Positions 1 through 64,000 of a DNA stretch of 64,000 nt are shown in pieces. The stretch is from NCBI GenBank assembly GCA_021371935.1, contig JAJFVF010000006.1, positions 1 through 64,000 of the forward strand, given 5' to 3'. The position numbers and the translations under genes were made by a program. The stretch's first letter is position 1. The number at the start of each line of letters is the position of its first letter. The DNA comes from a bacterium (GTDB lineage Bacteria > Armatimonadota > UBA5829). Under the pieces are notes generated by a model. That model was not told the origin of the DNA and searched no databases. It saw only the letters and a list, made by a program, of their open reading frames with translations.

Positions 1-1923
1 ATACCAGGCACCATAAAATTCTCTTCCCATATATAACCCGCAGCCGCTGTTGAACTTGACTGTGGTCCCGGATGGGAGTGTGAGTATGCTGGGCTTGGCC
101 TCATCATTTTGAACCCCGTATACATTCACGTTGCCCGTCACGCGATAGACCAGGGGTTGCGGAATCCAGCTCTGGCTGGTGGTAACGCTGCCGCCTCGGA
201 TTGCTATATAGTCGCCAGATACGTTGCCACTGCCGGTATTGCCTGTGAGTCTGCCTTGTATATTATTGCAGTAGACACTGATCGGATAGGAACCATTTGA
301 ATTCAAAACACAATCTGCTATGTAAGGAACAGCACCGTCATCGGAGTAGATCCCATATCCACTGTTGTACTGCAGTGTGCAATTACTGATAGTGGGATTT
401 GAGCTGTAACAGTTTATGCCGCCGTTGGTACCCTGGCCGCCATACTCGACGGTGGTATAGGTCATATTGGAAAGGTCGGACCGCGTTCCAGCGTAAAAAC
501 GTACACCCTGCCAACTGCCTGCCGCGGGACTGTCGGACGAAGATGAGAGCAATACGCCGTTGCCTTCCGTGCCTGCGCAGGCAAGTGCGCCATACCACCA
601 ACCATAATGATCACGCCCGATATCCAGTCCGCAGTTGGAATTGAACCTTACAACTGCTCCCGCATCGAGTGTGAGCACGCTGGGCTGTGTGGAGTCATTC
701 TGCACTCCGTATACAACAATATCGCCAATCACACGGTATGTAAGAGGCTGGGCAATCCACGTCTGGCTGGTGGTTATATCGCCGCCTCTCACCGCGATCA
801 CATCACCGGAACCATTGCCGATGCCCGAGTTGCCGGAGGTATTATAAACATAGTTGGGATGGATATATATTGGATAAGCGCTGTTATTGTTAAGACTGCA
901 GCCGGTGATTGTCGGGGATGCGCTGTCATCAGCGTATATCCCATGGCTGCTGTTATATTGCAGTGTGCAATTACTGATAGTGGGATTTGAGCTGTAACAG
1001 TTAATGCCGCCGTTGGTGCCCTGGCCGCCATATTCGACTGTCGTGTAGGTCATATTGGAAAGGTCGGACCGCGTTCCAGCGTAAAAACGTACACCCTGCC
1101 AACTGCCTGCCGCGGGGCTGTCGGACGAAGATGAGAGCAATACGCCGTTGCCTTCCGTGCCTGCACAGGCAAGTGCGCCATACCACCAACCATAATGATT
1201 ACGCCCGATATCCAGTCCACAGCTAGAGTTGAACCTGACGGCGACCCCGGCATCGAGTGTGAGCACACAGGGTTGTGTGGGGTCATTTTGCACACCGTAT
1301 ACAACAATATCTCCGGTCACACGGTATGAAAGAGGCTGGGTAATCCACGTCTGGCTGGTGGTTATATCGCCGCCTCTCACCGCGATCACATCACCGGAAC
1401 CATTGCCGATGCCCGAGTTGCCGGAGGTCTTGTACACACCATCGGGATATACGGATATAGGATAAAGACTGTTATTGCTGGATGTGCAGTTTGTAATCGT
1501 GGGAGCAGCGGAATCATTGGCATATATACCGTTCGTAGCGTACGCGACTGTGCAATAGCTCAACACACTGGATATGCCGCTCGCTATGACTATACCACTC
1601 CAGTCCCCCGGCGCCGCTGTTGAAGGTGTGTTCAACTCAAGTGCAGAACCGAAATATATGCCGTCCGCGCTCGTGCCGGAACAGTTGATAGTCCCGTTGA
1701 CGTACAAGCGAGTGCCACTAGAAAAATAGACACTCACACCAGGCTCTATGGTTAGTGTTACTGATGAGTTTACTGTAACATTGGATGTGACTACATATGG
1801 ACTGTTCGCCACAGACCAGACAGTGTTTGCAGATATTGTTCCGCCGACGTTTGTGGCATATGCGGGAACGCAAATTCCCAGTAAAATGCAAACTCCCCAA
1901 AAAATACGCGTGCAGATGCGCAT
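1..1923 (-). CDS. Secreted right-handed beta-helix repeat protein (C-terminus beyond window)
   Basis: An open frame without a stop runs from an ATG at 1923 to the left edge, so the C-terminus is missing. A GGAGGG ribosome site (1930-1935) lies 6 nt before the ATG. The product starts with a signal peptide (MRICTRIFWG..., cleavage near AYA-TN). It continues with Thr/Ser/Asn/Gly-rich segments such as PTITNCT and PTISNCTLQYNS, which are the short periodic strands of pectate-lyase-like parallel beta-helices. From about residue 150 it is built of ~196-residue units, each holding GDVIAVRGGDITTSQTWI, a VLTLDAG strand and a GWWYGALACAGTEGN segment. Two units are complete and a third is cut. Such proteins are usually secreted surface or carbohydrate-binding proteins; nothing visible assigns an enzyme activity. 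No other gene appears to share its transcript on the right. Confidence 0.8.
   Translation of the reverse strand, partial: MRICTRIFWGVCILLGICVPAYATNVGGTISANTVWSVANSPYVVTSNVTVNSSVTLTIEPGVSVYFSSGTRLYVNGTINCSGTSADGIYFGSALELNTPSTAAPGDWSGIVIASGISSVLSYCTVAYATNGIYANDSAAPTITNCTSSNNSLYPISVYPDGVYKTSGNSGIGNGSGDVIAVRGGDITTSQTWITQPLSYRVTGDIVVYGVQNDPTQPCVLTLDAGVAVRFNSSCGLDIGRNHYGWWYGALACAGTEGNGVLLSSSSDSPAAGSWQGVRFYAGTRSDLSNMTYTTVEYGGQGTNGGINCYSSNPTISNCTLQYNSSHGIYADDSASPTITGCSLNNNSAYPIYIHPNYVYNTSGNSGIGNGSGDVIAVRGGDITTSQTWIAQPLTYRVIGDIVVYGVQNDSTQPSVLTLDAGAVVRFNSNCGLDIGRDHYGWWYGALACAGTEGNGVLLSSSSDSPAAGSWQGVRFYAGTRSDLSNMTYTTVEYGGQGTNGGINCYSSNPTISNCTLQYNSGYGIYSDDGAVPYIADCVLNSNGSYPISVYCNNIQGRLTGNTGSGNVSGDYIAIRGGSVTTSQSWIPQPLVYRVTGNVNVYGVQNDEAKPSILTLPSGTTVKFNSGCGLYMGREFYGAWY
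373..1231. repeat. 588-bp tandem DNA repeat inside the beta-helix gene
   Basis: DNA at 373-602 recurs at 961-1190 with very few mismatches, and a looser match continues through 643 to 1231. The period is 588 bp (196 codons). A third, more diverged copy occupies about 1-370, with an offset of 591 bp. The near identity across 230 bp, including third codon positions, suggests recent duplication or gene conversion. Confidence 0.85.
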
Positions 1924-2151
1924 GACAATCCCTCCAGCCTCTTATCTCTTTAATAAAACTGCACATTAAATCGACACAAAACAACAGCCAACCATTAAAT
2001 TATCATGATGAGCTAGATAGTTTTGTTTGTCAATACTTTGAAGACAGCATTAAGGTAAAACTGGCAAGATTACCAGGTCGAAGACATACTTGGTGGGGAA
2101 TTTTGAGCTGCGATCGAAGCATACGATACTTGGTCATACATGGATAGACAA

Positions 2152-3738
2152 TCAGCCACATAATTTGTGATTTATTGTTGCGATTGTTGTTTTTTTGCTG
2201 GCCTTATTTTCTAAAATCTGTACGGCCTCAAGCACATCCTTGGGGGGATTCAGCGCCCGAATCTTACCGATTACAGTCATCGCTTCATCCTTCTTGCCGC
2301 GGTCGACAAGAAAAGAGGCAAGAGTGAGCAGCGCATGAGGGTCTTTTGGCTGTTTCTCGGCCAGAGTGCGGTAGGATTTTTCGGCTTTTTCGTAATCGCC
2401 GGCTTCTTCATACGTCGAACCGAGAGCATACCATGCATCCGGCCAGTCAGAAGCCATCTTGAGAGCCTGGCCGATGGAGTTGACAGAGTCCTGATAGTTT
2501 TTTTGGCGCTTCTGCACACGAGCCAGCAGCAAATATGCAGACGGGCTGTCTGAAGCCATCGTGACAGCCTTCTTTGCATATGTCAGAGCCTTCTCGTAGT
2601 TTTTTTCGTCCGCTAGATAAAAATCAGCAAGCGCAGCCACCGGACGAACATCATCCGGCGCTTCCTCGACTGCTTTTATTAATTCCTTTTCGGCCTCATC
2701 GGCCTTTTTTTGTCCAAGTAAGGCAAAAGCGCGGTTTATATGCAGCATAGGCAGCTTGGGATCTATCTTGCCTGCTGCGTCGAACTCACTTATTGCCTCA
2801 TCATACTTGTCAAGCCCGGTGAGCGCTATACCAAGAACAAGGTGCGGCTGGGCATCGGACGGGCGTAGTTTGACCAGAGACTGCGCGATAGACTGCGCGA
2901 GGTCCGGCCTCGACGCTCCGATCATGGTGTAAACACTCGCTTGCAATTGAAAGACAGCATCCGCATCGGCTCCACGGCTGATTGTTGCCGAAGGCGGCGA
3001 GTACAGCGTGGCAGTGTCAACACCATGCTCGCCGAGCCAGCGCACAATTGCAGTGGAAATTGCGCACCGGCCGAATATCTGATCTTGCCTGCCGCCGGTG
3101 ATTACCATCCGGTTGAGGTACATGCCCACTACCAATGGTCCACGCGCAACTATCGATCCGTCCGGGATAGACTCAGTCGGATTTACATCAATTATAAATG
3201 CCCAATAGTACTTACCGATCTCGGTGACGAATACTTTATCTGCGCTCCAACTGCCAACCATAAGTTTATATGACTCACCGGACTTTTCACGAGTCACGCC
3301 ATATATCTGTGTCGGCCAGCGATTGCCGATGGGGTCACCACTCATAAGCTCGCCCAGTGTTCCCCTTGCAGCCTTTGCAAAATCGCTCGATTGCGCAAAA
3401 GTGACCGACGGCAGGCCGCTTATCGGAAGTTTGAGCAGGGCAAGGTTGAGATCCTTGTCATATGACTTGAGTTCGCACTGATATGCCGCACCAGTATATG
3501 AACTGACAAAGATCGGATGGTGGATCAGATGTGTGGCATCTTTGCCGACATTTTCGCTTATCGAATCATAAGTAGTGACGACCCAACTGCCGTCGCCGAC
3601 CACAAAACACATATTCATCCAGTTCGACCGATCACCAAATACACGGATAACACCCGCGCAGCCGGAAGGTGAATCGGCGGCAGCAGCCGATGCCAAAGCA
3701 ATGATTATAAGTGCGGCAAATATGAGTGCTTTTTTCAT
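2152..3738 (-). CDS. Secreted degenerate trypsin-like domain fused to TPR repeats
   Basis: The 528-residue product starts with a signal peptide (about 1-21, ending SAAAA-DS). Residues ~25-235 follow the layout of HtrA/S1 proteases: a CFVVGDGSWVVTTYD strand pair, then KDLNLALLKL, then PLVVGMYLN. The catalytic residues are not kept. The His of the usual TxxHV motif is replaced in VVTTYDSI, and the GNSGGP loop is absent, with only IPDGSIVARGP in its place. Only the Asp-bearing KDLNLALLKL strand resembles an active enzyme. Residues ~270-510 are TPR repeats (for example PDAWYALGSTYEEAGDYEKAEKSYR). The protein therefore looks like a non-proteolytic binding scaffold in the envelope. It is divergent from the ECF sigma gene starting at 3848, so the two share an intergenic control region of about 110 bp. 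Confidence 0.75.
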   Translation of the reverse strand: MKKALIFAALIIIALASAAAADSPSGCAGVIRVFGDRSNWMNMCFVVGDGSWVVTTYDSISENVGKDATHLIHHPIFVSSYTGAAYQCELKSYDKDLNLALLKLPISGLPSVTFAQSSDFAKAARGTLGELMSGDPIGNRWPTQIYGVTREKSGESYKLMVGSWSADKVFVTEIGKYYWAFIIDVNPTESIPDGSIVARGPLVVGMYLNRMVITGGRQDQIFGRCAISTAIVRWLGEHGVDTATLYSPPSATISRGADADAVFQLQASVYTMIGASRPDLAQSIAQSLVKLRPSDAQPHLVLGIALTGLDKYDEAISEFDAAGKIDPKLPMLHINRAFALLGQKKADEAEKELIKAVEEAPDDVRPVAALADFYLADEKNYEKALTYAKKAVTMASDSPSAYLLLARVQKRQKNYQDSVNSIGQALKMASDWPDAWYALGSTYEEAGDYEKAEKSYRTLAEKQPKDPHALLTLASFLVDRGKKDEAMTVIGKIRALNPPKDVLEAVQILENKASKKTTIATINHKLCG

Positions 3739-3847
3739 AACAATACTCTACCACCAAAAACCGTCGAGTGCAAAATGGGCAAGCAACATCGGTCGAACAT
3801 TTTTGCTTCCTGAGCGTTCTATCACATGTGAGATGTCGGGAGGACGA

Positions 3848-4426
3848 ATGGAAGTACTGACGGACGCAGAGTTGATGGAACTCGTGAAAACCGGTGACTA
3901 TTGTGCATTTGATGAACTCTACAACCGGTACGCTGAGCCTATCCGCAGGTTCCTCTTCCAGCTCACGTGGGATCAGGACACAGCGGAGGATTATCTGCAG
4001 GAGACTTTCTTAAGGCTATATCGGGCGCGCGACCGGTATGAACCGACGGGCAAATTCTCCACGTTTATCTTCCAGATCGCAAAGAACTATTACATCTCGC
4101 AGCGCCGCAAGGCAAAAAACCGTTCCGGAGAGGTATCGCTCGCCCATCAGGACAGCCTGGGAAGAAAACCGTTCGAGAATATCAGGGCAAATGAGCGCAT
4201 AGAGCCTGAGGTCCATCTTATGGAGGAGTATCGCAGGTTTCGGATGCGCCGGGCTATAACCATGCTGCCCGAGGGTCAGAAGATGGTGTTTACTCTCTCA
4301 CACTTCGAGGGTCTCAAATATATTGAGATTGCAGAACTGTTAGAGATACCTGTTGGGACGGTGAAGTCAAGAATGCACGCGGCTGTAAATATGCTCAGGA
4401 CCCTATTACAGGAGGAATACCCATGA
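3848..4426 (+). CDS. ECF-type RNA polymerase sigma factor
   Basis: The 192-residue product has sigma region 2 at ~18-85 (YAEPIRRFLFQLTWDQDTAEDYLQ, which includes the usual DAEDxxQ-like core) and sigma region 4 at ~128-182 (LPEGQKMVFTL, then a helix-turn-helix with IPVGTVKSRM). I chose the ATG at 3848 because GGGAGG at 3838-3843 sits just before it. An in-frame upstream ATG at 3575 would read into the neighbouring gene and adds no sigma-like sequence. The stop overlaps the next start by 4 bp (ATGA at 4423-4426). Coupling to a zinc-finger anti-sigma domain is typical for ECF systems; here that domain sits on an ATPase. Whether this sigma transcribes the operon itself cannot be told from the sequence. 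Confidence 0.9.
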   Translation: MEVLTDAELMELVKTGDYCAFDELYNRYAEPIRRFLFQLTWDQDTAEDYLQETFLRLYRARDRYEPTGKFSTFIFQIAKNYYISQRRKAKNRSGEVSLAHQDSLGRKPFENIRANERIEPEVHLMEEYRRFRMRRAITMLPEGQKMVFTLSHFEGLKYIEIAELLEIPVGTVKSRMHAAVNMLRTLLQEEYP

Positions 4427-5754
4427 ACTGCGAACAGGCCAGAACAGAGATTATCGCTTATCTGAAAGGCGAGCTTTCAGAGGATCAGAAAACAAAGCTC
4501 GAGGAGCATCTTGCCAGATGCCCAGCATGCCGGCACGAACTTGAAGGCGCGCGCAGGCTGCTGACTTGGACAGAGGCCGCATCCGAGCAGGCAATAGTGA
4601 AGAAAGTCGATGACATCATCGACAATGCAATAAAAAGCAAGGCTTCGGATATTCACTTTGAGTCGCAGAGAGATAACACACTGCGAGTCCGTTATCGAAT
4701 TGATGGCGTGATGCACGATATAATGTCGATTGATTCGGCTGAGCGCATAGGGATAGTTACGCGGATTAAGATGATGGCTGATGTGGATACGTCCGAGACC
4801 AGGATCCCTCAGGATGGCAGGATGCCGTGGAAACTGGGCAGTCGAGATTACAATATACGAATAGCGTTCTGCCCATTTACTCTCGGCGAAGGAATTGTGA
4901 TGCGGATGCTTGACAAACGTTCGCCCTTACTCGGTCTCGACAAAATCTACATTTATCAAGATCATCTTCAAACACTCAAAGATTTGCTCCATCAGCCGAT
5001 GGGGATGTTTTTTACATCCGGCCCCACAGGTTCAGGCAAGACCACGACTCTATACTCCACGCTCCTTGAGTTAAATAAACCTGAAGTCAAAATTATGACA
5101 ATAGAAGACCCTGTTGAGATCATGATACCGGGTGTAAACCATTCTCAAATCTGCAAGAAGAACGGCTTTACTTTTGCCACTGCGCTGAGATCATTTTTCC
5201 GGCACGACCCGGATGTCATAATGATCGGCGAGATGCGGTGCATGGAAGACGCCGCTATTTCTATGGAGGCCGCGATATCCGGTCAAATGGTGCTTTCTCA
5301 GATGCACACAAACGATGCAATCGGGGTAATTCAGCGTCTTCGCGATATGGGAATAGAAAGTTATGTGATATCTGCAGCCTTACTCGGCGCAATGAACCAG
5401 CGGCTTGTTAGGCGAGTGTGTCCTGACTGCAAAGAGCGTGTGCTTGAAGTAAACCCAGCTCTGAAAATGCTCAAGATAACCGAGAACGACCTGAAATCAC
5501 ATGAGGTCTTCAAAGGCAAGGGCTGTGACAAATGCCATGGAACAGGCTACAGAGGCAGAGCGGCGATATATGAACTGCTGGTTATAGACCGTCATCTGCG
5601 TGAGATGATTGGCGAAGGCGCACCGTGTGATGAGTTGCTTCAAGCCGCAATATCAAACGGCTTTATGCCCATCAGAGAAGATGCACGGCGTAAAGTGCTC
5701 GACGGTCTGACTACTGCCGAAGAGTCTCTTAGAGTGCTGGCTTTGACTGAGTGA
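4423..5754 (+). CDS. Anti-sigma zinc-finger domain fused to PilB/GspE-type ATPase
   Basis: The 443-residue product has two parts. Residues 1-40 form a zf-HC2 anti-sigma motif with C3, H29, C33 and C36 (MNC... EEHLARCPAC). Residues ~60-443 are a type II secretion/type IV pilus assembly ATPase. They show the N2 signature ASDIHFE and RYRIDGVM (75-98), Walker A GPTGSGKT (200-207), the Asp box TIEDPVE (226-232), Walker B DPDVIMIGEMR (262-272), the His box HTND (295-298), and two zinc pairs C333/C336 and C368/C371. The canonical GEIRD reads GEMRC. The GspE/PilB N1 domain, which docks these ATPases to the inner-membrane platform, is missing and the anti-sigma domain stands in its place. There is no transmembrane segment, and no pilus or secretion genes lie nearby. 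By position it should bind the sigma factor encoded just upstream. ATP-dependent control of that binding is my inference. Confidence 0.88.
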   Translation: MNCEQARTEIIAYLKGELSEDQKTKLEEHLARCPACRHELEGARRLLTWTEAASEQAIVKKVDDIIDNAIKSKASDIHFESQRDNTLRVRYRIDGVMHDIMSIDSAERIGIVTRIKMMADVDTSETRIPQDGRMPWKLGSRDYNIRIAFCPFTLGEGIVMRMLDKRSPLLGLDKIYIYQDHLQTLKDLLHQPMGMFFTSGPTGSGKTTTLYSTLLELNKPEVKIMTIEDPVEIMIPGVNHSQICKKNGFTFATALRSFFRHDPDVIMIGEMRCMEDAAISMEAAISGQMVLSQMHTNDAIGVIQRLRDMGIESYVISAALLGAMNQRLVRRVCPDCKERVLEVNPALKMLKITENDLKSHEVFKGKGCDKCHGTGYRGRAAIYELLVIDRHLREMIGEGAPCDELLQAAISNGFMPIREDARRKVLDGLTTAEESLRVLALTE

Positions 5755-5828
5755 ATGAGAGAGTCTGATGGCTGGATGGTTTGATGGTCTGATGCTTCAT
5801 ATATACATGAAAGCTGACATTCTTTTTT

Positions 5829-5853
5829 CGGGCTGGATCGGATATCCAGCCCG
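5829..5853. repeat. GGATCGGATATCC hairpin (intergenic, copy 1)
   Basis: A perfect 10-bp stem (CGGGCTGGAT / ATCCAGCCCG) with the loop CGGAT lies between two convergent genes. A near copy with compensating changes in the stem lies at 18630-18654. No clear T-run follows on either strand, so a role as terminator is possible but not shown. Confidence 0.7.
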
Positions 5854-5876
5854 ACTAATAATTTGTGATATGATCT

Positions 5877-6959
5877 TCAACTTAGGTTGGCATTTGCAAG
5901 CTGACGCAAAACTACACTGAGTGAACTAGCTGCATTTGGTCTTGAGAAATAGAACAATTCATTTAGCCCAGAATTACTTTTTATGTGAAAACTCTGATAT
6001 TGCACTATCGGAAGTTGTGGATTGGGATAGAAACGCATGTCTGGATTGCCATCCTTGTTTACATATTGCCATGTGTGCCCTATTATCCTAGTGTCAGATG
6101 GAACGAATCCACTTAAAACAAAATTAATCTGGTTGACTGCAACATAAATATCGGTGTAATTTACTGCACCTATCCCATCTTGAGTATATACCAACACCCT
6201 ATCTGGACAGAAATAAAGTGTTTGTTTTCCAGCTGGCATCATCGGTATAGCAATATTTGTTTTTACTCTCGGTGGTGCTGTCTTTCGTATAGTGATTCTG
6301 TGTTGTTTGACTAATTCAGTTGCGCCAGCAGACCTTTTTGTGTCTATTACTGCTGCTTTCGCCTCGATATGCCATGCACCAGAACACCTTGCTAGTTCAT
6401 CGAACGAATTATGCAGCATTTCATATGATAGCTCTGATTCGCCCTCAAGTTCATAAAACAGGACGGTGTTATTGTTCAATTCATCATTATAATAAGATGC
6501 CCACGTTGCAATAACAGCAAAAATAATTGTTGGGACTAACAGAAAAGCAGGCGCACCCGCAGAAATCATAACAAGGAACAAGAAACCACATAATGCTCCA
6601 ACAATTGGAGCAAGATTAATTTTCCGTCTGTTTTCGTTCAGTTGAGAAAGAAGAGATGATGCTGACGAATCAACCATTTGCAAGACTGATGCACTTTCAA
6701 TTGTTTGCACCTGTCCATAGATTGATTTGGTTGTGTTAGGAGATGATACATTTGCACTTTGGGGTTGTCTGCTTTCACTATGGTTGCTCGATAATGTCTT
6801 CCTGTAATAAAGTCCACCACGACCCATATGCACATAATTTCCTCTGGGTCCAGTTCCGACTCTAAATCCCTTTATTCCCGCTGAGACCCCTATTCCTGAT
6901 TTTGAAAGGTTAAACCTCACAGGTCCAACTTTCAGACTCTTGCGCAAATAGAATCCCAT
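5877..6959 (-). CDS. DUF4236 domain membrane protein
   Basis: The 360-residue product begins with a clear DUF4236 module (MGFYLRKSLKVGPVRFNLSKSG, followed by GIGVSAGIKGFRVGTGPRGNYVHMGRGGLYY, residues 1-53), a small beta domain of unknown function. A Ser/Gln-rich linker follows. Two hydrophobic helices (about 118-155, LAPIVGALCGFLFL and AFLLVPTIIFAVIATW) come next, then a soluble C-terminal domain without a motif I recognise. The gene looks AT-richer than its neighbours, which may mean recent acquisition. It has its own promoter at 7052-7080. Function unknown. Confidence 0.8.
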   Translation of the reverse strand: MGFYLRKSLKVGPVRFNLSKSGIGVSAGIKGFRVGTGPRGNYVHMGRGGLYYRKTLSSNHSESRQPQSANVSSPNTTKSIYGQVQTIESASVLQMVDSSASSLLSQLNENRRKINLAPIVGALCGFLFLVMISAGAPAFLLVPTIIFAVIATWASYYNDELNNNTVLFYELEGESELSYEMLHNSFDELARCSGAWHIEAKAAVIDTKRSAGATELVKQHRITIRKTAPPRVKTNIAIPMMPAGKQTLYFCPDRVLVYTQDGIGAVNYTDIYVAVNQINFVLSGFVPSDTRIIGHTWQYVNKDGNPDMRFYPNPQLPIVQYQSFHIKSNSGLNELFYFSRPNAASSLSVVLRQLANANLS

Positions 6960-7051
6960 GACAGCCCTCTTCTCGATTATGACTCACACTTATTTCATAA
7001 GCATGAAACAATCCATCTCTATTTATTCATATTGATTCGCAACTTCTAATC

Positions 7052-7080
7052 ATACTAGTGTAGACTTTAATTGCTGTCAA
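7052..7080 (-). promoter_or_regulatory. Sigma-70-like promoter for the DUF4236 gene
   Basis: Read on the minus strand, TTGACA (7075-7080) and TAGTAT (7052-7057) are separated by exactly 17 bp. The stretch is about 90 bp upstream of the DUF4236 start. Confidence 0.65.
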
Positions 7081-7263
7081 GATACAAAAACGACCATTCA
7101 GTCTTCACAGGGAAATAAGGCTCGGCAGGAGCCTCGCCCTCCCGGCATGCTCGCTATTGAAAGAAACAAGCTCATAAATAGTTAACAACCAGTGCATATC
7201 CAATGTAATTCAACTCTCGATTAGTGGACATTGCTTACAACCGACTGCTATAGAAAGCAAACA

Positions 7264-7288
7264 GCCCGGCAAGTAATCCTCACCAGGC
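7264..7288 (-). terminator. Likely intrinsic terminator after lpd
   Basis: On the minus strand a 10-bp stem with some G-U pairs (GCCTGGTGAG / CTTGCCGGGC) and loop GATTA is followed by a moderately T-rich stretch. The same stem-loop design with the same GATTA loop terminates the S55 protease gene at 49135-49161. Confidence 0.6.
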
Positions 7289-7328
7289 CATCTCAATCAA
7301 TACTCAATCCAAAATACTAATTATAAAA

Positions 7329-8729
7329 TCACTTGTGGATTGCTCTGCCCATGGCGTCATATGCGGCTTCCTGCATGACTTCACTCAAGGTTGGATGGGA
7401 GTGGATTGTCGCCATGACTTCATCGACAGTCAGTTCATTGTTGATTGCAAGAACTGCTTCGGCAATCAGGTCGGTGGCATGCGGACCTACTATGTGCACG
7501 CCCAGGATTCCGCCGAATTTGCCGTCTACTATGAACTTGACGAACCCTTCGGTCTCGCCGATACCCATGGCCTTGCCGTTGTGGCTGAATCCGAACTTGC
7601 CTATGCGCACGTCCTTATACCGCTCTCTTGCCTGAGACTCGGTAAGGCCGACTGAAGCGCACTCCGGGGTAGTGTAAACACAGGCCGGGAAGGCTTTATA
7701 GCTCATTCTGGAGTTCATGCCCATAGCATGCTCGACTGCAACTGCACCCTCTGTCCAGCCTACATGCGCCAGCATCGGCTCACCAATTACATCGCCGATG
7801 GCATAGATGTTTGGTATGTTAGTCTGCATGTGCTCGTTGACTATGATCTTGCGCTTGTCGTGCTCTATGCCGACCTCGTCCAGGCCGATATTGTCCATAA
7901 CAGCGCGCCTGCCGACTGCGACCAATATCTTATCGAAGTCCATGGCCTCTTCTTTGTCGTTGGACTTGATATAGACCCGCTTGCCGCCCTTGATATCCTC
8001 CGCGCGAGTGACGCCTGCATCAAGCATAAACTTCATGCCGGCCTTTTCAAGGGACTTCTGGAGAGTGTTGGCGGTTTCGGTGTCGGCTGCGGGAAGTATC
8101 TGGCTCATCATCTCGACCACGAGGACTTCAGTCCCCAATCGAGCAAACGTATAGCCAAACTCAAGACCAATAGCTCCGGCGCCCACTATAAGCAGCTTCT
8201 TGGGAGCCTCAGTAAACTCGAGAGCTTCATTGCTGGTCCAGACATTCTTGCCGATCTCGAAGCCTGCCATAGGCAGACGAGCAGAGACTGAACCTGTCGC
8301 TATTACAATCTTTTCGGCCTTGAGGGTCTCGACACCTTTTTCGGTCTCTACTGCTACAGTATGTGGATCGACTATCCTGCCGTGACCCCTCACAAGTTTG
8401 ATCTTGTTCTTTCTGAACAAGCCTTCGACACCGCCTGTGAGCTGCTTGACGATGTTTGCTTTGCGCTTCATCATCGTCGAAACGTTTAGTTTTGGCTCAG
8501 ACGTTTCAACGCCGAACTCGGCACCGTGCTTTACATGGTCCAGAACAGCCACGCTGGAGAGCAGCACCTTGGTGGGTATGCATCCCACGTTAAGGCATGT
8601 GCCTCCAACGGAGTTCTTCTCGACCACTGCAACACGAGCGCCAAGCTGTGCAGCTCTAATGGCAGCGACATATCCGCCTGGTCCGGTCCCGATTATGATG
8701 ATGTCGGTATCGTAATTGGATGATTGCAT
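7329..8729 (-). CDS. lpdA: Dihydrolipoamide dehydrogenase
   Basis: This FAD/NAD flavoenzyme reoxidises the lipoyl groups of 2-oxoacid dehydrogenase or glycine cleavage complexes. The 466-residue product starts MQSSNYDTDIIIIGTGPGGY (FAD-binding GxGxxG). It has the redox-active disulfide motif GGTCLNVGCIPTK, the NAD-binding GAGAIGLEFG, a second FAD motif IYAIGDV, and the C-terminal His-Pro-Glu region AT-IHSHPTLSEV. I chose the ATG at 8729 because AAGGAG lies 7 nt before it (8736-8741) and the length then matches the family. A longer in-frame start at 8876 would add ~49 residues of no recognisable kind. No lipoyl complex subunits are in the window, so its partner complex is encoded elsewhere. 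Confidence 0.95.
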   Translation of the reverse strand: MQSSNYDTDIIIIGTGPGGYVAAIRAAQLGARVAVVEKNSVGGTCLNVGCIPTKVLLSSVAVLDHVKHGAEFGVETSEPKLNVSTMMKRKANIVKQLTGGVEGLFRKNKIKLVRGHGRIVDPHTVAVETEKGVETLKAEKIVIATGSVSARLPMAGFEIGKNVWTSNEALEFTEAPKKLLIVGAGAIGLEFGYTFARLGTEVLVVEMMSQILPAADTETANTLQKSLEKAGMKFMLDAGVTRAEDIKGGKRVYIKSNDKEEAMDFDKILVAVGRRAVMDNIGLDEVGIEHDKRKIIVNEHMQTNIPNIYAIGDVIGEPMLAHVGWTEGAVAVEHAMGMNSRMSYKAFPACVYTTPECASVGLTESQARERYKDVRIGKFGFSHNGKAMGIGETEGFVKFIVDGKFGGILGVHIVGPHATDLIAEAVLAINNELTVDEVMATIHSHPTLSEVMQEAAYDAMGRAIHK

Positions 8730-8881
8730 TATCTGCTCCTTAATGCCAGGAAAGACCATACTGGATGTATCGATTTCCTCTAGTGTAGACTTGCTCGAGA
8801 TGAGTGAAGAAAGATCGCTCAGTTTGGGGAGCACAAGTGACCCAGTACGGGACATATTGGCGTGGCTGTTTATCAAAATTA

Positions 8882-8933
8882 CCCCCTGCTATATTACATA
8901 CAAATAACCGATTTATGCTAGCACAGCAGGGGG
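8882..8933 (-). terminator. Long-looped hairpin after thi4
   Basis: CCCCCTGCT (8882-8890) pairs perfectly with AGCAGGGGG (8925-8933). On the minus strand it is followed by TAATTTTG. It sits in the short gap between thi4 and lpd, so it probably separates their transcripts. The 34-nt loop is longer than usual. Confidence 0.6.
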
Positions 8934-8956
8934 TTATTGTCAATTTTGAAACGACT

Positions 8957-9739
8957 CTAATTCACACCGACTTCTTCGTCAGCCAGTTTCTTTATCGCTA
9001 TACCGGCTGCCTTCTTGCCCGAGAGCAGCATGCCGCCAAAGATCGGACCCATGCGAGGTGTGCCGAAGAACTGAGCGCAGGCCATGCCGGTGACAATCAG
9101 ACCAGGATAGACTTCACGAGTGCCATCGACGACACCGTTTTCACCCATTTGTGCGTTCATAGTGTCCTCACCCTTGATCTGGACTATCCCGCGCTTGGCA
9201 AGAAAATTGAGGACTACCGCTTCATGCCCGGTGCTGTCCATCACGATCTTACTCCTGAATGTGAGCGGATCAATTGGAAGATTGGCCATCTTATAGCCGG
9301 TGTCATTTGCCACGACTCCGGCCAAAGCACGGTTATCGTCAAAATAGACGTCCTCTATCGCAAAGAGATTGAGGAGCGTGACACCGCTCTCGATTGCCTT
9401 TTTAATGAGCGCAGAGGCAAGCAAAACTGATGAGACCACCAGATAGCCGTCATGCTCCTTTGCCTCGACATCGATTTCGCGGAGAATGTCGCTGACTGCC
9501 GGTTCGAGGATGACTCTGTTGAAGCCCTTGCCGCCTCCCCAGATTCCACCGCCCGGCGAGAGGCGCTTTTCCATAATGGTGACTTTCTTGCCCTGCTCGG
9601 CCAGAGTATAGCCTGCGACAAGGCCGCTCGGTCCACCGCCGACTATTATCACGTCGGACTCGAGTGAGTCTTCGAGCATGGCGAAGTAGTCGCGCATAAT
9701 CAGCCGCGATACTTCCAGGTCTGAAATGTTTTCGATCAT
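8957..9739 (-). CDS. thi4: Thi4-type ADP-thiazole synthase
   Basis: The 260-residue product makes the thiazole half of thiamine from NAD, glycine and a sulfur source. It shows the FAD/NAD Rossmann motif VGGGPSGL (33-40) and the family signatures EKRLSPGGGIWGGG (57-70), DSTGHEA and PRMGPIFGGM. In sulfide-using archaeal members the segment before the conserved DP reads LHVDP, with His where suicidal yeast Thi4 has its sulfur-donating Cys. Here it reads LPIDP (Pro155). By this alignment neither residue is present; the enzyme should then use external sulfide if active. A GGGGG ribosome site precedes the ATG. A TPP riboswitch lies in the leader, which independently supports the thiamine role. Confidence 0.92.
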   Translation of the reverse strand: MIENISDLEVSRLIMRDYFAMLEDSLESDVIIVGGGPSGLVAGYTLAEQGKKVTIMEKRLSPGGGIWGGGKGFNRVILEPAVSDILREIDVEAKEHDGYLVVSSVLLASALIKKAIESGVTLLNLFAIEDVYFDDNRALAGVVANDTGYKMANLPIDPLTFRSKIVMDSTGHEAVVLNFLAKRGIVQIKGEDTMNAQMGENGVVDGTREVYPGLIVTGMACAQFFGTPRMGPIFGGMLLSGKKAAGIAIKKLADEEVGVN

Positions 9740-9842
9740 TGAATTACCCCCAATGGTCCGTCAAAAGACGGATGATATACTTGGGAGGCAGAGGTGAGCA
9801 TGCGCGGATTACACGCCAACGTGAGGTCTTCCATAGGAGACT

Positions 9843-9942
9843 TCCGCGTTTCCTACGCCGGTATTACCCGGATCAGGTTCAAAGGGATGAAGCGTCATTA
9901 CGCCGCTTCTCTCAGCTGCTCTACCAGCACCCCCAGCGGTTT
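9843..9942 (-). promoter_or_regulatory. TPP riboswitch (thi-box) upstream of thi4
   Basis: Read on the minus strand, the leader contains the conserved thi-box pieces in order: GGGGGTGCT, CTGAGA (9910-9915), then CCCTTTGAACCTGATC and GGGTAATACCGGCGTAGG, closed by CCGC/GCGG. It lies about 100 nt before the thi4 ATG. No obvious terminator separates it from the start, so control may be at translation. Confidence 0.95.
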
Positions 9943-9947
9943 GGAAC

Positions 9948-9956
9948 ATTATATCA
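9948..9956 (-). promoter_or_regulatory. Extended -10 promoter for the thi4 riboswitch transcript
   Basis: On the minus strand TGATATAAT (TGn plus TATAAT at 9948-9953) lies directly upstream of the aptamer. No good -35 is visible at the standard distance, which fits an extended -10 promoter. It falls between the stop of the sigma-HEAT gene and the riboswitch, so thi4 has its own transcript. Confidence 0.6.
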
Positions 9957-9983
9957 CACAAACAATAAGTTTTTAAGAGCCCG

Positions 9984-12143
9984 TTACTGTGTAAATAACA
10001 TACATCTACCAGCCTTTGCTAAATAGCGTTGGCATATAAATTGCTCGACACGCCAGGTTGATTCACCACTTGGAGTGAACTCGTAAACGCCATTGGAGCG
10101 CGTCATCAATCCCAATTCGATCATATAACGCCTGGTAGCGCAATAATCCGAACAGACACGGGCAATGCATTCGGTGAGTTCTCGTTCGTCATAGCTACGC
10201 ATCTGGGTCACACCAAAACGCAACACGGCATCGGGTGAAATCATTGCAATCGGGCTAACTTTGCGGCGCTTCGCGGCAAGTCTTTGCTCAACATCTGAAA
10301 GCACCGGCTTTCTATGCGCGACTCCGCCAAATACTGCTTTTGCGGCAACCTTTTGCAATTTGTGATTTGTGCCGCGCATCAGTTCCTGCAGCACAATTTG
10401 CGAACTGACGCTTCCCATTTCACCAAGAGCGGTCACGGCTGCCTCACAGACTTGATTGTCATCACTGGATATCATATCCACCAAGATATGCTCGGCATGC
10501 ACGATTTTAAGCCTGCCGAGGGCTGTTATTGCTGCGGCTTGCTCCTGGGTATCGCCATTTTGAGCGCAGTCGATGAGTTCCTCAGCCGCTGCTGCATCTC
10601 CGATCTCCGACAAAGCAAAAATAGCCGCAAGCCTCACAGCATGGTCCGCATCGTGGAGCATTTCACGGATTAGGCTGGTGTATTTGTCTGCTTTCAAACA
10701 CCCCAATATACGAACAGCCTGACTGCGCAGACCAATGGAGCCACTTTCAGCTATAGCAGCTATCGCCCGGATTATTCTTTCAATCAGGTCTGCGCCTATC
10801 TCTTCGACCATAAGCGTCGGCCACTTTTCCTGGGTGCGCAAGTCGTTCAGAAACTGTTCGCGGCTCGTGTCGACAAAACACGTCGGACAAAGCGACCTGG
10901 CAATTGCTTCACAGCCGATCAGGCCCATGGCTTGACGGTTTTGATCTGCCTCCTCAATCAGCGATAGCATATTTTCGGCGAAGCGCATTCCCGTCCGAAC
11001 CAGAGCATTTATAACCCTGGACGGCTGATCGGAGGATTGACTGATGAACCTCTCCATCAAAACAGGAAAGGCCTGTTCATAGCACATCAACGCATTTGCA
11101 AACAAGAGCGCCGGGCAAGAGTGCTCGGATGCTTCCATCATCTCCAGCAGGACTTCAGCCTTGGCACTGTCGTCTGCCGGGTGGGCAAACAGCCTGTCCA
11201 GAAGCAGATAAGCTTCTTTTGAGGCGATATCCGGCATGCCTTCGCGCGGTGAAACCATCCCGCACCTGGAGGCGTATATCCGCAGAAGCTGGCTCGTCTT
11301 TGAGACTTTATACTCATCATCGGAGAAACGGCAGCTCAGGACCGTGTCAATTGCTTCGCTCCCCAGATGCGGCAGCAGTATCGCAATATTCCGCAGCATC
11401 TCATCCGCATTTGCACCCGCAACCAGATCGGCCAGTCGTCCCGGCGACTTCTTAAGGACCAGAGTCAGGCGCTCAGGCACATTAGGCTCATCGGGAAACA
11501 TCTTCATAAGCACAGCGATTTCGGCCTGCACGACCTCTTTGAACTTGTCGTCAGGCACATCTGGAATCTCTTCGTATTCGGTCATCTGTTCCATTACCTC
11601 TTTCAATGCTTGACGCGCGCGATGCAGGCGGCTCATAACCGTACCCTTGGGCACTTCCAGGAATGTTGCTATCTCATCGTAAGACAGACCCTCGTGATAA
11701 TAAAGCGCTATAACCAAACGGTGAGAAGTTGAAAGTGTGCTCAAGCCATAGGACATGCGTGCATAGATAGAAGAATCCTCATCGCCTTCATCGACTGATG
11801 CGATGTGTTCTTCGACCAACTCCAAGTCTCTCTGCTGATTTTTGCGATACCACATCCGGCAGATGTTAAGCGCTATGGTCTTGAGCCACCCAGCGAACTT
11901 CTCCGGTTCGCGAAGCTGGCTGAGGTTTAGATAAGCCTCCACAAATGAATCGTGTGCAAGTTCCTCGGCATCCGGCACATTGCCGCTCATATTGAAGCAC
12001 AACCGGTAAACCATTGCATAATATCGGTCCATCAGCAGACCAAAAGCCTCATGATCGCCAGACAACACTAATTCAATTATTCTTGAATCTTCCAACTGCT
12101 CTACTCCTGCATCGTTGCGCGTTTCCACATTGAAGATGCGCAA
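9984..12143 (-). CDS. ECF sigma factor fused to a long HEAT-repeat domain
   Basis: Residues ~25-100 are sigma region 2 (YYAMVYRLCFNMSGNVPDAEEL, then FAGWLKTIALNICRMWYRK) and ~135-186 are sigma region 4 (STSHRLVIALYYHEGLSYDE, VPKGTVMSRLHRAR). About 530 residues of alpha-helical HEAT/PBS-type repeats follow (for example LRSQAVRILGCLKADKYTSL, AVRLAAIFALSEIGDAAAAE, VCEAAVTALGEMGS). ECF sigmas are normally ~190 residues, so the HEAT part is an unusually large C-terminal extension that probably senses a protein partner. The 12143 start is a TTG. Another in-frame TTG at about 12095, with GGAG before it, is equally plausible. No anti-sigma gene is adjacent, so control may lie in the HEAT part itself. 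Confidence 0.85.
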   Translation of the reverse strand: MRIFNVETRNDAGVEQLEDSRIIELVLSGDHEAFGLLMDRYYAMVYRLCFNMSGNVPDAEELAHDSFVEAYLNLSQLREPEKFAGWLKTIALNICRMWYRKNQQRDLELVEEHIASVDEGDEDSSIYARMSYGLSTLSTSHRLVIALYYHEGLSYDEIATFLEVPKGTVMSRLHRARQALKEVMEQMTEYEEIPDVPDDKFKEVVQAEIAVLMKMFPDEPNVPERLTLVLKKSPGRLADLVAGANADEMLRNIAILLPHLGSEAIDTVLSCRFSDDEYKVSKTSQLLRIYASRCGMVSPREGMPDIASKEAYLLLDRLFAHPADDSAKAEVLLEMMEASEHSCPALLFANALMCYEQAFPVLMERFISQSSDQPSRVINALVRTGMRFAENMLSLIEEADQNRQAMGLIGCEAIARSLCPTCFVDTSREQFLNDLRTQEKWPTLMVEEIGADLIERIIRAIAAIAESGSIGLRSQAVRILGCLKADKYTSLIREMLHDADHAVRLAAIFALSEIGDAAAAEELIDCAQNGDTQEQAAAITALGRLKIVHAEHILVDMISSDDNQVCEAAVTALGEMGSVSSQIVLQELMRGTNHKLQKVAAKAVFGGVAHRKPVLSDVEQRLAAKRRKVSPIAMISPDAVLRFGVTQMRSYDERELTECIARVCSDYCATRRYMIELGLMTRSNGVYEFTPSGESTWRVEQFICQRYLAKAGRCMLFTQ

Positions 12144-12220
12144 GCCGACCCATATATTCCATCATATCAGAAGAAAAGTTGGATATTCGATATTTTATTC
12201 TGCCAGCGTGTTTAGTCGGA

Positions 12221-12249
12221 TTGACGACATGACTCATTGCTGATATATT
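12221..12249 (+). promoter_or_regulatory. Promoter for the GHL10 gene
   Basis: TTGACG (12221-12226) and TATATT (12244-12249) are spaced by 17 bp, ending 24 bp before the ATG at 12274. Confidence 0.65.
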
Positions 12250-12273
12250 GGCTCCAAGCACGGAGGTTGTGTC

Positions 12274-14172
12274 ATGTTCAAATGGATTATATCTGCTCTA
12301 CTCGCAATCATACCACTCACAGCATGGGCATCGGAGACGGTTGATTATAAGTGCATCAATCCGGTGGTCGAAATTCGGGGAATATGGGTCAATGCGGACG
12401 CAATACCCAAGACCGATTCGGGCATACGTGAGCTTGTGCGGACATATCACAAGGCAAATATCAATGTCCTCTTTCCTGAAGTGATAGCCAGAGGTTATGC
12501 CGCATATCCAACTAAGCTGCTGACCCGCGACCCTCGATTCAAGGATGCTGTCGATCCCCTGCCGCCAATGATTGAAGAGGCTCACAGACTGGGGATGGAG
12601 GTCCACCCATGGGTGTGGGTATTTCGCGCCGGCTACACAAAGGACAGAGGCGCAATCCTTAACGCTCACCCGGGCTGGGTCATGCTCAGCAAATACGGAG
12701 AAGACTTGTCGGCCAATGGAGGACTATGGATCAGCCCGAATATACCCGCCGCCAGAGATTTTCTTGCATGTCTTTTCGCTGAACTGGTCAAAAAGTATGA
12801 TGTCGATGGGCTGCATCTGGACTACATACGCTACGAAGTGCAGTCCCCTACCCCTTATGGATACAACACGACAGCCAGATGTACATTCCAGCATCAATAT
12901 GGGATCGATCCTGCGGATATAGACCGGCTCTCGACCAACCAGATACTCTGGAACAAGTTCAGGGAAAGACAAATAAACTCATTCGTCCAGAGGATCGCCA
13001 TGCAGACACGCGCGCTCAAGCCCCATGTGAAAATATCGGCAGCAGTCGGGTCCGACCCGGTGACCGCACGGCTCAATCTGATGCAGAACTGGGTGAACTG
13101 GGTGGACAACGGATGGGTGGACTTTATAACCCCGATGGCTTACACGGCAAATGACGCCACGTTTACACAATTGGTGACTGACCAGATGGCTGCTGTGGAC
13201 GGAAAGACTCTCATTGCACCGGGAATTGGGCTGCATATGCAGAAAGACAACCCTGAGCAGAGCATAGGGCAGATTGGGATCGCTCGCCAATTGATGGCCG
13301 GAGGCGAGGCTCTGTTTGCTTCGTCATACTACACTGACGGATTAGCATCGGCTCTCGAGCAAAGCGCATATAAATCACCAGCGGAGCTGCCTTTCAGGGA
13401 CCCGCTGAGCAAATGCAGACTGCTCTGTAATCTTACTGCAAATACGAGTGATAGTGCGCTGAAGAATTTCTATTCACAGCGGGCATGGCCACTGGCGCGC
13501 TATGCCGATTACATAACAAAAGACAAGCCGTATATATCGCCGACTGACCCGCCGCTGGTGATACCGGAGAATATAGTCCCATTACCTAATGTGGAGATAC
13601 CAAAGACGGACAAGCCTATAGTCATAGACGGCAAGCTAGATGATGGCGCATGGGCCGATGCGGCAAAGGTCAAACTCGATTACACAAATGAAGGCGGCAG
13701 CGCGCCAGTCGAGACGACTGCACTTTTGACATATGACAACGATAATCTCTACGTGGCATTCCACGCAGATGAGCCGCTGATGAGTAAGCTCAAAGCAAAC
13801 GTAACCAAGCGGGATGGGCCGACGTTTTATGATGATTCGGTTGAAGTATTCGTCGATCCGGCGAACCAAAGGCGCACGTATTATCACCTTTCTACCAATA
13901 CTCTGGGGACCGAGTTCGATCAGAAGGTCTTCAACCCGGGCTGGAACGGTGAATGGAAATCGGGTGCGCAGACAGGCGCTGACGGCTATAGTGTGGAAAT
14001 GGCAATACCGTTCAAGGAATTCGGGATGAGCACCCCAGCTCCGGGCACAAAGTGGGCACTTAACTTGACGCGAAACCGCACTACATCGGGAGCGATGGCA
14101 TACCTCACCTGGGCTGTGCCATACGGCACTTTCCACAGCCCGGACAGATTTGGGACTGTAGTGTTTGATTAA
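12274..14172 (+). CDS. Secreted GHL10-type glycoside hydrolase with C-terminal CBM9-like domain
   Basis: The 632-residue product has a signal peptide (~1-19, cut near AWA-SE). Residues ~30-390 form a GHL10/DUF187 TIM barrel with the signatures EIRGIWVNADAI, HPWVWVFRAG, DGLHLDYIRYE and FITPMAY. Residues ~445-632 match the family 9 carbohydrate-binding fold (KPIVIDGKLDDGAWADAAK, DDSVEVFVDP, FKEFG, the last strands near the C-terminus). GHL10 proteins are thought to act on polysaccharides; the substrate here is unknown. GGAGG precedes the ATG, and a promoter is visible at 12221-12249. It appears monocistronic. Confidence 0.88.
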   Translation: MFKWIISALLAIIPLTAWASETVDYKCINPVVEIRGIWVNADAIPKTDSGIRELVRTYHKANINVLFPEVIARGYAAYPTKLLTRDPRFKDAVDPLPPMIEEAHRLGMEVHPWVWVFRAGYTKDRGAILNAHPGWVMLSKYGEDLSANGGLWISPNIPAARDFLACLFAELVKKYDVDGLHLDYIRYEVQSPTPYGYNTTARCTFQHQYGIDPADIDRLSTNQILWNKFRERQINSFVQRIAMQTRALKPHVKISAAVGSDPVTARLNLMQNWVNWVDNGWVDFITPMAYTANDATFTQLVTDQMAAVDGKTLIAPGIGLHMQKDNPEQSIGQIGIARQLMAGGEALFASSYYTDGLASALEQSAYKSPAELPFRDPLSKCRLLCNLTANTSDSALKNFYSQRAWPLARYADYITKDKPYISPTDPPLVIPENIVPLPNVEIPKTDKPIVIDGKLDDGAWADAAKVKLDYTNEGGSAPVETTALLTYDNDNLYVAFHADEPLMSKLKANVTKRDGPTFYDDSVEVFVDPANQRRTYYHLSTNTLGTEFDQKVFNPGWNGEWKSGAQTGADGYSVEMAIPFKEFGMSTPAPGTKWALNLTRNRTTSGAMAYLTWAVPYGTFHSPDRFGTVVFD

Positions 14173-14270
14173 TCCTGGATAGGCTAAATCTCTTATTATA
14201 ACAACCGAGCCCGTGTCACTCTCGCGTAAGTGACAAGCCAGTCAACCTGCTTTTGCTAGAGTGCCGGTTC

Positions 14271-14304
14271 CTGGATTCCCGCTTTCGCGGGAATGACATC
14301 AACC
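14271..14304. repeat. Short dispersed inverted repeat (ATTCCCGC-TTTC-GCGGGAAT)
   Basis: The stem ATTCCCGC/GCGGGAAT with its flanks resembles an intergenic palindrome seen in many unrelated bacterial genomes. It follows the GHL10 gene by about 100 bp and may act as an mRNA 3' hairpin. Confidence 0.55.
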
Positions 14305-14334
14305 TCTTGCTTTCACTCTGATGAGTCACGAAAG

Positions 14335-14362
14335 TTGACAACAGGCTCTGAAATGGCATAAT
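14335..14362 (+). promoter_or_regulatory. Promoter for the Fpg-like gene
   Basis: TTGACA (14335-14340) and CATAAT (14357-14362) are spaced by 16 bp, ending 30 bp before the ATG at 14393. Confidence 0.6.
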
Positions 14363-14392
14363 AGATAAAATTCTCAACAAGAGAGGCCGAAC

Positions 14393-15205
14393 ATGCCTGA
14401 ACTGCCGGAAATACGCAATTTATCAATGCAGATATCTGCCGAGATGGCCGGTAAAAAGATCGTCACATCAGAGATAAGGCAGGAGAAATGCCTCAACGTA
14501 CCAGTCGCCGAATTCGAGCAACTGGTGACAGGCAAGACTATCGGCAATGCCTATTCACGCGGCAAGTGGATATTTATGCCGCTTGCGGACGATGCAGTCT
14601 TCCTGCTGAACCTTGGGATGGGCGCAGACACTGTATTGCATAAGAACGGAAACAGCCTGCCGGACAAATACCAGATAAAACTGGGAATCAGCGACGGCAG
14701 AGTGTTTACAATTAGTTTCTGGTGGTTCGGCTATGCGCATGTGATGCCGGTGTCTCGACTCTCGGAGCACGCGATGACTGCGTCGCTGGGACTCGATCCG
14801 CTGGATAGCGATGGGTTTTCATATGAAACATTTGCCAGGCTGGTCGGCAGCAAAAAGTGTAAGATAAAGACTCTACTTACCGATCAGAAGCTCATCTGCG
14901 GAATTGGAAATGTCTATATTCAGGACATACTGTTTCGCGCAGGGCTTCACCCGGACAGAAAGACATCAGATATAAGTGAGAAAGAGTGTAAGCTGCTTCA
15001 CAGGGTAATCGTGGAAAACCTGAGTAATGCACTGGAACTCGGCGGACTGGCATATGAGCGTGACCTGCACGGTGTGAACGGGCGGTTCTCTGAGTTCCTG
15101 ATCGGCTATCGAGAAGGCAAACCCTGTCCCGTATGTGGGACAGCCATCGAGAAAATCAAAACCGGCAGCACCGCGAGCTTTATCTGCCCGCATTGTCAGA
15201 GATAA
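14393..15205 (+). CDS. mutM: Formamidopyrimidine-DNA glycosylase family (Fpg/MutM or Nei)
   Basis: This is a base-excision repair glycosylase/AP lyase for oxidised bases. The 270-residue product starts MPELPEI, so the catalytic N-terminal Pro and Glu are kept. It has the beta-turn lysine in SRGKWIF, the helix-two-turn-helix segment ICGIGNVYIQDILFRAGLHP, and a C-terminal zinc finger (CPVC...CPHCQR). The match to classical Fpg is loose in the middle, so substrate preference (8-oxoG or oxidised pyrimidines) is not certain. It has its own promoter at 14335-14362 and is convergent with the histidine kinase gene, 6 bp apart. Confidence 0.85.
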   Translation: MPELPEIRNLSMQISAEMAGKKIVTSEIRQEKCLNVPVAEFEQLVTGKTIGNAYSRGKWIFMPLADDAVFLLNLGMGADTVLHKNGNSLPDKYQIKLGISDGRVFTISFWWFGYAHVMPVSRLSEHAMTASLGLDPLDSDGFSYETFARLVGSKKCKIKTLLTDQKLICGIGNVYIQDILFRAGLHPDRKTSDISEKECKLLHRVIVENLSNALELGGLAYERDLHGVNGRFSEFLIGYREGKPCPVCGTAIEKIKTGSTASFICPHCQR

Positions 15206-15211
15206 ATATTT

Positions 15212-16375
15212 CTAGCCGGGCACATACACGCTGATTCTTGTTCCTTCACCTGGCTCGGACTCTATCTGAACATCGCCGTGCACACTTGATGCGCGGTCTT
15301 TCATTGTCCTTAGCCCAAAACCCTGGCTGCTTGCCGGGTCACCCAGTACAGCTTCTTCATCGAATCCGCAGCCATCGTCTGAGATCACACAGTGGACTCC
15401 GCCATCGCCCGTCCGCGCAAGGCTTACATCGACACGAGAAGCGTCCGAGTGCTTGACTGAATTGGTGAGAGCCTCCTGTATAATCCTCAGGAGCACCAAA
15501 CGCGATGATGGAGCAAGATCGATGCTGCCACCGGTCTCTTTTATGTTCGCAGCAAGGCCCGTGCGGTCGGCAAAACGGGTTATATATTTCCTGATAAGCT
15601 GGCTCAGTGGCTCATTTTCTATCTCAGCAGGGCGCAGATGGTGGACGTAATTGCGCATCTCTTCCAGCGCGGAGCGAAGGTCATTCTTCTCCTGAGATAT
15701 TATCTTTCCTGCCTCTTCTGGATCCTTGCGAACAAGCCTCTCGCACAACTCCAATGTCAGGATGCAGTTGACCAGAGAATGGCCGACACCATCGTGAATC
15801 TCCCGCGCTATTCGGTTTCGTTCCTGAGAGAGGGTGAGCTGTTCGTTGAGGCTGGATATCTCATCCGAAAGTCTGCCCCTGGCAAGCGCTATCTGACGGG
15901 TGAGCAAGCTGGCTAAAAATAAAAATAGCAGCCTGGTGCCCGCGATCTCGATTATCTGCCAGTCCCAGGCGCTCAGCCTCGGTATTGTCGCGCCAATATA
16001 CGAGATCAATACAAGCGGCGCTACCAGCTCGATGGTGCCGATGCGCGGGTCCATCGCCCCTGCGATCAGCATAAAATAGTAAAAAAGCCACAGTTCACTC
16101 TTTATTCCGCCAGTATATCGGATCGTAAGCGCAAGCAAAACGGCGTCCAATATGGGCATGTATCGCAGCACGCGCGCACTGGGTCTGGCAAGAGCTACCC
16201 TGGCGCGGTAGATCATCACTGCCGCAAGCATTCCCAGCAGGACATAGCCATAGCGGCTGTCTACGGGCAGATGACGGCGTGTCTCGGCAAACTGCAGCCA
16301 GACCCCCGCAAAAAGCAGTGCCGGCCACATTGCCTTGAGCGTCACGACCTCAGGACTTTGTCTCGTTTTGCGCAT
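15212..16375 (-). CDS. NarL-family sensor histidine kinase (orphan)
   Basis: The 387-residue product has about five hydrophobic segments in its first ~170 residues (VWLQFAETR..., GYVLLGMLAAVMIY, LWLFYYFMLIAG, VAPLVLISYIGA, LLFLFLASLL). It continues with a HisKA_3 dimerisation domain around REIHDGVGHSL (phospho-His) and a HATPase_c domain with EALTNSVKHS (N box), DDGCGFD (G1) and GFGLRTMKDRA (G2). This type normally pairs with a LuxR/NarL response regulator, but none is adjacent or anywhere in the window. The signal is unknown; a membrane-embedded input is likely because no large extracellular loop is visible. Confidence 0.9.
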   Translation of the reverse strand: MRKTRQSPEVVTLKAMWPALLFAGVWLQFAETRRHLPVDSRYGYVLLGMLAAVMIYRARVALARPSARVLRYMPILDAVLLALTIRYTGGIKSELWLFYYFMLIAGAMDPRIGTIELVAPLVLISYIGATIPRLSAWDWQIIEIAGTRLLFLFLASLLTRQIALARGRLSDEISSLNEQLTLSQERNRIAREIHDGVGHSLVNCILTLELCERLVRKDPEEAGKIISQEKNDLRSALEEMRNYVHHLRPAEIENEPLSQLIRKYITRFADRTGLAANIKETGGSIDLAPSSRLVLLRIIQEALTNSVKHSDASRVDVSLARTGDGGVHCVISDDGCGFDEEAVLGDPASSQGFGLRTMKDRASSVHGDVQIESEPGEGTRISVYVPG

Positions 16376-16462
16376 ATAACGTCACGATTCCTCTCAACAG
16401 TAAGTAATTCGCCGCGAATGTCGGCCCATCCTGTAGATAAAATTTGATATTATAGTTGCGTA

Positions 16463-17401
16463 ATGATAAATGACCTGCGTAAATCAGCATATGAACTTGG
16501 ATTGGCGGCTTTGGGAATAGCTCCGGCAATCGACGAAGTCCGCACATCCTTTGCATGGGCAAAGTCGGTCGTGACGACTGCTGTCTGCTATTTGCCACCC
16601 GAGACATCTGTTTCGGATGATACTCCCCGCGCTCTGGTAGCACGGATCGCCCGGAGTGCGGACTATCACGATGTCCTTCATTGCAAACTTGCACACATGG
16701 TCGAACAAATCAAGGCTGTCTACCCAAACGCGCATACACAGATATGTGTGGATACATCGCCATTGCCCGAAAGGAAACTTGCAGTGCTGAGTGGAATAGC
16801 CAGCCGGGCAAAGAATGCAAATGTGTTTGTCGATGGATGCGGATCATACGCGGCGCTCGGCGAGATTGTGACCGATATCGAACTGCCTGTATCGCAGCCG
16901 AATGAGATCGACCTGTGCGGTTCATGCGAGAAATGTATTCGCGCTTGCCCGATGGGGGCAATCATTGCGCCGGGAGCAATTGACAAGAGCAAGTGTCTGT
17001 CTGCGATTACACAGTCCGGCGGAATAGTACCGGTTGAGACTAGACACGCGATGGGAAATCGGATATATGGGTGCGACAGATGTCAGGAAGTCTGCCCGCA
17101 TAATGCATCAGTCAGAGTGTCTGCTCCTGAATTTGCCCAGGATGTGTTTCCGGGAGCATGTCCAGAACTTATACCACTAATCCGCATAAGTGCGAGAGAA
17201 TTCAAAGAAAATGTTAAGAGAACGTCGATAGGCTGGATTGGGCGGACAAAGATCAGACGAAATGCCATAATAGCCGCCGGTAATATCAAATGTGAAGAGG
17301 CAGTCCCGGCTTTGAAAGAAGTCATGCAGGGCGAATGTGCGGCGCTGCGAGAATATGCAGTCTGGGCTATCGGCAATTATGTTATTGAACTACAAGACTA
17401 A
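16463..17401 (+). CDS. queG: Epoxyqueuosine reductase-like protein
   Basis: QueG is a cobalamin- and [4Fe-4S]-dependent enzyme that performs the last step of queuosine synthesis on tRNA. The 312-residue product has the N-terminal DUF1730-type cobalamin domain (FAWAKSVVTTAVCYLPP) and two ferredoxin-like clusters (CGSCEKCIRACP and CDRCQEVCPHN). A short HEAT-like tail follows (AAGNIKCEEAVPALKEVMQG). It is somewhat shorter than usual (~340-380), but all iron-sulfur cysteines are present. It starts divergently from the histidine kinase gene. The window also encodes a cobalamin adenosyltransferase (45388-45930), which fits a cell that handles corrinoids. Confidence 0.88.
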   Translation: MINDLRKSAYELGLAALGIAPAIDEVRTSFAWAKSVVTTAVCYLPPETSVSDDTPRALVARIARSADYHDVLHCKLAHMVEQIKAVYPNAHTQICVDTSPLPERKLAVLSGIASRAKNANVFVDGCGSYAALGEIVTDIELPVSQPNEIDLCGSCEKCIRACPMGAIIAPGAIDKSKCLSAITQSGGIVPVETRHAMGNRIYGCDRCQEVCPHNASVRVSAPEFAQDVFPGACPELIPLIRISAREFKENVKRTSIGWIGRTKIRRNAIIAAGNIKCEEAVPALKEVMQGECAALREYAVWAIGNYVIELQD

Positions 17402-17494
17402 TTTCGGTCCAGTATAAGACACAAACAAAGGATGTTGGCACTCGAGCGTTGTATAATACGGCAGATGATCCGAGAAAATGAGGGAGGAATCGAA

Positions 17495-18613
17495 ATGATG
17501 ACATACAAATTTCGCATAGCTTTGCTCGCACTCTGCGTAGGACTGATGGCGTTTTTTCAAACTGTCTCACCTCTTATGGCAGAGAAATTACCGAACTCTG
17601 TGCAGTTTAAGGTGGATAGGTGCATCGAATCGCTGAATGACGCGGAGGTCGAACTCGACGCGAGAAACCCGGATATGGCCAGGGAACCGTTGCGGGTCGC
17701 CAAAGAAAGACTGGAATCAATAAAAGAATATCAAAGCGGATCTTGGGATCACCCGGATGTGGTGGCGGCACGAGACCGCTATGAAGCTCTGAAAAAACGA
17801 TATGACGAGGCTCAGGAAAAGCAAAATGCATCAGCAGGAAAAGCCGAAGAACAACTGGAGAAGCTGAAACAGTTTCGTCAATTTAACCCCGGCGCAACTT
17901 ACCCTGAGGAACTGGTCGCCAGTCTGCCCCAATACCAGGCCGCAAAAGCGCTTATTGATGAAATTAAAGCTGATGGCACTGATGTTCAACTCAGTGGTTA
18001 CAGTGATTACAATATGACGAAGCTGAGCGTTGAGGTCTGGGAACGGGACCGCGACAAAGTGACCAATGAATTCATCGACACTGCCAAGGGCTATACGAAA
18101 AAAAACGTATCGCGAAGTCAGGAATGGCTGGATAAGGCAGACCAGAGGCTGGCGGACCTGGCAAAGGTTCTTGCCTCTGATGATCCTAAACTTGCCGAAG
18201 CCAAAACGACTATAGGCAATATGCATACTTTCATCAGGCAAGAACAGCTTGAGAAAGCCGCAAAAGTGTTTATGAGCCCGGAAAAGTATAAGGGCAAAGA
18301 CGCAAACGCGCTGCGCGCATTGGCAAAGAAAGCGGTCAAGGACAAATATCCCAAAGCCGTTATTATGAAAGTCAAACTGACAAGCTCGAAATGGGGACCA
18401 CCCGAGGGCGGCGCTCAGTGGACGGACAATACTTACTCGGCTGTCGAAGTTAGGACTACATCTTATTTCTCTGTCGAAATTGCAGCCAAGCATGGCCAGG
18501 ACGTAATGCTTCACAGAGTATATCTGTACAAGTCGAAAGTAAACGGACAGATGCAGTCGGCAAAATCCTACATCGTAGGCTCACAGATGATGCTGGAGAA
18601 AAATGTGAAGTAG
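17495..18613 (+). CDS. Secreted alpha-helical protein of unknown function
   Basis: The 372-residue product begins with a signal peptide (MMTYKFRIALLALCVGLMAF..., cut near PLMA-EK). It continues with helical, charged segments resembling coiled coil (KVDRCIESLNDAEVELDA, YEALKKRYDEAQEKQ, ARALAKKAV-like stretches). The C-terminal ~75 residues (SSKWGPPEGGAQWTDN, YFSVEIAAKHGQDVMLHRVYLYK) look like a small beta domain. I chose the ATG at 17495 because GGGAGG (17482-17487) lies 7 nt before it. A -10-like TATAAT is at 17452-17457. I do not recognise the family. Confidence 0.7.
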   Translation: MMTYKFRIALLALCVGLMAFFQTVSPLMAEKLPNSVQFKVDRCIESLNDAEVELDARNPDMAREPLRVAKERLESIKEYQSGSWDHPDVVAARDRYEALKKRYDEAQEKQNASAGKAEEQLEKLKQFRQFNPGATYPEELVASLPQYQAAKALIDEIKADGTDVQLSGYSDYNMTKLSVEVWERDRDKVTNEFIDTAKGYTKKNVSRSQEWLDKADQRLADLAKVLASDDPKLAEAKTTIGNMHTFIRQEQLEKAAKVFMSPEKYKGKDANALRALAKKAVKDKYPKAVIMKVKLTSSKWGPPEGGAQWTDNTYSAVEVRTTSYFSVEIAAKHGQDVMLHRVYLYKSKVNGQMQSAKSYIVGSQMMLEKNVK

Positions 18614-18629
18614 ATTAACGGTTCTGTTT

Positions 18630-18654
18630 CGGGCCGGATCGGATATCCGGCCCG
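18630..18654. repeat. GGATCGGATATCC hairpin (intergenic, copy 2)
   Basis: This is a 10-bp stem (CGGGCCGGAT / ATCCGGCCCG) with loop CGGAT, flanked upstream by TTCTGTTT. The loop and stem ends match the copy at 5829-5853, while inner stem bases differ in a compensating way. Related but more diverged sequences lie at about 36458-36483 and 40779-40812, both also after TTCTGTTTCG. Confidence 0.7.
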
Positions 18655-18695
18655 AACATAGGCCCGAACAAGTTAAAATAATCAATATAAAATAC

Positions 18696-18773
18696 TAGCC
18701 TGCATTATTCACGAGAAGCGTGAATAATACTATCGGAGCCCTGTATTATGCGGGAAGCGCATAATACAGGCTA
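18696..18773. repeat. Double-hairpin intergenic element, copy A
   Basis: TAGCC...GGCTA ends enclose two hairpins: GCATTATTCACG with CGTGAATAATAC, and CTGTATTATGCG with CGCATAATACAG. Length is 78 bp. It belongs to the five-copy family described in the findings, and here it lies between convergent genes. Confidence 0.85.
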
Positions 18774-18775
18774 GA

Positions 18776-19843
18776 TCACAAATATTTTGTTTTGCCCTGC
18801 TTTTTGAGTTCGTCGAGCAGGGCTTTGATGTCCTGTGAACGGCCGCTGGGCAGGATAAGCACTGCATCGCCTGTGTCCACTATTACCATATTGTCCAGAC
18901 CCACGGTCGCGACCAGACGCTCGGAATGGATAAGGCAGTTGTGTGTATCTACACCCACATGGTCGCCTGTGACCGCATTGCCGTCTTCATCCTTATCCAT
19001 GATCTCATACAGAGAAGACCAGCTTCCCAGATCACTCCAGCCTATCGAAGCCGGAATCACGGTGATGTTGGGAGCATGCTCGAGGATCGCATAGTCCACA
19101 GATATGCTCGGGAATGCGTCGTATATCTCATCGAAGACCTTGGACTCATCTGGTGTGCCTATCGCACCGTCATAGCGGATCAGCAGCTTGTAGATATCGG
19201 GGGCATGGTCACGATATAGGTCCATGATCGTCTTCGCGGACCAGATAAACATACCGCTGTTCCAGACATAGTGCCAGCTCGATACATACTCCTCGGCAGT
19301 CTTCAGATCAGGCTTCTCCTTGAAACTCATCGCCTGGTGAACGTCCACATCATCAATAGTCCGCTTTGACTCGGCCATCTGAATATAACCGTAGCCGGTG
19401 GCTGCATAGGTCGGCTTTATTCCGATGGTCACTACGTTCGGGCCCTCGGCTGCCACCTGCTCCGCCACCTCAAGCAGCCTTCGGAAGTGTTTCTCTTTGG
19501 TTATTATATGGTCGGCAGGGGTGACCAGAAGCACGGCATTCGGGTCTTTGCGGCTGATGAGAGTCGCAATCACTCCAATTGCTGGAGCTGTGTTCTTGCC
19601 CATCGGCTCGCCTACGTATCTGTCATCCTCGAGCCAAGGGAGTTGCTTTTTGACAATACCCTCATGTGACCTGCCTGCGATCACGTAGACGTCGCTTTTG
19701 TCTACGAGTGGATCAAGGCGTTTGACGGTCTCCTGCAGCAGCGTGTTGTCACCGTATAACTTATGAAATTGTTTGGGCTTGTCCTGGCGAGAACTCGGCC
19801 ACAGCCTTGTGCCCGACCCGCCGGCTATTATTGCAGCGTACAT
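18776..19843 (-). CDS. manC: Mannose-1-phosphate guanylyltransferase
   Basis: The enzyme makes GDP-mannose from mannose-1-phosphate and GTP, for polysaccharide or glycan synthesis. The 355-residue product starts MYAAIIAGGSGTRLWP (pyrophosphorylase signature) with SSRQDKPKQF. It has LVTPADHII and FKEKP motifs, a NSGMFIW segment, and the typical C-terminal part (IGWSDLGSW, DMGDAVLI-like). The C-terminal isomerase domain of bifunctional ManC/AlgA is absent, so it is monofunctional. A GGAGG ribosome site precedes the ATG. Confidence 0.95.
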   Translation of the reverse strand: MYAAIIAGGSGTRLWPSSRQDKPKQFHKLYGDNTLLQETVKRLDPLVDKSDVYVIAGRSHEGIVKKQLPWLEDDRYVGEPMGKNTAPAIGVIATLISRKDPNAVLLVTPADHIITKEKHFRRLLEVAEQVAAEGPNVVTIGIKPTYAATGYGYIQMAESKRTIDDVDVHQAMSFKEKPDLKTAEEYVSSWHYVWNSGMFIWSAKTIMDLYRDHAPDIYKLLIRYDGAIGTPDESKVFDEIYDAFPSISVDYAILEHAPNITVIPASIGWSDLGSWSSLYEIMDKDEDGNAVTGDHVGVDTHNCLIHSERLVATVGLDNMVIVDTGDAVLILPSGRSQDIKALLDELKKQGKTKYL

Positions 19844-19940
19844 TTTTCCCTCCTGGTAATACTACACTAATAGTTGGAGGTTTGGCAGAAAATCCTTACC
19901 CTGCAGCCATTATGACCTCCGCACACTATATATACACTTT

Positions 19941-22436
19941 ATGGCATATCTTTTCAATCCTCCCGCCACATTATACTCTTTGAACGATGCTCGACTGGGT
20001 AAAGTATGCATTGGATATATACAAATGAACAGGCAAAACAATTATACAGATACTAATATGTATCCCGATGAGGAACACGATGCTTTCCTGCAAAGAGCAG
20101 TCGTAGAATTCCCAAACAACCTCTTCACGGCCAAAGTGACGGGCGATGAAATTCACTCACTCTCGATTGGATCAGGAGTGGCAGAGATAATCGGATACAG
20201 CAACCAGGAACTGCAGTCTGAGCCAGAACTGTGGCTTGAGATAGTGCACCCTGCCGACGAAGTGCACGTTCGACAAATGCTTGCGCGCCTTAGTGAAGGT
20301 AAACCTCTGGCCGAAGTATACCGCATATATCAGAAAGACGGACAGCTCAGATGGATACGAGTGTCGGCTGTCGCAGCAAAAAGAGATGGCCTTTACCATG
20401 TTATCGGTATAGCTTCAGATGCTTCGCTGGAAAAAAGTGCACCTGATCGCCTGGTGCAATACAAACAACTGCTCGACCAGACCCCCACACCAACCAGCCT
20501 GCGCACCATTTCGGGACAGGTAATTTATTGCAACCAGGCATATGTAACACTGACAGGCTACGGCTCTGTGGAAGAAGCTATGCTCACATTGCCCAGCGAT
20601 ATTATTCCTACTCAAGACATCGATTGGTTTGAAAATGAAATACTGCCGAAGATGATCAGCGAACCCTGGCAGGGAGAAGTGCGCATAATACGCAAAGATG
20701 GCCAGATAAGAAATGTGGATGTGGCGACAAATCCACTTTTTGGAGAAAATGGTGAGGCCATAGGTTTCTACTCTGCTCTCACAGATGTCACGCAGAAAAA
20801 GCAGGCCCAAGAAGCACTGCTGCAAAGTGAAGAAAGACTTCGCACACTGGTGGAAAACATTGATGCCATCATACTTCAAGTTGACCCGAACATGAGAATA
20901 TTGACGCTGGGAGGACAGCTCAATAATTGGATAGGACGCCCAATTAACGAACTGATCGGTAACAGCAACATATGGCAGGAGTTCTTATCCGAGCGAGATC
21001 TGGACATATTGCATACAGCATTCGACAAAGCATATACCAGCAAGACTTCTGAATTTGTGGAGATAAAAGTGAAGCATAAATCAGGACGCGAGCGATGGGT
21101 CAGAGGGCAAATTACGCCAAGGTTTGACGCCGAAGGCGATCTGATCTACTACGATGGCATTGGGATGGATATAACCAAGCAAATGGCGGCGGTGGAACGA
21201 GAAGCCAGGCATTCCAAGCTGATTGCGGCGCTCGTTGATATGAGCCAGGTATTCGCCTCTACACGTGATACAAGCAAAATTATATCCACCGCTGTGAGAT
21301 CGACTGGTGGTCTGCTCAATTGTATTTGTTCGGTGCAAGAAATCGAGCCAGACTCCGGTCACCTGCACATTATAGAAACCTACAGCATTGACATTGAAAG
21401 CGGCAGACGAGTGGATGAAGCCTTTGAACAAATTGGTATCACAATTGCGGACATCTTTGGAACAACAGGCATTCAAGCAGGAATAAGCGCCGACCTTATG
21501 CTCAAATCACCCAGGTCCGTCGAGCTTGCAAAAAAAACTGGCATGAAATCATCTATTTCTGTCCCATTATTTGTTGAAGGAGAACTATTCGGTGTTTTTT
21601 CCAACGCTCGAATGGAAAACGAAAAACCGTTTGATGACGAAGACCTCTGGTTTATGAGCGAAGTCGCAAGCCATGCCTCGGCCTCCCTTACAAATGCTTC
21701 CCTCTACAGGAAACAAACAAAAATAGCAGAAACTCTGCAGCGAAGCCTGATACCCGAAAAAACTGCCGTGCAAGGTCTGGATACCGCCACACTATATCTG
21801 CCCGCCAAAGGAGAAGTGGGCATTGGAGGCGATTTCTTTGATATTATCGACTTCGGAGACTCCAGGGTGGGACTGGTGGTGGCAGACGTTTCGGGTAAGG
21901 GACTGGAAGCCGCTATCCATACGGCAGAAGCCAAATATATGCTGAAAGGCTTTGCTCGACAAAACCCGGACCCAAGTTTTGTGATGACTAATCTCAACTA
22001 TGCGCTCTGGACTTATATGGAAGAATTTGCATTTGTTACTATGTTCTATGGCCTTATTAACATGGAAAAGTGCTTGATCGAATATGTGAACGCGGGACAT
22101 GAGAGTCCACTGATTCTACGCCATGATACACACCAAGTTCGCAGTTTATCTCCCAACGGCATAGTTCTGGGTGTGGAATCCAGCCGCAACTACATCACTG
22201 AATATGTGCAGTTCAATAAGGATGACCTGTTGTTTTGCTATACGGACGGATTGACCGATGTCCCCTGCGAAGACGGCACTCGGTTCGGATGCGAGCGCCT
22301 TACCAGTGTGATTGAGCACGCCCCGAGCCTCACTTCTCAGGAACTTCTTGAATATGTATGTGGAACTGTTCAGGAGTGCAGCAAAGGCATCCAACCTGAC
22401 GATCAAGTGGTTGTGGTCGTCAGAGCAATCAAATAA
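19941..22436 (+). CDS. PAS-PAS-PAS-GAF sensor with PP2C (SpoIIE/RsbU) phosphatase
   Basis: The maximal frame is 831 residues and no membrane segment is visible. It holds three PAS-like domains: ~50-150 (SGVAEIIGYSNQELQ, IRVSAVAAKRDG), ~165-280 (CNQAYVTLTGYGSVEEAM), and ~290-410 (LNNWIGRPINELIGNS). A GAF domain follows at ~430-580, then a PP2C phosphatase at ~600-830 (EVGIGGDFFDIIDF, VADVSGKGLEAAIHTAEAK, NAGHESPLILR, CYTDGLTD). Such enzymes dephosphorylate a STAS-domain antagonist and so release a sigma factor or similar target; the partner is not adjacent. The start is uncertain: ATGs at 19941 and 20025 are both possible and neither has a strong ribosome site. Confidence 0.85.
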   Translation: MAYLFNPPATLYSLNDARLGKVCIGYIQMNRQNNYTDTNMYPDEEHDAFLQRAVVEFPNNLFTAKVTGDEIHSLSIGSGVAEIIGYSNQELQSEPELWLEIVHPADEVHVRQMLARLSEGKPLAEVYRIYQKDGQLRWIRVSAVAAKRDGLYHVIGIASDASLEKSAPDRLVQYKQLLDQTPTPTSLRTISGQVIYCNQAYVTLTGYGSVEEAMLTLPSDIIPTQDIDWFENEILPKMISEPWQGEVRIIRKDGQIRNVDVATNPLFGENGEAIGFYSALTDVTQKKQAQEALLQSEERLRTLVENIDAIILQVDPNMRILTLGGQLNNWIGRPINELIGNSNIWQEFLSERDLDILHTAFDKAYTSKTSEFVEIKVKHKSGRERWVRGQITPRFDAEGDLIYYDGIGMDITKQMAAVEREARHSKLIAALVDMSQVFASTRDTSKIISTAVRSTGGLLNCICSVQEIEPDSGHLHIIETYSIDIESGRRVDEAFEQIGITIADIFGTTGIQAGISADLMLKSPRSVELAKKTGMKSSISVPLFVEGELFGVFSNARMENEKPFDDEDLWFMSEVASHASASLTNASLYRKQTKIAETLQRSLIPEKTAVQGLDTATLYLPAKGEVGIGGDFFDIIDFGDSRVGLVVADVSGKGLEAAIHTAEAKYMLKGFARQNPDPSFVMTNLNYALWTYMEEFAFVTMFYGLINMEKCLIEYVNAGHESPLILRHDTHQVRSLSPNGIVLGVESSRNYITEYVQFNKDDLLFCYTDGLTDVPCEDGTRFGCERLTSVIEHAPSLTSQELLEYVCGTVQECSKGIQPDDQVVVVVRAIK

Positions 22437-22504
22437 CAGCCTACATTTCCACCGTTTACTTCATATCGGCAGGAGTAACCACGCAGGAACAATAACTATT
22501 CCTT

Positions 22505-22582
22505 TAGCCCGGATTATGCGCTTACCGCATAGTCCGGGTCTCCGAGAGCATTATTTACGTTCCTCGTGAATAATGCGGGTTA
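22505..22582. repeat. Double-hairpin intergenic element, copy B (inverted)
   Basis: This is a 78-bp element in the opposite orientation to copy A, with hairpins CCCGGATTATGCG/CGCATAGTCCGGG and GCATTATTTACG/CGTGAATAATGC inside TAGCC...GGTTA ends. It fills the gap between the PP2C gene and tlyA. Confidence 0.85.
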
Positions 22583-22606
22583 GTGAGTTTGCCGCGAGAG
22601 ACGATT

Positions 22607-23440
22607 ATGAAAAAAGCGCCGATATGGACACTGCTGGTCGAGCGAGGGCTGGTAGAGGACAGAAAAACAGCCGAGACGTGGGTGATGACCGGGAATGTCT
22701 ACGCCAATGACATGAGAATAGACAAACCCGGCCAGCTTGTTAAGATCACAGACGACATCATCGTCAAAGGAATTGACCAAAAATATGTCGGCAAGGGCGG
22801 ACTCAAACTCGAAGGAGCATTGAGTGATTTCCACGTGAACGTCGAGGCAGTTGTCGCCATCGATGCAGGGGCTTCCACCGGAGGGTTCACGGACTGCCTG
22901 CTCCAGCATGGAGCACAAAAAGTCTATGCGGTGGATGTAGGGTTCGGGCGACTTGCCGGCAAGATGCAAGTGGACCCGAGAGTAATCGCGATGGAAAAAG
23001 TAAATATCAGCGACCCGGCGCTCAGAGACCTCGATCCAAGGCCGAGCCTTGCGACAGTGGACCTCTCTTATCTGTCTCTAAAAAAAGCCATACCGATCTT
23101 TGCCGAGATTCTGCACGGCAAAGGCGATCTGATCTGCCTGGTTAAGCCTCTCTTTGAAGTGGCGGACAGCAGTATCCGCAGGACAGGCATAATCGACGAC
23201 CCCGATATTTATAGAGAACTCCTGCGGGACCTTGCGGACTACATAAATGGCCTGGACTATTGCGTCATCGGAATCTCTCACAGCCATGTCACGGGAAATA
23301 AGGGAGCGCGTGAGTTCTTTATTATGGTTTCCCTGAATCCCGACGAATGCCAAGACATACGGTTGACTGATGCTGAGATTGATGAGAGTATAGATAATGC
23401 TGTAGATGCAGTTATGAAACTCGATGTATATAACAAGTAG
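22607..23440 (+). CDS. tlyA: TlyA-family rRNA 2'-O-methyltransferase
   Basis: This is a ribosomal RNA cytidine 2'-O-methyltransferase of the hemolysin A/TlyA family. It has an N-terminal S4 RNA-binding domain (LLVERGLVEDRKTAETWVM, ~5-65). A Rossmann methyltransferase follows with DAGASTGGFTDCLL (SAM site) and the K-D-K-E tetrad seen in KGGLKLEGAL, VDLSYLSLK, VKPLFE and GNKGAREFF. The ATG at 22607 is preferred over an in-frame GTG at 22583, because that GTG lies at the edge of repeat copy B. The next gene follows after 11 bp, so tlyA and the GH38 gene probably form an operon. Confidence 0.93.
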   Translation: MKKAPIWTLLVERGLVEDRKTAETWVMTGNVYANDMRIDKPGQLVKITDDIIVKGIDQKYVGKGGLKLEGALSDFHVNVEAVVAIDAGASTGGFTDCLLQHGAQKVYAVDVGFGRLAGKMQVDPRVIAMEKVNISDPALRDLDPRPSLATVDLSYLSLKKAIPIFAEILHGKGDLICLVKPLFEVADSSIRRTGIIDDPDIYRELLRDLADYINGLDYCVIGISHSHVTGNKGAREFFIMVSLNPDECQDIRLTDAEIDESIDNAVDAVMKLDVYNK

Positions 23441-23451
23441 GTCAGAGAACG

Positions 23452-26319
23452 ATGTCATTTCAAAAGAAGCTGGACATTCTTAATGGCAAACTGAACCGCA
23501 GTTTGGAAACAGCGGTGGAGCCGATAGCGCGGTTCAAATCAGAAATTGAGTTTGCCGCGGCATTTGCAAAGGCTCTGGACAAAAGTGAATGGGAGATGCT
23601 CATAACAAATGCCGTAAAGCACGTTGAAAAAGCCCTCACATCAGGCGGAAGCATCGACCCGGAAAAAGTCATTCTTGAAGCTGAGCGGATTATGTCTCCC
23701 ATAGGTGAGATTGCAAAAGGCTATACTATGCACCTGTGCGGGCATGCGCACATCGATATGAACTATCAATGGGACTGGCCGGAGACTGTGAGTATTGCTC
23801 GCGACACGTTTACGACCGTCAATACGCTGATGGACGAGTTCCCGGACTTTCATTTCTCGCAGAGCCAGGCGTCATTATACCTCGCAATGGAGCGCTACTG
23901 CCCGAAGATATTCGAGATGATAAAAAGGCGCGTGAGAGAGGGACGCTGGGAAGTGACGGCCAGTTCGTGGGTCGAAAGCGACAGGAACCTCGTCTCTGGT
24001 GAGTCTATGTGCAGGCAGTTACTCTATACCCGCAGCTATTTCAAAGAGAAATTCGGCTTTGAGCCCGAACATGTGAAAATTGACTGGTCACCTGATACGT
24101 TCGGGCAGGCTTGGAGTGTGCCGTCCATACTCTCTCGCGCAGGCATCAGCCGGTGCTATATATTCCGAACCGGTCCCGGACCATGGCTCTTCAAATGGCG
24201 TTCGCCCGACAGTTCCGAAATTGCTGTGTTCCACGAAAAAGATATCTCCTACAGCGGCGACCTTGACCCGGCTGTGATAGTCCCGCTTTTTGCAAAATAT
24301 GTGAGCGATACCCAACTTAAGGAATATCTTTACGTTTATGGCGTAGGCGACCATGGCGGCGGGCCGACCAGGCGCGACCTTCGCAAATATATGCAGATAA
24401 AGGACTGGCCGATATTTCCGACTGTCAAGCTGAGCACATACGACGCATACTTCACCGCTATAGAGAGCACCAAGCCTGATCTGCCGGTCGTAGACGCCGA
24501 CCTTAATTTTACGTTTGAGGGCTGCTATACATCTCAGAGCAACATCAAGCGCGCCAACCGCATCAGTGAGACCATATTGCCTGAAGCGGAGACTGCATCT
24601 GTCATCGCCGGTGCGTTTTGTGACATAAACTACCCATCCGAAAACCTGCTTTCTGCCTGGCGTAATACTCTCTTCAACCAGTTTCACGATGTATTGCCCG
24701 GCTCGGGCATTCATGCGACCTATGAATATTCTCAGGGGCTCTTTCAAGAGATAAAAACTGCCGCCGATAATGCCCGGACAAATGCTCTGCGTGAACTTGC
24801 CGGGCAGATCGACACGTCATTTGTGAACCTCGGACATGACGACTTTGGCTCAGGTGATGGCCTGGGAGCAGGTGCCGGCGACCCTGTGATACCCGGCGGA
24901 GTGACTTCACGCGGAGCAGGCTCGCCCGGTCCTGAACCGATTATCGTTTATAATGCAAAGCCATGGCCGCGGTCGGAAGTGGTCTTTGTAAGAGTTTGGG
25001 ACAAGCCTCTTAAGGACGGGCATATCATTGCGCGGGACCCGGATGGAAATGAGATGCGCTGCCAGGTGATCGACAGAGGATGGTTCCGGCATCATGACTA
25101 TTTGACTGTCGCGTTCAAGGCAGATGTGCCTGCTCTTGGCTACAAGACTTATGCGATCCAGGACTATATGCTGCATAGTAATGAAAACACAATCGAGGAC
25201 CTGCCATCAGAAACTGATTGCGCAAGGATAGTCAAGCATCTGCCTGAAGGGACGGAAAGCACAATTATCGAACTGGGCGAAGGCACCATCTTGGAGAACG
25301 AGCACCTCAGGATCGAGATAGACCCGGCGGCAGGTGCGATCAAACACCTGATCGACAGGCAGACCGGGTTCGATTATGTGCCTGAAGGTAAGCTATTGGG
25401 GCTGTTGGAGATATGCAATGAGGCTCATAGAGGCATGTCCGCATGGACTATAGGTCAGTTCACAAAGATCACCCCACTCACAGGCGGCCAGACTAAGATC
25501 ACGCAGATGGGGCCTAACCGTGTATGTATGAAAACAGAGCATACACATGGCAACTCGCGGATAAGCGTGGAGATCGGGCTCAACACAGGGTCGCGGATGG
25601 TCGACTTTACGCTGGAGTCGAGATGGGTCGAGATATGCACCCCTCAGACCGGCGTCACCATGCTGCGAACCAGTTTCCCGGTGAACGTGACAAATGGTAT
25701 GCCGACATACGAAATACCCTTCGGCAGCCAGAGGCGAGTGCAGAGTGTTCAGGAGATACCGGCTCAAAAGTGGGCTGACCTCTCAGACGAAGAGCATGGG
25801 ATCACACTGGTCAATGACTGCAAATACGGCCATTCATGCATAGATGACACATTGCATCTGACATTGATCAGGACCAGTTATGATCCCGATCCTATACCAG
25901 AGGTGGGCGACCATAAGATAAGGTTCGGTGTGATTGCTCACCAGGGTCCATGCGATGTGGCTGATGCCATACGGGCAGGCGAAGAGTTTAACTCTTACAT
26001 GTCTATCCTCAGCGAGACCGTCCACGACGGCGCTCTGCCGCCCGAGAAGAGTTTTGCCGAAGTGCTTACACCGAATGTATTTATTTCGGCCATTAAAAAA
26101 GCTGAGGACTCAAATGGAATAGTGATTCGCATGTTCGAGGTCGAAGGCAAAGACACTCAGGCGAAAATCAGGATCAACGACATCATCAAACAGGGCACTA
26201 AGGCAATGGAGACCGATATTCTGGAACGTCCCCTGGCCAAAAACACAGCAAAACTCAATGGCGATATCCTCAGCGTACGCATCCCCAAATATGGGCAGGC
26301 AAGTGTGCTGATAGTCTGA
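23452..26319 (+). CDS. GH38 alpha-mannosidase
   Basis: The 955-residue product carries zinc-site residues in LCGHAHIDMNYQW, the nucleophile Asp in IDWSPDTFGQA, and SWVESDRNL-like and GVGDHGGGPT motifs typical of family 38. Helical middle and C-terminal beta-sandwich domains follow. There is no signal peptide, so it is cytoplasmic. It is of the large type known for breakdown of alpha-mannosides (ManB-like), and its exact substrate is not visible. A low-complexity Gly-rich stretch (GDGLGAGAGDPVIPGG, near residue 470) is a probable linker or insertion. The gene lies 11 bp after tlyA, so the two may be transcribed together. Confidence 0.93.
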   Translation: MSFQKKLDILNGKLNRSLETAVEPIARFKSEIEFAAAFAKALDKSEWEMLITNAVKHVEKALTSGGSIDPEKVILEAERIMSPIGEIAKGYTMHLCGHAHIDMNYQWDWPETVSIARDTFTTVNTLMDEFPDFHFSQSQASLYLAMERYCPKIFEMIKRRVREGRWEVTASSWVESDRNLVSGESMCRQLLYTRSYFKEKFGFEPEHVKIDWSPDTFGQAWSVPSILSRAGISRCYIFRTGPGPWLFKWRSPDSSEIAVFHEKDISYSGDLDPAVIVPLFAKYVSDTQLKEYLYVYGVGDHGGGPTRRDLRKYMQIKDWPIFPTVKLSTYDAYFTAIESTKPDLPVVDADLNFTFEGCYTSQSNIKRANRISETILPEAETASVIAGAFCDINYPSENLLSAWRNTLFNQFHDVLPGSGIHATYEYSQGLFQEIKTAADNARTNALRELAGQIDTSFVNLGHDDFGSGDGLGAGAGDPVIPGGVTSRGAGSPGPEPIIVYNAKPWPRSEVVFVRVWDKPLKDGHIIARDPDGNEMRCQVIDRGWFRHHDYLTVAFKADVPALGYKTYAIQDYMLHSNENTIEDLPSETDCARIVKHLPEGTESTIIELGEGTILENEHLRIEIDPAAGAIKHLIDRQTGFDYVPEGKLLGLLEICNEAHRGMSAWTIGQFTKITPLTGGQTKITQMGPNRVCMKTEHTHGNSRISVEIGLNTGSRMVDFTLESRWVEICTPQTGVTMLRTSFPVNVTNGMPTYEIPFGSQRRVQSVQEIPAQKWADLSDEEHGITLVNDCKYGHSCIDDTLHLTLIRTSYDPDPIPEVGDHKIRFGVIAHQGPCDVADAIRAGEEFNSYMSILSETVHDGALPPEKSFAEVLTPNVFISAIKKAEDSNGIVIRMFEVEGKDTQAKIRINDIIKQGTKAMETDILERPLAKNTAKLNGDILSVRIPKYGQASVLIV

Positions 26320-26386
26320 TCGAAAAAATTATTCATTGTGACAACAAAATAGTCATTTGCGGCGTCATACACCATGGGAGATAACC

Positions 26387-26947
26387 GTGAATGACCGAAT
26401 GACACAAATTTTCGATCTGCACAGGACGGGAATGCTGCGCAAGAAAGACGACGCCATCGAAATATGGCTGAGGGCAGTGCATGACAAATACGCGCAGTCG
26501 CTATTTCGTTATGCGCTGGCTCTGACAGGCTCTGTTGAAGATGCGCAGGACGCCGTTCAGGAGGTATTTACCCGGATCGCAAAGAACTGGAAGCGATTTG
26601 GAGAAGTGCGCAACGTGAACGCGTATTTATTCTCTGCCACCCGCAATGCCGCATACAGCATCCTTAGGCGCAGGAAACGGTCGCAGGCGCTGCATGATGC
26701 AATCTGCTCGGACCTGGCAACTGCATGCGTGCCTCAGGACAGACGCACATCTGCCACGATCATATCCATACGTGAAGCATTTTCAGACCTGAATGTGGAG
26801 CAGAGGGAAGTGATTGTCCTGAGGATTCTTCATCAGATGACATTCAAAGAGATAGCTGAGATGGCCGGGGTATCGGCCAACACTATATATGCCAGATATC
26901 GTCTGGGAATCGAGAAAATCCGGCATGTGCTGGACATAGCGGAATAA
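26387..26947 (+). CDS. ECF-type sigma factor
   Basis: The 186-residue product has sigma region 2 (YAQSLFRYALALTGSVEDAQDA, then VNAYLFSATRNAAYSILRRR) and sigma region 4 (LNVEQREVIVLRILHQMTFKE, SANTIYARYRLGIEKIR). The start is a GTG at 26387 with GGAG 6 nt before it; an in-frame ATG at 26357 is less well placed. No anti-sigma gene follows; a strong terminator closes the transcript at 26952-26989. It is not obviously linked to a nearby partner. Confidence 0.9.
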   Translation: MNDRMTQIFDLHRTGMLRKKDDAIEIWLRAVHDKYAQSLFRYALALTGSVEDAQDAVQEVFTRIAKNWKRFGEVRNVNAYLFSATRNAAYSILRRRKRSQALHDAICSDLATACVPQDRRTSATIISIREAFSDLNVEQREVIVLRILHQMTFKEIAEMAGVSANTIYARYRLGIEKIRHVLDIAE

Positions 26948-26951
26948 ACAA

Positions 26952-26989
26952 CAGGACGCCGGCACTGACGGCGTCCTGTCTGGTTTTTT
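26952..26989 (+). terminator. Intrinsic terminator after the third ECF sigma gene
   Basis: The stem CAGGACGCCG/CGGCGTCCTG (loop about GCACTGA) is followed by TCTGGTTTTTT, ending at 26989. Confidence 0.85.
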
Positions 26990-27017
26990 GGCAATACGGT
27001 GCACGCTATTAAGTTTT

Positions 27018-27069
27018 ACCGCATCATTCACGAGAAACGTGAATGATGCTCCCGGCATAATCCAAGTTA
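27018..27069. repeat. Double-hairpin intergenic element, copy C (truncated)
   Basis: The first hairpin (GCATCATTCACG/CGTGAATGATGC) is complete, but the second is reduced to CCCGGCATAATCCAAGTTA. The element runs into the stop codon of the barrel-protein gene at 27067-27069, so the repeat may supply that stop. Confidence 0.75.
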
Positions 27070-27606
27070 GAACCGATACCCGAGCTGAATAGTCGACAGG
27101 CCGTCCTGGCCGGTATGACTGCCAGCGATGAACCTGAACTGACCAAACAACTGATTCGTGAGATCTATCCCAAACCCTCCAGTCCATCCGAAATTTGCGC
27201 CGTTATCTATCAGCATCTCAGGAATATTGTCCGTCGCGGCCAAAATCCCGATGCCAAGATTTGTAAATAGCCTATAAGGACCGAAGTGGCCGTATCGCTT
27301 GTAATTGAACATGATCGGCACAAGCGAGACATCTCTATCGGAGTTGGTCTTGATACCGATCCAATCACCAGAAAGCCCGAACGCTGCATTCTCACCAAAT
27401 ACATCCGACGCAGCCCCATACCATGCTATCCCGACCATAGGACTGGTCGAATTATCAACATCATTGTTGACCGAAAATGATGCACCCACAGTAAGTGAAT
27501 ACTCAAAGCCAAGCGCCTCAGGCATGATGATCTGGGCAATTATTCTAGAAGGCGCGGCGAGCAACACCACGCATGCCACCAGGTAGATCCATCCCTTCAT
27601 CTCCAC
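27067..27606 (-). CDS. Predicted outer-membrane beta-barrel protein
   Basis: The 179-residue product has a signal peptide (MEMKGWIYLVACVVLLAAPS, cut near IIAQ). Repeated amphipathic strands ending in aromatic residues follow (LGFEYSLTVGASFSV, MVGIAWYGAA, YRLFTNLGIGIL, NQLFGQFRFIAG), with a terminal GYRF, the typical C-terminal Phe of outer-membrane proteins. The size fits a small 8-strand barrel. Specific function unknown. A CDS stop lies inside repeat copy C. Confidence 0.75.
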   Translation of the reverse strand: MEMKGWIYLVACVVLLAAPSRIIAQIIMPEALGFEYSLTVGASFSVNNDVDNSTSPMVGIAWYGAASDVFGENAAFGLSGDWIGIKTNSDRDVSLVPIMFNYKRYGHFGPYRLFTNLGIGILAATDNIPEMLIDNGANFGWTGGFGIDLTNQLFGQFRFIAGSHTGQDGLSTIQLGYRF

Positions 27607-27682
27607 ATGCCCTCCAATCGAACAGCGATATGCAGGCCGCCAACAAATATGTCTTACCTACATAAGCGCCGCTTGAAACGTG

Positions 27683-28951
27683 TCATGTGGTCCGTTCCAT
27701 CCTGAAAGCACATGTATCTTTCAGTTCTTCCAAGGCGAGTCGAGCCAGTGGAAACGGCTGAATGGCGCGCTCTAATATGCCATGCACTTTTGCGAGCAGC
27801 ACACCGTAATTCGTCATTGGGACACCGGCCTCGGATGCCACTCTCTGGCGGTAACGCATCTCGCGGGGGTTGAGCATGCAGCCGCCGCAGTGGACGATCA
27901 GGTCATAACTGTCCACATCAGGCGGAAAATCCTTGCCTGACGCAAAGCCGAACTCCAATTCGCCACCGACCATCTGCCTAAGCCATCGCGGAATCTGCAC
28001 TTTGCCTATATCGTCTGCCTGCTGGTGATGTGTGCAGCCCTCGGATATGAGCACGCGGCTGCCTATCTTGAGACTATCAATCGCACGGGCACCTTCGACA
28101 AAACCGGCCAGATCACCCTTATACCGCGCCATCAGAATCGAGAAACTGGTCATCCAGATATCTTTGGGGGTATCGGCATCCACCTTTAGAAATGCCTGGG
28201 AGTCCGTGATGACAATCTTGGGTTTACGTCCGAGGCTACGAAGACACTCATAAAGTTCGCGCTCCTTCACAGTGACTGCGATTGCGTCATGATCGAGAGC
28301 ATCACGGATTGTCATCACCTGCGGCAGGATCAGCCGTCCCTTTGGCGCGGCCTTATCTATCGGGACCACCAGCACGACTATGTCTCCACCGGTGATCAGG
28401 TCGCCGATTATAGTCGGTTCGGAAATCGCGATTGGCGAGATTTGCACCAGTGCTGCCTTTAGCTGCTCTATACCATCGCGTGTGGCGGCGCTCACGGGCA
28501 CGAACATGGCACTGCGGCCGGTAGCCCATTTCTTTATTGCTGAAAAGTCAGGGTTGATATCGGTTTTATTGGCACAGATAACAAGCGGGACATCGCGATC
28601 TTTGATGCGCCGGACTATATCCTCTTCCCACTCGCCAGGCTCGGTGCCGCTCTCGATAATCAGCACCGCAAGATCAGTATTCTCAAGCACACGCAGAGTC
28701 TTCTCGACTCGTTTTTTGCCCAGGTCGCCTACATCGTCTATACCGGCGGTGTCCGTCACCACCACCGGCCCTATAGGAAGTATCTCCATAGACTTGGAAA
28801 CCGGGTCGGTTGTTGTCCCCGCGACGTCAGAAACAATTGCCAAAGATTGGTTGGTTAGAGCGTTTATCAGGCTGGATTTGCCTGAGTTGCGCCTGCCGAA
28901 TATTGATATGTGGACCCTCTCGCCTGAAGGGGTTTGGTTTAGATTGGCCAT
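27683..28951 (-). CDS. hydF: [FeFe]-hydrogenase maturation GTPase HydF
   Basis: HydF is the GTPase scaffold on which the 2Fe subcluster of [FeFe]-hydrogenase is assembled. The 422-residue product has a G1 motif GRRNSGKSS, G3 DTAGIDD, G4 NKTD and a C-terminal cluster domain with the characteristic ligands CTHH and HCGGC (residues ~315-365). This matches known HydF architecture. HydE, HydG and the hydrogenase itself are not in the window. It is transcribed alone. A TACAAT-like -10 is visible upstream around 28990. Confidence 0.95.
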   Translation of the reverse strand: MANLNQTPSGERVHISIFGRRNSGKSSLINALTNQSLAIVSDVAGTTTDPVSKSMEILPIGPVVVTDTAGIDDVGDLGKKRVEKTLRVLENTDLAVLIIESGTEPGEWEEDIVRRIKDRDVPLVICANKTDINPDFSAIKKWATGRSAMFVPVSAATRDGIEQLKAALVQISPIAISEPTIIGDLITGGDIVVLVVPIDKAAPKGRLILPQVMTIRDALDHDAIAVTVKERELYECLRSLGRKPKIVITDSQAFLKVDADTPKDIWMTSFSILMARYKGDLAGFVEGARAIDSLKIGSRVLISEGCTHHQQADDIGKVQIPRWLRQMVGGELEFGFASGKDFPPDVDSYDLIVHCGGCMLNPREMRYRQRVASEAGVPMTNYGVLLAKVHGILERAIQPFPLARLALEELKDTCAFRMERTT

Positions 28952-29074
28952 GGTTTGTCCTCGAAACGCCTTTACTATATTCTATTGTAGCACGTTTGCG
29001 ATTTCGGGATCAGCCGAGTCGAGAACTAACAAGAGCAATATAGGCCGGGTAGTATTCCAACTTTGGCGCTTTTA

Positions 29075-29935
29075 TTACTGACGTCGTGCCGCGGGTGTAG
29101 CGACTGCAATAAGTCCTGCACGCTGCCAAGTGCCTGGACCTTCCGGCATAATACACTTATCATAATACTCACACATATCGACGAACTCTGATAGGAGATT
29201 ATGGTCAGAAGTAATACGCTTTACAGCTTCATCGCCACATAGGCATGCAAGTGAACCGATCCCACCGAGCCTGGTGATTTCCATATGCTGTGATTCCAGG
29301 ACAGATCTTAATTCATCCGGCAAGAATGCTTTGATGGTTCCGAGATAACCCATTGTGCAGCATTTCGACAACATTGCATTTTCAGAAAATTGATCCTGAT
29401 GCCAGAATCCATTTTCAAGCATCTCTTTTACTGACGGTATAAAGCGGTCGAAAGAACTGATGCTTGTCCTTATCCAGCCTGGTATCAGAACTGCGCGATT
29501 CGACACAGTTACAATAAGAGTTTTTCCCGTTACCCGGCATGCTTCCGATAGAGCTCTATTCGCATCTGAACCGCAAAAAAAAATCGCACCGTCCATGTTG
29601 ATAACCAGATCGAACGATCGATCTGCATATGGTAGATTAGTAGAATTAGCTTCAACAAACTCGATGTTCTTGATGCCTTCGGCCTTCGATCGTGCCACCT
29701 CAAGCATCGCCGGTGAGAAATCAAGATGAGTAACCTTGAACCCTCGCCTGGCAAGGGGAATTGAAAATGCACCGGTAGCTGCTCCAATATCGAGAATACT
29801 TTTCACTCCATCAAGATGGCGTTCAATCTCGCGCCAGCGCAATGCTCGATTGATCGATTCATCCGCCATGTCGGATTCTTCTTTAGGCACTTTCGCATCC
29901 CACCAGGATCTTTCTCTATCGAAATCTGTTTGCAT
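29075..29935 (-). CDS. SAM-dependent class I methyltransferase
   Basis: The 286-residue product carries the motif I core SILDIGAATGAFSIPLARRG (~40-60), then a motif II-like VTHLDFSPAMLEVARSKA and a motif III-like YADRSFDLVINMDG. The fold is therefore a standard class I methyltransferase. The substrate is not evident; a Cys-rich C-terminal part (CKCCTMG-like, CLCGDEA, CEYYDKC) is a little unusual. It lies 124 bp after the M48 protease gene on the same strand, so the two could be co-transcribed, but the intervening hairpin at 30014-30036 makes this doubtful. Confidence 0.88.
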   Translation of the reverse strand: MQTDFDRERSWWDAKVPKEESDMADESINRALRWREIERHLDGVKSILDIGAATGAFSIPLARRGFKVTHLDFSPAMLEVARSKAEGIKNIEFVEANSTNLPYADRSFDLVINMDGAIFFCGSDANRALSEACRVTGKTLIVTVSNRAVLIPGWIRTSISSFDRFIPSVKEMLENGFWHQDQFSENAMLSKCCTMGYLGTIKAFLPDELRSVLESQHMEITRLGGIGSLACLCGDEAVKRITSDHNLLSEFVDMCEYYDKCIMPEGPGTWQRAGLIAVATPAARRQ

Positions 29936-30013
29936 GCTTATGGCTCCGATATGCGCTAATGTAGTGAACTCATTCAGTTGGCGGCGCTATGCCGGAAGGA
30001 ATCTCGCTAATGT

Positions 30014-30036
30014 GAAGCCAGGGAAAAATTCCCTGG
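30014..30036. other. Hairpin between M48 and methyltransferase genes
   Basis: AGCCAGGGA / TCCCTGGCT with a short AAAAT loop. No T-run follows on the minus strand, so it may be a processing or stabilising hairpin rather than a terminator. Confidence 0.55.
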
Positions 30037-30059
30037 CTCATCAAAGATAGCGGTTTTTT

Positions 30060-30899
30060 TTAGGCCGTTGGTGGTTGCCGATCGGAAGCAGGTGAGTTGT
30101 TTGACGCGCTTGCAAACATACCCATCACCGCTGCTGCCTTCGCCATTTCTTCCATACGCCAGAGATGAGGCGGATGAGTGGAGTATATTGTTCGATACCG
30201 AACATATACCTCATGCTGATGGCGATGCCATTGTGCTATTGCTTCATTTATATTCACACAAGGAGCAAGCTGAGCGCCGACAGACAGATTAGCCAAAGCC
30301 GTAAGGCATGCTGTCGGATCACCGGTGCAATACAAACCGATTCTATCGCATGTGAGTTCACAGCGACGTTTATACCATAACAGCAACCATGGCAGCCACG
30401 CGCCGAACTCCGCAGTTTTTGACAAGAAATCCAAATGCCCTGCCGCATGATGGCCGATTTCATGGCCGATAAGCCACGTCACCTGACGCATATCGCCCTT
30501 AAGCAGCAGTGAATCAATAGCTCCTGAGAGCAACACAACAATTCGTCTGCCCGCCAACTTCATGGCAAAGGCATTCCATAAACCATCTTGCATTACATAA
30601 ACAGCCGGCTGATTGCTCCCCAGTTTCTCACAGCAAACACGAGCAGCCTCATATACGCCCGGAATCTGGTTCTCGCTGACCTCTATCGCATTTGACTTAA
30701 TGTACGCCACCGCAAACAATTCAGCCAGAAAGCGGATCAGCACAATAAATCCGACTATCAGCAAAAAACCGCCGATACTGATAATGGTCCAGGCGACAAA
30801 CATAATCCAGATCGGAATTGAACATACCAGCAACCACGTAAGTGCCGTCTTTTCTTTTGGATCACGTAGTTTATCGATCAGATTTGCCGAAACGTTCAT
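30060..30899 (-). CDS. M48-family zinc metalloprotease (HtpX-like)
   Basis: The 279-residue product has two N-terminal membrane helices (WLLVCSIPIWIMFVAW and GGFLLIVGFIVLIRF). The zinc motif HEIGHHAAGH follows at about residue 145, with a third ligand likely in ELTCDR. It resembles HtpX/Ste24-type membrane proteases that clear damaged membrane proteins. The C-terminal ~35 residues are Ala/Ser/Pro-rich. The neighbouring genes give no functional clue. Confidence 0.88.
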   Translation of the reverse strand: MNVSANLIDKLRDPKEKTALTWLLVCSIPIWIMFVAWTIISIGGFLLIVGFIVLIRFLAELFAVAYIKSNAIEVSENQIPGVYEAARVCCEKLGSNQPAVYVMQDGLWNAFAMKLAGRRIVVLLSGAIDSLLLKGDMRQVTWLIGHEIGHHAAGHLDFLSKTAEFGAWLPWLLLWYKRRCELTCDRIGLYCTGDPTACLTALANLSVGAQLAPCVNINEAIAQWHRHQHEVYVRYRTIYSTHPPHLWRMEEMAKAAAVMGMFASASNNSPASDRQPPTA

Positions 30900-30974
30900 T
30901 TACAGACCCTCCCAAATCCCTCTTTGATAAATATTATGAGTGATTCTTACTGCAAATGGGTCTGTATTCCTTCT

Positions 30975-33281
30975 TTATGGCTCAGCAGTGACAACAATGC
31001 GCCCAGGCTCCTGTCTGTCTGAAGTAGCAGTCACGCTTATCGCCCCCGGCTCGCCTGTACTTTGGACAATTGCCAGAAGTAGGCCATTGAATGTTTTTGC
31101 GCTTGAGCCTTTCGGGTCCTCATGGCTGCGAGGATCGCCTGAACTCAAGCCTATCAACCTGCCCGGACCGGTGATTTGTATATCGATCAGATTATCTGCA
31201 GTCGGAACGAAGTTGCCGTCGCGGTCATAAATGCTGATGGTGACGAAGCTCACATCCATGCCGTCGGCGGATATACTGGTGCGGTCCGCGCTCACATGAA
31301 TCTGCGCAGGCTCGCCTGCCGTTCGTATTTCCTGAGAGCAGGCTACTTTGCCATCGACAATGCCCTCTGCAATAAGCACTCCAGGCTCATAAGGCACTTT
31401 CCACTCAATATGAGTGAGAGGCTTGCGCTGCATTTCGCTTATGAGATTGCCGTTCAAGGAAAGGCGAACGCTCTCGCAGTTGGTGTATCCCCAGACATCG
31501 ATCTCCTGACCCTCTTTGCCGGGCCATGTCCAGTGCGGGAAGACATGAACCATAGGCTCCTTGGTCCACTCCTGCAGGAAGTAATAGTATGTATCCTTTG
31601 GAAATCGGCATATGTCGAGCACGCCGAACTGGCTGGTGATTATCGGCCAGCCGACGGTCTCGCCGTAATACTCGATGCCGGACCACATCGCGCCCCCGGC
31701 AAGCCATGGTCGCTCGGCTATGTGAGTCCATTCTTTTTCAAACCGCTCGCAGAGTTTGTAGATGCTGATATATCGCGAATTGCTCTCCACAACTCGCCCG
31801 TCACCCAGCACGAGTTTGTTGAGCGTGCCTGATGGAATCTCTTCATATACTCCGCGCGTGCCATGGCCGGAGGAAAATTCGCTTATAAGCATTTTGCGAT
31901 CCGGATAAAGCTGGTGGTCACGGTCATCAATGCCCATGCCGCCGCCATTATAGCCCATGATGTCCGTTACAAATGCGAAGCCGTTCGCATTGGCATCCGT
32001 GTTGCCCTCGCAGCCGAAAGCAGTAGGTCGAGTCGGGTCCTGCTTATGAGCAACATCGTTCAGGACTTTAAGAGCGTTGGTGAGAGTGTCATCTTCGCTG
32101 CCTGCAGTATTTGCCAGACCCCAGCAGATTATGCTCGGATGGTTGCGGTTTCGATGTATAAGGTCCGTAAGCGCAGGGACTGGTGTCTTGGCTTCCTCGA
32201 GGTACCTGGTTTCAGCCCAAACCAGCATTCCCAGCCTGTCACAGGCCTCCATGAGCGATGGAGCGGCATCGTGATGGGACGAACGCAGGAAATTGCACCC
32301 CATCTGCTTCATAATCTCGATTGTCTTATAGTTGACCCGGTCGGGCAGCGCCATTCCCAGACCACCGCAGTCGGCATGGATATCCATTCCCCTGAGTTGC
32401 ATATGCTCGCCATTAAGGAAGAAGCCCCTATCCGATGTGAACTCGAACCAGCGGATGCCGAACTCGGTGGTGTAGGTATCGACCACCTCGCCTGAGACTA
32501 TAACCTTCGATTCGGCGCAATATAACACCGGATTATTTACTGACCAGAGAGTCGGGTTGTCTATATCAGCGCTTTGCTCAACATCGATTTTCGAACCTGC
32601 AGGTATGACGCAGTCACTCGATATTGTCGCTATCTTGCTGCCGTCAGGGTCGATCAGAGCCGTCTGCAAAGTTACGTGCTGCTCGGAGTCAGTGTCATTC
32701 CTGAGAGTGGTTTTTGCATTTGCGAGCGCATGTGACTTATCGACCTCGGGCGTGGTCACGAATGTGCCCCATTTGTCTATATGAACGGCATTGGTGGATA
32801 TCAGCCAGACATTGCGATATATCCCGCAACCCTCATACCACCAGCCCTCGTTACCCGGGTCATGCACGAACTTTGTATTTGCGACATCGATAAAAACACT
32901 GATTACTTCCGGCTTGCCGTCATGGCAAAGGAAGTTGGTAATGTCGATTACAAAACCTGTGTAGCCCCACGGATGAGAATAGACCTTAGTGCCGTTGACC
33001 CAAACGGTGCAGTTCTTGAATACACCCTCGAATTCGAGGTAGACCCTCCGACCGTCATCGGGCATGGACGGCAGATATTTGCGATACCAGCCGGGGCCTT
33101 TGGGAAGGTAGCCGCCCCAGGAATAGTTTTCCTGATTTGGGGGACCTTCTATGCTGTAATCGTGAGGCAGATTAACACTCTGCCAGTCTTTATCATTGAA
33201 ATCGCGCTCATTCGCACTCTGGACGCTGCCCTTGTAAAACATCCACTCTGAGCTGATCTTTGTGCGTTGTCTGTTGACCAT
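30975..33281 (-). CDS. GH2-family glycoside hydrolase lacking the acid/base Glu
   Basis: The 768-residue product has the GH2 order of domains: sugar-binding jelly roll (~1-160, with LPHDYSIEGPP), immunoglobulin-like domain (~170-275), TIM barrel (~280-570) and C-terminal Ig-like domains. The nucleophile segment MLISEFSS keeps Glu468. The acid/base motif, normally NHPS...W.xGNE, reads NHPSIICWGLANTAG, with Thr392 where Glu is expected. The enzyme may therefore be weak, need external help, or have a changed role. No signal peptide is visible. The ATG at 33281 follows AGGTGG (33287-33292). Likely beta-galactosidase or beta-glucuronidase-like in origin. Confidence 0.88.
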   Translation of the reverse strand: MVNRQRTKISSEWMFYKGSVQSANERDFNDKDWQSVNLPHDYSIEGPPNQENYSWGGYLPKGPGWYRKYLPSMPDDGRRVYLEFEGVFKNCTVWVNGTKVYSHPWGYTGFVIDITNFLCHDGKPEVISVFIDVANTKFVHDPGNEGWWYEGCGIYRNVWLISTNAVHIDKWGTFVTTPEVDKSHALANAKTTLRNDTDSEQHVTLQTALIDPDGSKIATISSDCVIPAGSKIDVEQSADIDNPTLWSVNNPVLYCAESKVIVSGEVVDTYTTEFGIRWFEFTSDRGFFLNGEHMQLRGMDIHADCGGLGMALPDRVNYKTIEIMKQMGCNFLRSSHHDAAPSLMEACDRLGMLVWAETRYLEEAKTPVPALTDLIHRNRNHPSIICWGLANTAGSEDDTLTNALKVLNDVAHKQDPTRPTAFGCEGNTDANANGFAFVTDIMGYNGGGMGIDDRDHQLYPDRKMLISEFSSGHGTRGVYEEIPSGTLNKLVLGDGRVVESNSRYISIYKLCERFEKEWTHIAERPWLAGGAMWSGIEYYGETVGWPIITSQFGVLDICRFPKDTYYYFLQEWTKEPMVHVFPHWTWPGKEGQEIDVWGYTNCESVRLSLNGNLISEMQRKPLTHIEWKVPYEPGVLIAEGIVDGKVACSQEIRTAGEPAQIHVSADRTSISADGMDVSFVTISIYDRDGNFVPTADNLIDIQITGPGRLIGLSSGDPRSHEDPKGSSAKTFNGLLLAIVQSTGEPGAISVTATSDRQEPGRIVVTAEP

Positions 33282-33315
33282 TTTTACCACCTAGTGCTAG
33301 AAAGTGTTAGTGTTA

Positions 33316-33600
33316 TGAAAAGATGCTGAGGGTTTCACCCTCAGACTCCCACCAAGGGCGCTGCCCTTGGATCCCGCCAGGAGCCGAGTGGCCCCTGGAC
33401 CCCCATCTCGAACTTGATTGTCCCCCACAAAAAGGGGGACAATCAAGTTCGGGTCAGAAGGTCAAGGAAACCTGGTTTCCTTGCAGAGTCCAGAGACAGA
33501 GTCTCTGGCAAATTGAATTGTTCACTCCGACTAGATATGCGATTGTGTGAACAATTCAATTTGGGTAGGGTTTGGGGCAAAGCCCCAAGATCATTCCCGT
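33316..33600. repeat. Array of consecutive inverted repeats (structured intergenic island)
   Basis: The 300-bp gap between the GH2 and M20 genes is packed with palindromes: GAGGGTTTCACCCTC, CCAAGGGCGCTGCCCTTGG, a 19-bp stem CGAACTTGATTGTCCCCC / GGGGGACAATCAAGTTCG (33409-33451), GGAAACCTGGTTTCC, CCAGAGACAGAGTCTCTGG, AATTGAATTGTTCAC / GTGAACAATTCAATT (about 33512-33562) and TTGGGGCAAAGCCCCAA. No ORF is supported here. Confidence 0.8.
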
Positions 33601-33628
33601 ATTACTAAACTATCTCTAGTGCTTGATA

Positions 33629-34771
33629 TCAGGCCGACATCACCTCCGAATAAAAGGCAGTGGCCTGTTCTATTTCTTGCAAATCGACGTATTCGTTGTC
33701 GCCATGAGCCACGTCTATATTGCCCGGTCCCCAGACTACCGTTGGAATGCCCGCATCGTTCATGCGATATGCGTCCGAGCCGAAGCCTACGGTTATCAGG
33801 CCGTCATCAAGGCCCTGGTCGCGACATATACGTCTGAGCAATTCTACCACTGCATGGTCCTCATCGACAACCGCCGCAACCTGCGCATCAGTAAAATCAG
33901 ACATAGTGTAGTTTTGTGTGATGCCATGTTTTTTTAAGTAATCATCGATAAACTGCTTTGCCTGCTGAGGAGTAGTATGCCTGGTAAGGCGTCTGTCTAT
34001 CTCTATCTCGCAGTAATCCGGCACGACATTGACAGCGCTGCCGCCTCGAATAACTCCAACAGAAACCGTCTCTGCTCCCAGTTTATCGTCTACCATACCG
34101 GCAAGCTCGCTGCCATACTCTTCCAGCACATTAAGGACCTTGGCCATGCGATAGATGGCATTTTTTCCCTTTTCAGGCTGTGAACTGTGAGCGCTGACAC
34201 CCGTAGTGGCAATACGCCAGCGGGCAAGCCCCTTATAACCATGCACCAGCTTGCAGCCGGTCGGCTCGCCTACAATACCGAAATACGCACCGGCGGTCGG
34301 AGCCTGCGCGACAAGAGTGGTGCTGCCATGCCAACTGTATTCCTCGTCCGTCACACCGACCACGGCTATGTTATACTCACCAGCCGGCTTATCGGCAGCA
34401 ATGGCCAAGGCTGAGAGCATTGCGGAAAGGCTGCCCTTGTCGTCACACGCGCCGCGTCCATATATCCTGCCGCCATCTTCCCTTGGAACCAGCAGGTTTT
34501 TGTTATCTCCAATGCCGACTGTGTCCATGTGCGACTGCAATATTATAGTTTTGCGGTCTTTGCCTCGAAAGAGCATGCCGCCGACATTGCGCTCGCCATT
34601 ACTGCCCGTCTTTTGCACGATCAGGTCGACGCCGAGTTTGCGTATGAAGTCTTCTACATAATCTGCCATGCGCGCCTCACCGACGATATCGGGCGACAGG
34701 TCACTTCTGCCCGCCGGGTTCACACTCGGAATTGCGATCATGTCTTCTAATATGGATTTTGCGTCAGTCAT
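33629..34771 (-). CDS. M20-family metallopeptidase (ArgE/DapE-like)
   Basis: The 380-residue product has the metal ligands in LQSHMDTV, GRGACDDKGSL and GVTDEEYSWHG, a dimerisation insert, and the C-terminal His in ...DVAHGDNEYV. Members cleave N-acyl amino acids or dipeptides. The ATG at 34771 overlaps the cyclase stop by 4 bp (ATGA), which supports this start over a longer frame from 34999 and shows translational coupling. It is the last gene of the convergent-looking string on the minus strand. Confidence 0.9.
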   Translation of the reverse strand: MTDAKSILEDMIAIPSVNPAGRSDLSPDIVGEARMADYVEDFIRKLGVDLIVQKTGSNGERNVGGMLFRGKDRKTIILQSHMDTVGIGDNKNLLVPREDGGRIYGRGACDDKGSLSAMLSALAIAADKPAGEYNIAVVGVTDEEYSWHGSTTLVAQAPTAGAYFGIVGEPTGCKLVHGYKGLARWRIATTGVSAHSSQPEKGKNAIYRMAKVLNVLEEYGSELAGMVDDKLGAETVSVGVIRGGSAVNVVPDYCEIEIDRRLTRHTTPQQAKQFIDDYLKKHGITQNYTMSDFTDAQVAAVVDEDHAVVELLRRICRDQGLDDGLITVGFGSDAYRMNDAGIPTVVWGPGNIDVAHGDNEYVDLQEIEQATAFYSEVMSA

Positions 34772-35442
34772 TCGGTGAACCCCGGCACGCCCTCTATCGC
34801 AACCGGCCTGACGCAGCATGAGTCCAGACCCTTGATCGGCATGGGCATAAAGACCATCAGGAATACGTCCGACTTTAGTTCGTCCAGGTTCTGCATGACC
34901 TCCAGGAAGGTGATATCGTGAGGCATGACGGCTTCGTGCACATCGCATGCATCCTTGACTGTGTGCTCTATGGCTACGGAATCGCCAAAGCCTATGCACT
35001 TGACCTTCTTTGCGGCAAACCAGTCGCCCGACTCACGGCACAAATACGGTCTCTGGTCGTTCGGATCATCAGAGAAGGGCACGCAGTGGTATGGACTCTT
35101 CACGATAATGGCGTCGCCCTCGCGTACGCGTCCCTTATCGGCCTTGTCCAAAACCGCTGCTGTGACCGGCGCTTTCGGCTCGATATCCAGGTCCAGGACG
35201 ACCGTGCGGCCTATAAATGCAGTCAGAGGTAAATCGAGAATATCTTTCCAGCCGTCCTTGTAGTGGACCGGAGTCTCGACGTGAGTGCCCAGATGCGATT
35301 CAAGGTCCATATCAGTGTGATAGTCCTTGGTCCAGTCCTGATAGAAACGCCTTAGGTGACAGCGCCTGGTCTCTTTTTCGGGGTATACGTGCTTGCTCAG
35401 GTCCACTATTCGATATGGACCGATCTGTTCAACGATTGCCAT
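34768..35442 (-). CDS. Cyclase / kynurenine formamidase-like protein
   Basis: The 224-residue product carries the HxGTHxDxPxH metal motif as HLGTHVETPVH (Asp changed to Glu) plus a DLDIEP strand and a GFGDSVAIEHT stretch. Proteins of this fold hydrolyse N-formylkynurenine or related amides. Neighbours suggest amide or carbamoyl compound breakdown. It overlaps the amidohydrolase gene by 14 bp and the M20 gene by 4 bp, so the three are tightly coupled. Confidence 0.85.
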   Translation of the reverse strand: MAIVEQIGPYRIVDLSKHVYPEKETRRCHLRRFYQDWTKDYHTDMDLESHLGTHVETPVHYKDGWKDILDLPLTAFIGRTVVLDLDIEPKAPVTAAVLDKADKGRVREGDAIIVKSPYHCVPFSDDPNDQRPYLCRESGDWFAAKKVKCIGFGDSVAIEHTVKDACDVHEAVMPHDITFLEVMQNLDELKSDVFLMVFMPMPIKGLDSCCVRPVAIEGVPGFTE

Positions 35443-36283
35443 TTAATTCTCCTCGCTGCGCTATTATACTGCGCGCGTTATTGCAATAAATATCTTCCAA
35501 CTGATCTGGGGTAAAGCCCTTATACTCGACCCTCAAAAGCTCCAGCGCCTGGCGATATGTGCTGTGTTCGAGCACAGGCGAGAAATCCGATGCAAAAAGC
35601 AGTCTCTTTGAGCCAAATGTGTCCCTTAATTTGTCCACGACTGTGAAAAGCTCGCTTTGGGGATATCTCCAGCCGTCCGCGACAAACGCATAGAAACCCG
35701 AGAGTTTCACATACGCTCCATCGCACTCTGCCAGGCGAAGCAGTGGCTCATAATCATCCTCATCCAGCTTGCCGTTTGTAACCTTCGGTCTGGCCATATG
35801 GCTTATCAGCACAGTGGCATCACGTCTCTGCTTCAGCACATTGACTATTGGCGCGCACTGGAATGCACTCAGGTTAAAGCTGATGGGCATACGGATTTCC
35901 TGCAAGTAGTCCCAGAAACCATACATCTCTGGAGAAGTAAACCATGCCAGATCGTCATCCCTATCTGGATAGCAGCTCAAGCCAAAGTGGCCGCGATTAT
36001 GAAAACGCTTTGCGTCGTCAAGCATTGTCGAGGGATTGGGCTTTGTGTGAGCAAATGAATATATCCAGCCGCGGCCCGGTTTTATTGATTCTACAAAGGA
36101 GTTGTTGCGCGGGCAGTCGCCGTCTTCGTAACATATTACAAATGCGCCGTCTATGTCGAAACTTGCTCTATATTGCTCATATAGGTGCAGGTTGCCGTCA
36201 ATGCCGTCTTTTATGTGCGAGTTGTCGAACAGGTCGCAATACGGTTTTTCAAACAGATGTATGTGCGCATCGTATATACTCAT
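35429..36283 (-). CDS. Amidohydrolase-family TIM-barrel protein
   Basis: The 284-residue product starts MSIYDAHIHLFEKP (metal-binding HxH, amidohydrolase-2 type). It has LISHMARPK and LLFASDFSPV strands, where the His and Asp are typical metal ligands. The ATG at 36283 has GAGGT about 8 nt before it, and a longer frame to 36319 is not favoured. It overlaps the cyclase gene start by 14 bp. Such proteins decarboxylate or hydrolyse small ring compounds; the substrate is unknown. Confidence 0.85.
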   Translation of the reverse strand: MSIYDAHIHLFEKPYCDLFDNSHIKDGIDGNLHLYEQYRASFDIDGAFVICYEDGDCPRNNSFVESIKPGRGWIYSFAHTKPNPSTMLDDAKRFHNRGHFGLSCYPDRDDDLAWFTSPEMYGFWDYLQEIRMPISFNLSAFQCAPIVNVLKQRRDATVLISHMARPKVTNGKLDEDDYEPLLRLAECDGAYVKLSGFYAFVADGWRYPQSELFTVVDKLRDTFGSKRLLFASDFSPVLEHSTYRQALELLRVEYKGFTPDQLEDIYCNNARSIIAQRGELNGNR

Positions 36284-36307
36284 TTTGCCTACCTCGCGAT
36301 TATTGGA

Positions 36308-36540
36308 ACGTTCGCGCAAAGCAGATTCCTCACTGCGTTCGGAATGACGGTTGTTGAATACTCATCTGAATCACGAAACTGGTTCAGGGACTAAAGTCCC
36401 AAATACGTGCGTCGGGGATTTAAATCCCCGACGATCTCCAGGCCGGACGTTCTGTTTCGAGCGCGATCAGATATCGCGCCCGAACTTAGCGTACCGATAT
36501 CACACACAACAATAATCAATACAAAATCTCAATTACTAAA
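36308..36540. repeat. Intergenic stretch with several palindromes
   Basis: The gap upstream of the amidohydrolase gene holds a dispersed-repeat-like TTCCTCACTGCGTTCGGAA fragment, GGGACTAAAGTCCC (about 36388-36401), CGTCGGGGATTTAAATCCCCGACG (about 36410-36433), a diverged TTCTGTTTCG hairpin (about 36458-36483) and the AT-rich AATCAATACAAAAT motif at its right end (36511-36541). Confidence 0.65.
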
Positions 36541-37515
36541 TCAGACGCAGTTTTCGTCTATTTTGATTGAAGCCCTTAGAGTCTTTAGTGCATCTTCCGG
36601 CGTAACCACATCAGGCTCTTTATCATCCAGGACGCAGCGCAGGAAATACTCGATCTCGGCAGCCAGAGCCGACTGCCTCAGGATTATCGGGTCCAGAGAA
36701 GTCTCAGGATTGAAATTGGTATGCTTCGCATCATCGATAAAGCGGAAGTTGTCCGGGGGCATTTTGATCTCGATCTCGCCTTTTGTGCCGATGATCTTCA
36801 TCATAGCGTCGAGACCCGCAGGCATCGCATCGCGACCCATCCAGGATGATGCAAACGAACACAAAGTCCCATTGGCCAATTTCACCACCGCCAGTGTGCT
36901 GTCGGCCTCTTTATCGGACTGATTACAGCGCTTGTAGCCGCTGCACTCTTCCACATCGCTGCCAGTAAACCACAGTGCAAGATCGATGTCGTGTATGGCT
37001 GTCTCGCGCATGGGGTTCAGCTTTCGACCCGGCGAAAGAGTCGTGTAGTGATTGTTACGATATGCCTGGATCATCGATATATCGCCCAGCTTGCCGGAGT
37101 CGATCATGGACTTGGCATGCGCATACGGCGGCATGAAACGGCAGATATGAGCAGTCATAAACTTGCCGGTGCTCCGCTTTGCCGCCGCAGCTATTGCTTC
37201 GGCGTCTTCCAGGCTGTCTGCAATCGGTTTTTCGAGCAGCACATGTTTGCCGCATTCGAGCGCAGTCACACTGGGCACTCTATGATCCCGGCTCAAAGTC
37301 GCCACACTGACGATATCAACATCATCGGATGACGCAAACTGCTCATAGTCCGTGCTGATTGCCGGAACATTGTATTTGTCGGCAACCTCCTGCGCGCGGG
37401 AAGCTGTGCGCGAGCAGACACGCGTGATCTCGACATACGGGATTTGCGAGAAAGCCGTCACATGCAACTCGCCAAAATCTCCGAGACCAACGATGCCTAC
37501 ACGCAGCTTTTTCAT
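36541..37515 (-). CDS. Gfo/Idh/MocA-family oxidoreductase
   Basis: The 324-residue product has an N-terminal Rossmann NAD(P) fold (RVGIVGLGDFGELH) and the family signature EKPIADS around residue 95. The C-terminal domain carries a DIDLALWFTGS segment and a likely catalytic His. Such enzymes oxidise or reduce sugars and inositols or amino acid-derived substrates. It overlaps the aminotransferase stop by 4 bp (37512-37515), so the pair is translationally coupled. Confidence 0.92.
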   Translation of the reverse strand: MKKLRVGIVGLGDFGELHVTAFSQIPYVEITRVCSRTASRAQEVADKYNVPAISTDYEQFASSDDVDIVSVATLSRDHRVPSVTALECGKHVLLEKPIADSLEDAEAIAAAAKRSTGKFMTAHICRFMPPYAHAKSMIDSGKLGDISMIQAYRNNHYTTLSPGRKLNPMRETAIHDIDLALWFTGSDVEECSGYKRCNQSDKEADSTLAVVKLANGTLCSFASSWMGRDAMPAGLDAMMKIIGTKGEIEIKMPPDNFRFIDDAKHTNFNPETSLDPIILRQSALAAEIEYFLRCVLDDKEPDVVTPEDALKTLRASIKIDENCV

Positions 37516-38669
37516 GCACCATATTTCCTTACGAATGCCTCGACTGATGCACCTTTGTTGATCTTTGCGCCTGCTGCTGCCAGTTCGGTCTCCAGCGCCA
37601 TCAGCGTAGGCACTATATACTCCGGTGTTGCGGTCATTGATAGGTGGCCAACACGAATGATAGAATTGGCAGTCGCTCCCAGCCCGCCTGCAAGCAGTAT
37701 ATCATGCTTGCTTTCGATCTTGTTTCTGACTGCTTCGCCATCAATGCCGTCCGGCAGGCAGAGACCTGTCAGAGTCCGGCTGGCCCAGTCGTCACCGACA
37801 AAGAGCTTGAGGCCCATGGCCTTAATGGCTTCACGGAAAGCATCGCGAACCAGGGTGTGGCGGGCAAAACGCGCAGGCAAGCCCTCTGCAAAAATCTCAT
37901 CGAGTGCCTGATTGAGAGCAAGATACAACGCAACCGGCGCGGTGTTCGGGCCTTCGGGATGCCAGTTGGTCCACTGTTTCTGATAATCTCTGAGAGTAAT
38001 CAAATTGAGATACCAACTCGGAACCTGGGTCTTGCGAGATTCGATTGTCTTCCATGCTTTATCGCTGACTGATACAAAGCCAAGACCTGCAGGTGATCCA
38101 AAGCACTTCTGGCTGCCGCTGATACAGAAATCGATGCCGAGTTTGTCAGTGGGAATATCCACGCCGCCCATGCTCGATACACAGTCCACTATGGTCAATA
38201 CGCCATATTCCTGGGCGACAGATGTTATCTCTGCAAGCGGAGACTCGACTGCTGTCGAAGACTCGTTATGGACTATAGCCAGAGCCTTGATATCCGGGTC
38301 CTTCTTGATGGCCTCACGGACCTGTTCGCCCCTTATCGGCTGGCCGTATTCGCTGCGGGTGGTGACCGTGACTATGCCATAGTGCTTAGCCATGTCCTCA
38401 AAGCGGTCACCGAAGAAACCGTTATTGCAAATAAGTATCTTATCGCCCGGCTCGACCGCATGGCTGACAGACAGCTCCATCGCGCCGGATGAAGTCGCCG
38501 CAAGCACGAACAGATCGTTTTGGGTCTGGAATACTTTCTTGAGCTTGTCGACTACCTGAAAATAGAACGCTGACCACTGCGTGCCATAGTGCGGTCTGGT
38601 CGGCAGTGCCATTTTTTGTCTGGCTTGCTCACTGACCTCGGTTGGACCGGGAATCATTAGTTTTGGCAT
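37512..38669 (-). CDS. Class V aminotransferase (alanine-glyoxylate/serine-pyruvate type)
   Basis: The 385-residue PLP enzyme starts MPKLMIPGPTEVSEQ (family signature PGPTE). The Schiff-base Lys lies in the ISGSQKCFGSPAG segment. It resembles serine-glyoxylate or alanine-glyoxylate aminotransferases and related subgroup-IV enzymes. Paired with the Gfo/Idh oxidoreductase, it could transaminate an oxidised product. An 83-bp gap separates it from the transaldolase-like gene upstream, so a common transcript is likely. Confidence 0.92.
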   Translation of the reverse strand: MPKLMIPGPTEVSEQARQKMALPTRPHYGTQWSAFYFQVVDKLKKVFQTQNDLFVLAATSSGAMELSVSHAVEPGDKILICNNGFFGDRFEDMAKHYGIVTVTTRSEYGQPIRGEQVREAIKKDPDIKALAIVHNESSTAVESPLAEITSVAQEYGVLTIVDCVSSMGGVDIPTDKLGIDFCISGSQKCFGSPAGLGFVSVSDKAWKTIESRKTQVPSWYLNLITLRDYQKQWTNWHPEGPNTAPVALYLALNQALDEIFAEGLPARFARHTLVRDAFREAIKAMGLKLFVGDDWASRTLTGLCLPDGIDGEAVRNKIESKHDILLAGGLGATANSIIRVGHLSMTATPEYIVPTLMALETELAAAGAKINKGASVEAFVRKYGA

Positions 38670-38752
38670 CTCTCACTGCTCCTTCAAAACGACAGAGAGC
38701 GGAGAGTTGAGAACCGAAAGCCCATCAACTGCTGCCGCTCACCTGTGCACGA

Positions 38753-40738
38753 TTATTTATTTACTTTACCGGCAAATTTCTTTGCGCGAGCGATGTTCTC
38801 GTTCCACATGCCGATGAACTGCTTCAAGGTCGGCTGGACATATATCGCACCCTCATACTCCTCGGGCTTGACTGTGGCCACTTCAAAGACCTTGGTCCAG
38901 TCCGGCCAAATCTTTGTCAGCGTCTCACTGCGCTTTGCCCAGATGCTGCCCGGCTTGGGATATCCATTTTCACCCATGTCCTCGTACAGTGTCTTCCAGT
39001 CGGTAACCTCAAGTGGCATCACATTGAGATACATGCGCTGGATGTTGCCGAAATCCGTCGAGAACGGCACGTCCAACAGCTCGGTGTTCTGGAAGAAATT
39101 GCGTTTGGAGGCAGTGAGAATTCGAGTCCGCTTGAGACCCTCGTTCTTCTCAAGCAGCATGACTACGCGCTTGGTGCACAAAGTGCCCGCACGGTCTATC
39201 GCGTCTTCCTCGGATGTCGGGTCGAAATCGATTCCGGCAGCCTTTGCTTCAGCCACAAACTCGGCATTATTGACTGATGCATCAGTCAGTTTCTTGACCG
39301 ACGCCGGCTCGATGCTCTTGAATTTACTCGACCCCGGCAAGGCGGCAATGAGAGACTTTACACGATAGTCGCGTATGGCATCGTTGAAACGACCGATCAT
39401 ACTTGTGATGACGGAGCCGCCCTCGCCGTCGTCGACCTTTTCGCCTGCGCGCTTCTCATAGTCACGAATGCCGTTCTCTGTGGCCATCGATGCAGCATAC
39501 ATCTGAGATACTTCATATGAGAGAGTTACGTTGGTGAACATACGATGCTTGAGGGCATCAGGATAGTTCTCGCTGTGACCGGAATTGAAGCTCCTGACCA
39601 CGTTCAGACACGCCTGGCCGGTGCATGCGACCTTGAAGTGATTGTTCGACACCCCGACCCTCGGCTTGGCAATCTGCTTGTATTTTTCATCTGCTCCATC
39701 GAGCAGGATGTCATCGAATATCTTTACGCGAGAGCAGAGGATATCGTAAATCTCGCCGCCCGCGTATGTAAGTTTCTTCTCATCGTTGTGCCAGTCCGGC
39801 CTTAGCTGGAATGCGACTCGACCCAGACCCCGCAGCAGGAATATCGATCTTAGACCAAGCATTGCGTCCACCACGACCCATTCGGTGAACTTGGTGGCGC
39901 CCCAGTCGTCCGCTTCACTCTTCTCGACTTGCTCCGCCGCAATGAGTTTGCGCACGTTATGCCACTTGTTGGGCACAGAGCAAATAAAGTCTGTTGTAGT
40001 CTTGCCCCAGATATTGGATATGCCGGACATGTCATCCTCGCCGCCGAGCGCGATTGCGGGGTTGGTGGTGCCGCCGAGACTGCCCATTCTGCGGCAGCGC
40101 AACGCCTGCATGCCATAATCATTAAAGAACTGGGTCTTGGTCTTGCCGTCTTCACGAGCAAAATATAGATCGGGATAATACATACCACGCTGATAGAGTG
40201 CGCCAAAGCATGTCAGGTAATCATCCACACTTGCATATGGATCACGGCCATTCTCGTCCTGCCACTTAAGCGCCCATGCAGCAAAAAGATTGTCGCCCTT
40301 GTTGGCAGCCATGTCCTCGACTTTGATGAGTTTGGTTACGCTTAAAAATGCATTCTTGTCCTGCTTGGCCCAGTCGCGCACCAAATCAGCCGAAGCTTTG
40401 CGATATCTTGCAACGTCGTCATCGCTCATTTTTGAGCAGCCAAATAACTTATCACTGCACAGATTATGGTGCAGTTCAATCGGTGAAAGCAGTGACTCTG
40501 CTATGCCAAGCATAAATGAGATCGCACGGGTCTTTAACGCCGACCCACTTGCAGGAAACTTGGCATTTAACGGTCTGACTACTCCCTCGTAGACTGCCGA
40601 GAATTCGTCTGGTGTTGTGAAAAAGAGCATCTTTTGACGGGCAAGCTCGATATCCCAACCTGCCATCATGCCCTCTGTTCGGTCATCTGCGTCCATTACG
40701 AGGTTCAAGGCCACCTCGGCGCTTTTAAACTTCGTCAC
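38753..40738 (-). CDS. Very large transaldolase-like protein
   Basis: The 661-residue product shares ordered motifs with transaldolase. GGTTNPAIA (222-230) corresponds to the TSNP strand. NHFKVACTGQ (366-375) contains Lys369 at the Schiff-base position (KxPxT). FTNVTLSYEVSQ (401-412) corresponds to NxTL(I/V)FS, and GGSVITSMIGRFNDA (440-454) to the ASVASFFVSRID strand. Known transaldolases are ~210-380 residues; here there are ~210 extra residues before the TTNP strand and ~140 between it and the Lys strand, and the C-terminus is long too. It may be a dedicated aldolase acting on a modified sugar or sugar acid. The neighbouring aminotransferase and oxidoreductase fit a catabolic pathway. Confidence 0.7.
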   Translation of the reverse strand: MTKFKSAEVALNLVMDADDRTEGMMAGWDIELARQKMLFFTTPDEFSAVYEGVVRPLNAKFPASGSALKTRAISFMLGIAESLLSPIELHHNLCSDKLFGCSKMSDDDVARYRKASADLVRDWAKQDKNAFLSVTKLIKVEDMAANKGDNLFAAWALKWQDENGRDPYASVDDYLTCFGALYQRGMYYPDLYFAREDGKTKTQFFNDYGMQALRCRRMGSLGGTTNPAIALGGEDDMSGISNIWGKTTTDFICSVPNKWHNVRKLIAAEQVEKSEADDWGATKFTEWVVVDAMLGLRSIFLLRGLGRVAFQLRPDWHNDEKKLTYAGGEIYDILCSRVKIFDDILLDGADEKYKQIAKPRVGVSNNHFKVACTGQACLNVVRSFNSGHSENYPDALKHRMFTNVTLSYEVSQMYAASMATENGIRDYEKRAGEKVDDGEGGSVITSMIGRFNDAIRDYRVKSLIAALPGSSKFKSIEPASVKKLTDASVNNAEFVAEAKAAGIDFDPTSEEDAIDRAGTLCTKRVVMLLEKNEGLKRTRILTASKRNFFQNTELLDVPFSTDFGNIQRMYLNVMPLEVTDWKTLYEDMGENGYPKPGSIWAKRSETLTKIWPDWTKVFEVATVKPEEYEGAIYVQPTLKQFIGMWNENIARAKKFAGKVNK

Positions 40739-40929
40739 TGTTTCTTTCCCCTTTATAGTTGTTTGATATTCGTCCAGTTGTTCTGTTTCGGGCGCATATG
40801 GACAGCCCGATCGTAGCTTGGAATAATAAGTTCTGAAAAACCTGCGGATATCGCGCGATCAACCATGGAGGATCTATATTGCAGCGTCAGGTCTAAAACA
40901 GATTCCCTACTAGTCCAATAGATTTAGCT

Positions 40930-41988
40930 CTACTCCTTTCTCATCTCCGCCGGTCTGGCAGTCGAAAGTCTCAATACCAGTTGAACAGAGAGCATCTCGG
41001 GTCGATTTCGCGCAGAACCGGAAGAGATGACATCATTGAGCAGGTGTATGCACTGAGCACCCACATCTTCCTTTGGCGCACGGATCGTCGTGAGCGGCGG
41101 CTCGGCAAGCTGGGAAATCTCTTCGTCATTAAAGCCCACAACACTTACCTCTTCAGGAATTCTCACACCTCTATTGAGCAAAGCCTTCATCGCCCCATAT
41201 GCGCCCATATCACCGCCGATAAACAGAGCAGTAAACTCCTCACCGTTTTCGTAGAGATCGTTGACTGCATTAAAGCCCATCACCAGTTCACCTTCGGCAG
41301 CATAACCAATCGGAGACGGATTGTCGAGTCCAGCCTCAGCCATAGCCATTGCAAAGCCTGCATATCTCCTGCGATACCAGGGCAGCGATGTGTCACCGAT
41401 AAACCTGATCTTGCGATGACCAAGAGAGAGCAGATGCACAGTCGCCTGATAACCACCGTCCACGTCATCAACATAAATGCCGTTATCAACCTTAACGTCG
41501 CTTTCGGTTATAAGGTTCGTGCCAAATACTACATAGGGTAAATCCAGCTCATCTATTGCTGCCATCATGTTGGGATAGTTTGTCCCAGCCAAAATAATCC
41601 CATCAACCAGCCTGCAAGCCCCTATAATCCTGGGCATCTCGATATCAGATGGCAAAGCATCAGGAGAATAGGTGCAAGTCGCATAGACTACCTGCACACC
41701 CATCGCGTCAGCTTCGCGTGATGCACCTTGCAAAATTTCAGCATGAACCGAGTGAATAAACGGCCTGTTGCACAACAAAAAACAGATCGTACCGGAATTA
41801 CCCCGGGCAAGCAACCGCGCACGTGGATTTGGCGTGTAGCCGAGCTTCACAACACTGGCATTGACCTTGTTACGTGTGTCCGTCTTTACACGCCATGGCT
41901 CGTTGAGCGCCCTCGAGACTGTGGCTGTGCTTACACGAGCGTCTGACGCAACCTCGCGTATTGTAATTGTATTGCTTTGATTAGACAT
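40930..41988 (-). CDS. LacI-family transcriptional regulator
   Basis: The 352-residue product begins with the LacI helix-turn-helix (TIREVASDARVSTATVSRALN, residues ~8-28) and the hinge SVVKLGYTPNPRARLLARG. A periplasmic-binding-protein-like effector domain follows. I placed the start at ATG 41988, so the HTH starts near residue 8 as usual; a longer frame from 42060 is possible but has no better ribosome site. An operator-like palindrome at 42012-42029 suggests autoregulation. It sits at the head of the minus-strand string and probably controls it. Confidence 0.9.
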   Translation of the reverse strand: MSNQSNTITIREVASDARVSTATVSRALNEPWRVKTDTRNKVNASVVKLGYTPNPRARLLARGNSGTICFLLCNRPFIHSVHAEILQGASREADAMGVQVVYATCTYSPDALPSDIEMPRIIGACRLVDGIILAGTNYPNMMAAIDELDLPYVVFGTNLITESDVKVDNGIYVDDVDGGYQATVHLLSLGHRKIRFIGDTSLPWYRRRYAGFAMAMAEAGLDNPSPIGYAAEGELVMGFNAVNDLYENGEEFTALFIGGDMGAYGAMKALLNRGVRIPEEVSVVGFNDEEISQLAEPPLTTIRAPKEDVGAQCIHLLNDVISSGSARNRPEMLSVQLVLRLSTARPAEMRKE

Positions 41989-42011
41989 GTTTTTCGCCAC
42001 TTGTAAGGTTG

Positions 42012-42029
42012 AATGTAACCGCTTACATT
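42012..42029. promoter_or_regulatory. LacI-type operator (AATGTAA-CCGC-TTACATT)
   Basis: An 18-bp near-perfect palindrome (one central mismatch pair) with the central CG typical of LacI/CcpA-like operators. It lies 24-41 bp before the LacI start codon, in position for autorepression. Confidence 0.7.
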
Positions 42030-42128
42030 TCATTCTACTACCGAAAAATGTCCGCGTCAATAGATAATGTGTCGAAAATCTTGAGGGTGATTATTGAAGC
42101 ACAGTTGAATTATGTATTGAGGTTAATT

Positions 42129-42192
42129 TAGCCCGTATTATGCGCTGGTCTCTGAGAGCATTATTCACGTTCCTCGTGAATAATGCGGGCTA
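42129..42192. repeat. Double-hairpin intergenic element, copy D (shortened)
   Basis: TAGCCCGTATTATGCGC is followed directly by TGGTCTCTGAGA and the complete hairpin GCATTATTCACG / CGTGAATAATGC, ending GGGCTA. The second arm of the distal hairpin is missing, giving 64 bp instead of 76-78. Confidence 0.8.
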
Positions 42193-42282
42193 AGCAATTT
42201 ACGGTCAGTAAATTGCACGTTTGTATGTGGTTTTACTGTGCGAAAAACTATAGTGGTATGCAAGCGACCGACCGTGATTCAC

Positions 42283-43083
42283 TTAGCAGTTCAGCCATTT
42301 GATCATTCTGACACGGTTTCCAGGGCAATGCGTATGGAACTCCACCACATCCATCGCACGCCGCATCAAAAATATGCCCATGCCATGATCGCGCAGACAT
42401 GACGGGTCCGGCTCACATATGGATTCGGAGTCGAACGGCTCGCCCTCATCCTCAATCTCGATGACAATGGCTCTTGAACATGTCATGCATCGCAACTTGA
42501 TCTTGTCCACACCTTTATTGGGTGAACCATGCCTGAAGGCGTTGGTCAACGCTTCGCCGACAGCAATTTGAATATCGCAGAAGATGTCACCGCTTGCACC
42601 GGCAGCAGCAGCCACATTCATTATCTTGCTCCTGAGCACAGAGACCATTAGAGAATCGCTTATCGACTGGCACTCCAGCACTTTCCACTCTTCGTTATCC
42701 GGCGGAACAGTGCCGCTGTCACCACGTACGTAGGTGTCCTGCTCAATCTGCCGCATGCCAAAAATTCCAGCGAAACCACTCATGGCTATCACTCGCTCTA
42801 CGGCAGCGCAAACACCTAGTAGACTAAATTCGGTGTTTGACTCCTCGCACAGCTTGCGGCTCTGCAAGAGCGCCCTCAACCCACTGCTGTCGATCAGGCT
42901 CACCCGGCTCATATCCAACTTTATCTCACAAGGCTGTTTCGCAAGCGACGAAGTTACAGCCTGGATCACGTCAGCCGCATTTTCATATGACAAGTCACGT
43001 GAGATAACGAGGGTCTGAACCTCATTGTCGACACATTTGTCATTATCAAAAAGAGTGGGTTGTGATAGAGTGTCTCTGTTCAC
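42283..43083 (-). CDS. STAS (anti-anti-sigma) domain fused to anti-sigma serine kinase domain
   Basis: The 266-residue product joins the two halves of a partner switch. Residues ~22-115 are a STAS domain, with the phosphorylatable serine region IDSSGLR (D65-S66-S67-G68). Residues ~150-262 are an RsbW/SpoIIAB-type HATPase, with N box GEALTNAFRHG (176-186), G1 DEGEPFD (212-218) and G2 DHGMGIFLM (222-230). I chose GTG 43083 because GGAGG lies 5 nt before it; in-frame ATGs at 43095 and 43104 are alternatives. The gene overlaps the upstream PP2C gene by 38 bp, so the phosphatase probably acts on the STAS part. The target sigma factor is not adjacent. Confidence 0.88.
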   Translation of the reverse strand: MNRDTLSQPTLFDNDKCVDNEVQTLVISRDLSYENAADVIQAVTSSLAKQPCEIKLDMSRVSLIDSSGLRALLQSRKLCEESNTEFSLLGVCAAVERVIAMSGFAGIFGMRQIEQDTYVRGDSGTVPPDNEEWKVLECQSISDSLMVSVLRSKIMNVAAAAGASGDIFCDIQIAVGEALTNAFRHGSPNKGVDKIKLRCMTCSRAIVIEIEDEGEPFDSESICEPDPSCLRDHGMGIFLMRRAMDVVEFHTHCPGNRVRMIKWLNC

Positions 43084-45196
43084 GTGAACCTCCATGTGAA
43101 GCATCCTTGCTTTGCATGGCGCCGCCATACGCCGCAGCAAGCAGGGCTATGTCATCCCTCTTTGTGAAATTTGTCTCATTGCACAGCTGGCCGCAAATAT
43201 ATTCTATCAGATCACGCGGCGAACACGGCATTGCCTCGAAAACCATTCTCTGTATGCCTTCCACCCCAAGCATATTTCCATCATTCACGGCATCGGTTAC
43301 TCCATCTGTGTAGAGCAAAAGTGTATCGGATGAATGGAACCTGACCCGGATCTTGTCATATTTACAATCCTGACCCGAACCGGCGGGAATACCTGTTCCC
43401 GCAAGCAGATGCTGCATCTTTCCCTGCTCGGTTATCAGCAGCGCGGGAGGATGACCAGCATTTGCATATACAAGTGTCTCATCGGTCGGATCTATGATCC
43501 CACAAAACGCAGTCATGAAGAAACTGAGCTCAAAGAAATGGTTCATTGCATTGTTTAGCTCACCCATCGCATAAGCTGGGTCGTCAGGATACTCAAATAA
43601 CATTGCCTTGAGCATGTGCTTGCAGGCAGCCAGATGAATCGCTGCCATAAGCCCCTTGCCCGACACGTCCGCTATAACCAGCGCAACCTTATCGTTCGGA
43701 AGCACAAATACATCATAAAAATCGCCACCGACACGCGCTTCGTTCAGAGCCGGTATATATCTGGCAGCAAAATTCAGACCCATACACGATTCGGGAGCCT
43801 CCGACACCAGGCTGCTCTGCAATTGCTCCGCTATGGATGCCTGGCGAGTGTAAAGACCGGCATTGCACACAATCACCGCCGCATGAAGCGCTATCGAAGT
43901 AAGAAGCCTGATCTCTCTGGTGGTAAAATTATGAGGCTCTTTGTTATACACAGTAATCGCCCCAAGCGCCTGGTTCTCCACAATTAGCGGAGCGCTCATA
44001 GCCGATCGACTGCCCGTGCGTTCCGATATCTGTCTGATATTCGCATCAAGACTCTTCGTCATATCACAGCATACATAGTGACGCTGCTGCTTAAACGCTC
44101 TGCCTGTAATTAATTCTCCTGGTTCGATGCCGGAGGACAGTACACTGGCATGCCAGCCGGTGCAGGAATTTTTTGAGACCAGTTTGCCGCTGTTGCTGAT
44201 AAGATATATCGCACAATCATCAGCGCCCATAGCTGCAGTCGTGGCGCCAGCAAGCGCAGTCAGAGTCTCGTCCAGATTCAAAGACGGAGATATCGCATTG
44301 GTCACCTCCATCACTGCCGAAAGATGCTCGACCCAGTCTTCAAGGACCTCAGAGTATTTCTCAGTCTCAGAGTGCATCCGGGCATTTACAATAGCTGCTG
44401 CTGCGTGTATCCCAAATGTGATGAGCAGATCACTCTTGATGCTTCCCAACTTCAAATCGTCACGGCTGATTCCCTGTGAAAACCTCGCCACTATCGAACC
44501 AATAGTTTCTGAACCAGCGGAAAGAGGCACACCCACCAATAACACACCGGCATCAGACTGGGCTGCATTATGCTCCGTTATGACCAGATATCCGCCTGAG
44601 TCCGCTGCATGGTTCGCCAGACGCTTCCAGGCGACCTTCTGACAATGACCGCAAAAACCCAGCGTCTTGAGACCACCATCGGTAACGTTTTTCATAAAAA
44701 CAACCGAACCATCTGCACCTAAATGTGCACACACAGCTTTAGCGATAGATTTGCCGCATGTCTTTACATCCAAAGAAGAAGATACAGACCTTACTGCTTC
44801 CATCATACCCGACAACATCACGGACTGCCGCTTCAATGCCAGCTCATGCTCGACCAAACTCTCGCCGAGGCTGTTGAAAGCCTCGCCCAGCACCTGCAAT
44901 TCATCACCGGTCTTAACGGTGACCGGCCTCCGGAAATCACCCGCAGTCATTGCCGCAGCAGTTCGCACAAACCTCTTGACAGGACGTGATATCCGCTTAC
45001 CTGCCACATAAATCACGATCAGCCCCCAAATAGATGTGGCAGCCGTGCTCTCAAGCCATATATGCCTTGGACCTACTATCACCGGATCACCAGACAAAAT
45101 GGCAATTTGCTGATGTGCAATGGCTTCATGTGTTTTCAGATACATCTCCACATTTACGCATATCTGAATGCATAACAAAGGACCCATTGCTAACAA
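43046..45196 (-). CDS. HAMP-GAF-GAF membrane PP2C (SpoIIE-type) phosphatase
   Basis: A 716-residue frame starts at a TTG (45196). It has a membrane helix at ~40-75 around a HAMP linker (ISRPVKRFVRTAAAM, ELQVLGEAFNSLGESL) and two GAF-like domains (~120-260 and ~300-460). A PP2C domain at ~480-700 has VGGDFYDVFVL, VADVSGKGLMAAIHLAACK, NAGHPPALLI and LYTDGVTDAV. The real N-terminus is probably upstream: in frame from 45238, a second helix (RFKLILVFLLAMG) precedes the TTG, after a G-rich ribosome site, but its only good start codon is ATA. The phosphatase should reactivate the STAS half of the overlapping downstream gene. Confidence 0.88.
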   Translation of the reverse strand: MLAMGPLLCIQICVNVEMYLKTHEAIAHQQIAILSGDPVIVGPRHIWLESTAATSIWGLIVIYVAGKRISRPVKRFVRTAAAMTAGDFRRPVTVKTGDELQVLGEAFNSLGESLVEHELALKRQSVMLSGMMEAVRSVSSSLDVKTCGKSIAKAVCAHLGADGSVVFMKNVTDGGLKTLGFCGHCQKVAWKRLANHAADSGGYLVITEHNAAQSDAGVLLVGVPLSAGSETIGSIVARFSQGISRDDLKLGSIKSDLLITFGIHAAAAIVNARMHSETEKYSEVLEDWVEHLSAVMEVTNAISPSLNLDETLTALAGATTAAMGADDCAIYLISNSGKLVSKNSCTGWHASVLSSGIEPGELITGRAFKQQRHYVCCDMTKSLDANIRQISERTGSRSAMSAPLIVENQALGAITVYNKEPHNFTTREIRLLTSIALHAAVIVCNAGLYTRQASIAEQLQSSLVSEAPESCMGLNFAARYIPALNEARVGGDFYDVFVLPNDKVALVIADVSGKGLMAAIHLAACKHMLKAMLFEYPDDPAYAMGELNNAMNHFFELSFFMTAFCGIIDPTDETLVYANAGHPPALLITEQGKMQHLLAGTGIPAGSGQDCKYDKIRVRFHSSDTLLLYTDGVTDAVNDGNMLGVEGIQRMVFEAMPCSPRDLIEYICGQLCNETNFTKRDDIALLAAAYGGAMQSKDASHGGSREQRHSITTHSF

Positions 45197-45387
45197 AAAA
45201 ACCAGAATAAGCTTGAATCTGATGCTCTTCGGTCTTATGGTCGACTTCCCCCCCCGACACTAAACCGCGAATGTGAGAATGACCGCCCCTCTTGAGCTTG
45301 ATACCCAAATATCGATTAGCTGAACCATATTTTTTCTTGACGGTCATTTTTTTGCGTGATAATATGCTAAGCACGCTGGAGGTGGCA

Positions 45388-45930
45388 ATGAAAGAAGTCA
45401 AAAATCAAAGGGGTTTGGTCCATGTTTATACCGGCGAAGGCAAAGGCAAAACAACTGCAGCGCTTGGAATAGCCCTGCGAGCCGCTGGATGGGGACTAAA
45501 GGTTTGTATTATCCAGTTTATAAAGGGCTATTCTGATATTGGAGAGGCTGTGTTTGCACGACAGTTTCCAGACAAATTGACGCTGAAGCAGTTTGCTGCA
45601 GACAGCTCGCGCTGCATAGACAAGCAAAAGGTTTCGAAGCGAAAAAGAGAAACTGAAAATGCCATGGCATATGCAGAAGAGATTGTCTCAAATGATGCCT
45701 TTGATTTGGTAATTTTGGACGAAATCAACAATGCCGCACACTGCAATCTGATTGGAGTCTCGCGCATCCTCCGGCTTATTGCAAACAAGCCAGAGCATCT
45801 CGAACTCATACTCACCGGACGCAATGCTGCCCCCGAGGTAATCGAGGCCGCAGACTATGTCACTGAAATGAAACAGATCAAACACCCATTTGAGCGGGGT
45901 ATACAAGCTAGAAAAGGTATCGATTATTAG
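45388..45930 (+). CDS. cobO: Cob(I)alamin adenosyltransferase (CobA/BtuR type)
   Basis: This enzyme makes adenosylcobalamin from cob(I)alamin and ATP. The 180-residue product has the P-loop GEGKGKTT (about residues 17-24) and the family signatures IQFIKG and VILDEINNA, followed by a GRNAAPEVIEAADYVTEM segment. The ATG at 45388 has GGAGG at 45378-45382, so a longer frame from 45292 is not needed. It is convergent and overlaps the next gene by 4 bp at the stops. No other cobalamin biosynthesis gene is near; it could serve salvage for QueG. Confidence 0.92.
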   Translation: MKEVKNQRGLVHVYTGEGKGKTTAALGIALRAAGWGLKVCIIQFIKGYSDIGEAVFARQFPDKLTLKQFAADSSRCIDKQKVSKRKRETENAMAYAEEIVSNDAFDLVILDEINNAAHCNLIGVSRILRLIANKPEHLELILTGRNAAPEVIEAADYVTEMKQIKHPFERGIQARKGIDY

Positions 45931-46592
45931 TTATCTGTTTCTTCGGCATTCGAGGTTCCTGGAAGAACAGTCCCCATTTTGTTTACCACAGTCATCGCGC
46001 GGATCGTCCAAGCGGCCAGCTTAGATACATCCATGGAGCCGATTACTCTCACCGCATATAGCATGCGCTCATGCGAATCATATGCAAAACCGACATAACC
46101 GGCATTGCCTGCCTCCGCGTATAACCCAGCCGCACCAGGCAAAATGTCCAAACCGCTTGCGACCTTTGAATATGTCCCTACCTTGGCCAGCCCCTTTTCA
46201 AAATTATGTATCAAGTCAGAAAGCACGACATTCTTGTTGTATTTGGCAACGACAAGCCTGACACCTTTGATACTATCGATCACTTCACCAAGAGTCTTTA
46301 GTTGGAGATTGCTGATTAATGATATCTGCCCAGGTAGTTCAGCATTCTCTTGGTCGGATTCTTTCTGGACTTCATCCAAAGCTGCCGCTACTGCAGGGAT
46401 GGTCTGCTTTATAATGCCCAAAATGTTATCGTCACTTATGTTGACCTCGACTATAATGGTCCCGCCATAAGGAATGTTTATCGCCGGTGGTGGGATCAGA
46501 CCTGCAGCTTCGCCCGGAGGCGGCACTGCACCATAACAAATACTGCTCGCCAACAGGATCGCTGCAGCTATTATTATTGTCGACTTTTTCAT
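45927..46592 (-). CDS. Secreted protein of unknown function
   Basis: The 221-residue product has a clear signal peptide (MKKSTIIIAAAILLASSICYG, cut near YG-AV). A Pro/Gly-rich start (PPPGEAAGLIPPPAIN) follows, then a mixed alpha/beta region without motifs I recognise (ISDDNILGIIKQTIPAVAAA, SDLIHNFEKGLAKV, SKVASGLDILP, VGFAYDSHERMLYAV). It may be a periplasmic protein. It faces the cobO gene and shares a 4-bp overlap of stop codons with it. Confidence 0.65.
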   Translation of the reverse strand: MKKSTIIIAAAILLASSICYGAVPPPGEAAGLIPPPAINIPYGGTIIVEVNISDDNILGIIKQTIPAVAAALDEVQKESDQENAELPGQISLISNLQLKTLGEVIDSIKGVRLVVAKYNKNVVLSDLIHNFEKGLAKVGTYSKVASGLDILPGAAGLYAEAGNAGYVGFAYDSHERMLYAVRVIGSMDVSKLAAWTIRAMTVVNKMGTVLPGTSNAEETDN

Positions 46593-46660
46593 GACATCCT
46601 CCGACTAATGCAGAATATGAGATTGCTCCTGAATATCGACAGGCTGCGCACTCAACAAAT

Positions 46661-46694
46661 AAATAATCAATACTAAATACCCATTACTAAATAA
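46661..46694. repeat. AT-rich ATCAATACTAAATAC motif copy
   Basis: AATAATCAATACTAAATACCCATTACTAAAT is one of four related AT-rich stretches (others near 7294-7327, 18677-18694 and 36511-36541) placed at the ends of intergenic regions. It abuts the terminator at 46694. Confidence 0.55.
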
Positions 46695-46723
46695 AAGGCT
46701 CTCGGATTACTCCGAGAGCCTTT
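46694..46723 (-). terminator. Terminator of the SLH porin gene
   Basis: A 13-bp perfect stem (AAAGGCTCTCGGA / TCCGAGAGCCTTT) with a 4-nt loop; on the minus strand it is followed by TATTTAG after the CCTTTT. Confidence 0.85.
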
Positions 46724-46742
46724 GTTATCGCTTAGACTGAGC

Positions 46743-48668
46743 TTAGAAGCTCACGCCGAACTGGACTACGCCAAGTCCCGCCTGATAGTCTTTGCCGTAT
46801 ACGATGGCATTGTTGCCACCATTCCAGTTCATGAACTGGTAGCCGATCTTCAGTGCGGCATCAGGATTGACCTGATGAGCCCAACCTATGGTCAGGTAAG
46901 ACTGTATTGCATAGTCATAATTGGCATCGTCAGGATCGAACTTGACCCACTGATAACCGAGAGCAAGGGAGTTAGCCTTGGAGATACCCCACTGCACTCC
47001 ACCCTCTGCCTTGATGATCTGATCATCCTTGTTCAGGGTGACAGGATCAAATCCAGCAGTAGCTGTTGTAGTGACTGTGTCCTTAACGGTAAGGAACTCA
47101 CCGTTCAAGACAGCCTTCAAGTTGCTCATGATCGGATAAGTAAGGCCAACATACGGACCATTGATGTCTACAGGATTGGTCCAATTGCCGATCTTGTCCC
47201 ATGCGCCAGCGGCTGCAAAGTTGCGGCCGATGTCCTTGTAACCGGCATTGATGTCGAGCTTTCCGACCATTGTGCCGACCTTGGCATCCCATGCAACGTT
47301 TTCGTCATCGGTGTTTGCAGCACCAGAATTTCTGGCTGCTCTGGTGTCAGATCTTGTCCAGCTTCCAGCAAAGCTCCAAGCTTTGTAAGGAATGGCCAAA
47401 TCGCCACCGAAGACTCTGGCCTGATCGCGAGTAAGAGTCGCATCATTCGCCCATGCCTGATAGAATGTTCCACCAAGCTTGCCGCCCCACGGAATACCTA
47501 CTGTGAAGCGACCACCAGCGGTCTGAGTGATCAACGCATCGATACCACCAACAGCATTACCACCGTTGACGTTGAAGACGCCGATAGCATTGCTCGGCTG
47601 GCCGGTAAGGCCGTTCTTCATGTAATCGTTCTCGTTGTTCTTGGCTGCAAAGAGTGTTACGTCCACGCCGCCAAACACTGTCGCGAGGCTGATACCGTCC
47701 ATCGGATAGTAGCCGTCATCAGTCTTGAGGATGTTGGTGTAAGCATCAACATCGATCTTCTTCAAGGTATAAGGAGTGAAGGCGATCGGGAAACGACCAA
47801 CGCTCAATGTGCCCTTGCACAGAGCGGCATTGATGTATGCGTAATATGGGAAGAACGCATCCACAAAATCCTTGCCGTCCTGCTGATCGGTCTTTGTGGT
47901 CGGCCTGTCACCGTTTACATAATCGTCAACGTATCTGATATAGTTCAGATAGTTGCCGTAGTCGATCGTCGCATTCACTGTCGTGGAACAACTTACGCGG
48001 CCAACGATGTTGAGATCGAGATCATGAACTACGCCAATCGAATTGCCCAGGTTATCTGCCTGAGGAATTGTCCTGTTGTCCAAGTCAACAGCATTTGCAG
48101 CTGACTGGATATTATTCGCGCTGCGGTTCATATCTGTGAACGCTGCAACATTAAGATCGCCAGTAACCTTGACGCGATTGACTTCAGCTTCGAGAATGTC
48201 GACGCGGCAAGTCAAAGCAGCTACGTCTCTCTTCAGAGCGTCTACGTCAACACCCAGAGCAGCGAGTTCATCACGGAACTCATCAACGAGTTTGCGAACC
48301 TGGTCAAGATCGGACTTGCTGGCAAGGTTAGCCAAAGTGGGAACCGTGGGGATCTCACTCTTCTTGGCATAGCCTTCGAGAGCACTGTCCAACTCAGCCT
48401 GGGTCACACCAGCGCCGGAAGGAGTTACAGCGCCGCTGAGGTAATCAACCACTCTTGCAATCGCAACTGCGAACTCGTAGCGGGTGATTGTCCTCTTGCC
48501 GGCAAATGTTCCGTCCGGATAGCCAATAATGATCCCATCCTGCTGCAACTGGTTCACTGCGTCATATGCCCAGTGATCCGTCGGCACATCGGTGAACGGT
48601 CCCTGCGCAAAAACAGGAATCGAGCACACGCAAAGCAGTGCCACTAAAACGAATGTCATTTTCTTCAT
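46743..48668 (-). CDS. SLH-domain outer-membrane porin
   Basis: The 641-residue product has a signal peptide (MKKMTFVLVALLCVCSIPVF, cut near FA-QG). One SLH domain follows (FTDVPTDHWAYDAVNQL, IIGYPDGTFAGKRTITRYEFA, ~25-85), then a coiled-coil stalk (~95-150, LDQVRKLVDEFRDELAALG). The remaining ~480 residues are alternating strands of a porin-like barrel, ending in an aromatic residue (GVVQFGVSF). This layout is known from SLH-linked porins of cyanobacteria, Thermus and Armatimonadota, where SLH binds pyruvylated cell-wall polymers. The ATG at 48668 has AGGAGG at 48675-48680. It has a strong promoter at 48886-48914 and a ~200-nt leader, so high expression is likely. Confidence 0.92.
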   Translation of the reverse strand: MKKMTFVLVALLCVCSIPVFAQGPFTDVPTDHWAYDAVNQLQQDGIIIGYPDGTFAGKRTITRYEFAVAIARVVDYLSGAVTPSGAGVTQAELDSALEGYAKKSEIPTVPTLANLASKSDLDQVRKLVDEFRDELAALGVDVDALKRDVAALTCRVDILEAEVNRVKVTGDLNVAAFTDMNRSANNIQSAANAVDLDNRTIPQADNLGNSIGVVHDLDLNIVGRVSCSTTVNATIDYGNYLNYIRYVDDYVNGDRPTTKTDQQDGKDFVDAFFPYYAYINAALCKGTLSVGRFPIAFTPYTLKKIDVDAYTNILKTDDGYYPMDGISLATVFGGVDVTLFAAKNNENDYMKNGLTGQPSNAIGVFNVNGGNAVGGIDALITQTAGGRFTVGIPWGGKLGGTFYQAWANDATLTRDQARVFGGDLAIPYKAWSFAGSWTRSDTRAARNSGAANTDDENVAWDAKVGTMVGKLDINAGYKDIGRNFAAAGAWDKIGNWTNPVDINGPYVGLTYPIMSNLKAVLNGEFLTVKDTVTTTATAGFDPVTLNKDDQIIKAEGGVQWGISKANSLALGYQWVKFDPDDANYDYAIQSYLTIGWAHQVNPDAALKIGYQFMNWNGGNNAIVYGKDYQAGLGVVQFGVSF

Positions 48669-48885
48669 GATATTCCTCCTTGAATGTAAAACAACGGCAG
48701 GAGGATTTTCTTTCAAGAACTTAGGACTTGCCAGTATCCATGTTGCCTGACCAGTCCGTTGCCCTTTTTATCGAATCCATCTCTGCCTATACTATCACTT
48801 AGGGCACTCACAGGCGTCTCAAGGATCGTGCACCTCCTTTCTTGCCTGCGCCGTTATTAGTGTGATAGCCAGCCTGGTTCACGGA

Positions 48886-48914
48886 ATCTTAACACGAGTA
48901 AAACTCTGTGTCAA
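48886..48914 (-). promoter_or_regulatory. Strong promoter for the SLH porin
   Basis: Read on the minus strand, TTGACA (48909-48914) and TAAGAT (48886-48891) are separated by 17 bp. A second TTGACA lies about 20 bp upstream. A leader of about 210 nt precedes the porin ATG. Confidence 0.75.
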
Positions 48915-49134
48915 TACGCTAAGACGGCTGTCAAGCATTATTATTGCCGGGTATGGCTGTTTTTTTGAATTTTATTGGGCTGGAGAAGCAACACGTAGGT
49001 ATAGCCAGCGGAAACAATAACCTGTGCGTTCGGGGAGACGATTTGCATCAAAGTAGTAATTTGGAGAGCGTCACCTATAATAGTGTCGGATGCGATCGGA
49101 ATGACGGGATGCTATGGCCTATATAAAACAAAAT

Positions 49135-49161
49135 GGCCCGGCAAGTAATCCTTACCGGGCC
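49135..49161 (-). terminator. Terminator of the S55 protease gene
   Basis: The stem GGCCCGGTAAG / CTTGCCGGGCC with loop GATTA is followed on the minus strand by ATTTTGTTTT. Confidence 0.85.
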
Positions 49162-49196
49162 GTCTTGACCATTTGTCTATCCAGCTATTAGACCAT

Positions 49197-52100
49197 TTAC
49201 GAGATAGTCACGTCCACAGTCTGAGTGGAGGCATTGCCGGCGGAATCGATTGCCTGAATCTCGACCTTGTGACTGCCCACGGGCAGGCTGCCCGTGGTTG
49301 CTTTGAATACCTCATATGGAGAATCATACATTCCGTCGTCCGCAGCAGCAGCCATCCATGCGCCGCCGTCTACTCTGAACTGCACACCTGTGATCTCTAT
49401 CATCTTGCTGGCTGCCGAACCTGATATAACAGCCGGACCAGCGCCTTTTTGCGTGAACGCCCTCTGATAGAGCACCAGTCTCGGCGCTGTGTTGCATACA
49501 ACAAGCGGATCTGATATGGCCTCGTCCGTAAGTGGGTCACTTGCGTTGCTCGTTCGGTCGCTGGCAATCACTTTCAGGATGTAGCTGCCATCCTCGACTT
49601 TCTTGGTATCCCAAGCGTATGAACTCTTGCTCGATGCGATATCGGATGCCGAAGGCAAATGCGTCGGAGAGGTCACAGCATTCTCAGTACCGTTTAGAAC
49701 CTGCTTCTTCATATCCTCCGGCACATCCGGCGATTTGCTGAGTTCACTTTTTACCTTATCGACTATGGCTTTTGCCGACTGCTGGTTGTCATCGGTGCCG
49801 CCTCCCACTCCGCCAACCAGCGCAGTCCAGTCCTTGCCGCCGTCTTTGGAATAGTAGACATCATAGGTCAGGCTGTCTTTGTCAGGGTCCGAACCGACCC
49901 ATTTGATGGTCTGGCTGCCTGCCCATACACTGCCGACAGCAGGAGCCGTAAGTTTGACACTCGGCGCCTGGTTGGGCGTCAGATAGGATAGTGTGACGCT
50001 GGAGACTCTGGGAGATGCGTTCGGACCGGCAGTCTTGAGAGTCACCTTATATTGAATATAGCGGGAACTGCCGCCAGAAATCTGCTCGCCGGTACCGTTT
50101 GTATATACCGGCGACCAGTTTGTCCAGGTGTCATCCGGCGTCTCGACGTTGCCGGTTCGGGTCTGCAGCTCAACAGACGTGCCTGACGGTGTGTCGGCAG
50201 TCCACTTGATCCTGCCCCAGCGTGAGACCATCTTGGTGTCATGCACTGCAGATTCGAATGAACCCGAGATATCGCAGCATTTGCTCACATATATGGAACC
50301 GATATTTCCAGTTGAGGCATACAACGCACCAGTGGCGCTGTTGTATGCTGTGGCCAGAAACTGAACCTTGTCCTGTGAAGAATCGAGCTGGATCACATTC
50401 TCATCGGGCGTGATCTTGACCAGAGTGCCGTCCGATACGGCATAGATGTTGCCGCTTGGGTCCGCTGTCATCGAAAGGACACGGCTGGCCTTGGTGAACA
50501 CCTTCTTCGAGCGCAAGTCGGAGCTTATCTTATACACGATCCCCTTAGGCGAGGTCCCAGCGTATATATTGCCCTTGCCATCTGCTGCGACTGACGCAAT
50601 CGAATCCTCATCGGCATCGAAGATCGGCTCCGCGCTGCCCTTGGAATCTATCTTGTATACGACACCATTGGTGCCTGTTCCGGCAACCAGAAAACCCCGG
50701 CTGTCCCAGGTGAGGCTGAGAATTTGTTGCTCACTCAGAGTTGTGAATACCTTACCCGTTCCATCTGCGGATATACGGTATATTTTGCCTGCATCGCCGA
50801 CGCCGGCATAAATGTTACCCTTGCTGTCTGCTGCCAGCGCAAGCACATATTTGCCATCGACCTCGAAGAGGAGTTTGCCCTTGCCGTCCGGTGATATTTT
50901 GAATATCTTGCCGTTGGGAGAAGTGCCGGCATAAATATTGCCATCCGCATCCCGAATGATGGAATGGACCTCCAACTCGCCTGTCTCATAAAAGACCTTC
51001 ATGTCACCCGACTCAGTGATACGGTATATCATGCCGGAATTGCCGGTGCCCGCATATACACCGTCTTTGGTGGGTGCTATGCACCACACGAACTGCTCGG
51101 GGGTTTCCACCAGTTTCTTCAACGTTGGAACCAGTTCGAGTTTATTCTCGCTGGAAGCGGAGACACCGGAAAAAGTGCCCTTCGCGAAGTCTGACTGAGT
51201 GCTCTGCGTCCAATTCTTTGTCTGGCGGACTACGCTCTTTACATTTGTCTTTGCCGCAGTCGGCGCTGCAGCCGAAGGAGCGGGAGCCTCCACGTTGGGT
51301 TGAACATCGGCAGGCTGATCCGGCATTGGAAGCTCATTGGACGCATCATCCATCGCGTCATCGTCGGTATCATCATCCGCAGCGCTGTCGGAATCGTCGG
51401 CAGGAGCCTCAGTCACATCAACTGATGGACCGGAGCCCATTGTCGAATAATATTGGAAGTCGCCATCGTATGCAGGAGAAGTCGAATCGTCCGAGGGCAC
51501 TGAACCAGGTTCATCTTGAATGCCATCAGACGAGATGGCGGGAGCGCTCTTCGGTGTCTGCTTGCCCTCATTAAGGTTTTTCTTCTTGACGTTAAGAGTG
51601 AGGCGCGCCATGCCGGTGATTATCATATCCTCATCATATAGCTCTTTGACCTCTTCTCTCTCCAGCTTGAGACCGGAGTTGCGAGAGGACTTCATTACAT
51701 CTGCTATGTTGCTGGGAAGCCCGCTGAGCTTCTCGCCCGCTACATTCACTGCGGTGTTGCGCAGTAGTATCTGTACCACGACCTGGTTGTTCTTCTCACG
51801 CTCGAGATATTTATTGACGAGCTGTTTGACATTGTCCACGTTTGTCGTGGATGTGCCAGGCATAATCAGAGCGCCGCCGCTATCGTCATCGTCGGCCGAA
51901 ATGCTCGCCCCCAATTGAGCAATGGTGGGAGTCGCGCCTCCGCGAACCTGCAAAACCAGTTTGCCGTTGCCTGCAGTGGCTGGAATCTTGATCTTATAAG
52001 TCTTGGTCACGCGGTCCTTCTTATATGGCCGCAGCACGACACCCACATCTACGGTCTCGCCAGGCTCGTATTCGCTCTTTTTCACGAATATCCTGTCCAC

Positions 52101-53471
52101 CGTCGCGGTGTTGCGCTTGTCAATTATACGGACGCTGACATTAACTGATTTGATATCGATCGGGTAGAACTTGTTGCTGCCGAGAATCTGCAGAAGTGAG
52201 CCTATGTCATCGATTGCAGTCGAGTCTATTGCCATTGGATCAAAAAAGACATTGCTGCGCTTGATCGTGCCGACCTGGTCAGCATTGACCGTATAGTTCA
52301 GCTCCGCAGTAGCATTCCCAGGGGCTGGATGTATCTCATAAATCGCCTCGCCAACAATCATCGTGATCAGCCTGGAAGCGAGAAGCGGATGGTCTATTAC
52401 ATTTATATTATATGTACGGCTGCGCTTTGATGACTGATCGTTGATCGCAATTTTGATCGGGATGGTCTTGGGCATGTTGCCTATGGCGCCCGCAATCGAC
52501 CACGGCCTGTCCTGGAATATTCGCCCGACCATCTTTATCGGTGAGGCCATCTTGGTGGACACCTGGTAATTCGAGAGCACATCCTCGACATATGCCGTGG
52601 TCATCGGCGCATCGACTGCCCCAATGCCGAGCATCGGGTGACCGAACGCAACAATCTTGTTGCCCCGGCGATATGTCACCGTGCCTATGCCGGTCATGTC
52701 TATATCACCGCTTGCCAGTGACATCCCGACCGCAGCTCCTGGAACCAACTCTGCTTTGGCCTCCTCAGCTTTGCGCCCCCCGCTGCCCGGTCCTGCCATC
52801 GGCGATATGCCGAACGGCTGAAGTATCACTGAAAGTCTGGCCAAGCCGCGCGGAGAGAGACCGCTGACCATCATCGGGGTCATGAGCGGCTGCATGTGGA
52901 GGACCCCATTGTCTATTCCCTTTGCGCCGGTCCCGAATGGATCGATTGATATGCTTCTGACCGATTTGCCGTCGATCTGGACCGGCTCTGACAATGTGCC
53001 GGTGCTGTAGCCGCTGGCCTGCTTCGGAAGATTCTCGTCCCATGCCTCGACCATGTCTTCTATCGGCGTGATCATGCCGACGGGCTCCTTGCTGAAGCCC
53101 TGACCATATGATATTGCGCCGATCAGCTTACCATTTATATAGCAGGGACTGCCGCTCATGCCGGCTATGATCTCGGTCTGGCGGCTGGTGATGGGACCAC
53201 CGCCGACTCTGACCAGTATGAGGTCCTTGCCGGTGTTGGTCTTCTTCAAGACGCCAAGCACCTCAACATCGAACTTCTCGATCTTCGTGCCCTGAAAAAC
53301 AGTGAGTCCGTAGCCGCGCATACCCCGTTTTATCTGGGAGACAGGCATAAATGACTTTGCAAATTCAGCCTTGACACCGGGCGCAGGCGCGGCACATGCA
53401 ACAAATGCAAATGATGAGAGTAGAACACTCATCGCTAAGAGCAGCAGACTTAATCCACGATTTTTTATCAA
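49197..53471 (-). CDS. Secreted SpoIVB/S55-type protease with beta-propeller and Ig-like domains
   Basis: The 1424-residue product has a signal peptide (~1-30). An S55 (SpoIVB-like) peptidase region (~40-340) carries the catalytic-Ser motif IIAGMSGSPCYINGK, preceded by IKRGMRGYG. An intermediate region, then an acidic low-complexity linker (~640-720, DDSDSAADDDTDDDAMDD), follow. Residues ~760-1070 hold repeats of about 40-45 residues (GNIYAGTSPNGKIFKISPDGK, GNIYAGVGDAGKIYRISADG), typical of beta-propellers. Ig/fibronectin-like domains occupy the C-terminus (WVGSDPDKDSLTYDVYYSKDGG, GSHKVEIQAIDSAGN). The TTG start at 53471 has GGAGGA before it. SpoIVB normally signals sporulation; no sporulation genes are nearby, so this is likely a general envelope protease or adhesion protein. 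Confidence 0.85.
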   Translation of the reverse strand: MIKNRGLSLLLLAMSVLLSSFAFVACAAPAPGVKAEFAKSFMPVSQIKRGMRGYGLTVFQGTKIEKFDVEVLGVLKKTNTGKDLILVRVGGGPITSRQTEIIAGMSGSPCYINGKLIGAISYGQGFSKEPVGMITPIEDMVEAWDENLPKQASGYSTGTLSEPVQIDGKSVRSISIDPFGTGAKGIDNGVLHMQPLMTPMMVSGLSPRGLARLSVILQPFGISPMAGPGSGGRKAEEAKAELVPGAAVGMSLASGDIDMTGIGTVTYRRGNKIVAFGHPMLGIGAVDAPMTTAYVEDVLSNYQVSTKMASPIKMVGRIFQDRPWSIAGAIGNMPKTIPIKIAINDQSSKRSRTYNINVIDHPLLASRLITMIVGEAIYEIHPAPGNATAELNYTVNADQVGTIKRSNVFFDPMAIDSTAIDDIGSLLQILGSNKFYPIDIKSVNVSVRIIDKRNTATVDRIFVKKSEYEPGETVDVGVVLRPYKKDRVTKTYKIKIPATAGNGKLVLQVRGGATPTIAQLGASISADDDDSGGALIMPGTSTTNVDNVKQLVNKYLEREKNNQVVVQILLRNTAVNVAGEKLSGLPSNIADVMKSSRNSGLKLEREEVKELYDEDMIITGMARLTLNVKKKNLNEGKQTPKSAPAISSDGIQDEPGSVPSDDSTSPAYDGDFQYYSTMGSGPSVDVTEAPADDSDSAADDDTDDDAMDDASNELPMPDQPADVQPNVEAPAPSAAAPTAAKTNVKSVVRQTKNWTQSTQSDFAKGTFSGVSASSENKLELVPTLKKLVETPEQFVWCIAPTKDGVYAGTGNSGMIYRITESGDMKVFYETGELEVHSIIRDADGNIYAGTSPNGKIFKISPDGKGKLLFEVDGKYVLALAADSKGNIYAGVGDAGKIYRISADGTGKVFTTLSEQQILSLTWDSRGFLVAGTGTNGVVYKIDSKGSAEPIFDADEDSIASVAADGKGNIYAGTSPKGIVYKISSDLRSKKVFTKASRVLSMTADPSGNIYAVSDGTLVKITPDENVIQLDSSQDKVQFLATAYNSATGALYASTGNIGSIYVSKCCDISGSFESAVHDTKMVSRWGRIKWTADTPSGTSVELQTRTGNVETPDDTWTNWSPVYTNGTGEQISGGSSRYIQYKVTLKTAGPNASPRVSSVTLSYLTPNQAPSVKLTAPAVGSVWAGSQTIKWVGSDPDKDSLTYDVYYSKDGGKDWTALVGGVGGGTDDNQQSAKAIVDKVKSELSKSPDVPEDMKKQVLNGTENAVTSPTHLPSASDIASSKSSYAWDTKKVEDGSYILKVIASDRTSNASDPLTDEAISDPLVVCNTAPRLVLYQRAFTQKGAGPAVISGSAASKMIEITGVQFRVDGGAWMAAAADDGMYDSPYEVFKATTGSLPVGSHKVEIQAIDSAGNASTQTVDVTIS

Positions 53472-53634
53472 AGGGGAATCCTCCAGGTGTGCTGTTCAAA
53501 TGGTATCACATAAGGCAGATGTGGTCAAGATGTGTATGGCTGCCACAGAAATGTCACCAAACGCATCCCATCAGCAATACAGCAAACTGGTTTTTATACG
53601 CGAAAACTGCGTTAATTGTTTCACATTGTGCGCA

Positions 53635-54579
53635 TCAGTCGCTGGAAATTCTATGCGAACACTCTGTTGACTGGGCACAATCGGGACCGCACCTGCCGTC
53701 ACAGGGTTCAATGTGGATTGTGACAGCAGTGCCAATGAACCGTTCACGGATGCCTTGTGTGATCTCGTCGGCTATTTGATGAGACTGCTCAACCGACATA
53801 TTCGGGTCCACAAGCAGATGAAACTCGACAAACCTCTCGGAGCCTGCCTTGCGAGTGCGCAGATGGTGGAAACCTTTCACCGTATCAATCTGCGAGAGAT
53901 AATCCACAATCCATCGCTCCTCATCATCCGGCAGACTGACATCCAGCAGGTCGCGGCCGGACTTGACCGTGAGCTCATATGCCGCTCTGATTATCAGCAG
54001 CGCAACCGCCATGGCTGCAACTGGGTCTATCCAGTGGAAATGTTCACCGGGAAACACCGCCTCTGCAAGCCATATCAACCCCAGACCGGCCATTACTCCG
54101 GCTGAAGTATATACATCAGTGCGCAGATGCCAGGCGTCGGCCTTGAGAGCCACGGAATCAGTCTGGCGGCCGACTTTGAAGAGCATGTGAGATACAAACA
54201 TATTGGCCAGAGCGGAGATGAGCATTACTCCAACGCCCCAGCCTACGGATTCCAGTGGTTGGGGATGCAGCAGTTTGTGCACCGCCTCCCAAATAATCCA
54301 TCCCGCGGCTAGAAATATCAGCAGCGCTTCGATGGTACCGGATATATTCTCTATCTTGCCATGGCCAAATGGGTGCTCCTTGTCCGCCGGTTGCCCCGAA
54401 CTCTTAACAGCAAAAAATGCAATCAATGCCGCAAGTAAATCTACACCCGAATGGATCGCTTCGGATATCACCGACACAGATCCTATCAACAAACCTATGG
54501 CCAGCTTCATTATGACCAGGATCGTGTTTGAAACAACCGAAAGCAAGGCTACGCTGGATTTTCGTGACGCGTGGTCCAC
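53635..54579 (-). CDS. Cation diffusion facilitator (CDF) metal transporter
   Basis: The 314-residue product has six hydrophobic segments in its first ~200 residues. The CDF metal site residues are visible in HSGVDLLAALIAF and in WHLRTDVYTSAG (aspartates and histidines). A cytoplasmic C-terminal domain (~210-300) follows. A Cys/His-containing tail (EPCDGRCGPDCAQSTEC) is rare and may bind metal. The start is a GTG with GGAGGG before it. It is preceded by a promoter, a probable Ni/Co riboswitch and a terminator, which supports a role in exporting Co, Ni or a related metal. Confidence 0.9.
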   Translation of the reverse strand: MDHASRKSSVALLSVVSNTILVIMKLAIGLLIGSVSVISEAIHSGVDLLAALIAFFAVKSSGQPADKEHPFGHGKIENISGTIEALLIFLAAGWIIWEAVHKLLHPQPLESVGWGVGVMLISALANMFVSHMLFKVGRQTDSVALKADAWHLRTDVYTSAGVMAGLGLIWLAEAVFPGEHFHWIDPVAAMAVALLIIRAAYELTVKSGRDLLDVSLPDDEERWIVDYLSQIDTVKGFHHLRTRKAGSERFVEFHLLVDPNMSVEQSHQIADEITQGIRERFIGTAVTIHIEPCDGRCGPDCAQSTECSHRISSD

Positions 54580-54607
54580 TGATTATCCCTCCGTAATCGT
54601 GCAAAAA

Positions 54608-54701
54608 GCCCCGTGGAACCCAATTGAAGTCCCACAGGGCTATACCTGCTGCCTGATATTAAGGCCCAGCCGCACCCCCGACTTGGAGCCGCCTGTTCTT
54701 G
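54608..54701 (-). promoter_or_regulatory. Probable NiCo (czcD-type) riboswitch with terminator, upstream of CDF gene
   Basis: On the minus strand the leader holds, in order, blocks similar to the conserved NiCo/czcD riboswitch core: GAACAGGC (54691-54698), GCGGCTGGGC (54664-54673), GGCAGCAG (54646-54653) and TGGGAC (54629-54634). The last block falls inside a 12-bp terminator stem (54608-54640) followed by TTTTT, so metal binding could prevent termination. The gene behind it is a CDF exporter, the known target of this class. I matched from memory, so the class assignment is likely but not certain. Confidence 0.6.
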
Positions 54702-54707
54702 AATATC

Positions 54708-54736
54708 AGTATATTCTGCAACTCATTTTATGTCAA
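54708..54736 (-). promoter_or_regulatory. Promoter of the CDF/NiCo leader
   Basis: On the minus strand, TTGACA (54731-54736) and TATACT (54708-54713) are spaced by 17 bp. The predicted start site is near 54701, giving a leader of about 120 nt. Confidence 0.75.
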
Positions 54737-54826
54737 ACGATTCATTTTGTGGCTGATCGGTTTGCTTTTTTCTAAAACCGGCTATATACTGTACTCGGTT
54801 ACAATCAACGCAGGCGCATCGGCGTT

Positions 54827-54855
54827 TTGGTCAAGACCGTGGATTGCCTTATATT
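54827..54855 (+). promoter_or_regulatory. Promoter of the RRM gene
   Basis: TTGGTC (54827-54832) and TATATT (54850-54855) are spaced by 17 bp, about 90 bp before the proposed TTG start, leaving a leader of ~85 nt. Confidence 0.55.
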
Positions 54856-54946
54856 CTGCGACTGATCGAGTCCGTTTTGAGGCTGCATTCAGCAGCCACG
54901 TGCCCCGTTGAAACGCTTGGGTAAATCCCAGAAAGAAGGCAAGCAA

Positions 54947-55240
54947 TTGGCCAATAAATCACTTTACGTAGGCAACATGCCCTACAGCGCCGGCGAAGAT
55001 GACATTCGTACGCTGTTCGAGCCATTCGGCCCGATAGGCGAGATCAGAGTCATCGGCGACAAGGGATTCGGGTTCGTTGATATCCCCGAAGAAAATGTGG
55101 CCGCAGCTATTGAAGAAATCAATGGCAAAGAGCTTGGCGGAAGAACACTCACCGTCAACGAAGCTCGCCCTCGAACTGAGCGCAGCGGCGGACGCGGCGG
55201 CGGTCGAGGAGGATTCGGAGGCGGCGGACGCCGCTGGTAG
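54947..55240 (+). CDS. Glycine-rich RRM RNA-binding protein
   Basis: The ~97-residue product has one RRM (~3-78) with RNP2 SLYVGNMPY and RNP1 KGFGFVDI. A Gly/Arg-rich tail follows (GGRGGGRGGFGGGGRRW). It resembles small bacterial glycine-rich RNA-binding proteins, often cold-inducible. The preferred start is TTG at 54947 with AAGG 7 nt before; an earlier in-frame TTG at 54908 is less likely. A long leader and an intrinsic terminator flank the gene. Confidence 0.88.
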   Translation: MANKSLYVGNMPYSAGEDDIRTLFEPFGPIGEIRVIGDKGFGFVDIPEENVAAAIEEINGKELGGRTLTVNEARPRTERSGGRGGGRGGFGGGGRRW

Positions 55241-55269
55241 ATTAATACAAAACAGAATAAGAACTATAG

Positions 55270-55297
55270 ACGCCCGGTTGTCACTGGGCGTTTTTTT
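55270..55297 (+). terminator. Terminator of the RRM gene
   Basis: A stem ACGCCCGGT / ACTGGGCGT with loop TGTC is followed by seven T. Confidence 0.85.
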
Positions 55298-55302
55298 GAT
55301 GC

Positions 55303-56067
55303 CTATTCTTCACTATAAAATTCTTTGTTCAATCCAATTAAAGCTCGCTCAAGATCGAGCAGAACAATCTGGAGACGTTTCAGCTTTTCACCTATCTCTT
55401 TATACTGCGCATGGGCATCGCTCTCATGTCGCGATGCCAGACCAGCCCGTTCAATCATCCCTTTGACTACCGACATTTGATAGCGATCATATGGATTATC
55501 GTAGACAACGTCGAAGAAACCACTCACCTTGAACGGAAGCGGATATCCTTCGATCCCACAAAGCTCTATGAATCCATAGCCGTCACCACCTTCGGGTGCT
55601 GGTGGGATCGCCCTGAAAGGAACTTCGTAATCCATTACCGGCACATCGACTTCTTCTATCACGGTCTCAAGCGTCTTGGCTTGGAGGAAATAGTCCTTTA
55701 TTGTATCTACCTCTTCGCGTGTGAAAAGCTGGTCTACATATGCTCGAAGACGCTGCGCATACTCAGGATTTCGTTCGGAAGGTTCGTCGGAAGCATGCAT
55801 ATCGTTCCAAGCTGGAATAGCTTTACCATAAGGCAGAGCCGGAGCTTCGCGCTGATCATAAAACCAGTGCACGCAAACTTCCGTTTTCACCTCACCAAAT
55901 GGCGTGAATGCAGTCATCTGCCCCGTGGTTTTTATCCGATACAGCTTTTCCACTGTGTGTGCTCCCTCAACAGTATACCTATACCCACAATTACTTATTC
56001 CGAGGTGGTTGCTAAGAAAGTGCTGGTAAAAATACGGGGCTTTGATACGTAAATTTATTGTAGGCAA
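55303..56067 (-). CDS. Hypothetical cytoplasmic protein
   Basis: The 254-residue product has no signal peptide or membrane helix. It has mixed alpha/beta content in its first ~200 residues and a helical C-terminus that looks like coiled coil (YKEIGEKLKRLQIVLLDLER). The frame and a hydrophobic core look real, and it is flanked by convergent genes. I do not recognise the family. The gene reads AT-richer than the neighbouring region. Confidence 0.55.
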   Translation of the reverse strand: MPTINLRIKAPYFYQHFLSNHLGISNCGYRYTVEGAHTVEKLYRIKTTGQMTAFTPFGEVKTEVCVHWFYDQREAPALPYGKAIPAWNDMHASDEPSERNPEYAQRLRAYVDQLFTREEVDTIKDYFLQAKTLETVIEEVDVPVMDYEVPFRAIPPAPEGGDGYGFIELCGIEGYPLPFKVSGFFDVVYDNPYDRYQMSVVKGMIERAGLASRHESDAHAQYKEIGEKLKRLQIVLLDLERALIGLNKEFYSEE

Positions 56068-56130
56068 CCTGACTATAATCGGCTATACTATACCGGATTG
56101 CATTTCTCGCCGTTGACAAGGAGATCTAAA

Positions 56131-57714
56131 GTGAAAACATATCACTTGCTGCCGCTTGAAAGTGTTGCAGCCGATGACTGGCCGATAACGGTCAGCCTGC
56201 AGGGTATTGTCAATCGTGACGCCCCGAATATATATCTGCTCCCCAGCTCAAAAGGCATGGAAAATCACTGGGTCGAGTGGTATCGCAACTATGGCTATGA
56301 ACCCGCTGAAACCACTCTCGACAGCCTGCTGCACAATTATGCAGATCAATTCAAGGGCTATATTGTGTTTGACCAGTCAGTGCCCGATACGCTCAATGCG
56401 GCGATATCGCTGGCCGGTGTGATGGATGCGCTCGTTTGCGCACCGTCAGGCGAAGAAAAAATGAAGTCACTCGGCTTAAAATGCCTGCTGGATCTGCGCG
56501 GGCGGTTCGAGGGACGGCTCGATACGAATCGGTGGGTCATAGATAATCACCTGGGCGACTTCAACTTAAGTGTCCTGGGCGGTTATACTCAGGGCGATAG
56601 TCCGCGTTTGATACCCGATATGGATTACCTGATCGCTCATCGGGGCTTTGGGATGGGCTGCACTATCAACGCGGCTGATTTCCCCGAAGAGGCCGAGCTA
56701 TGGGACAAGGTCCAGACGGCTGCGCCCGATCATGCGATGATGATAGGCTGGCATAATCCCCGCGACAGCGAAGCCACACATGTTTATTTTGCAAGTCAAC
56801 ACAGTGTGTGGGTCTATTGTGCGTATGCATGGAACACTTCATTCCATCAGCACATACAGGCATCTGCCGAATATTCTCAGGATCACTGCCCGTCAGCAGT
56901 ATGTGACCCCAACGCTAAATATGCCACGATCACTCTCTCGGACGGTGACTCTTGGCACTCGATGTGCGATGTGCAAAAGCATTTCTGGCTGCATCCGCGC
57001 AGAGGAGAGGTTCCACTGGGCTGGGAAGTGGCTCCAATCTTTGAAAAGATCGGTCCCGCTGTGCTCGAATATTATTACAAGACCAAGACCGAAAACGACT
57101 ATATAGTCAGCGGACCCTCAGGGATTGCATACAACTATCCGAGCGGTTTTGCCGACCTGCCGGGATATCTGAAAATCAGTGCGGACGCGATGAAAAAGAC
57201 TTCCCTTAAATCTATTTGGGCGATAAACAGGATTGTCCGGCACGTTCCCGGCGGAGGGATAGAGCACAAGCTCAAGGATGAAACCGTTGTATACACTCGC
57301 AAGCAGATGGAGGAATTCGGCGGTCCCAAGGATCAGAAGGGCGCCGATATAGTGGACGATGAGGTGATAGCAAAATACATGGAGGCTATGCCGGATGCTC
57401 TTGGATTCTTCCAGGGCTGGGAGAGAATTCCAGGTGAGAATCCACATTGGTGCGACGACAGGCTCTGGAGCCCCGGGAGCGCATTGGTCCGCAAAGACGT
57501 TGATGGAGCAATTCGCGAATTCGAGGAATCGGCTGCGCGGCAGTCTGGACCTGTGTTTGTGTGCGCTCATGTGAACTGTTATGACGTAGATATGGATGCG
57601 ATTATCGAGACTGTCCACCGTCTTGAAGAAAATGGATTCACTGTGGTACGCCCGGACGTTTATTTGCGGCTTGCGCAGGATGCGTATGCAAGGGGGCTGG
57701 TGGGGAAGCAGTAA
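56131..57714 (+). CDS. GxGYxYP-domain protein (putative glycoside hydrolase)
   Basis: The 527-residue product carries a segment SGPSGIAYNYPSGF (about residues 329-342) that corresponds to the GxGYxYP signature of a family of putative carbohydrate-active proteins, and a conserved ITLSDGDSWHSM. The start is a GTG at 56131 with AAGGAG 7 nt before; an in-frame ATG at 56098 lacks such a site. No signal peptide is visible. It leads an apparent three-gene operon with the next two genes (23-bp gap, then 8-bp overlap). Confidence 0.8.
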   Translation: MKTYHLLPLESVAADDWPITVSLQGIVNRDAPNIYLLPSSKGMENHWVEWYRNYGYEPAETTLDSLLHNYADQFKGYIVFDQSVPDTLNAAISLAGVMDALVCAPSGEEKMKSLGLKCLLDLRGRFEGRLDTNRWVIDNHLGDFNLSVLGGYTQGDSPRLIPDMDYLIAHRGFGMGCTINAADFPEEAELWDKVQTAAPDHAMMIGWHNPRDSEATHVYFASQHSVWVYCAYAWNTSFHQHIQASAEYSQDHCPSAVCDPNAKYATITLSDGDSWHSMCDVQKHFWLHPRRGEVPLGWEVAPIFEKIGPAVLEYYYKTKTENDYIVSGPSGIAYNYPSGFADLPGYLKISADAMKKTSLKSIWAINRIVRHVPGGGIEHKLKDETVVYTRKQMEEFGGPKDQKGADIVDDEVIAKYMEAMPDALGFFQGWERIPGENPHWCDDRLWSPGSALVRKDVDGAIREFEESAARQSGPVFVCAHVNCYDVDMDAIIETVHRLEENGFTVVRPDVYLRLAQDAYARGLVGKQ

Positions 57715-57737
57715 GAACAGCAAATTAAGGAGATACC

Positions 57738-58643
57738 GTGAACACTCAAACACTTGACTGGCTGCTCGGTGAAGATAATCCCGGAGTCCGTGCGCGTACA
57801 TTGACAGGCTTGTGCGATCTGCCTAATGACGACAAGCAAGTAATTGAAGCACGTAAACTAGTGCTTGAAACGCTGGATCAAGCGCGCGATCTCTCTTGGA
57901 TGGAGAATCCTCGACCTACAGCGCCAATAAGAGGTCTCATAGCTCTGTCTGAATCGGGTCTGACGCGAGATTACCTGGATGTAGATTCGGTCATTGACAG
58001 ATTCCAAAGTCCTTATGATATCAACTGCGGTGATTTTCAAATATTGCGCTCGCTGGTTATGCTTGGCTATGGAAATGATTCTCGCGTTCAGACCTGGCTT
58101 GCTCAAGTTGCGGATGCACAATTGCCGGATGGCGGCTGGCTTTGTCTTCATCGTGTGAATAAGATGAATCGAATACCAAAGAGCTGTATTAAGGCAAATA
58201 TGCATGCGCTGCTTATGGCAAGTGAGATGAAAAAGTGCGGCATGCATTTTTTGTGCGTCGATGGGTTGATCGAGTATTTCCTTAGACGCAGGCTTTTCTA
58301 TAGGATGGATAATCCTCAGAAACTGGTATTGGATGTTCGCCCCGGTTATCGAATGATTGATGCCTATTTCCCCATAGAAATTCAGCGTGTTGGCCTGCCA
58401 CATCTACTGGAAGCGCTAGCATCACTCGGTGTTGGACAGGCTCCAGAGTTACAAGAGGCCTGGGATATGCTCAAGGCTAAACAAGATGAGTTTGGCAGGG
58501 TTAAGCTTGAGGGCACACTGGCAAAATCATATCTGCCGAAGGAACGGGTAGGCAGACCTGGCAAATGGGTGACTTTGTATACTTGTTTGGCCCAAAAAGC
58601 TCTGGGTAATAAATCCGCCAGCAGAGAGGGAATAGATGCATAA
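57738..58643 (+). CDS. Protein resembling an alpha/alpha-barrel (terpene/prenyltransferase-like)
   Basis: The 301-residue product has repeated helical segments with motifs reminiscent of squalene/prenyltransferase alpha-alpha barrels (DGGWLCLHR, FLRRRLFYRMDNPQ, LLEALASLG). A DGGW motif is typical of that fold. I cannot name the substrate. It is transcribed with the GxGYxYP gene (23-bp gap) and overlaps the next small gene by 8 bp. Confidence 0.65.
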   Translation: MNTQTLDWLLGEDNPGVRARTLTGLCDLPNDDKQVIEARKLVLETLDQARDLSWMENPRPTAPIRGLIALSESGLTRDYLDVDSVIDRFQSPYDINCGDFQILRSLVMLGYGNDSRVQTWLAQVADAQLPDGGWLCLHRVNKMNRIPKSCIKANMHALLMASEMKKCGMHFLCVDGLIEYFLRRRLFYRMDNPQKLVLDVRPGYRMIDAYFPIEIQRVGLPHLLEALASLGVGQAPELQEAWDMLKAKQDEFGRVKLEGTLAKSYLPKERVGRPGKWVTLYTCLAQKALGNKSASREGIDA

Positions 58644-58941
58644 ATGGTATAAGGAAGATTGGAAGTTCACGATTAGCGTGCTCAAAGTCGGCGATAACGA
58701 TAGAGCCGAGCACTGTAGGCTGGGCTTCGAGCCGGAAGACACATTCACGTCAACATATGAATGTCCTGTGGATTTTTGCCCAGAGTGTATGATGATCGCA
58801 TACCCATTGATGACTGCTGTAAGAAGCGGTGGTGATCTGAGGGAGCTTGGCGGCAAAACCGCTGAAAGTATTGACTTCACCTGTCCTGATGGAGTCGTTC
58901 ATTTTAGGCTGGCTGCTGAGAGAATACAAACAGACACTTAG
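58636..58941 (+). CDS. Small TIGR04076-family protein
   Basis: The 101-residue product has a KWKFTISVLKVGDND-like start, a conserved Cys pair (CPVDFCPECM, about residues 43-52), and a GKTAESIDFTCPDGVVHF tail typical of TIGR04076 proteins, whose function is unknown. It overlaps the preceding gene by 8 bp, completing the GxGYxYP operon. Confidence 0.75.
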   Translation: MHKWYKEDWKFTISVLKVGDNDRAEHCRLGFEPEDTFTSTYECPVDFCPECMMIAYPLMTAVRSGGDLRELGGKTAESIDFTCPDGVVHFRLAAERIQTDT

Positions 58942-58944
58942 GCA

Positions 58945-58973
58945 TTGGCGTGAGAGTCAATAAATAATATAAT
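58945..58973 (+). promoter_or_regulatory. Promoter of prfB
   Basis: TTGGCG (58945-58950) and a perfect TATAAT (58968-58973) with a 17-bp spacer, 58 bp before the prfB ATG. Confidence 0.75.
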
Positions 58974-59030
58974 ATGTATAGAGCATGGCCTGGGCAGACT
59001 CGTCCCGGCCTATCAGATATTGGAGAAAAG

Positions 59031-60129
59031 ATGCTAAACGTTGAAATAGAAAAAGCCGCTGCCCTCAAGCGAGACCTCGAAGAGCTGGGAGGTCATCTTT
59101 GACGTCCCTAGATTACAGGAAGAAATAGCACGTCTGGAAGAACAATCAGGACACCCCGATTTTTGGGACGACGCCTCGGAAGCTCAGAAAACACTCAAGA
59201 AGCTAAGCTCCCTTAAGTCTACGATCGATCCACTGCTTGAATTGCAATCACGTGTGAGTGATTTTATAGAGCTTGCTCAGATGGTCGATGACGACACCGG
59301 TTCCGAAGCAGATGAACTGCGGCATGAACTGGCGTCAATCGAGCATGCTCATGAACAGCTCGAACTCCAGACTCTGTTATCCGGCGAGCATGACTCGGCC
59401 AACGCAATAATGGAGATTAACGCCGGAGCGGGCGGCACTGAAGCCTGCGACTGGGCAGATATGCTGCTTCGCATGTACCTGAGATGGGCTGAGCGCGGCG
59501 GATATAAAACAGAAATCCTCAACACTGTCGAGGGCGATGTGGCCGGGGTCAAGAACGTCACGGTCCTGTTTGGGGGTCGCAATGCCTACGGTTACCTCAA
59601 GAACGAACGCGGGGTGCACCGCCTGGTAAGGATATCACCGTTCGATGCAAACAAGCGCAGGCATACATCATTCGCGGCTGTCGACGTCATCCCACAAATC
59701 GAAGAAGACATCGAGGTCAACATCAACCCTGACGAGATAAGAGTCGACACATATCGATCCAGCGGTGCGGGCGGCCAGCATGTCAACAAGACAGACTCGG
59801 CCATCCGAATTACTCATATACCGACTGGAATAGTCGTCACATGTCAGAATGAACGCTCACAGCACAAAAATAAAGAATCGGCAATGAAGGTCCTCGCAGC
59901 CAAGCTCGGTCAGCTTGCAAATGAGGAAAATGAACAGCGCATCGCGGAACTGCGGGGCGATATTCGTGCCATAGAATGGGGCAATCAGATGCGCTCATAT
60001 GTCTTTCAGCCATATACTATGGTCAAAGATCATCGAAATAACCATGAGACCGGCGATGTGGTGCGTGTGATGGACGGTGATATTGACGACTTCATTGAAG
60101 CCGCATTAAAGAGCACCAAAGTCTCATAA
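59031..60129 (+). CDS. prfB: Peptide chain release factor 2 (with programmed +1 frameshift)
   Basis: RF2 terminates translation at UGA and UAA. The first 23 codons (ATG 59031 to CTT 59097-59099) end at TGA 59100-59102. Reading then continues in the +1 frame from GAC 59101 for 342 more codons to the stop at 60129, giving a 365-residue protein. It has the stop-codon-reading SPF motif in ISPFDANKRRH and the catalytic GGQ in SSGAGGQHVNK. The frameshift site follows an internal GGGAGG. RF2 synthesis is thus autoregulated by RF2 levels, as in E. coli. Confidence 0.96.
59087..59102 (+). promoter_or_regulatory. Programmed +1 frameshift site of prfB
   Basis: GGGAGG acts as an internal Shine-Dalgarno before CTT TGA C. 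Frame 0 stops at TGA (59100-59102), while the RF2 protein continues in the +1 frame. Confidence 0.95.
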
Positions 60130-60196
60130 CAAAGAGCGCGACAATTTTAGTGTTTGCATACTTGGGCTGGTGGGTATAGAACAGGTGCGAACGTCT

Positions 60197-60272
60197 GGCC
60201 AGCATTATTCACGAGAAACGTGAATAATGCTCTCGGAAACCCGGGTTTTGCGGAAGCGTATAATCCGGGCTG
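60197..60272. repeat. Double-hairpin intergenic element, copy E
   Basis: A 76-bp element: TGGCC, hairpin GCATTATTCACG/CGTGAATAATGC, spacer TCTCGGAAAC, and a second, partly decayed hairpin CCGGGTTTTGCG / GCGTATAATCCGGG, ending in GGCTGG. Confidence 0.8.
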
Positions 60273-60341
60273 GGTGGGAGTCGCGAGAAAAAAGAAGCGG
60301 CAAACTAAGGGATCAGGCGGACGCAGACGGTTTCCCCCAGC

Positions 60342-60411
60342 GATCCGTGCTGTGGAGCACGCGACATGATGCGCAAGCGGGCCGAGGATAATTCCAGCCG
60401 CAGCACGGATC
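60342..60411. other. Structured element (14-bp stem with 42-nt interior)
   Basis: GATCCGTGCTGTGG (60342-60355) pairs with CCGCAGCACGGATC (60398-60411) with one mismatch. The interior holds a GCGCAAGC hairpin-like core. It could be a small noncoding RNA or a decayed repeat; I recognise no family. Confidence 0.35.
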
Positions 60412-60485
60412 TGTTTAGAGATTTGGGGTCAGGTGTTAGGAACTGGAGACTAGAGGTAAGGGGATGGAGAGTGGAATCGAACCCA

Positions 60486-61355
60486 TCATCCGACACCTGA
60501 CACCCGGCAGCCGGCAGCCAGCACAATGTTGTCTATCAGCCTCGTTGAGCCTACCCTGACCGCCAAAAGCACGACCGCATCTCGCTCGATTGTCTCGACT
60601 GGAGCAAGCGTCTCGGCATCCGCAACGGCAACATAATCCACTTTTGCAAGCGGCTCGGCAGCAATCAGGTTCCAAACACGTGTCTGGAGCGCTTTGGCGT
60701 TCCTCTCACCCTTTTCAAATGCCTGCCTGGCCATCTCCAGTGATCTGCTCAACACGAGAGCGGCCTCGTGCTCACGCGAGTCCAGATATGAGTTGCGAGA
60801 AGATATCGCCAAACCGTCGCGTTCACGCACTGTGTCGATGGGCACTATCTCGACATTCATGTTGAGGTCACTGACTATTTTTTTGATCACGATGAGCTGT
60901 TGATAGTCCTTTTTGCCGAAGTAGGCGCGGTCGGCATCCGTTATGTTGAAGAGCTTGGTGCATACCGTTGCAACCCCTCGGAAATGCTCAGGACGGCTCT
61001 GGCCTTCCAGCAGTTCAGCCGGTCCTTTGACATCTATCCACGTGTCAAAGCCGCCGGGATACATGTCCACCGCAAGTGGCGCAAATATGACGTCGGCCTC
61101 AGCGCTCTCGCATTTGCGGCAGTCGGCCTCAAGGGTTCTGGGATATTTGTTGAAGTCTTCACTGGGTCCGAACTGAGTCGGGTTCACAAAAATACTCACC
61201 ACGACAAATCCGCAGTCCTGCTTTGCATGAGATACCAGCTTGAGGTGGCCCACATGCAGTGCACCCATCGTCGGGACCAGGCCGATGGTCTTGCCGTCTG
61301 TGCGAGCCTGATGGATTATTGTGCGCATCTCATCAATTGAGTGAACTACCTGCAT
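60486..61355 (-). CDS. panC: Pantothenate synthetase
   Basis: The enzyme joins pantoate and beta-alanine, using ATP, to make pantothenate (coenzyme A pathway). The 289-residue product has the nucleotide-binding motif PTMGALHVGHL (the second motif position is Val rather than the usual Glu), a VVSIFVNPTQFGPSEDFNKYPR segment with the pantoate site, a KDYQQL-type stretch, and a C-terminal SRNSYL stretch. Overall length is as expected. The stand-alone gene is not accompanied by panB or panD in the window. Confidence 0.95.
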   Translation of the reverse strand: MQVVHSIDEMRTIIHQARTDGKTIGLVPTMGALHVGHLKLVSHAKQDCGFVVVSIFVNPTQFGPSEDFNKYPRTLEADCRKCESAEADVIFAPLAVDMYPGGFDTWIDVKGPAELLEGQSRPEHFRGVATVCTKLFNITDADRAYFGKKDYQQLIVIKKIVSDLNMNVEIVPIDTVRERDGLAISSRNSYLDSREHEAALVLSRSLEMARQAFEKGERNAKALQTRVWNLIAAEPLAKVDYVAVADAETLAPVETIERDAVVLLAVRVGSTRLIDNIVLAAGCRVSGVG

Positions 61356-61398
61356 GCAAATCCCTCCTCACCTAAACGGCAGCCAAATGTGCTTCACC

Positions 61399-62865
61399 TT
61401 ACTGTAACTTATCTAGCTTGGCCGTGATATCCTTCTCAGGAGGCATGCCGAGTATGGTTTCCTGGACAACACCGGACTTGTCGATCAGGAAAATTGTTGG
61501 GATCACTTGCACGTGATATTTGGTCCTGAGAATATGCGCGATGTCCTCATTTGCATATACCACCGGAAAATCGAGTGATTTTTCAGAGAGATATTTCTTT
61601 ACCTCTTCAGTGTCCGAATTGACACAAACAGAGACAATCTGCACCGCCTCTTTGTGTTTTTCATAGATCTTCTGCAGCACAGGCAGATGCTGCTCACACA
61701 TCGGCAGCGCCCAGCAGTCCAGTATCACGGTTTTGCCATGGAAATCAGCCAAACTCTTCTTGCTTCCATCAGTCCAGGTGAATGCAAGTTCGGGAGCATT
61801 TTTGCCGTGAAGATAGTCCTTGGTCAAATCTTCGATAGGCTTTGCACCCGCCGGAGCACTGAATACAAAATTGGAATCCGGCATATTTGCATCCAGGACG
61901 CATTTGGTCACAACAACGTTAATTGTGGACTCAAGCAGTTTCGGTGCTTTACCTTTGAAGCCATTCGGCAGTTTTGGCTTACCTTTTTCCACTAACTGAT
62001 TTCTATAAATCACAAAATCCTTCTTGCCTATCCAGAGAGTCTGAACAGCATTGGAGCCTTTTGGACAGCCGACACCCTCTTTGATACGCATAGAGAGAAC
62101 GTAAGTATCTCTGCCGCCGACTTTGGAGTCCTTAAGCAGTTTCATCGAAGACATCATTGGAGCGTAGTCCAGACCCATCAATAGACCGAGACTCCGCACA
62201 CCTGCTTGTGAACCTATCATCTCTCTGAAAAGCAGACGCTGCTTTTCTTTGTCGAGCTTGGTCTTGGCAAAGCGTTTTGTGCCACTGAAATACCTGACAA
62301 CTACTTTGCCGTCGCTTACCATCCGCTCATTTGATCCTGTGACATTGAATTTGTCAGGACGCTTAAACACAAAACTAGATTTGGTGCCTGAACTCTTATT
62401 TACAACTTTGCCATCAGCCTCAACAATCACGCCTGTTGTGCCTGTTATGTTGATAGTCTTGACGGACCTATATCGCATCTGCACAAGCGCCAGAAGCTGA
62501 TCGGGCTTTGGCTTAACCGATTTGGGAAGTGCGGCTGGCGCTGAAGCTGCAGGTGCTTTGGTAGGCACATTAAGGTTTCCAGCAATCCCGGAGCCTTTTG
62601 GGCTGGCCTGGCTATTATTGTTCAGTGCGCCAAGAGGATTAAGTGCCTGATCCAGTGTCTGCGGCTGGATATTAAACGACAGCCCGGAATCCGATTGGTC
62701 ATTTGCCGCTTGAGGCTTCGTGGCTGTATTATTGGGAGAGTTTGCGCTCGTTGACGCTGTTTGACGGTTTGGCTTTTTTGCAGACTTCACCGAAGTATTT
62801 TTATGGCCGCATCCCACCAGCACCAGCATGCAAGCCAGACTCAAGATCAAGACTCTAAACTTCAT
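61399..62865 (-). CDS. Lipoprotein with LolA-like and thioredoxin-like domains
   Basis: The 488-residue product has a lipoprotein signal with lipobox VLVGC (Cys19). A Thr/Asn/Pro-rich linker follows, then a LolA/DUF-type domain (~125-340) with FVFKRPDKFNVT and an RLLFREMIGSQ stretch typical of outer-membrane lipoprotein-sorting-like beta domains. A thioredoxin-like domain (~350-488) completes it. In that domain the usual WAxWCxxC motif reads CWALPMCEQHLP, so only one cysteine of the pair is present and normal disulfide chemistry is unlikely. The rest (VVYANEDIAHILRTKYHVQVIPTIFLID) fits a TlpA-like fold. Confidence 0.8.
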   Translation of the reverse strand: MKFRVLILSLACMLVLVGCGHKNTSVKSAKKPNRQTASTSANSPNNTATKPQAANDQSDSGLSFNIQPQTLDQALNPLGALNNNSQASPKGSGIAGNLNVPTKAPAASAPAALPKSVKPKPDQLLALVQMRYRSVKTINITGTTGVIVEADGKVVNKSSGTKSSFVFKRPDKFNVTGSNERMVSDGKVVVRYFSGTKRFAKTKLDKEKQRLLFREMIGSQAGVRSLGLLMGLDYAPMMSSMKLLKDSKVGGRDTYVLSMRIKEGVGCPKGSNAVQTLWIGKKDFVIYRNQLVEKGKPKLPNGFKGKAPKLLESTINVVVTKCVLDANMPDSNFVFSAPAGAKPIEDLTKDYLHGKNAPELAFTWTDGSKKSLADFHGKTVILDCWALPMCEQHLPVLQKIYEKHKEAVQIVSVCVNSDTEEVKKYLSEKSLDFPVVYANEDIAHILRTKYHVQVIPTIFLIDKSGVVQETILGMPPEKDITAKLDKLQ

Positions 62866-62938
62866 GAATTATCCTCCGCTTCGGAAACTGGCGTCCCGAG
62901 GCATATCTTAATTATCGTTCCATGAAAAGGACCGTGTT

Positions 62939-64000
62939 CTAATTGCTATTGGGAACTGATATTTCGCTGGATACTTCATCTACCACAGCCTTGACAATCC
63001 GCTTCTCAGTTATGTCCCATACAACATCCGTCGAATATGTGCCGTTTTTGTCGGTCTTCCCAGCACTGGTGTTTGGGATGCCGTTTGTAATCGTCAAAGT
63101 GATATCTTTATTCGCAAGAAAGTTGCCGTTCTGATCGGTTACTGTTGCCTTGACCTTCGTGCGCCGCGGATCGAGTTTGTCATTCACTGCAGATATGCTG
63201 ATTCCTGCAGGCTGACCACCGATTACCGTGACGGGAATGCTTACCTTCTGGTCACCATAAAATGCATCGATTGTCCCGGTGCGCGCCATTATTGGATTGA
63301 AATAGCCGTTCTGGTCGATGAAACCTATACCCTTTGTGCATCCCCACACCACTCGCGAAAGCTGCTCCTCCGTAAGCGTCTGATCGTCGTTGCCCCAGGT
63401 CAGATAGAGCTGAGTCTTCTCGCCCGACTCTATCTCTTTTCCAATGCCGCTGATTTTAAGCTTGGAAAGCTCACGTTCAGCGGCATCTTTTTCTACGTTT
63501 ACCAACAGCATATCGGCTACGGCACGCTCACCGCCATCGTATGGGTTGCCCGCCACAGCGCCGCCTGAAGGACTGTTTACTATGGTCCCGCGTATCGACA
63601 GTGTCGTGGAGCCTCCACCGTCAAGGTTGATTGCCTGACATGCACCTAGTATCTTCATCGCCTCGGCCAGCTTCTGCAGAGAAAGCCCGCTGCTGAACGA
63701 CTGTCTGCCATCGACCGTTACTATAAGGAGCTTATTGTCCGAAGTGACGCCGATTGCAGTGCGTGGATGGTTCTTTCTGGCAAAGTCATTTTTGAAATTT
63801 TCTGCTTTATAGTCCAAATATATATTGCCGCTTTTTATCAGCCATGGTCCACCACCTACTGCCTGATCCATCTGTGTCCAATCGACGCCGCTGGCGCTTT
63901 TGATGTTTAGAACCATTCGCAGCTTATCACCAACCGCTACATTACCTGCGAGAAATGATGCGGCTGGTCCGCCCGCCGATATCACGACCCCATTTTTTGG
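62939..64000 (-). CDS. Phosphodiester glycosidase (NAGPA-like), N-terminus beyond window
   Basis: The frame is open to the right edge, so the N-terminus is missing; the visible part is 353 residues. It holds the NAGPA/exopolysaccharide domain with GVTSDNKLLIVTVDGRQS, AINLDGGGSTTL and a GPWLIKSG strand. The C-terminus has invasin/Ig-like strands (IPVTVIGGQPAGISISA, LTITNGIPNTS, STDVVWDITEKR). Members remove GlcNAc from phosphodiesters on glycans. It is the last gene seen on this strand at the edge; its partners lie outside. Confidence 0.85.
   Translation of the reverse strand, partial: PKNGVVISAGGPAASFLAGNVAVGDKLRMVLNIKSASGVDWTQMDQAVGGGPWLIKSGNIYLDYKAENFKNDFARKNHPRTAIGVTSDNKLLIVTVDGRQSFSSGLSLQKLAEAMKILGACQAINLDGGGSTTLSIRGTIVNSPSGGAVAGNPYDGGERAVADMLLVNVEKDAAERELSKLKISGIGKEIESGEKTQLYLTWGNDDQTLTEEQLSRVVWGCTKGIGFIDQNGYFNPIMARTGTIDAFYGDQKVSIPVTVIGGQPAGISISAVNDKLDPRRTKVKATVTDQNGNFLANKDITLTITNGIPNTSAGKTDKNGTYSTDVVWDITEKRIVKAVVDEVSSEISVPNSN

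Follow-up and report, generated by a model that had tools for sequence, protein, structure and literature searches.

In the window (the whole stretch of 64,000 nucleotides that was analysed), an ECF sigma factor gene is followed directly by a gene encoding a zinc-type anti-sigma domain joined to the core of a PilB/GspE-type secretion ATPase. This anti-sigma/ATPase fusion, tied to an ECF sigma factor, is conserved. No report of a zf-HC2/T2SSE fusion was found in the open-access literature searched. Among the regulators of the largest family of alternative sigma factors, ECF anti-sigma factors are the most common, and the sensor domain that such a factor carries determines the signal to which the cell responds. 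With a secretion ATPase as the sensor, transcription would respond directly to nucleotide state, or to the state of assembly of pili and secretion machines, and the fusion offers a clean genetic system for asking whether pilus ATPases have a signalling role separate from that of powering pili. We consider it slightly more likely than not that the locus is an autoregulated operon of an ECF sigma factor and its anti-sigma factor, whose sensor is a repurposed secretion ATPase gated by the binding of nucleotide or by assembly.

Organization of the sigma/anti-sigma operon

The original prediction described two ORFs (3848-4426 and 4423-5754) coupled by ATGA, and we confirmed both the coordinates and the overlap of the sigma stop with the fusion start (Table 1). 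The sigma factor, of about 190 aa, consists of regions 2 and 4 only and is thus of the ECF type (group IV sigma-70). Pfam placed zf-HC2 on residues 3-37 of the fusion protein (40.5 bits, above the cut-off of 22.2; E 2.9e-10) and T2SSE on residues 52-437 (E 3e-114, 382 bits), and hydropathy indicated that the 443-aa protein is soluble. Neither MshEN nor any other N1 docking domain was detected by Pfam, residues 1-53 being zf-HC2. The proposed replacement of N1 by a zf-HC2 motif was thereby borne out, all four zinc ligands being present. The secretion ATPase core was indeed complete as predicted, with Walker A (residues 200-207), Asp box, Walker B, His box and both Cys pairs. The contig of the window had no T2SSE or T2SSF match (PF00437, PF00482) besides the fusion, in agreement with the claim that secretion and pilus genes are not near; other contigs of the same genome carry at least three PilB-PilC pairs.

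Table 1. Coordinates of the operon, its domains and motifs in the window, and of related genes at other loci
Feature	Position	Strand	Basis
Predicted ECF-type operon promoter: -35 GAACATTTT (3795-3803), 10-nt spacer, -10 GCGTTCTA (3814-3821)	3794..3821	+	conserved motif
Putative ribosome-binding site GGGAGG of sigma gene	3838..3843	+	read from the sequence
ECF sigma gene, 192 aa	3848..4426	+	Pfam Sigma70_r2 and r4_2, E about 1e-15
Anti-sigma/ATPase fusion, 443 aa	4423..5754	+	Pfam domains; 22 homologous loci; AlphaFold2 mean pLDDT 90.6
Class I anti-sigma domain, residues 1-53	4423..4581	+	zf-HC2, profile and structural matches
N2 domain of T2SSE core, about residues 56-165	4588..4917	+	Pfam, AlphaFold2 model
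RecA-like C-terminal ATPase domain with zinc-binding insert	4918..5751	+	Foldseek best PilB/PilF (5tsh, 5oiu), Pfam, motifs
Walker A GPTGSGKT, residues 200-207	5020..5043	+	motif alignment
End of Walker B, GEMRC, residues 269-273 (GEIRD in most relatives)	5227..5241	+	motif alignment
Two Cys pairs of zinc-binding insert, C333/C336 and C368/C371	5419..5535	+	sequence
T2SSF + degenerate T2SSE third genes (G055b and G063)	L093:8346-10226 and L094:1-1593
MshEN-T2SSF gene, divergent from partner-clade sigma (G064)	L166:1615-3015

Several other features of the window were recorded. The gene divergent from the sigma gene (2152-3738, minus strand) encodes a protein that looks secreted and has TPR repeats and a weak Trypsin_2 match; a similar gene occupies the same place in G004, and none does in G003. 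A 719-aa ORF (9984-12143, minus strand) has N-terminal ECF sigma regions 2 and 4, HEAT repeats and a C-terminal DUF2087 match, i.e. a sigma factor joined to a large helical extension. Two riboswitches were found on the minus strand, namely TPP (9832-9944, 74.5 bits) upstream of ORF 8957-9739, and NiCo (54625-54710) before ORF 53635-54579, the latter scoring 39.1 bits, barely over the gathering score of 37.

Conservation of the fusion and its sigma partner

The fusion is present at 22 or more loci, in 21 of the 291 genomes of the phylum and in 13 families. Search with the fusion protein in 61 genomes gave full-length matches in eight besides that of the window, a profile of the N-terminal domain run over all 291 genomes, with inspection of the loci, gave 21 loci, and a search with a partner-sigma profile turned up one additional fusion (G275); the resulting count of 22 is a lower bound. 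Assembly frameshifts break two copies (G265, G075), and contig ends truncate two more (G267, G043). Since independent orthologs occur in 20 other genomes, the fusion is not an artefact, and a frameshift or assembly error joining two genes, the check raised along with the original prediction, could be ruled out. Plasmids searched for the fusion yielded ordinary GspE proteins only, and a single-protein scan of genome contigs gave three matches, each spanning the ATPase core only.

At 21 of the 22 loci, spread over 13 families, the gene immediately 5' of the fusion, in the same orientation, encodes an ECF sigma factor. The expectation that relatives of the fusion always sit beside an ECF sigma factor therefore held at all loci except G262, where the contig stops 350 bases upstream of the fusion and no sigma gene is present in that stretch; loss of the sigma neighbour, named beforehand as a refuting observation, was not seen at the other 21. 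The partner sigmas formed one clade when compared with 18, and then with 27, other ECF sigmas of the phylum (support 100/99 and 100/97). Every member of this clade with downstream sequence in its assembly has the fusion; the G064 sigma, another member, is truncated by the end of its contig. The nearest sigma outside the clade (G062) is adjoined by an ordinary zf-HC2 anti-sigma with hydrophobic stretches, and a close ortholog of the partner sigma was absent from those genomes examined in which no fusion had been detected (G001, G005, G008 and G047). Distances among sigmas and among fusions were correlated (Spearman 0.62, p 0.0023), which we give little weight since controls without interaction reach 0.5-0.6 (PMC7406223).

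The N-terminal anti-sigma domain

The N-terminal domain has three helices (residues 3-14, 20-32 and 34-53) and the ligands C3, H29, C33 and C36; this combination of three N-terminal helices with an Hx3Cx2C zinc motif places it in class I (ASDI/zf-HC2). A profile of residues 1-72 matched RslA (3.9e-5), RsiW (0.009) and ChrR (0.02), and also DdvA. When this stretch was modelled alone by AlphaFold2 (pLDDT 85.5), its leading structural matches were RslA (Z 7.0), RsiW (6.7), MucA (6.4) and RskA (6.0), with ChrR also matched. The Z values of these matches, from 7.0 down to 4.2, are modest for so small a helical domain, but the top rows are all anti-sigma domains. Thus, by its fold and its sequence relation to solved ones, the N-terminal domain is an ECF anti-sigma domain. 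Fold, zinc motif and gene pairing together suggest that it binds and holds the sigma factor.

The zinc ligands are retained at 20 of the 22 loci, so that their loss in relatives, another anticipated ground for rejection, was mostly not seen; in G075 and G041 they are gone and the sigma partner is retained. Class I anti-sigma groups include both zinc and zinc-free members (PMC7406223). These two loci bear on the alternative that the ATPase is an inert scaffold which multimerises or stabilises the anti-sigma domain, redox or metal stress being sensed by the zinc finger, as in RsrA and ChrR. Redox sensing is indeed frequent among soluble zinc anti-sigma domains (PMC7406223), as this alternative would have it. 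A zinc sensor is nevertheless disfavoured as a general rule, because G075 and G041 have lost the ligands and kept the sigma.

In the full AlphaFold2 model (pLDDT 90.6), the anti-sigma helix 34-53 is followed, nearly without linker, by the N2 helix 56-71; in the N-terminal stretch modelled alone, residues 34-71 form a single long helix, less confidently predicted near residues 51-60. Because the one helix follows the other almost at once, the anti-sigma helices could be displaced when N2 moves, a putative mechanical link.

Relationship and evolution of the ATPase core

The core of the fusion has PilB and PilF as its closest structures (Foldseek; 5tsh, 5oiu) and is 40-48% identical to PilB proteins. 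With N2 and a RecA-like domain bearing Walker A and B, Asp and His boxes and the Cys insert, it belongs with T2SSE ATPases. It lacks the N1/MshEN domain of PilB/GspE ATPases, which the PilB of G002 does have, and it missed the curated equivalog cut-offs of NCBIfam (454 of 630 bits for TIGR02533, GspE; 435 of 676 for TIGR02538, PilB). In the tree, the fusion cores were separate from 23 PilB-type rows with the exception of G055a. The fusion cores alone as one clade were rejected (p-AU 0.009), and a clade of fusion cores and operon companions was not (p-AU 0.265). Because G055a falls among the PilB rows, a second origin or a replacement of the core is possible.

Of 20 assessable fusions, 19 have the Walker A Lys and one, G275, has Arg instead. 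The Walker B Glu is altered in five of the 20 (G055a, G035, G055b, G257, G275) and retained in all 22 correctly read PilB rows, two others (L030, L033), which were mis-oriented, having been left out of the motif comparison. Catalytic motifs are present in the clade of the window. The predicted change of GEIRD to GEMRC is real, and is specific to a lineage rather than a feature of the family: it is shared by the window and G003 alone, whereas GEIRD is present in most other members, among them G004, the nearest ortholog; GEMRC was accordingly rejected as a family hallmark. The altered Walker B Glu in 5/20 relatives points to hydrolysis being unnecessary in some members. Nucleotide binding is probably what has been conserved, Walker A being almost invariant, and since G275 is without the Walker A Lys, even nucleotide binding may not be universal.

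Comparison of the window with G004 revealed 77% identity (dN 0.148) in the C-terminal domain of the fusion, as against 96% in the anti-sigma domain and 94% in the sigma factor. Between these two genomes, three PilB cores shared 96-98.5% identity (dN 0.010-0.021). The fusion core thus diverges several-fold faster than the real PilB cores of the genome, with dN/dS of about 0.1, indicating purifying selection. Therefore, the core has escaped strict motor constraint and is still selected.

These data weigh on two alternatives. The first is the inert scaffold described above, which would account for the fast divergence, the altered Walker B Glu and the loss of the Walker A Lys in G275. Conservation of Walker A in 19/20 fusions and the low dN/dS argue against inertness, and we regard a scaffold as quite unlikely. 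The second is an ordinary pilus or secretion motor, in which zf-HC2 would be a mere docking domain in place of N1 and the sigma factor a bystander. A complete T2SSE core, with its catalytic motifs in the clade of the window, is what such a motor would need. Against this are the adjacency of the sigma gene and the single clade of partner sigmas, the anti-sigma fold of the N-terminal domain, the fast evolution of the core compared with PilB, the missed GspE and PilB cut-offs and the lack of co-conserved pilus genes (see below), which make an ordinary motor very improbable indeed.

Pilus and secretion genes near the fusion

Some relatives do carry pilus or secretion genes beside the operon. In G063 and G055b, the third gene of the operon encodes T2SSF (PilC/GspF) modules and a degenerate T2SSE, without membrane-like stretches by hydropathy. 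The G064 sigma, of the same subclade, has an MshEN-T2SSF gene close by, which brings to three the relatives with T2SSF/PilC-type genes by the sigma. A second T2SSE without zinc finger lies downstream in G022, and in G002 an operon of pilM-pilN-secretin-pilB-pilC-pilin starts divergently beside the sigma gene. The remaining fusion loci, that of the window included, have no secretion genes close to the operon, and pilus genes are therefore not co-conserved with the fusion. Such co-conservation had been named as a finding that would overturn the prediction; it was not seen, only G002 having a pil operon alongside.

A reading that competes seriously with nucleotide sensing is that the fusion contacts a platform protein. 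The ATPase would dock on, or co-assemble with, PilC/GspF-PilB, so that the state of the machine sets the sigma factor and nucleotide is secondary. All the exceptional loci listed above fit this alternative, and the PilB-PilC pairs elsewhere in the genome of the window are possible partners. Most loci, however, are without a nearby secretion gene, one pil operon in 22 loci is about the chance expectation, and a conserved docking surface would restrain a core that in fact diverges fast. We consider the alternative unlikely on the whole.

Predicted promoter and regulation

Most of the partner sigma genes are preceded by GAACCTTTT-N10-(G)CGTT or a close variant, a pattern typical of ECF promoters. 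A strict form of the motif (AACC and, 13-17 bases after the next base, GTT) was present in 10 of 20 regions, compared with a mean of 0.5 and a maximum of 3 in shuffles. In each of five genomes, including that of the window, the only site with at most one mismatch was the operon's own, and weaker sites occurred mostly at the control rate. Because an ECF motif precedes the operon and is the sole site of this quality, autoregulation with a small regulon is the likely arrangement, as far as promoter sequences can tell. A weak lead to the regulon is a site common to G000, G003 and G004 before a gene with a 5'-nucleotidase C-terminal domain (G000:C8:13739), as yet an unproven sigma target.

Proposed mechanism

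The near-constant pairing of the fusion with one kind of sigma factor points to a secretion motor having been co-opted as the sensor of a gene switch. The original prediction regarded the ATPase as an output domain; it is better described as the input or sensor domain, since the sigma factor is the output.

In the autoregulated operon that we favour, the sigma factor and a cytoplasmic class I zinc anti-sigma would be made together, the anti-sigma domain binding and holding the sigma. A PilB/GspE-type core, out of pilus duty, would replace the usual membrane or redox sensor and would both sense and gate. Nucleotide binding, with assembly or domain movement driven by it, may shift the posture of N2 and, through the nearly linkerless junction, the attached anti-sigma helices, whereby the sigma is held or freed. 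Nucleotide binding is probably conserved in this scheme, and hydrolysis may be dispensable in some lineages. The freed sigma would transcribe its own operon and a few other targets.

A more specific version, which we put forward tentatively and rate somewhat below even, is that a ring of the secretion ATPase displays the anti-sigma domains and holds or frees several sigmas according to nucleotide occupancy and contact with a PilC/GspF-type platform. If true, a pilus motor would serve as a gauge of cell energy or machine assembly that is read as transcription, and the ring would be a new class of sigma-factor switch. PilB of Myxococcus xanthus signals apart from pilus assembly, its nucleotide-free form being probably active (PMC5544727), and is a precedent for the operon reading that we favour.

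Comparison with known systems

The fusion resembles the class I zinc anti-sigma factors (ASDI/ZAS), such as RslA, RsiW, RsrA and ChrR, in its three-helix N-terminus with Hx3Cx2C and an upstream Cys, in the position of its gene right after an ECF sigma gene and in the predicted ECF promoter before the pair. Known class I zinc anti-sigmas carry membrane, cupin or no extra domains; in contrast, the partner domain in the fusion is a full PilB/GspE ATPase core. With PilB/GspE ATPases (PF00437; 5tsh, 5oiu, 1p9r) the fusion shares N2 and a RecA-like C-terminal domain, Walker A and B, Asp and His boxes and a tetracysteine zinc insert. Unlike these, it has an N-terminal anti-sigma domain and no N1/MshEN, is found mostly outside pilus operons, evolves fast and has the catalytic Glu altered in some members. 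M. xanthus PilB is likewise a PilB-family ATPase whose nucleotide state is proposed as a regulatory signal, but it serves as a true pilus motor and feeds the Dif pathway (PMC5544727), whereas the ATPase of the window is joined to an anti-sigma domain and encoded beside a sigma gene.
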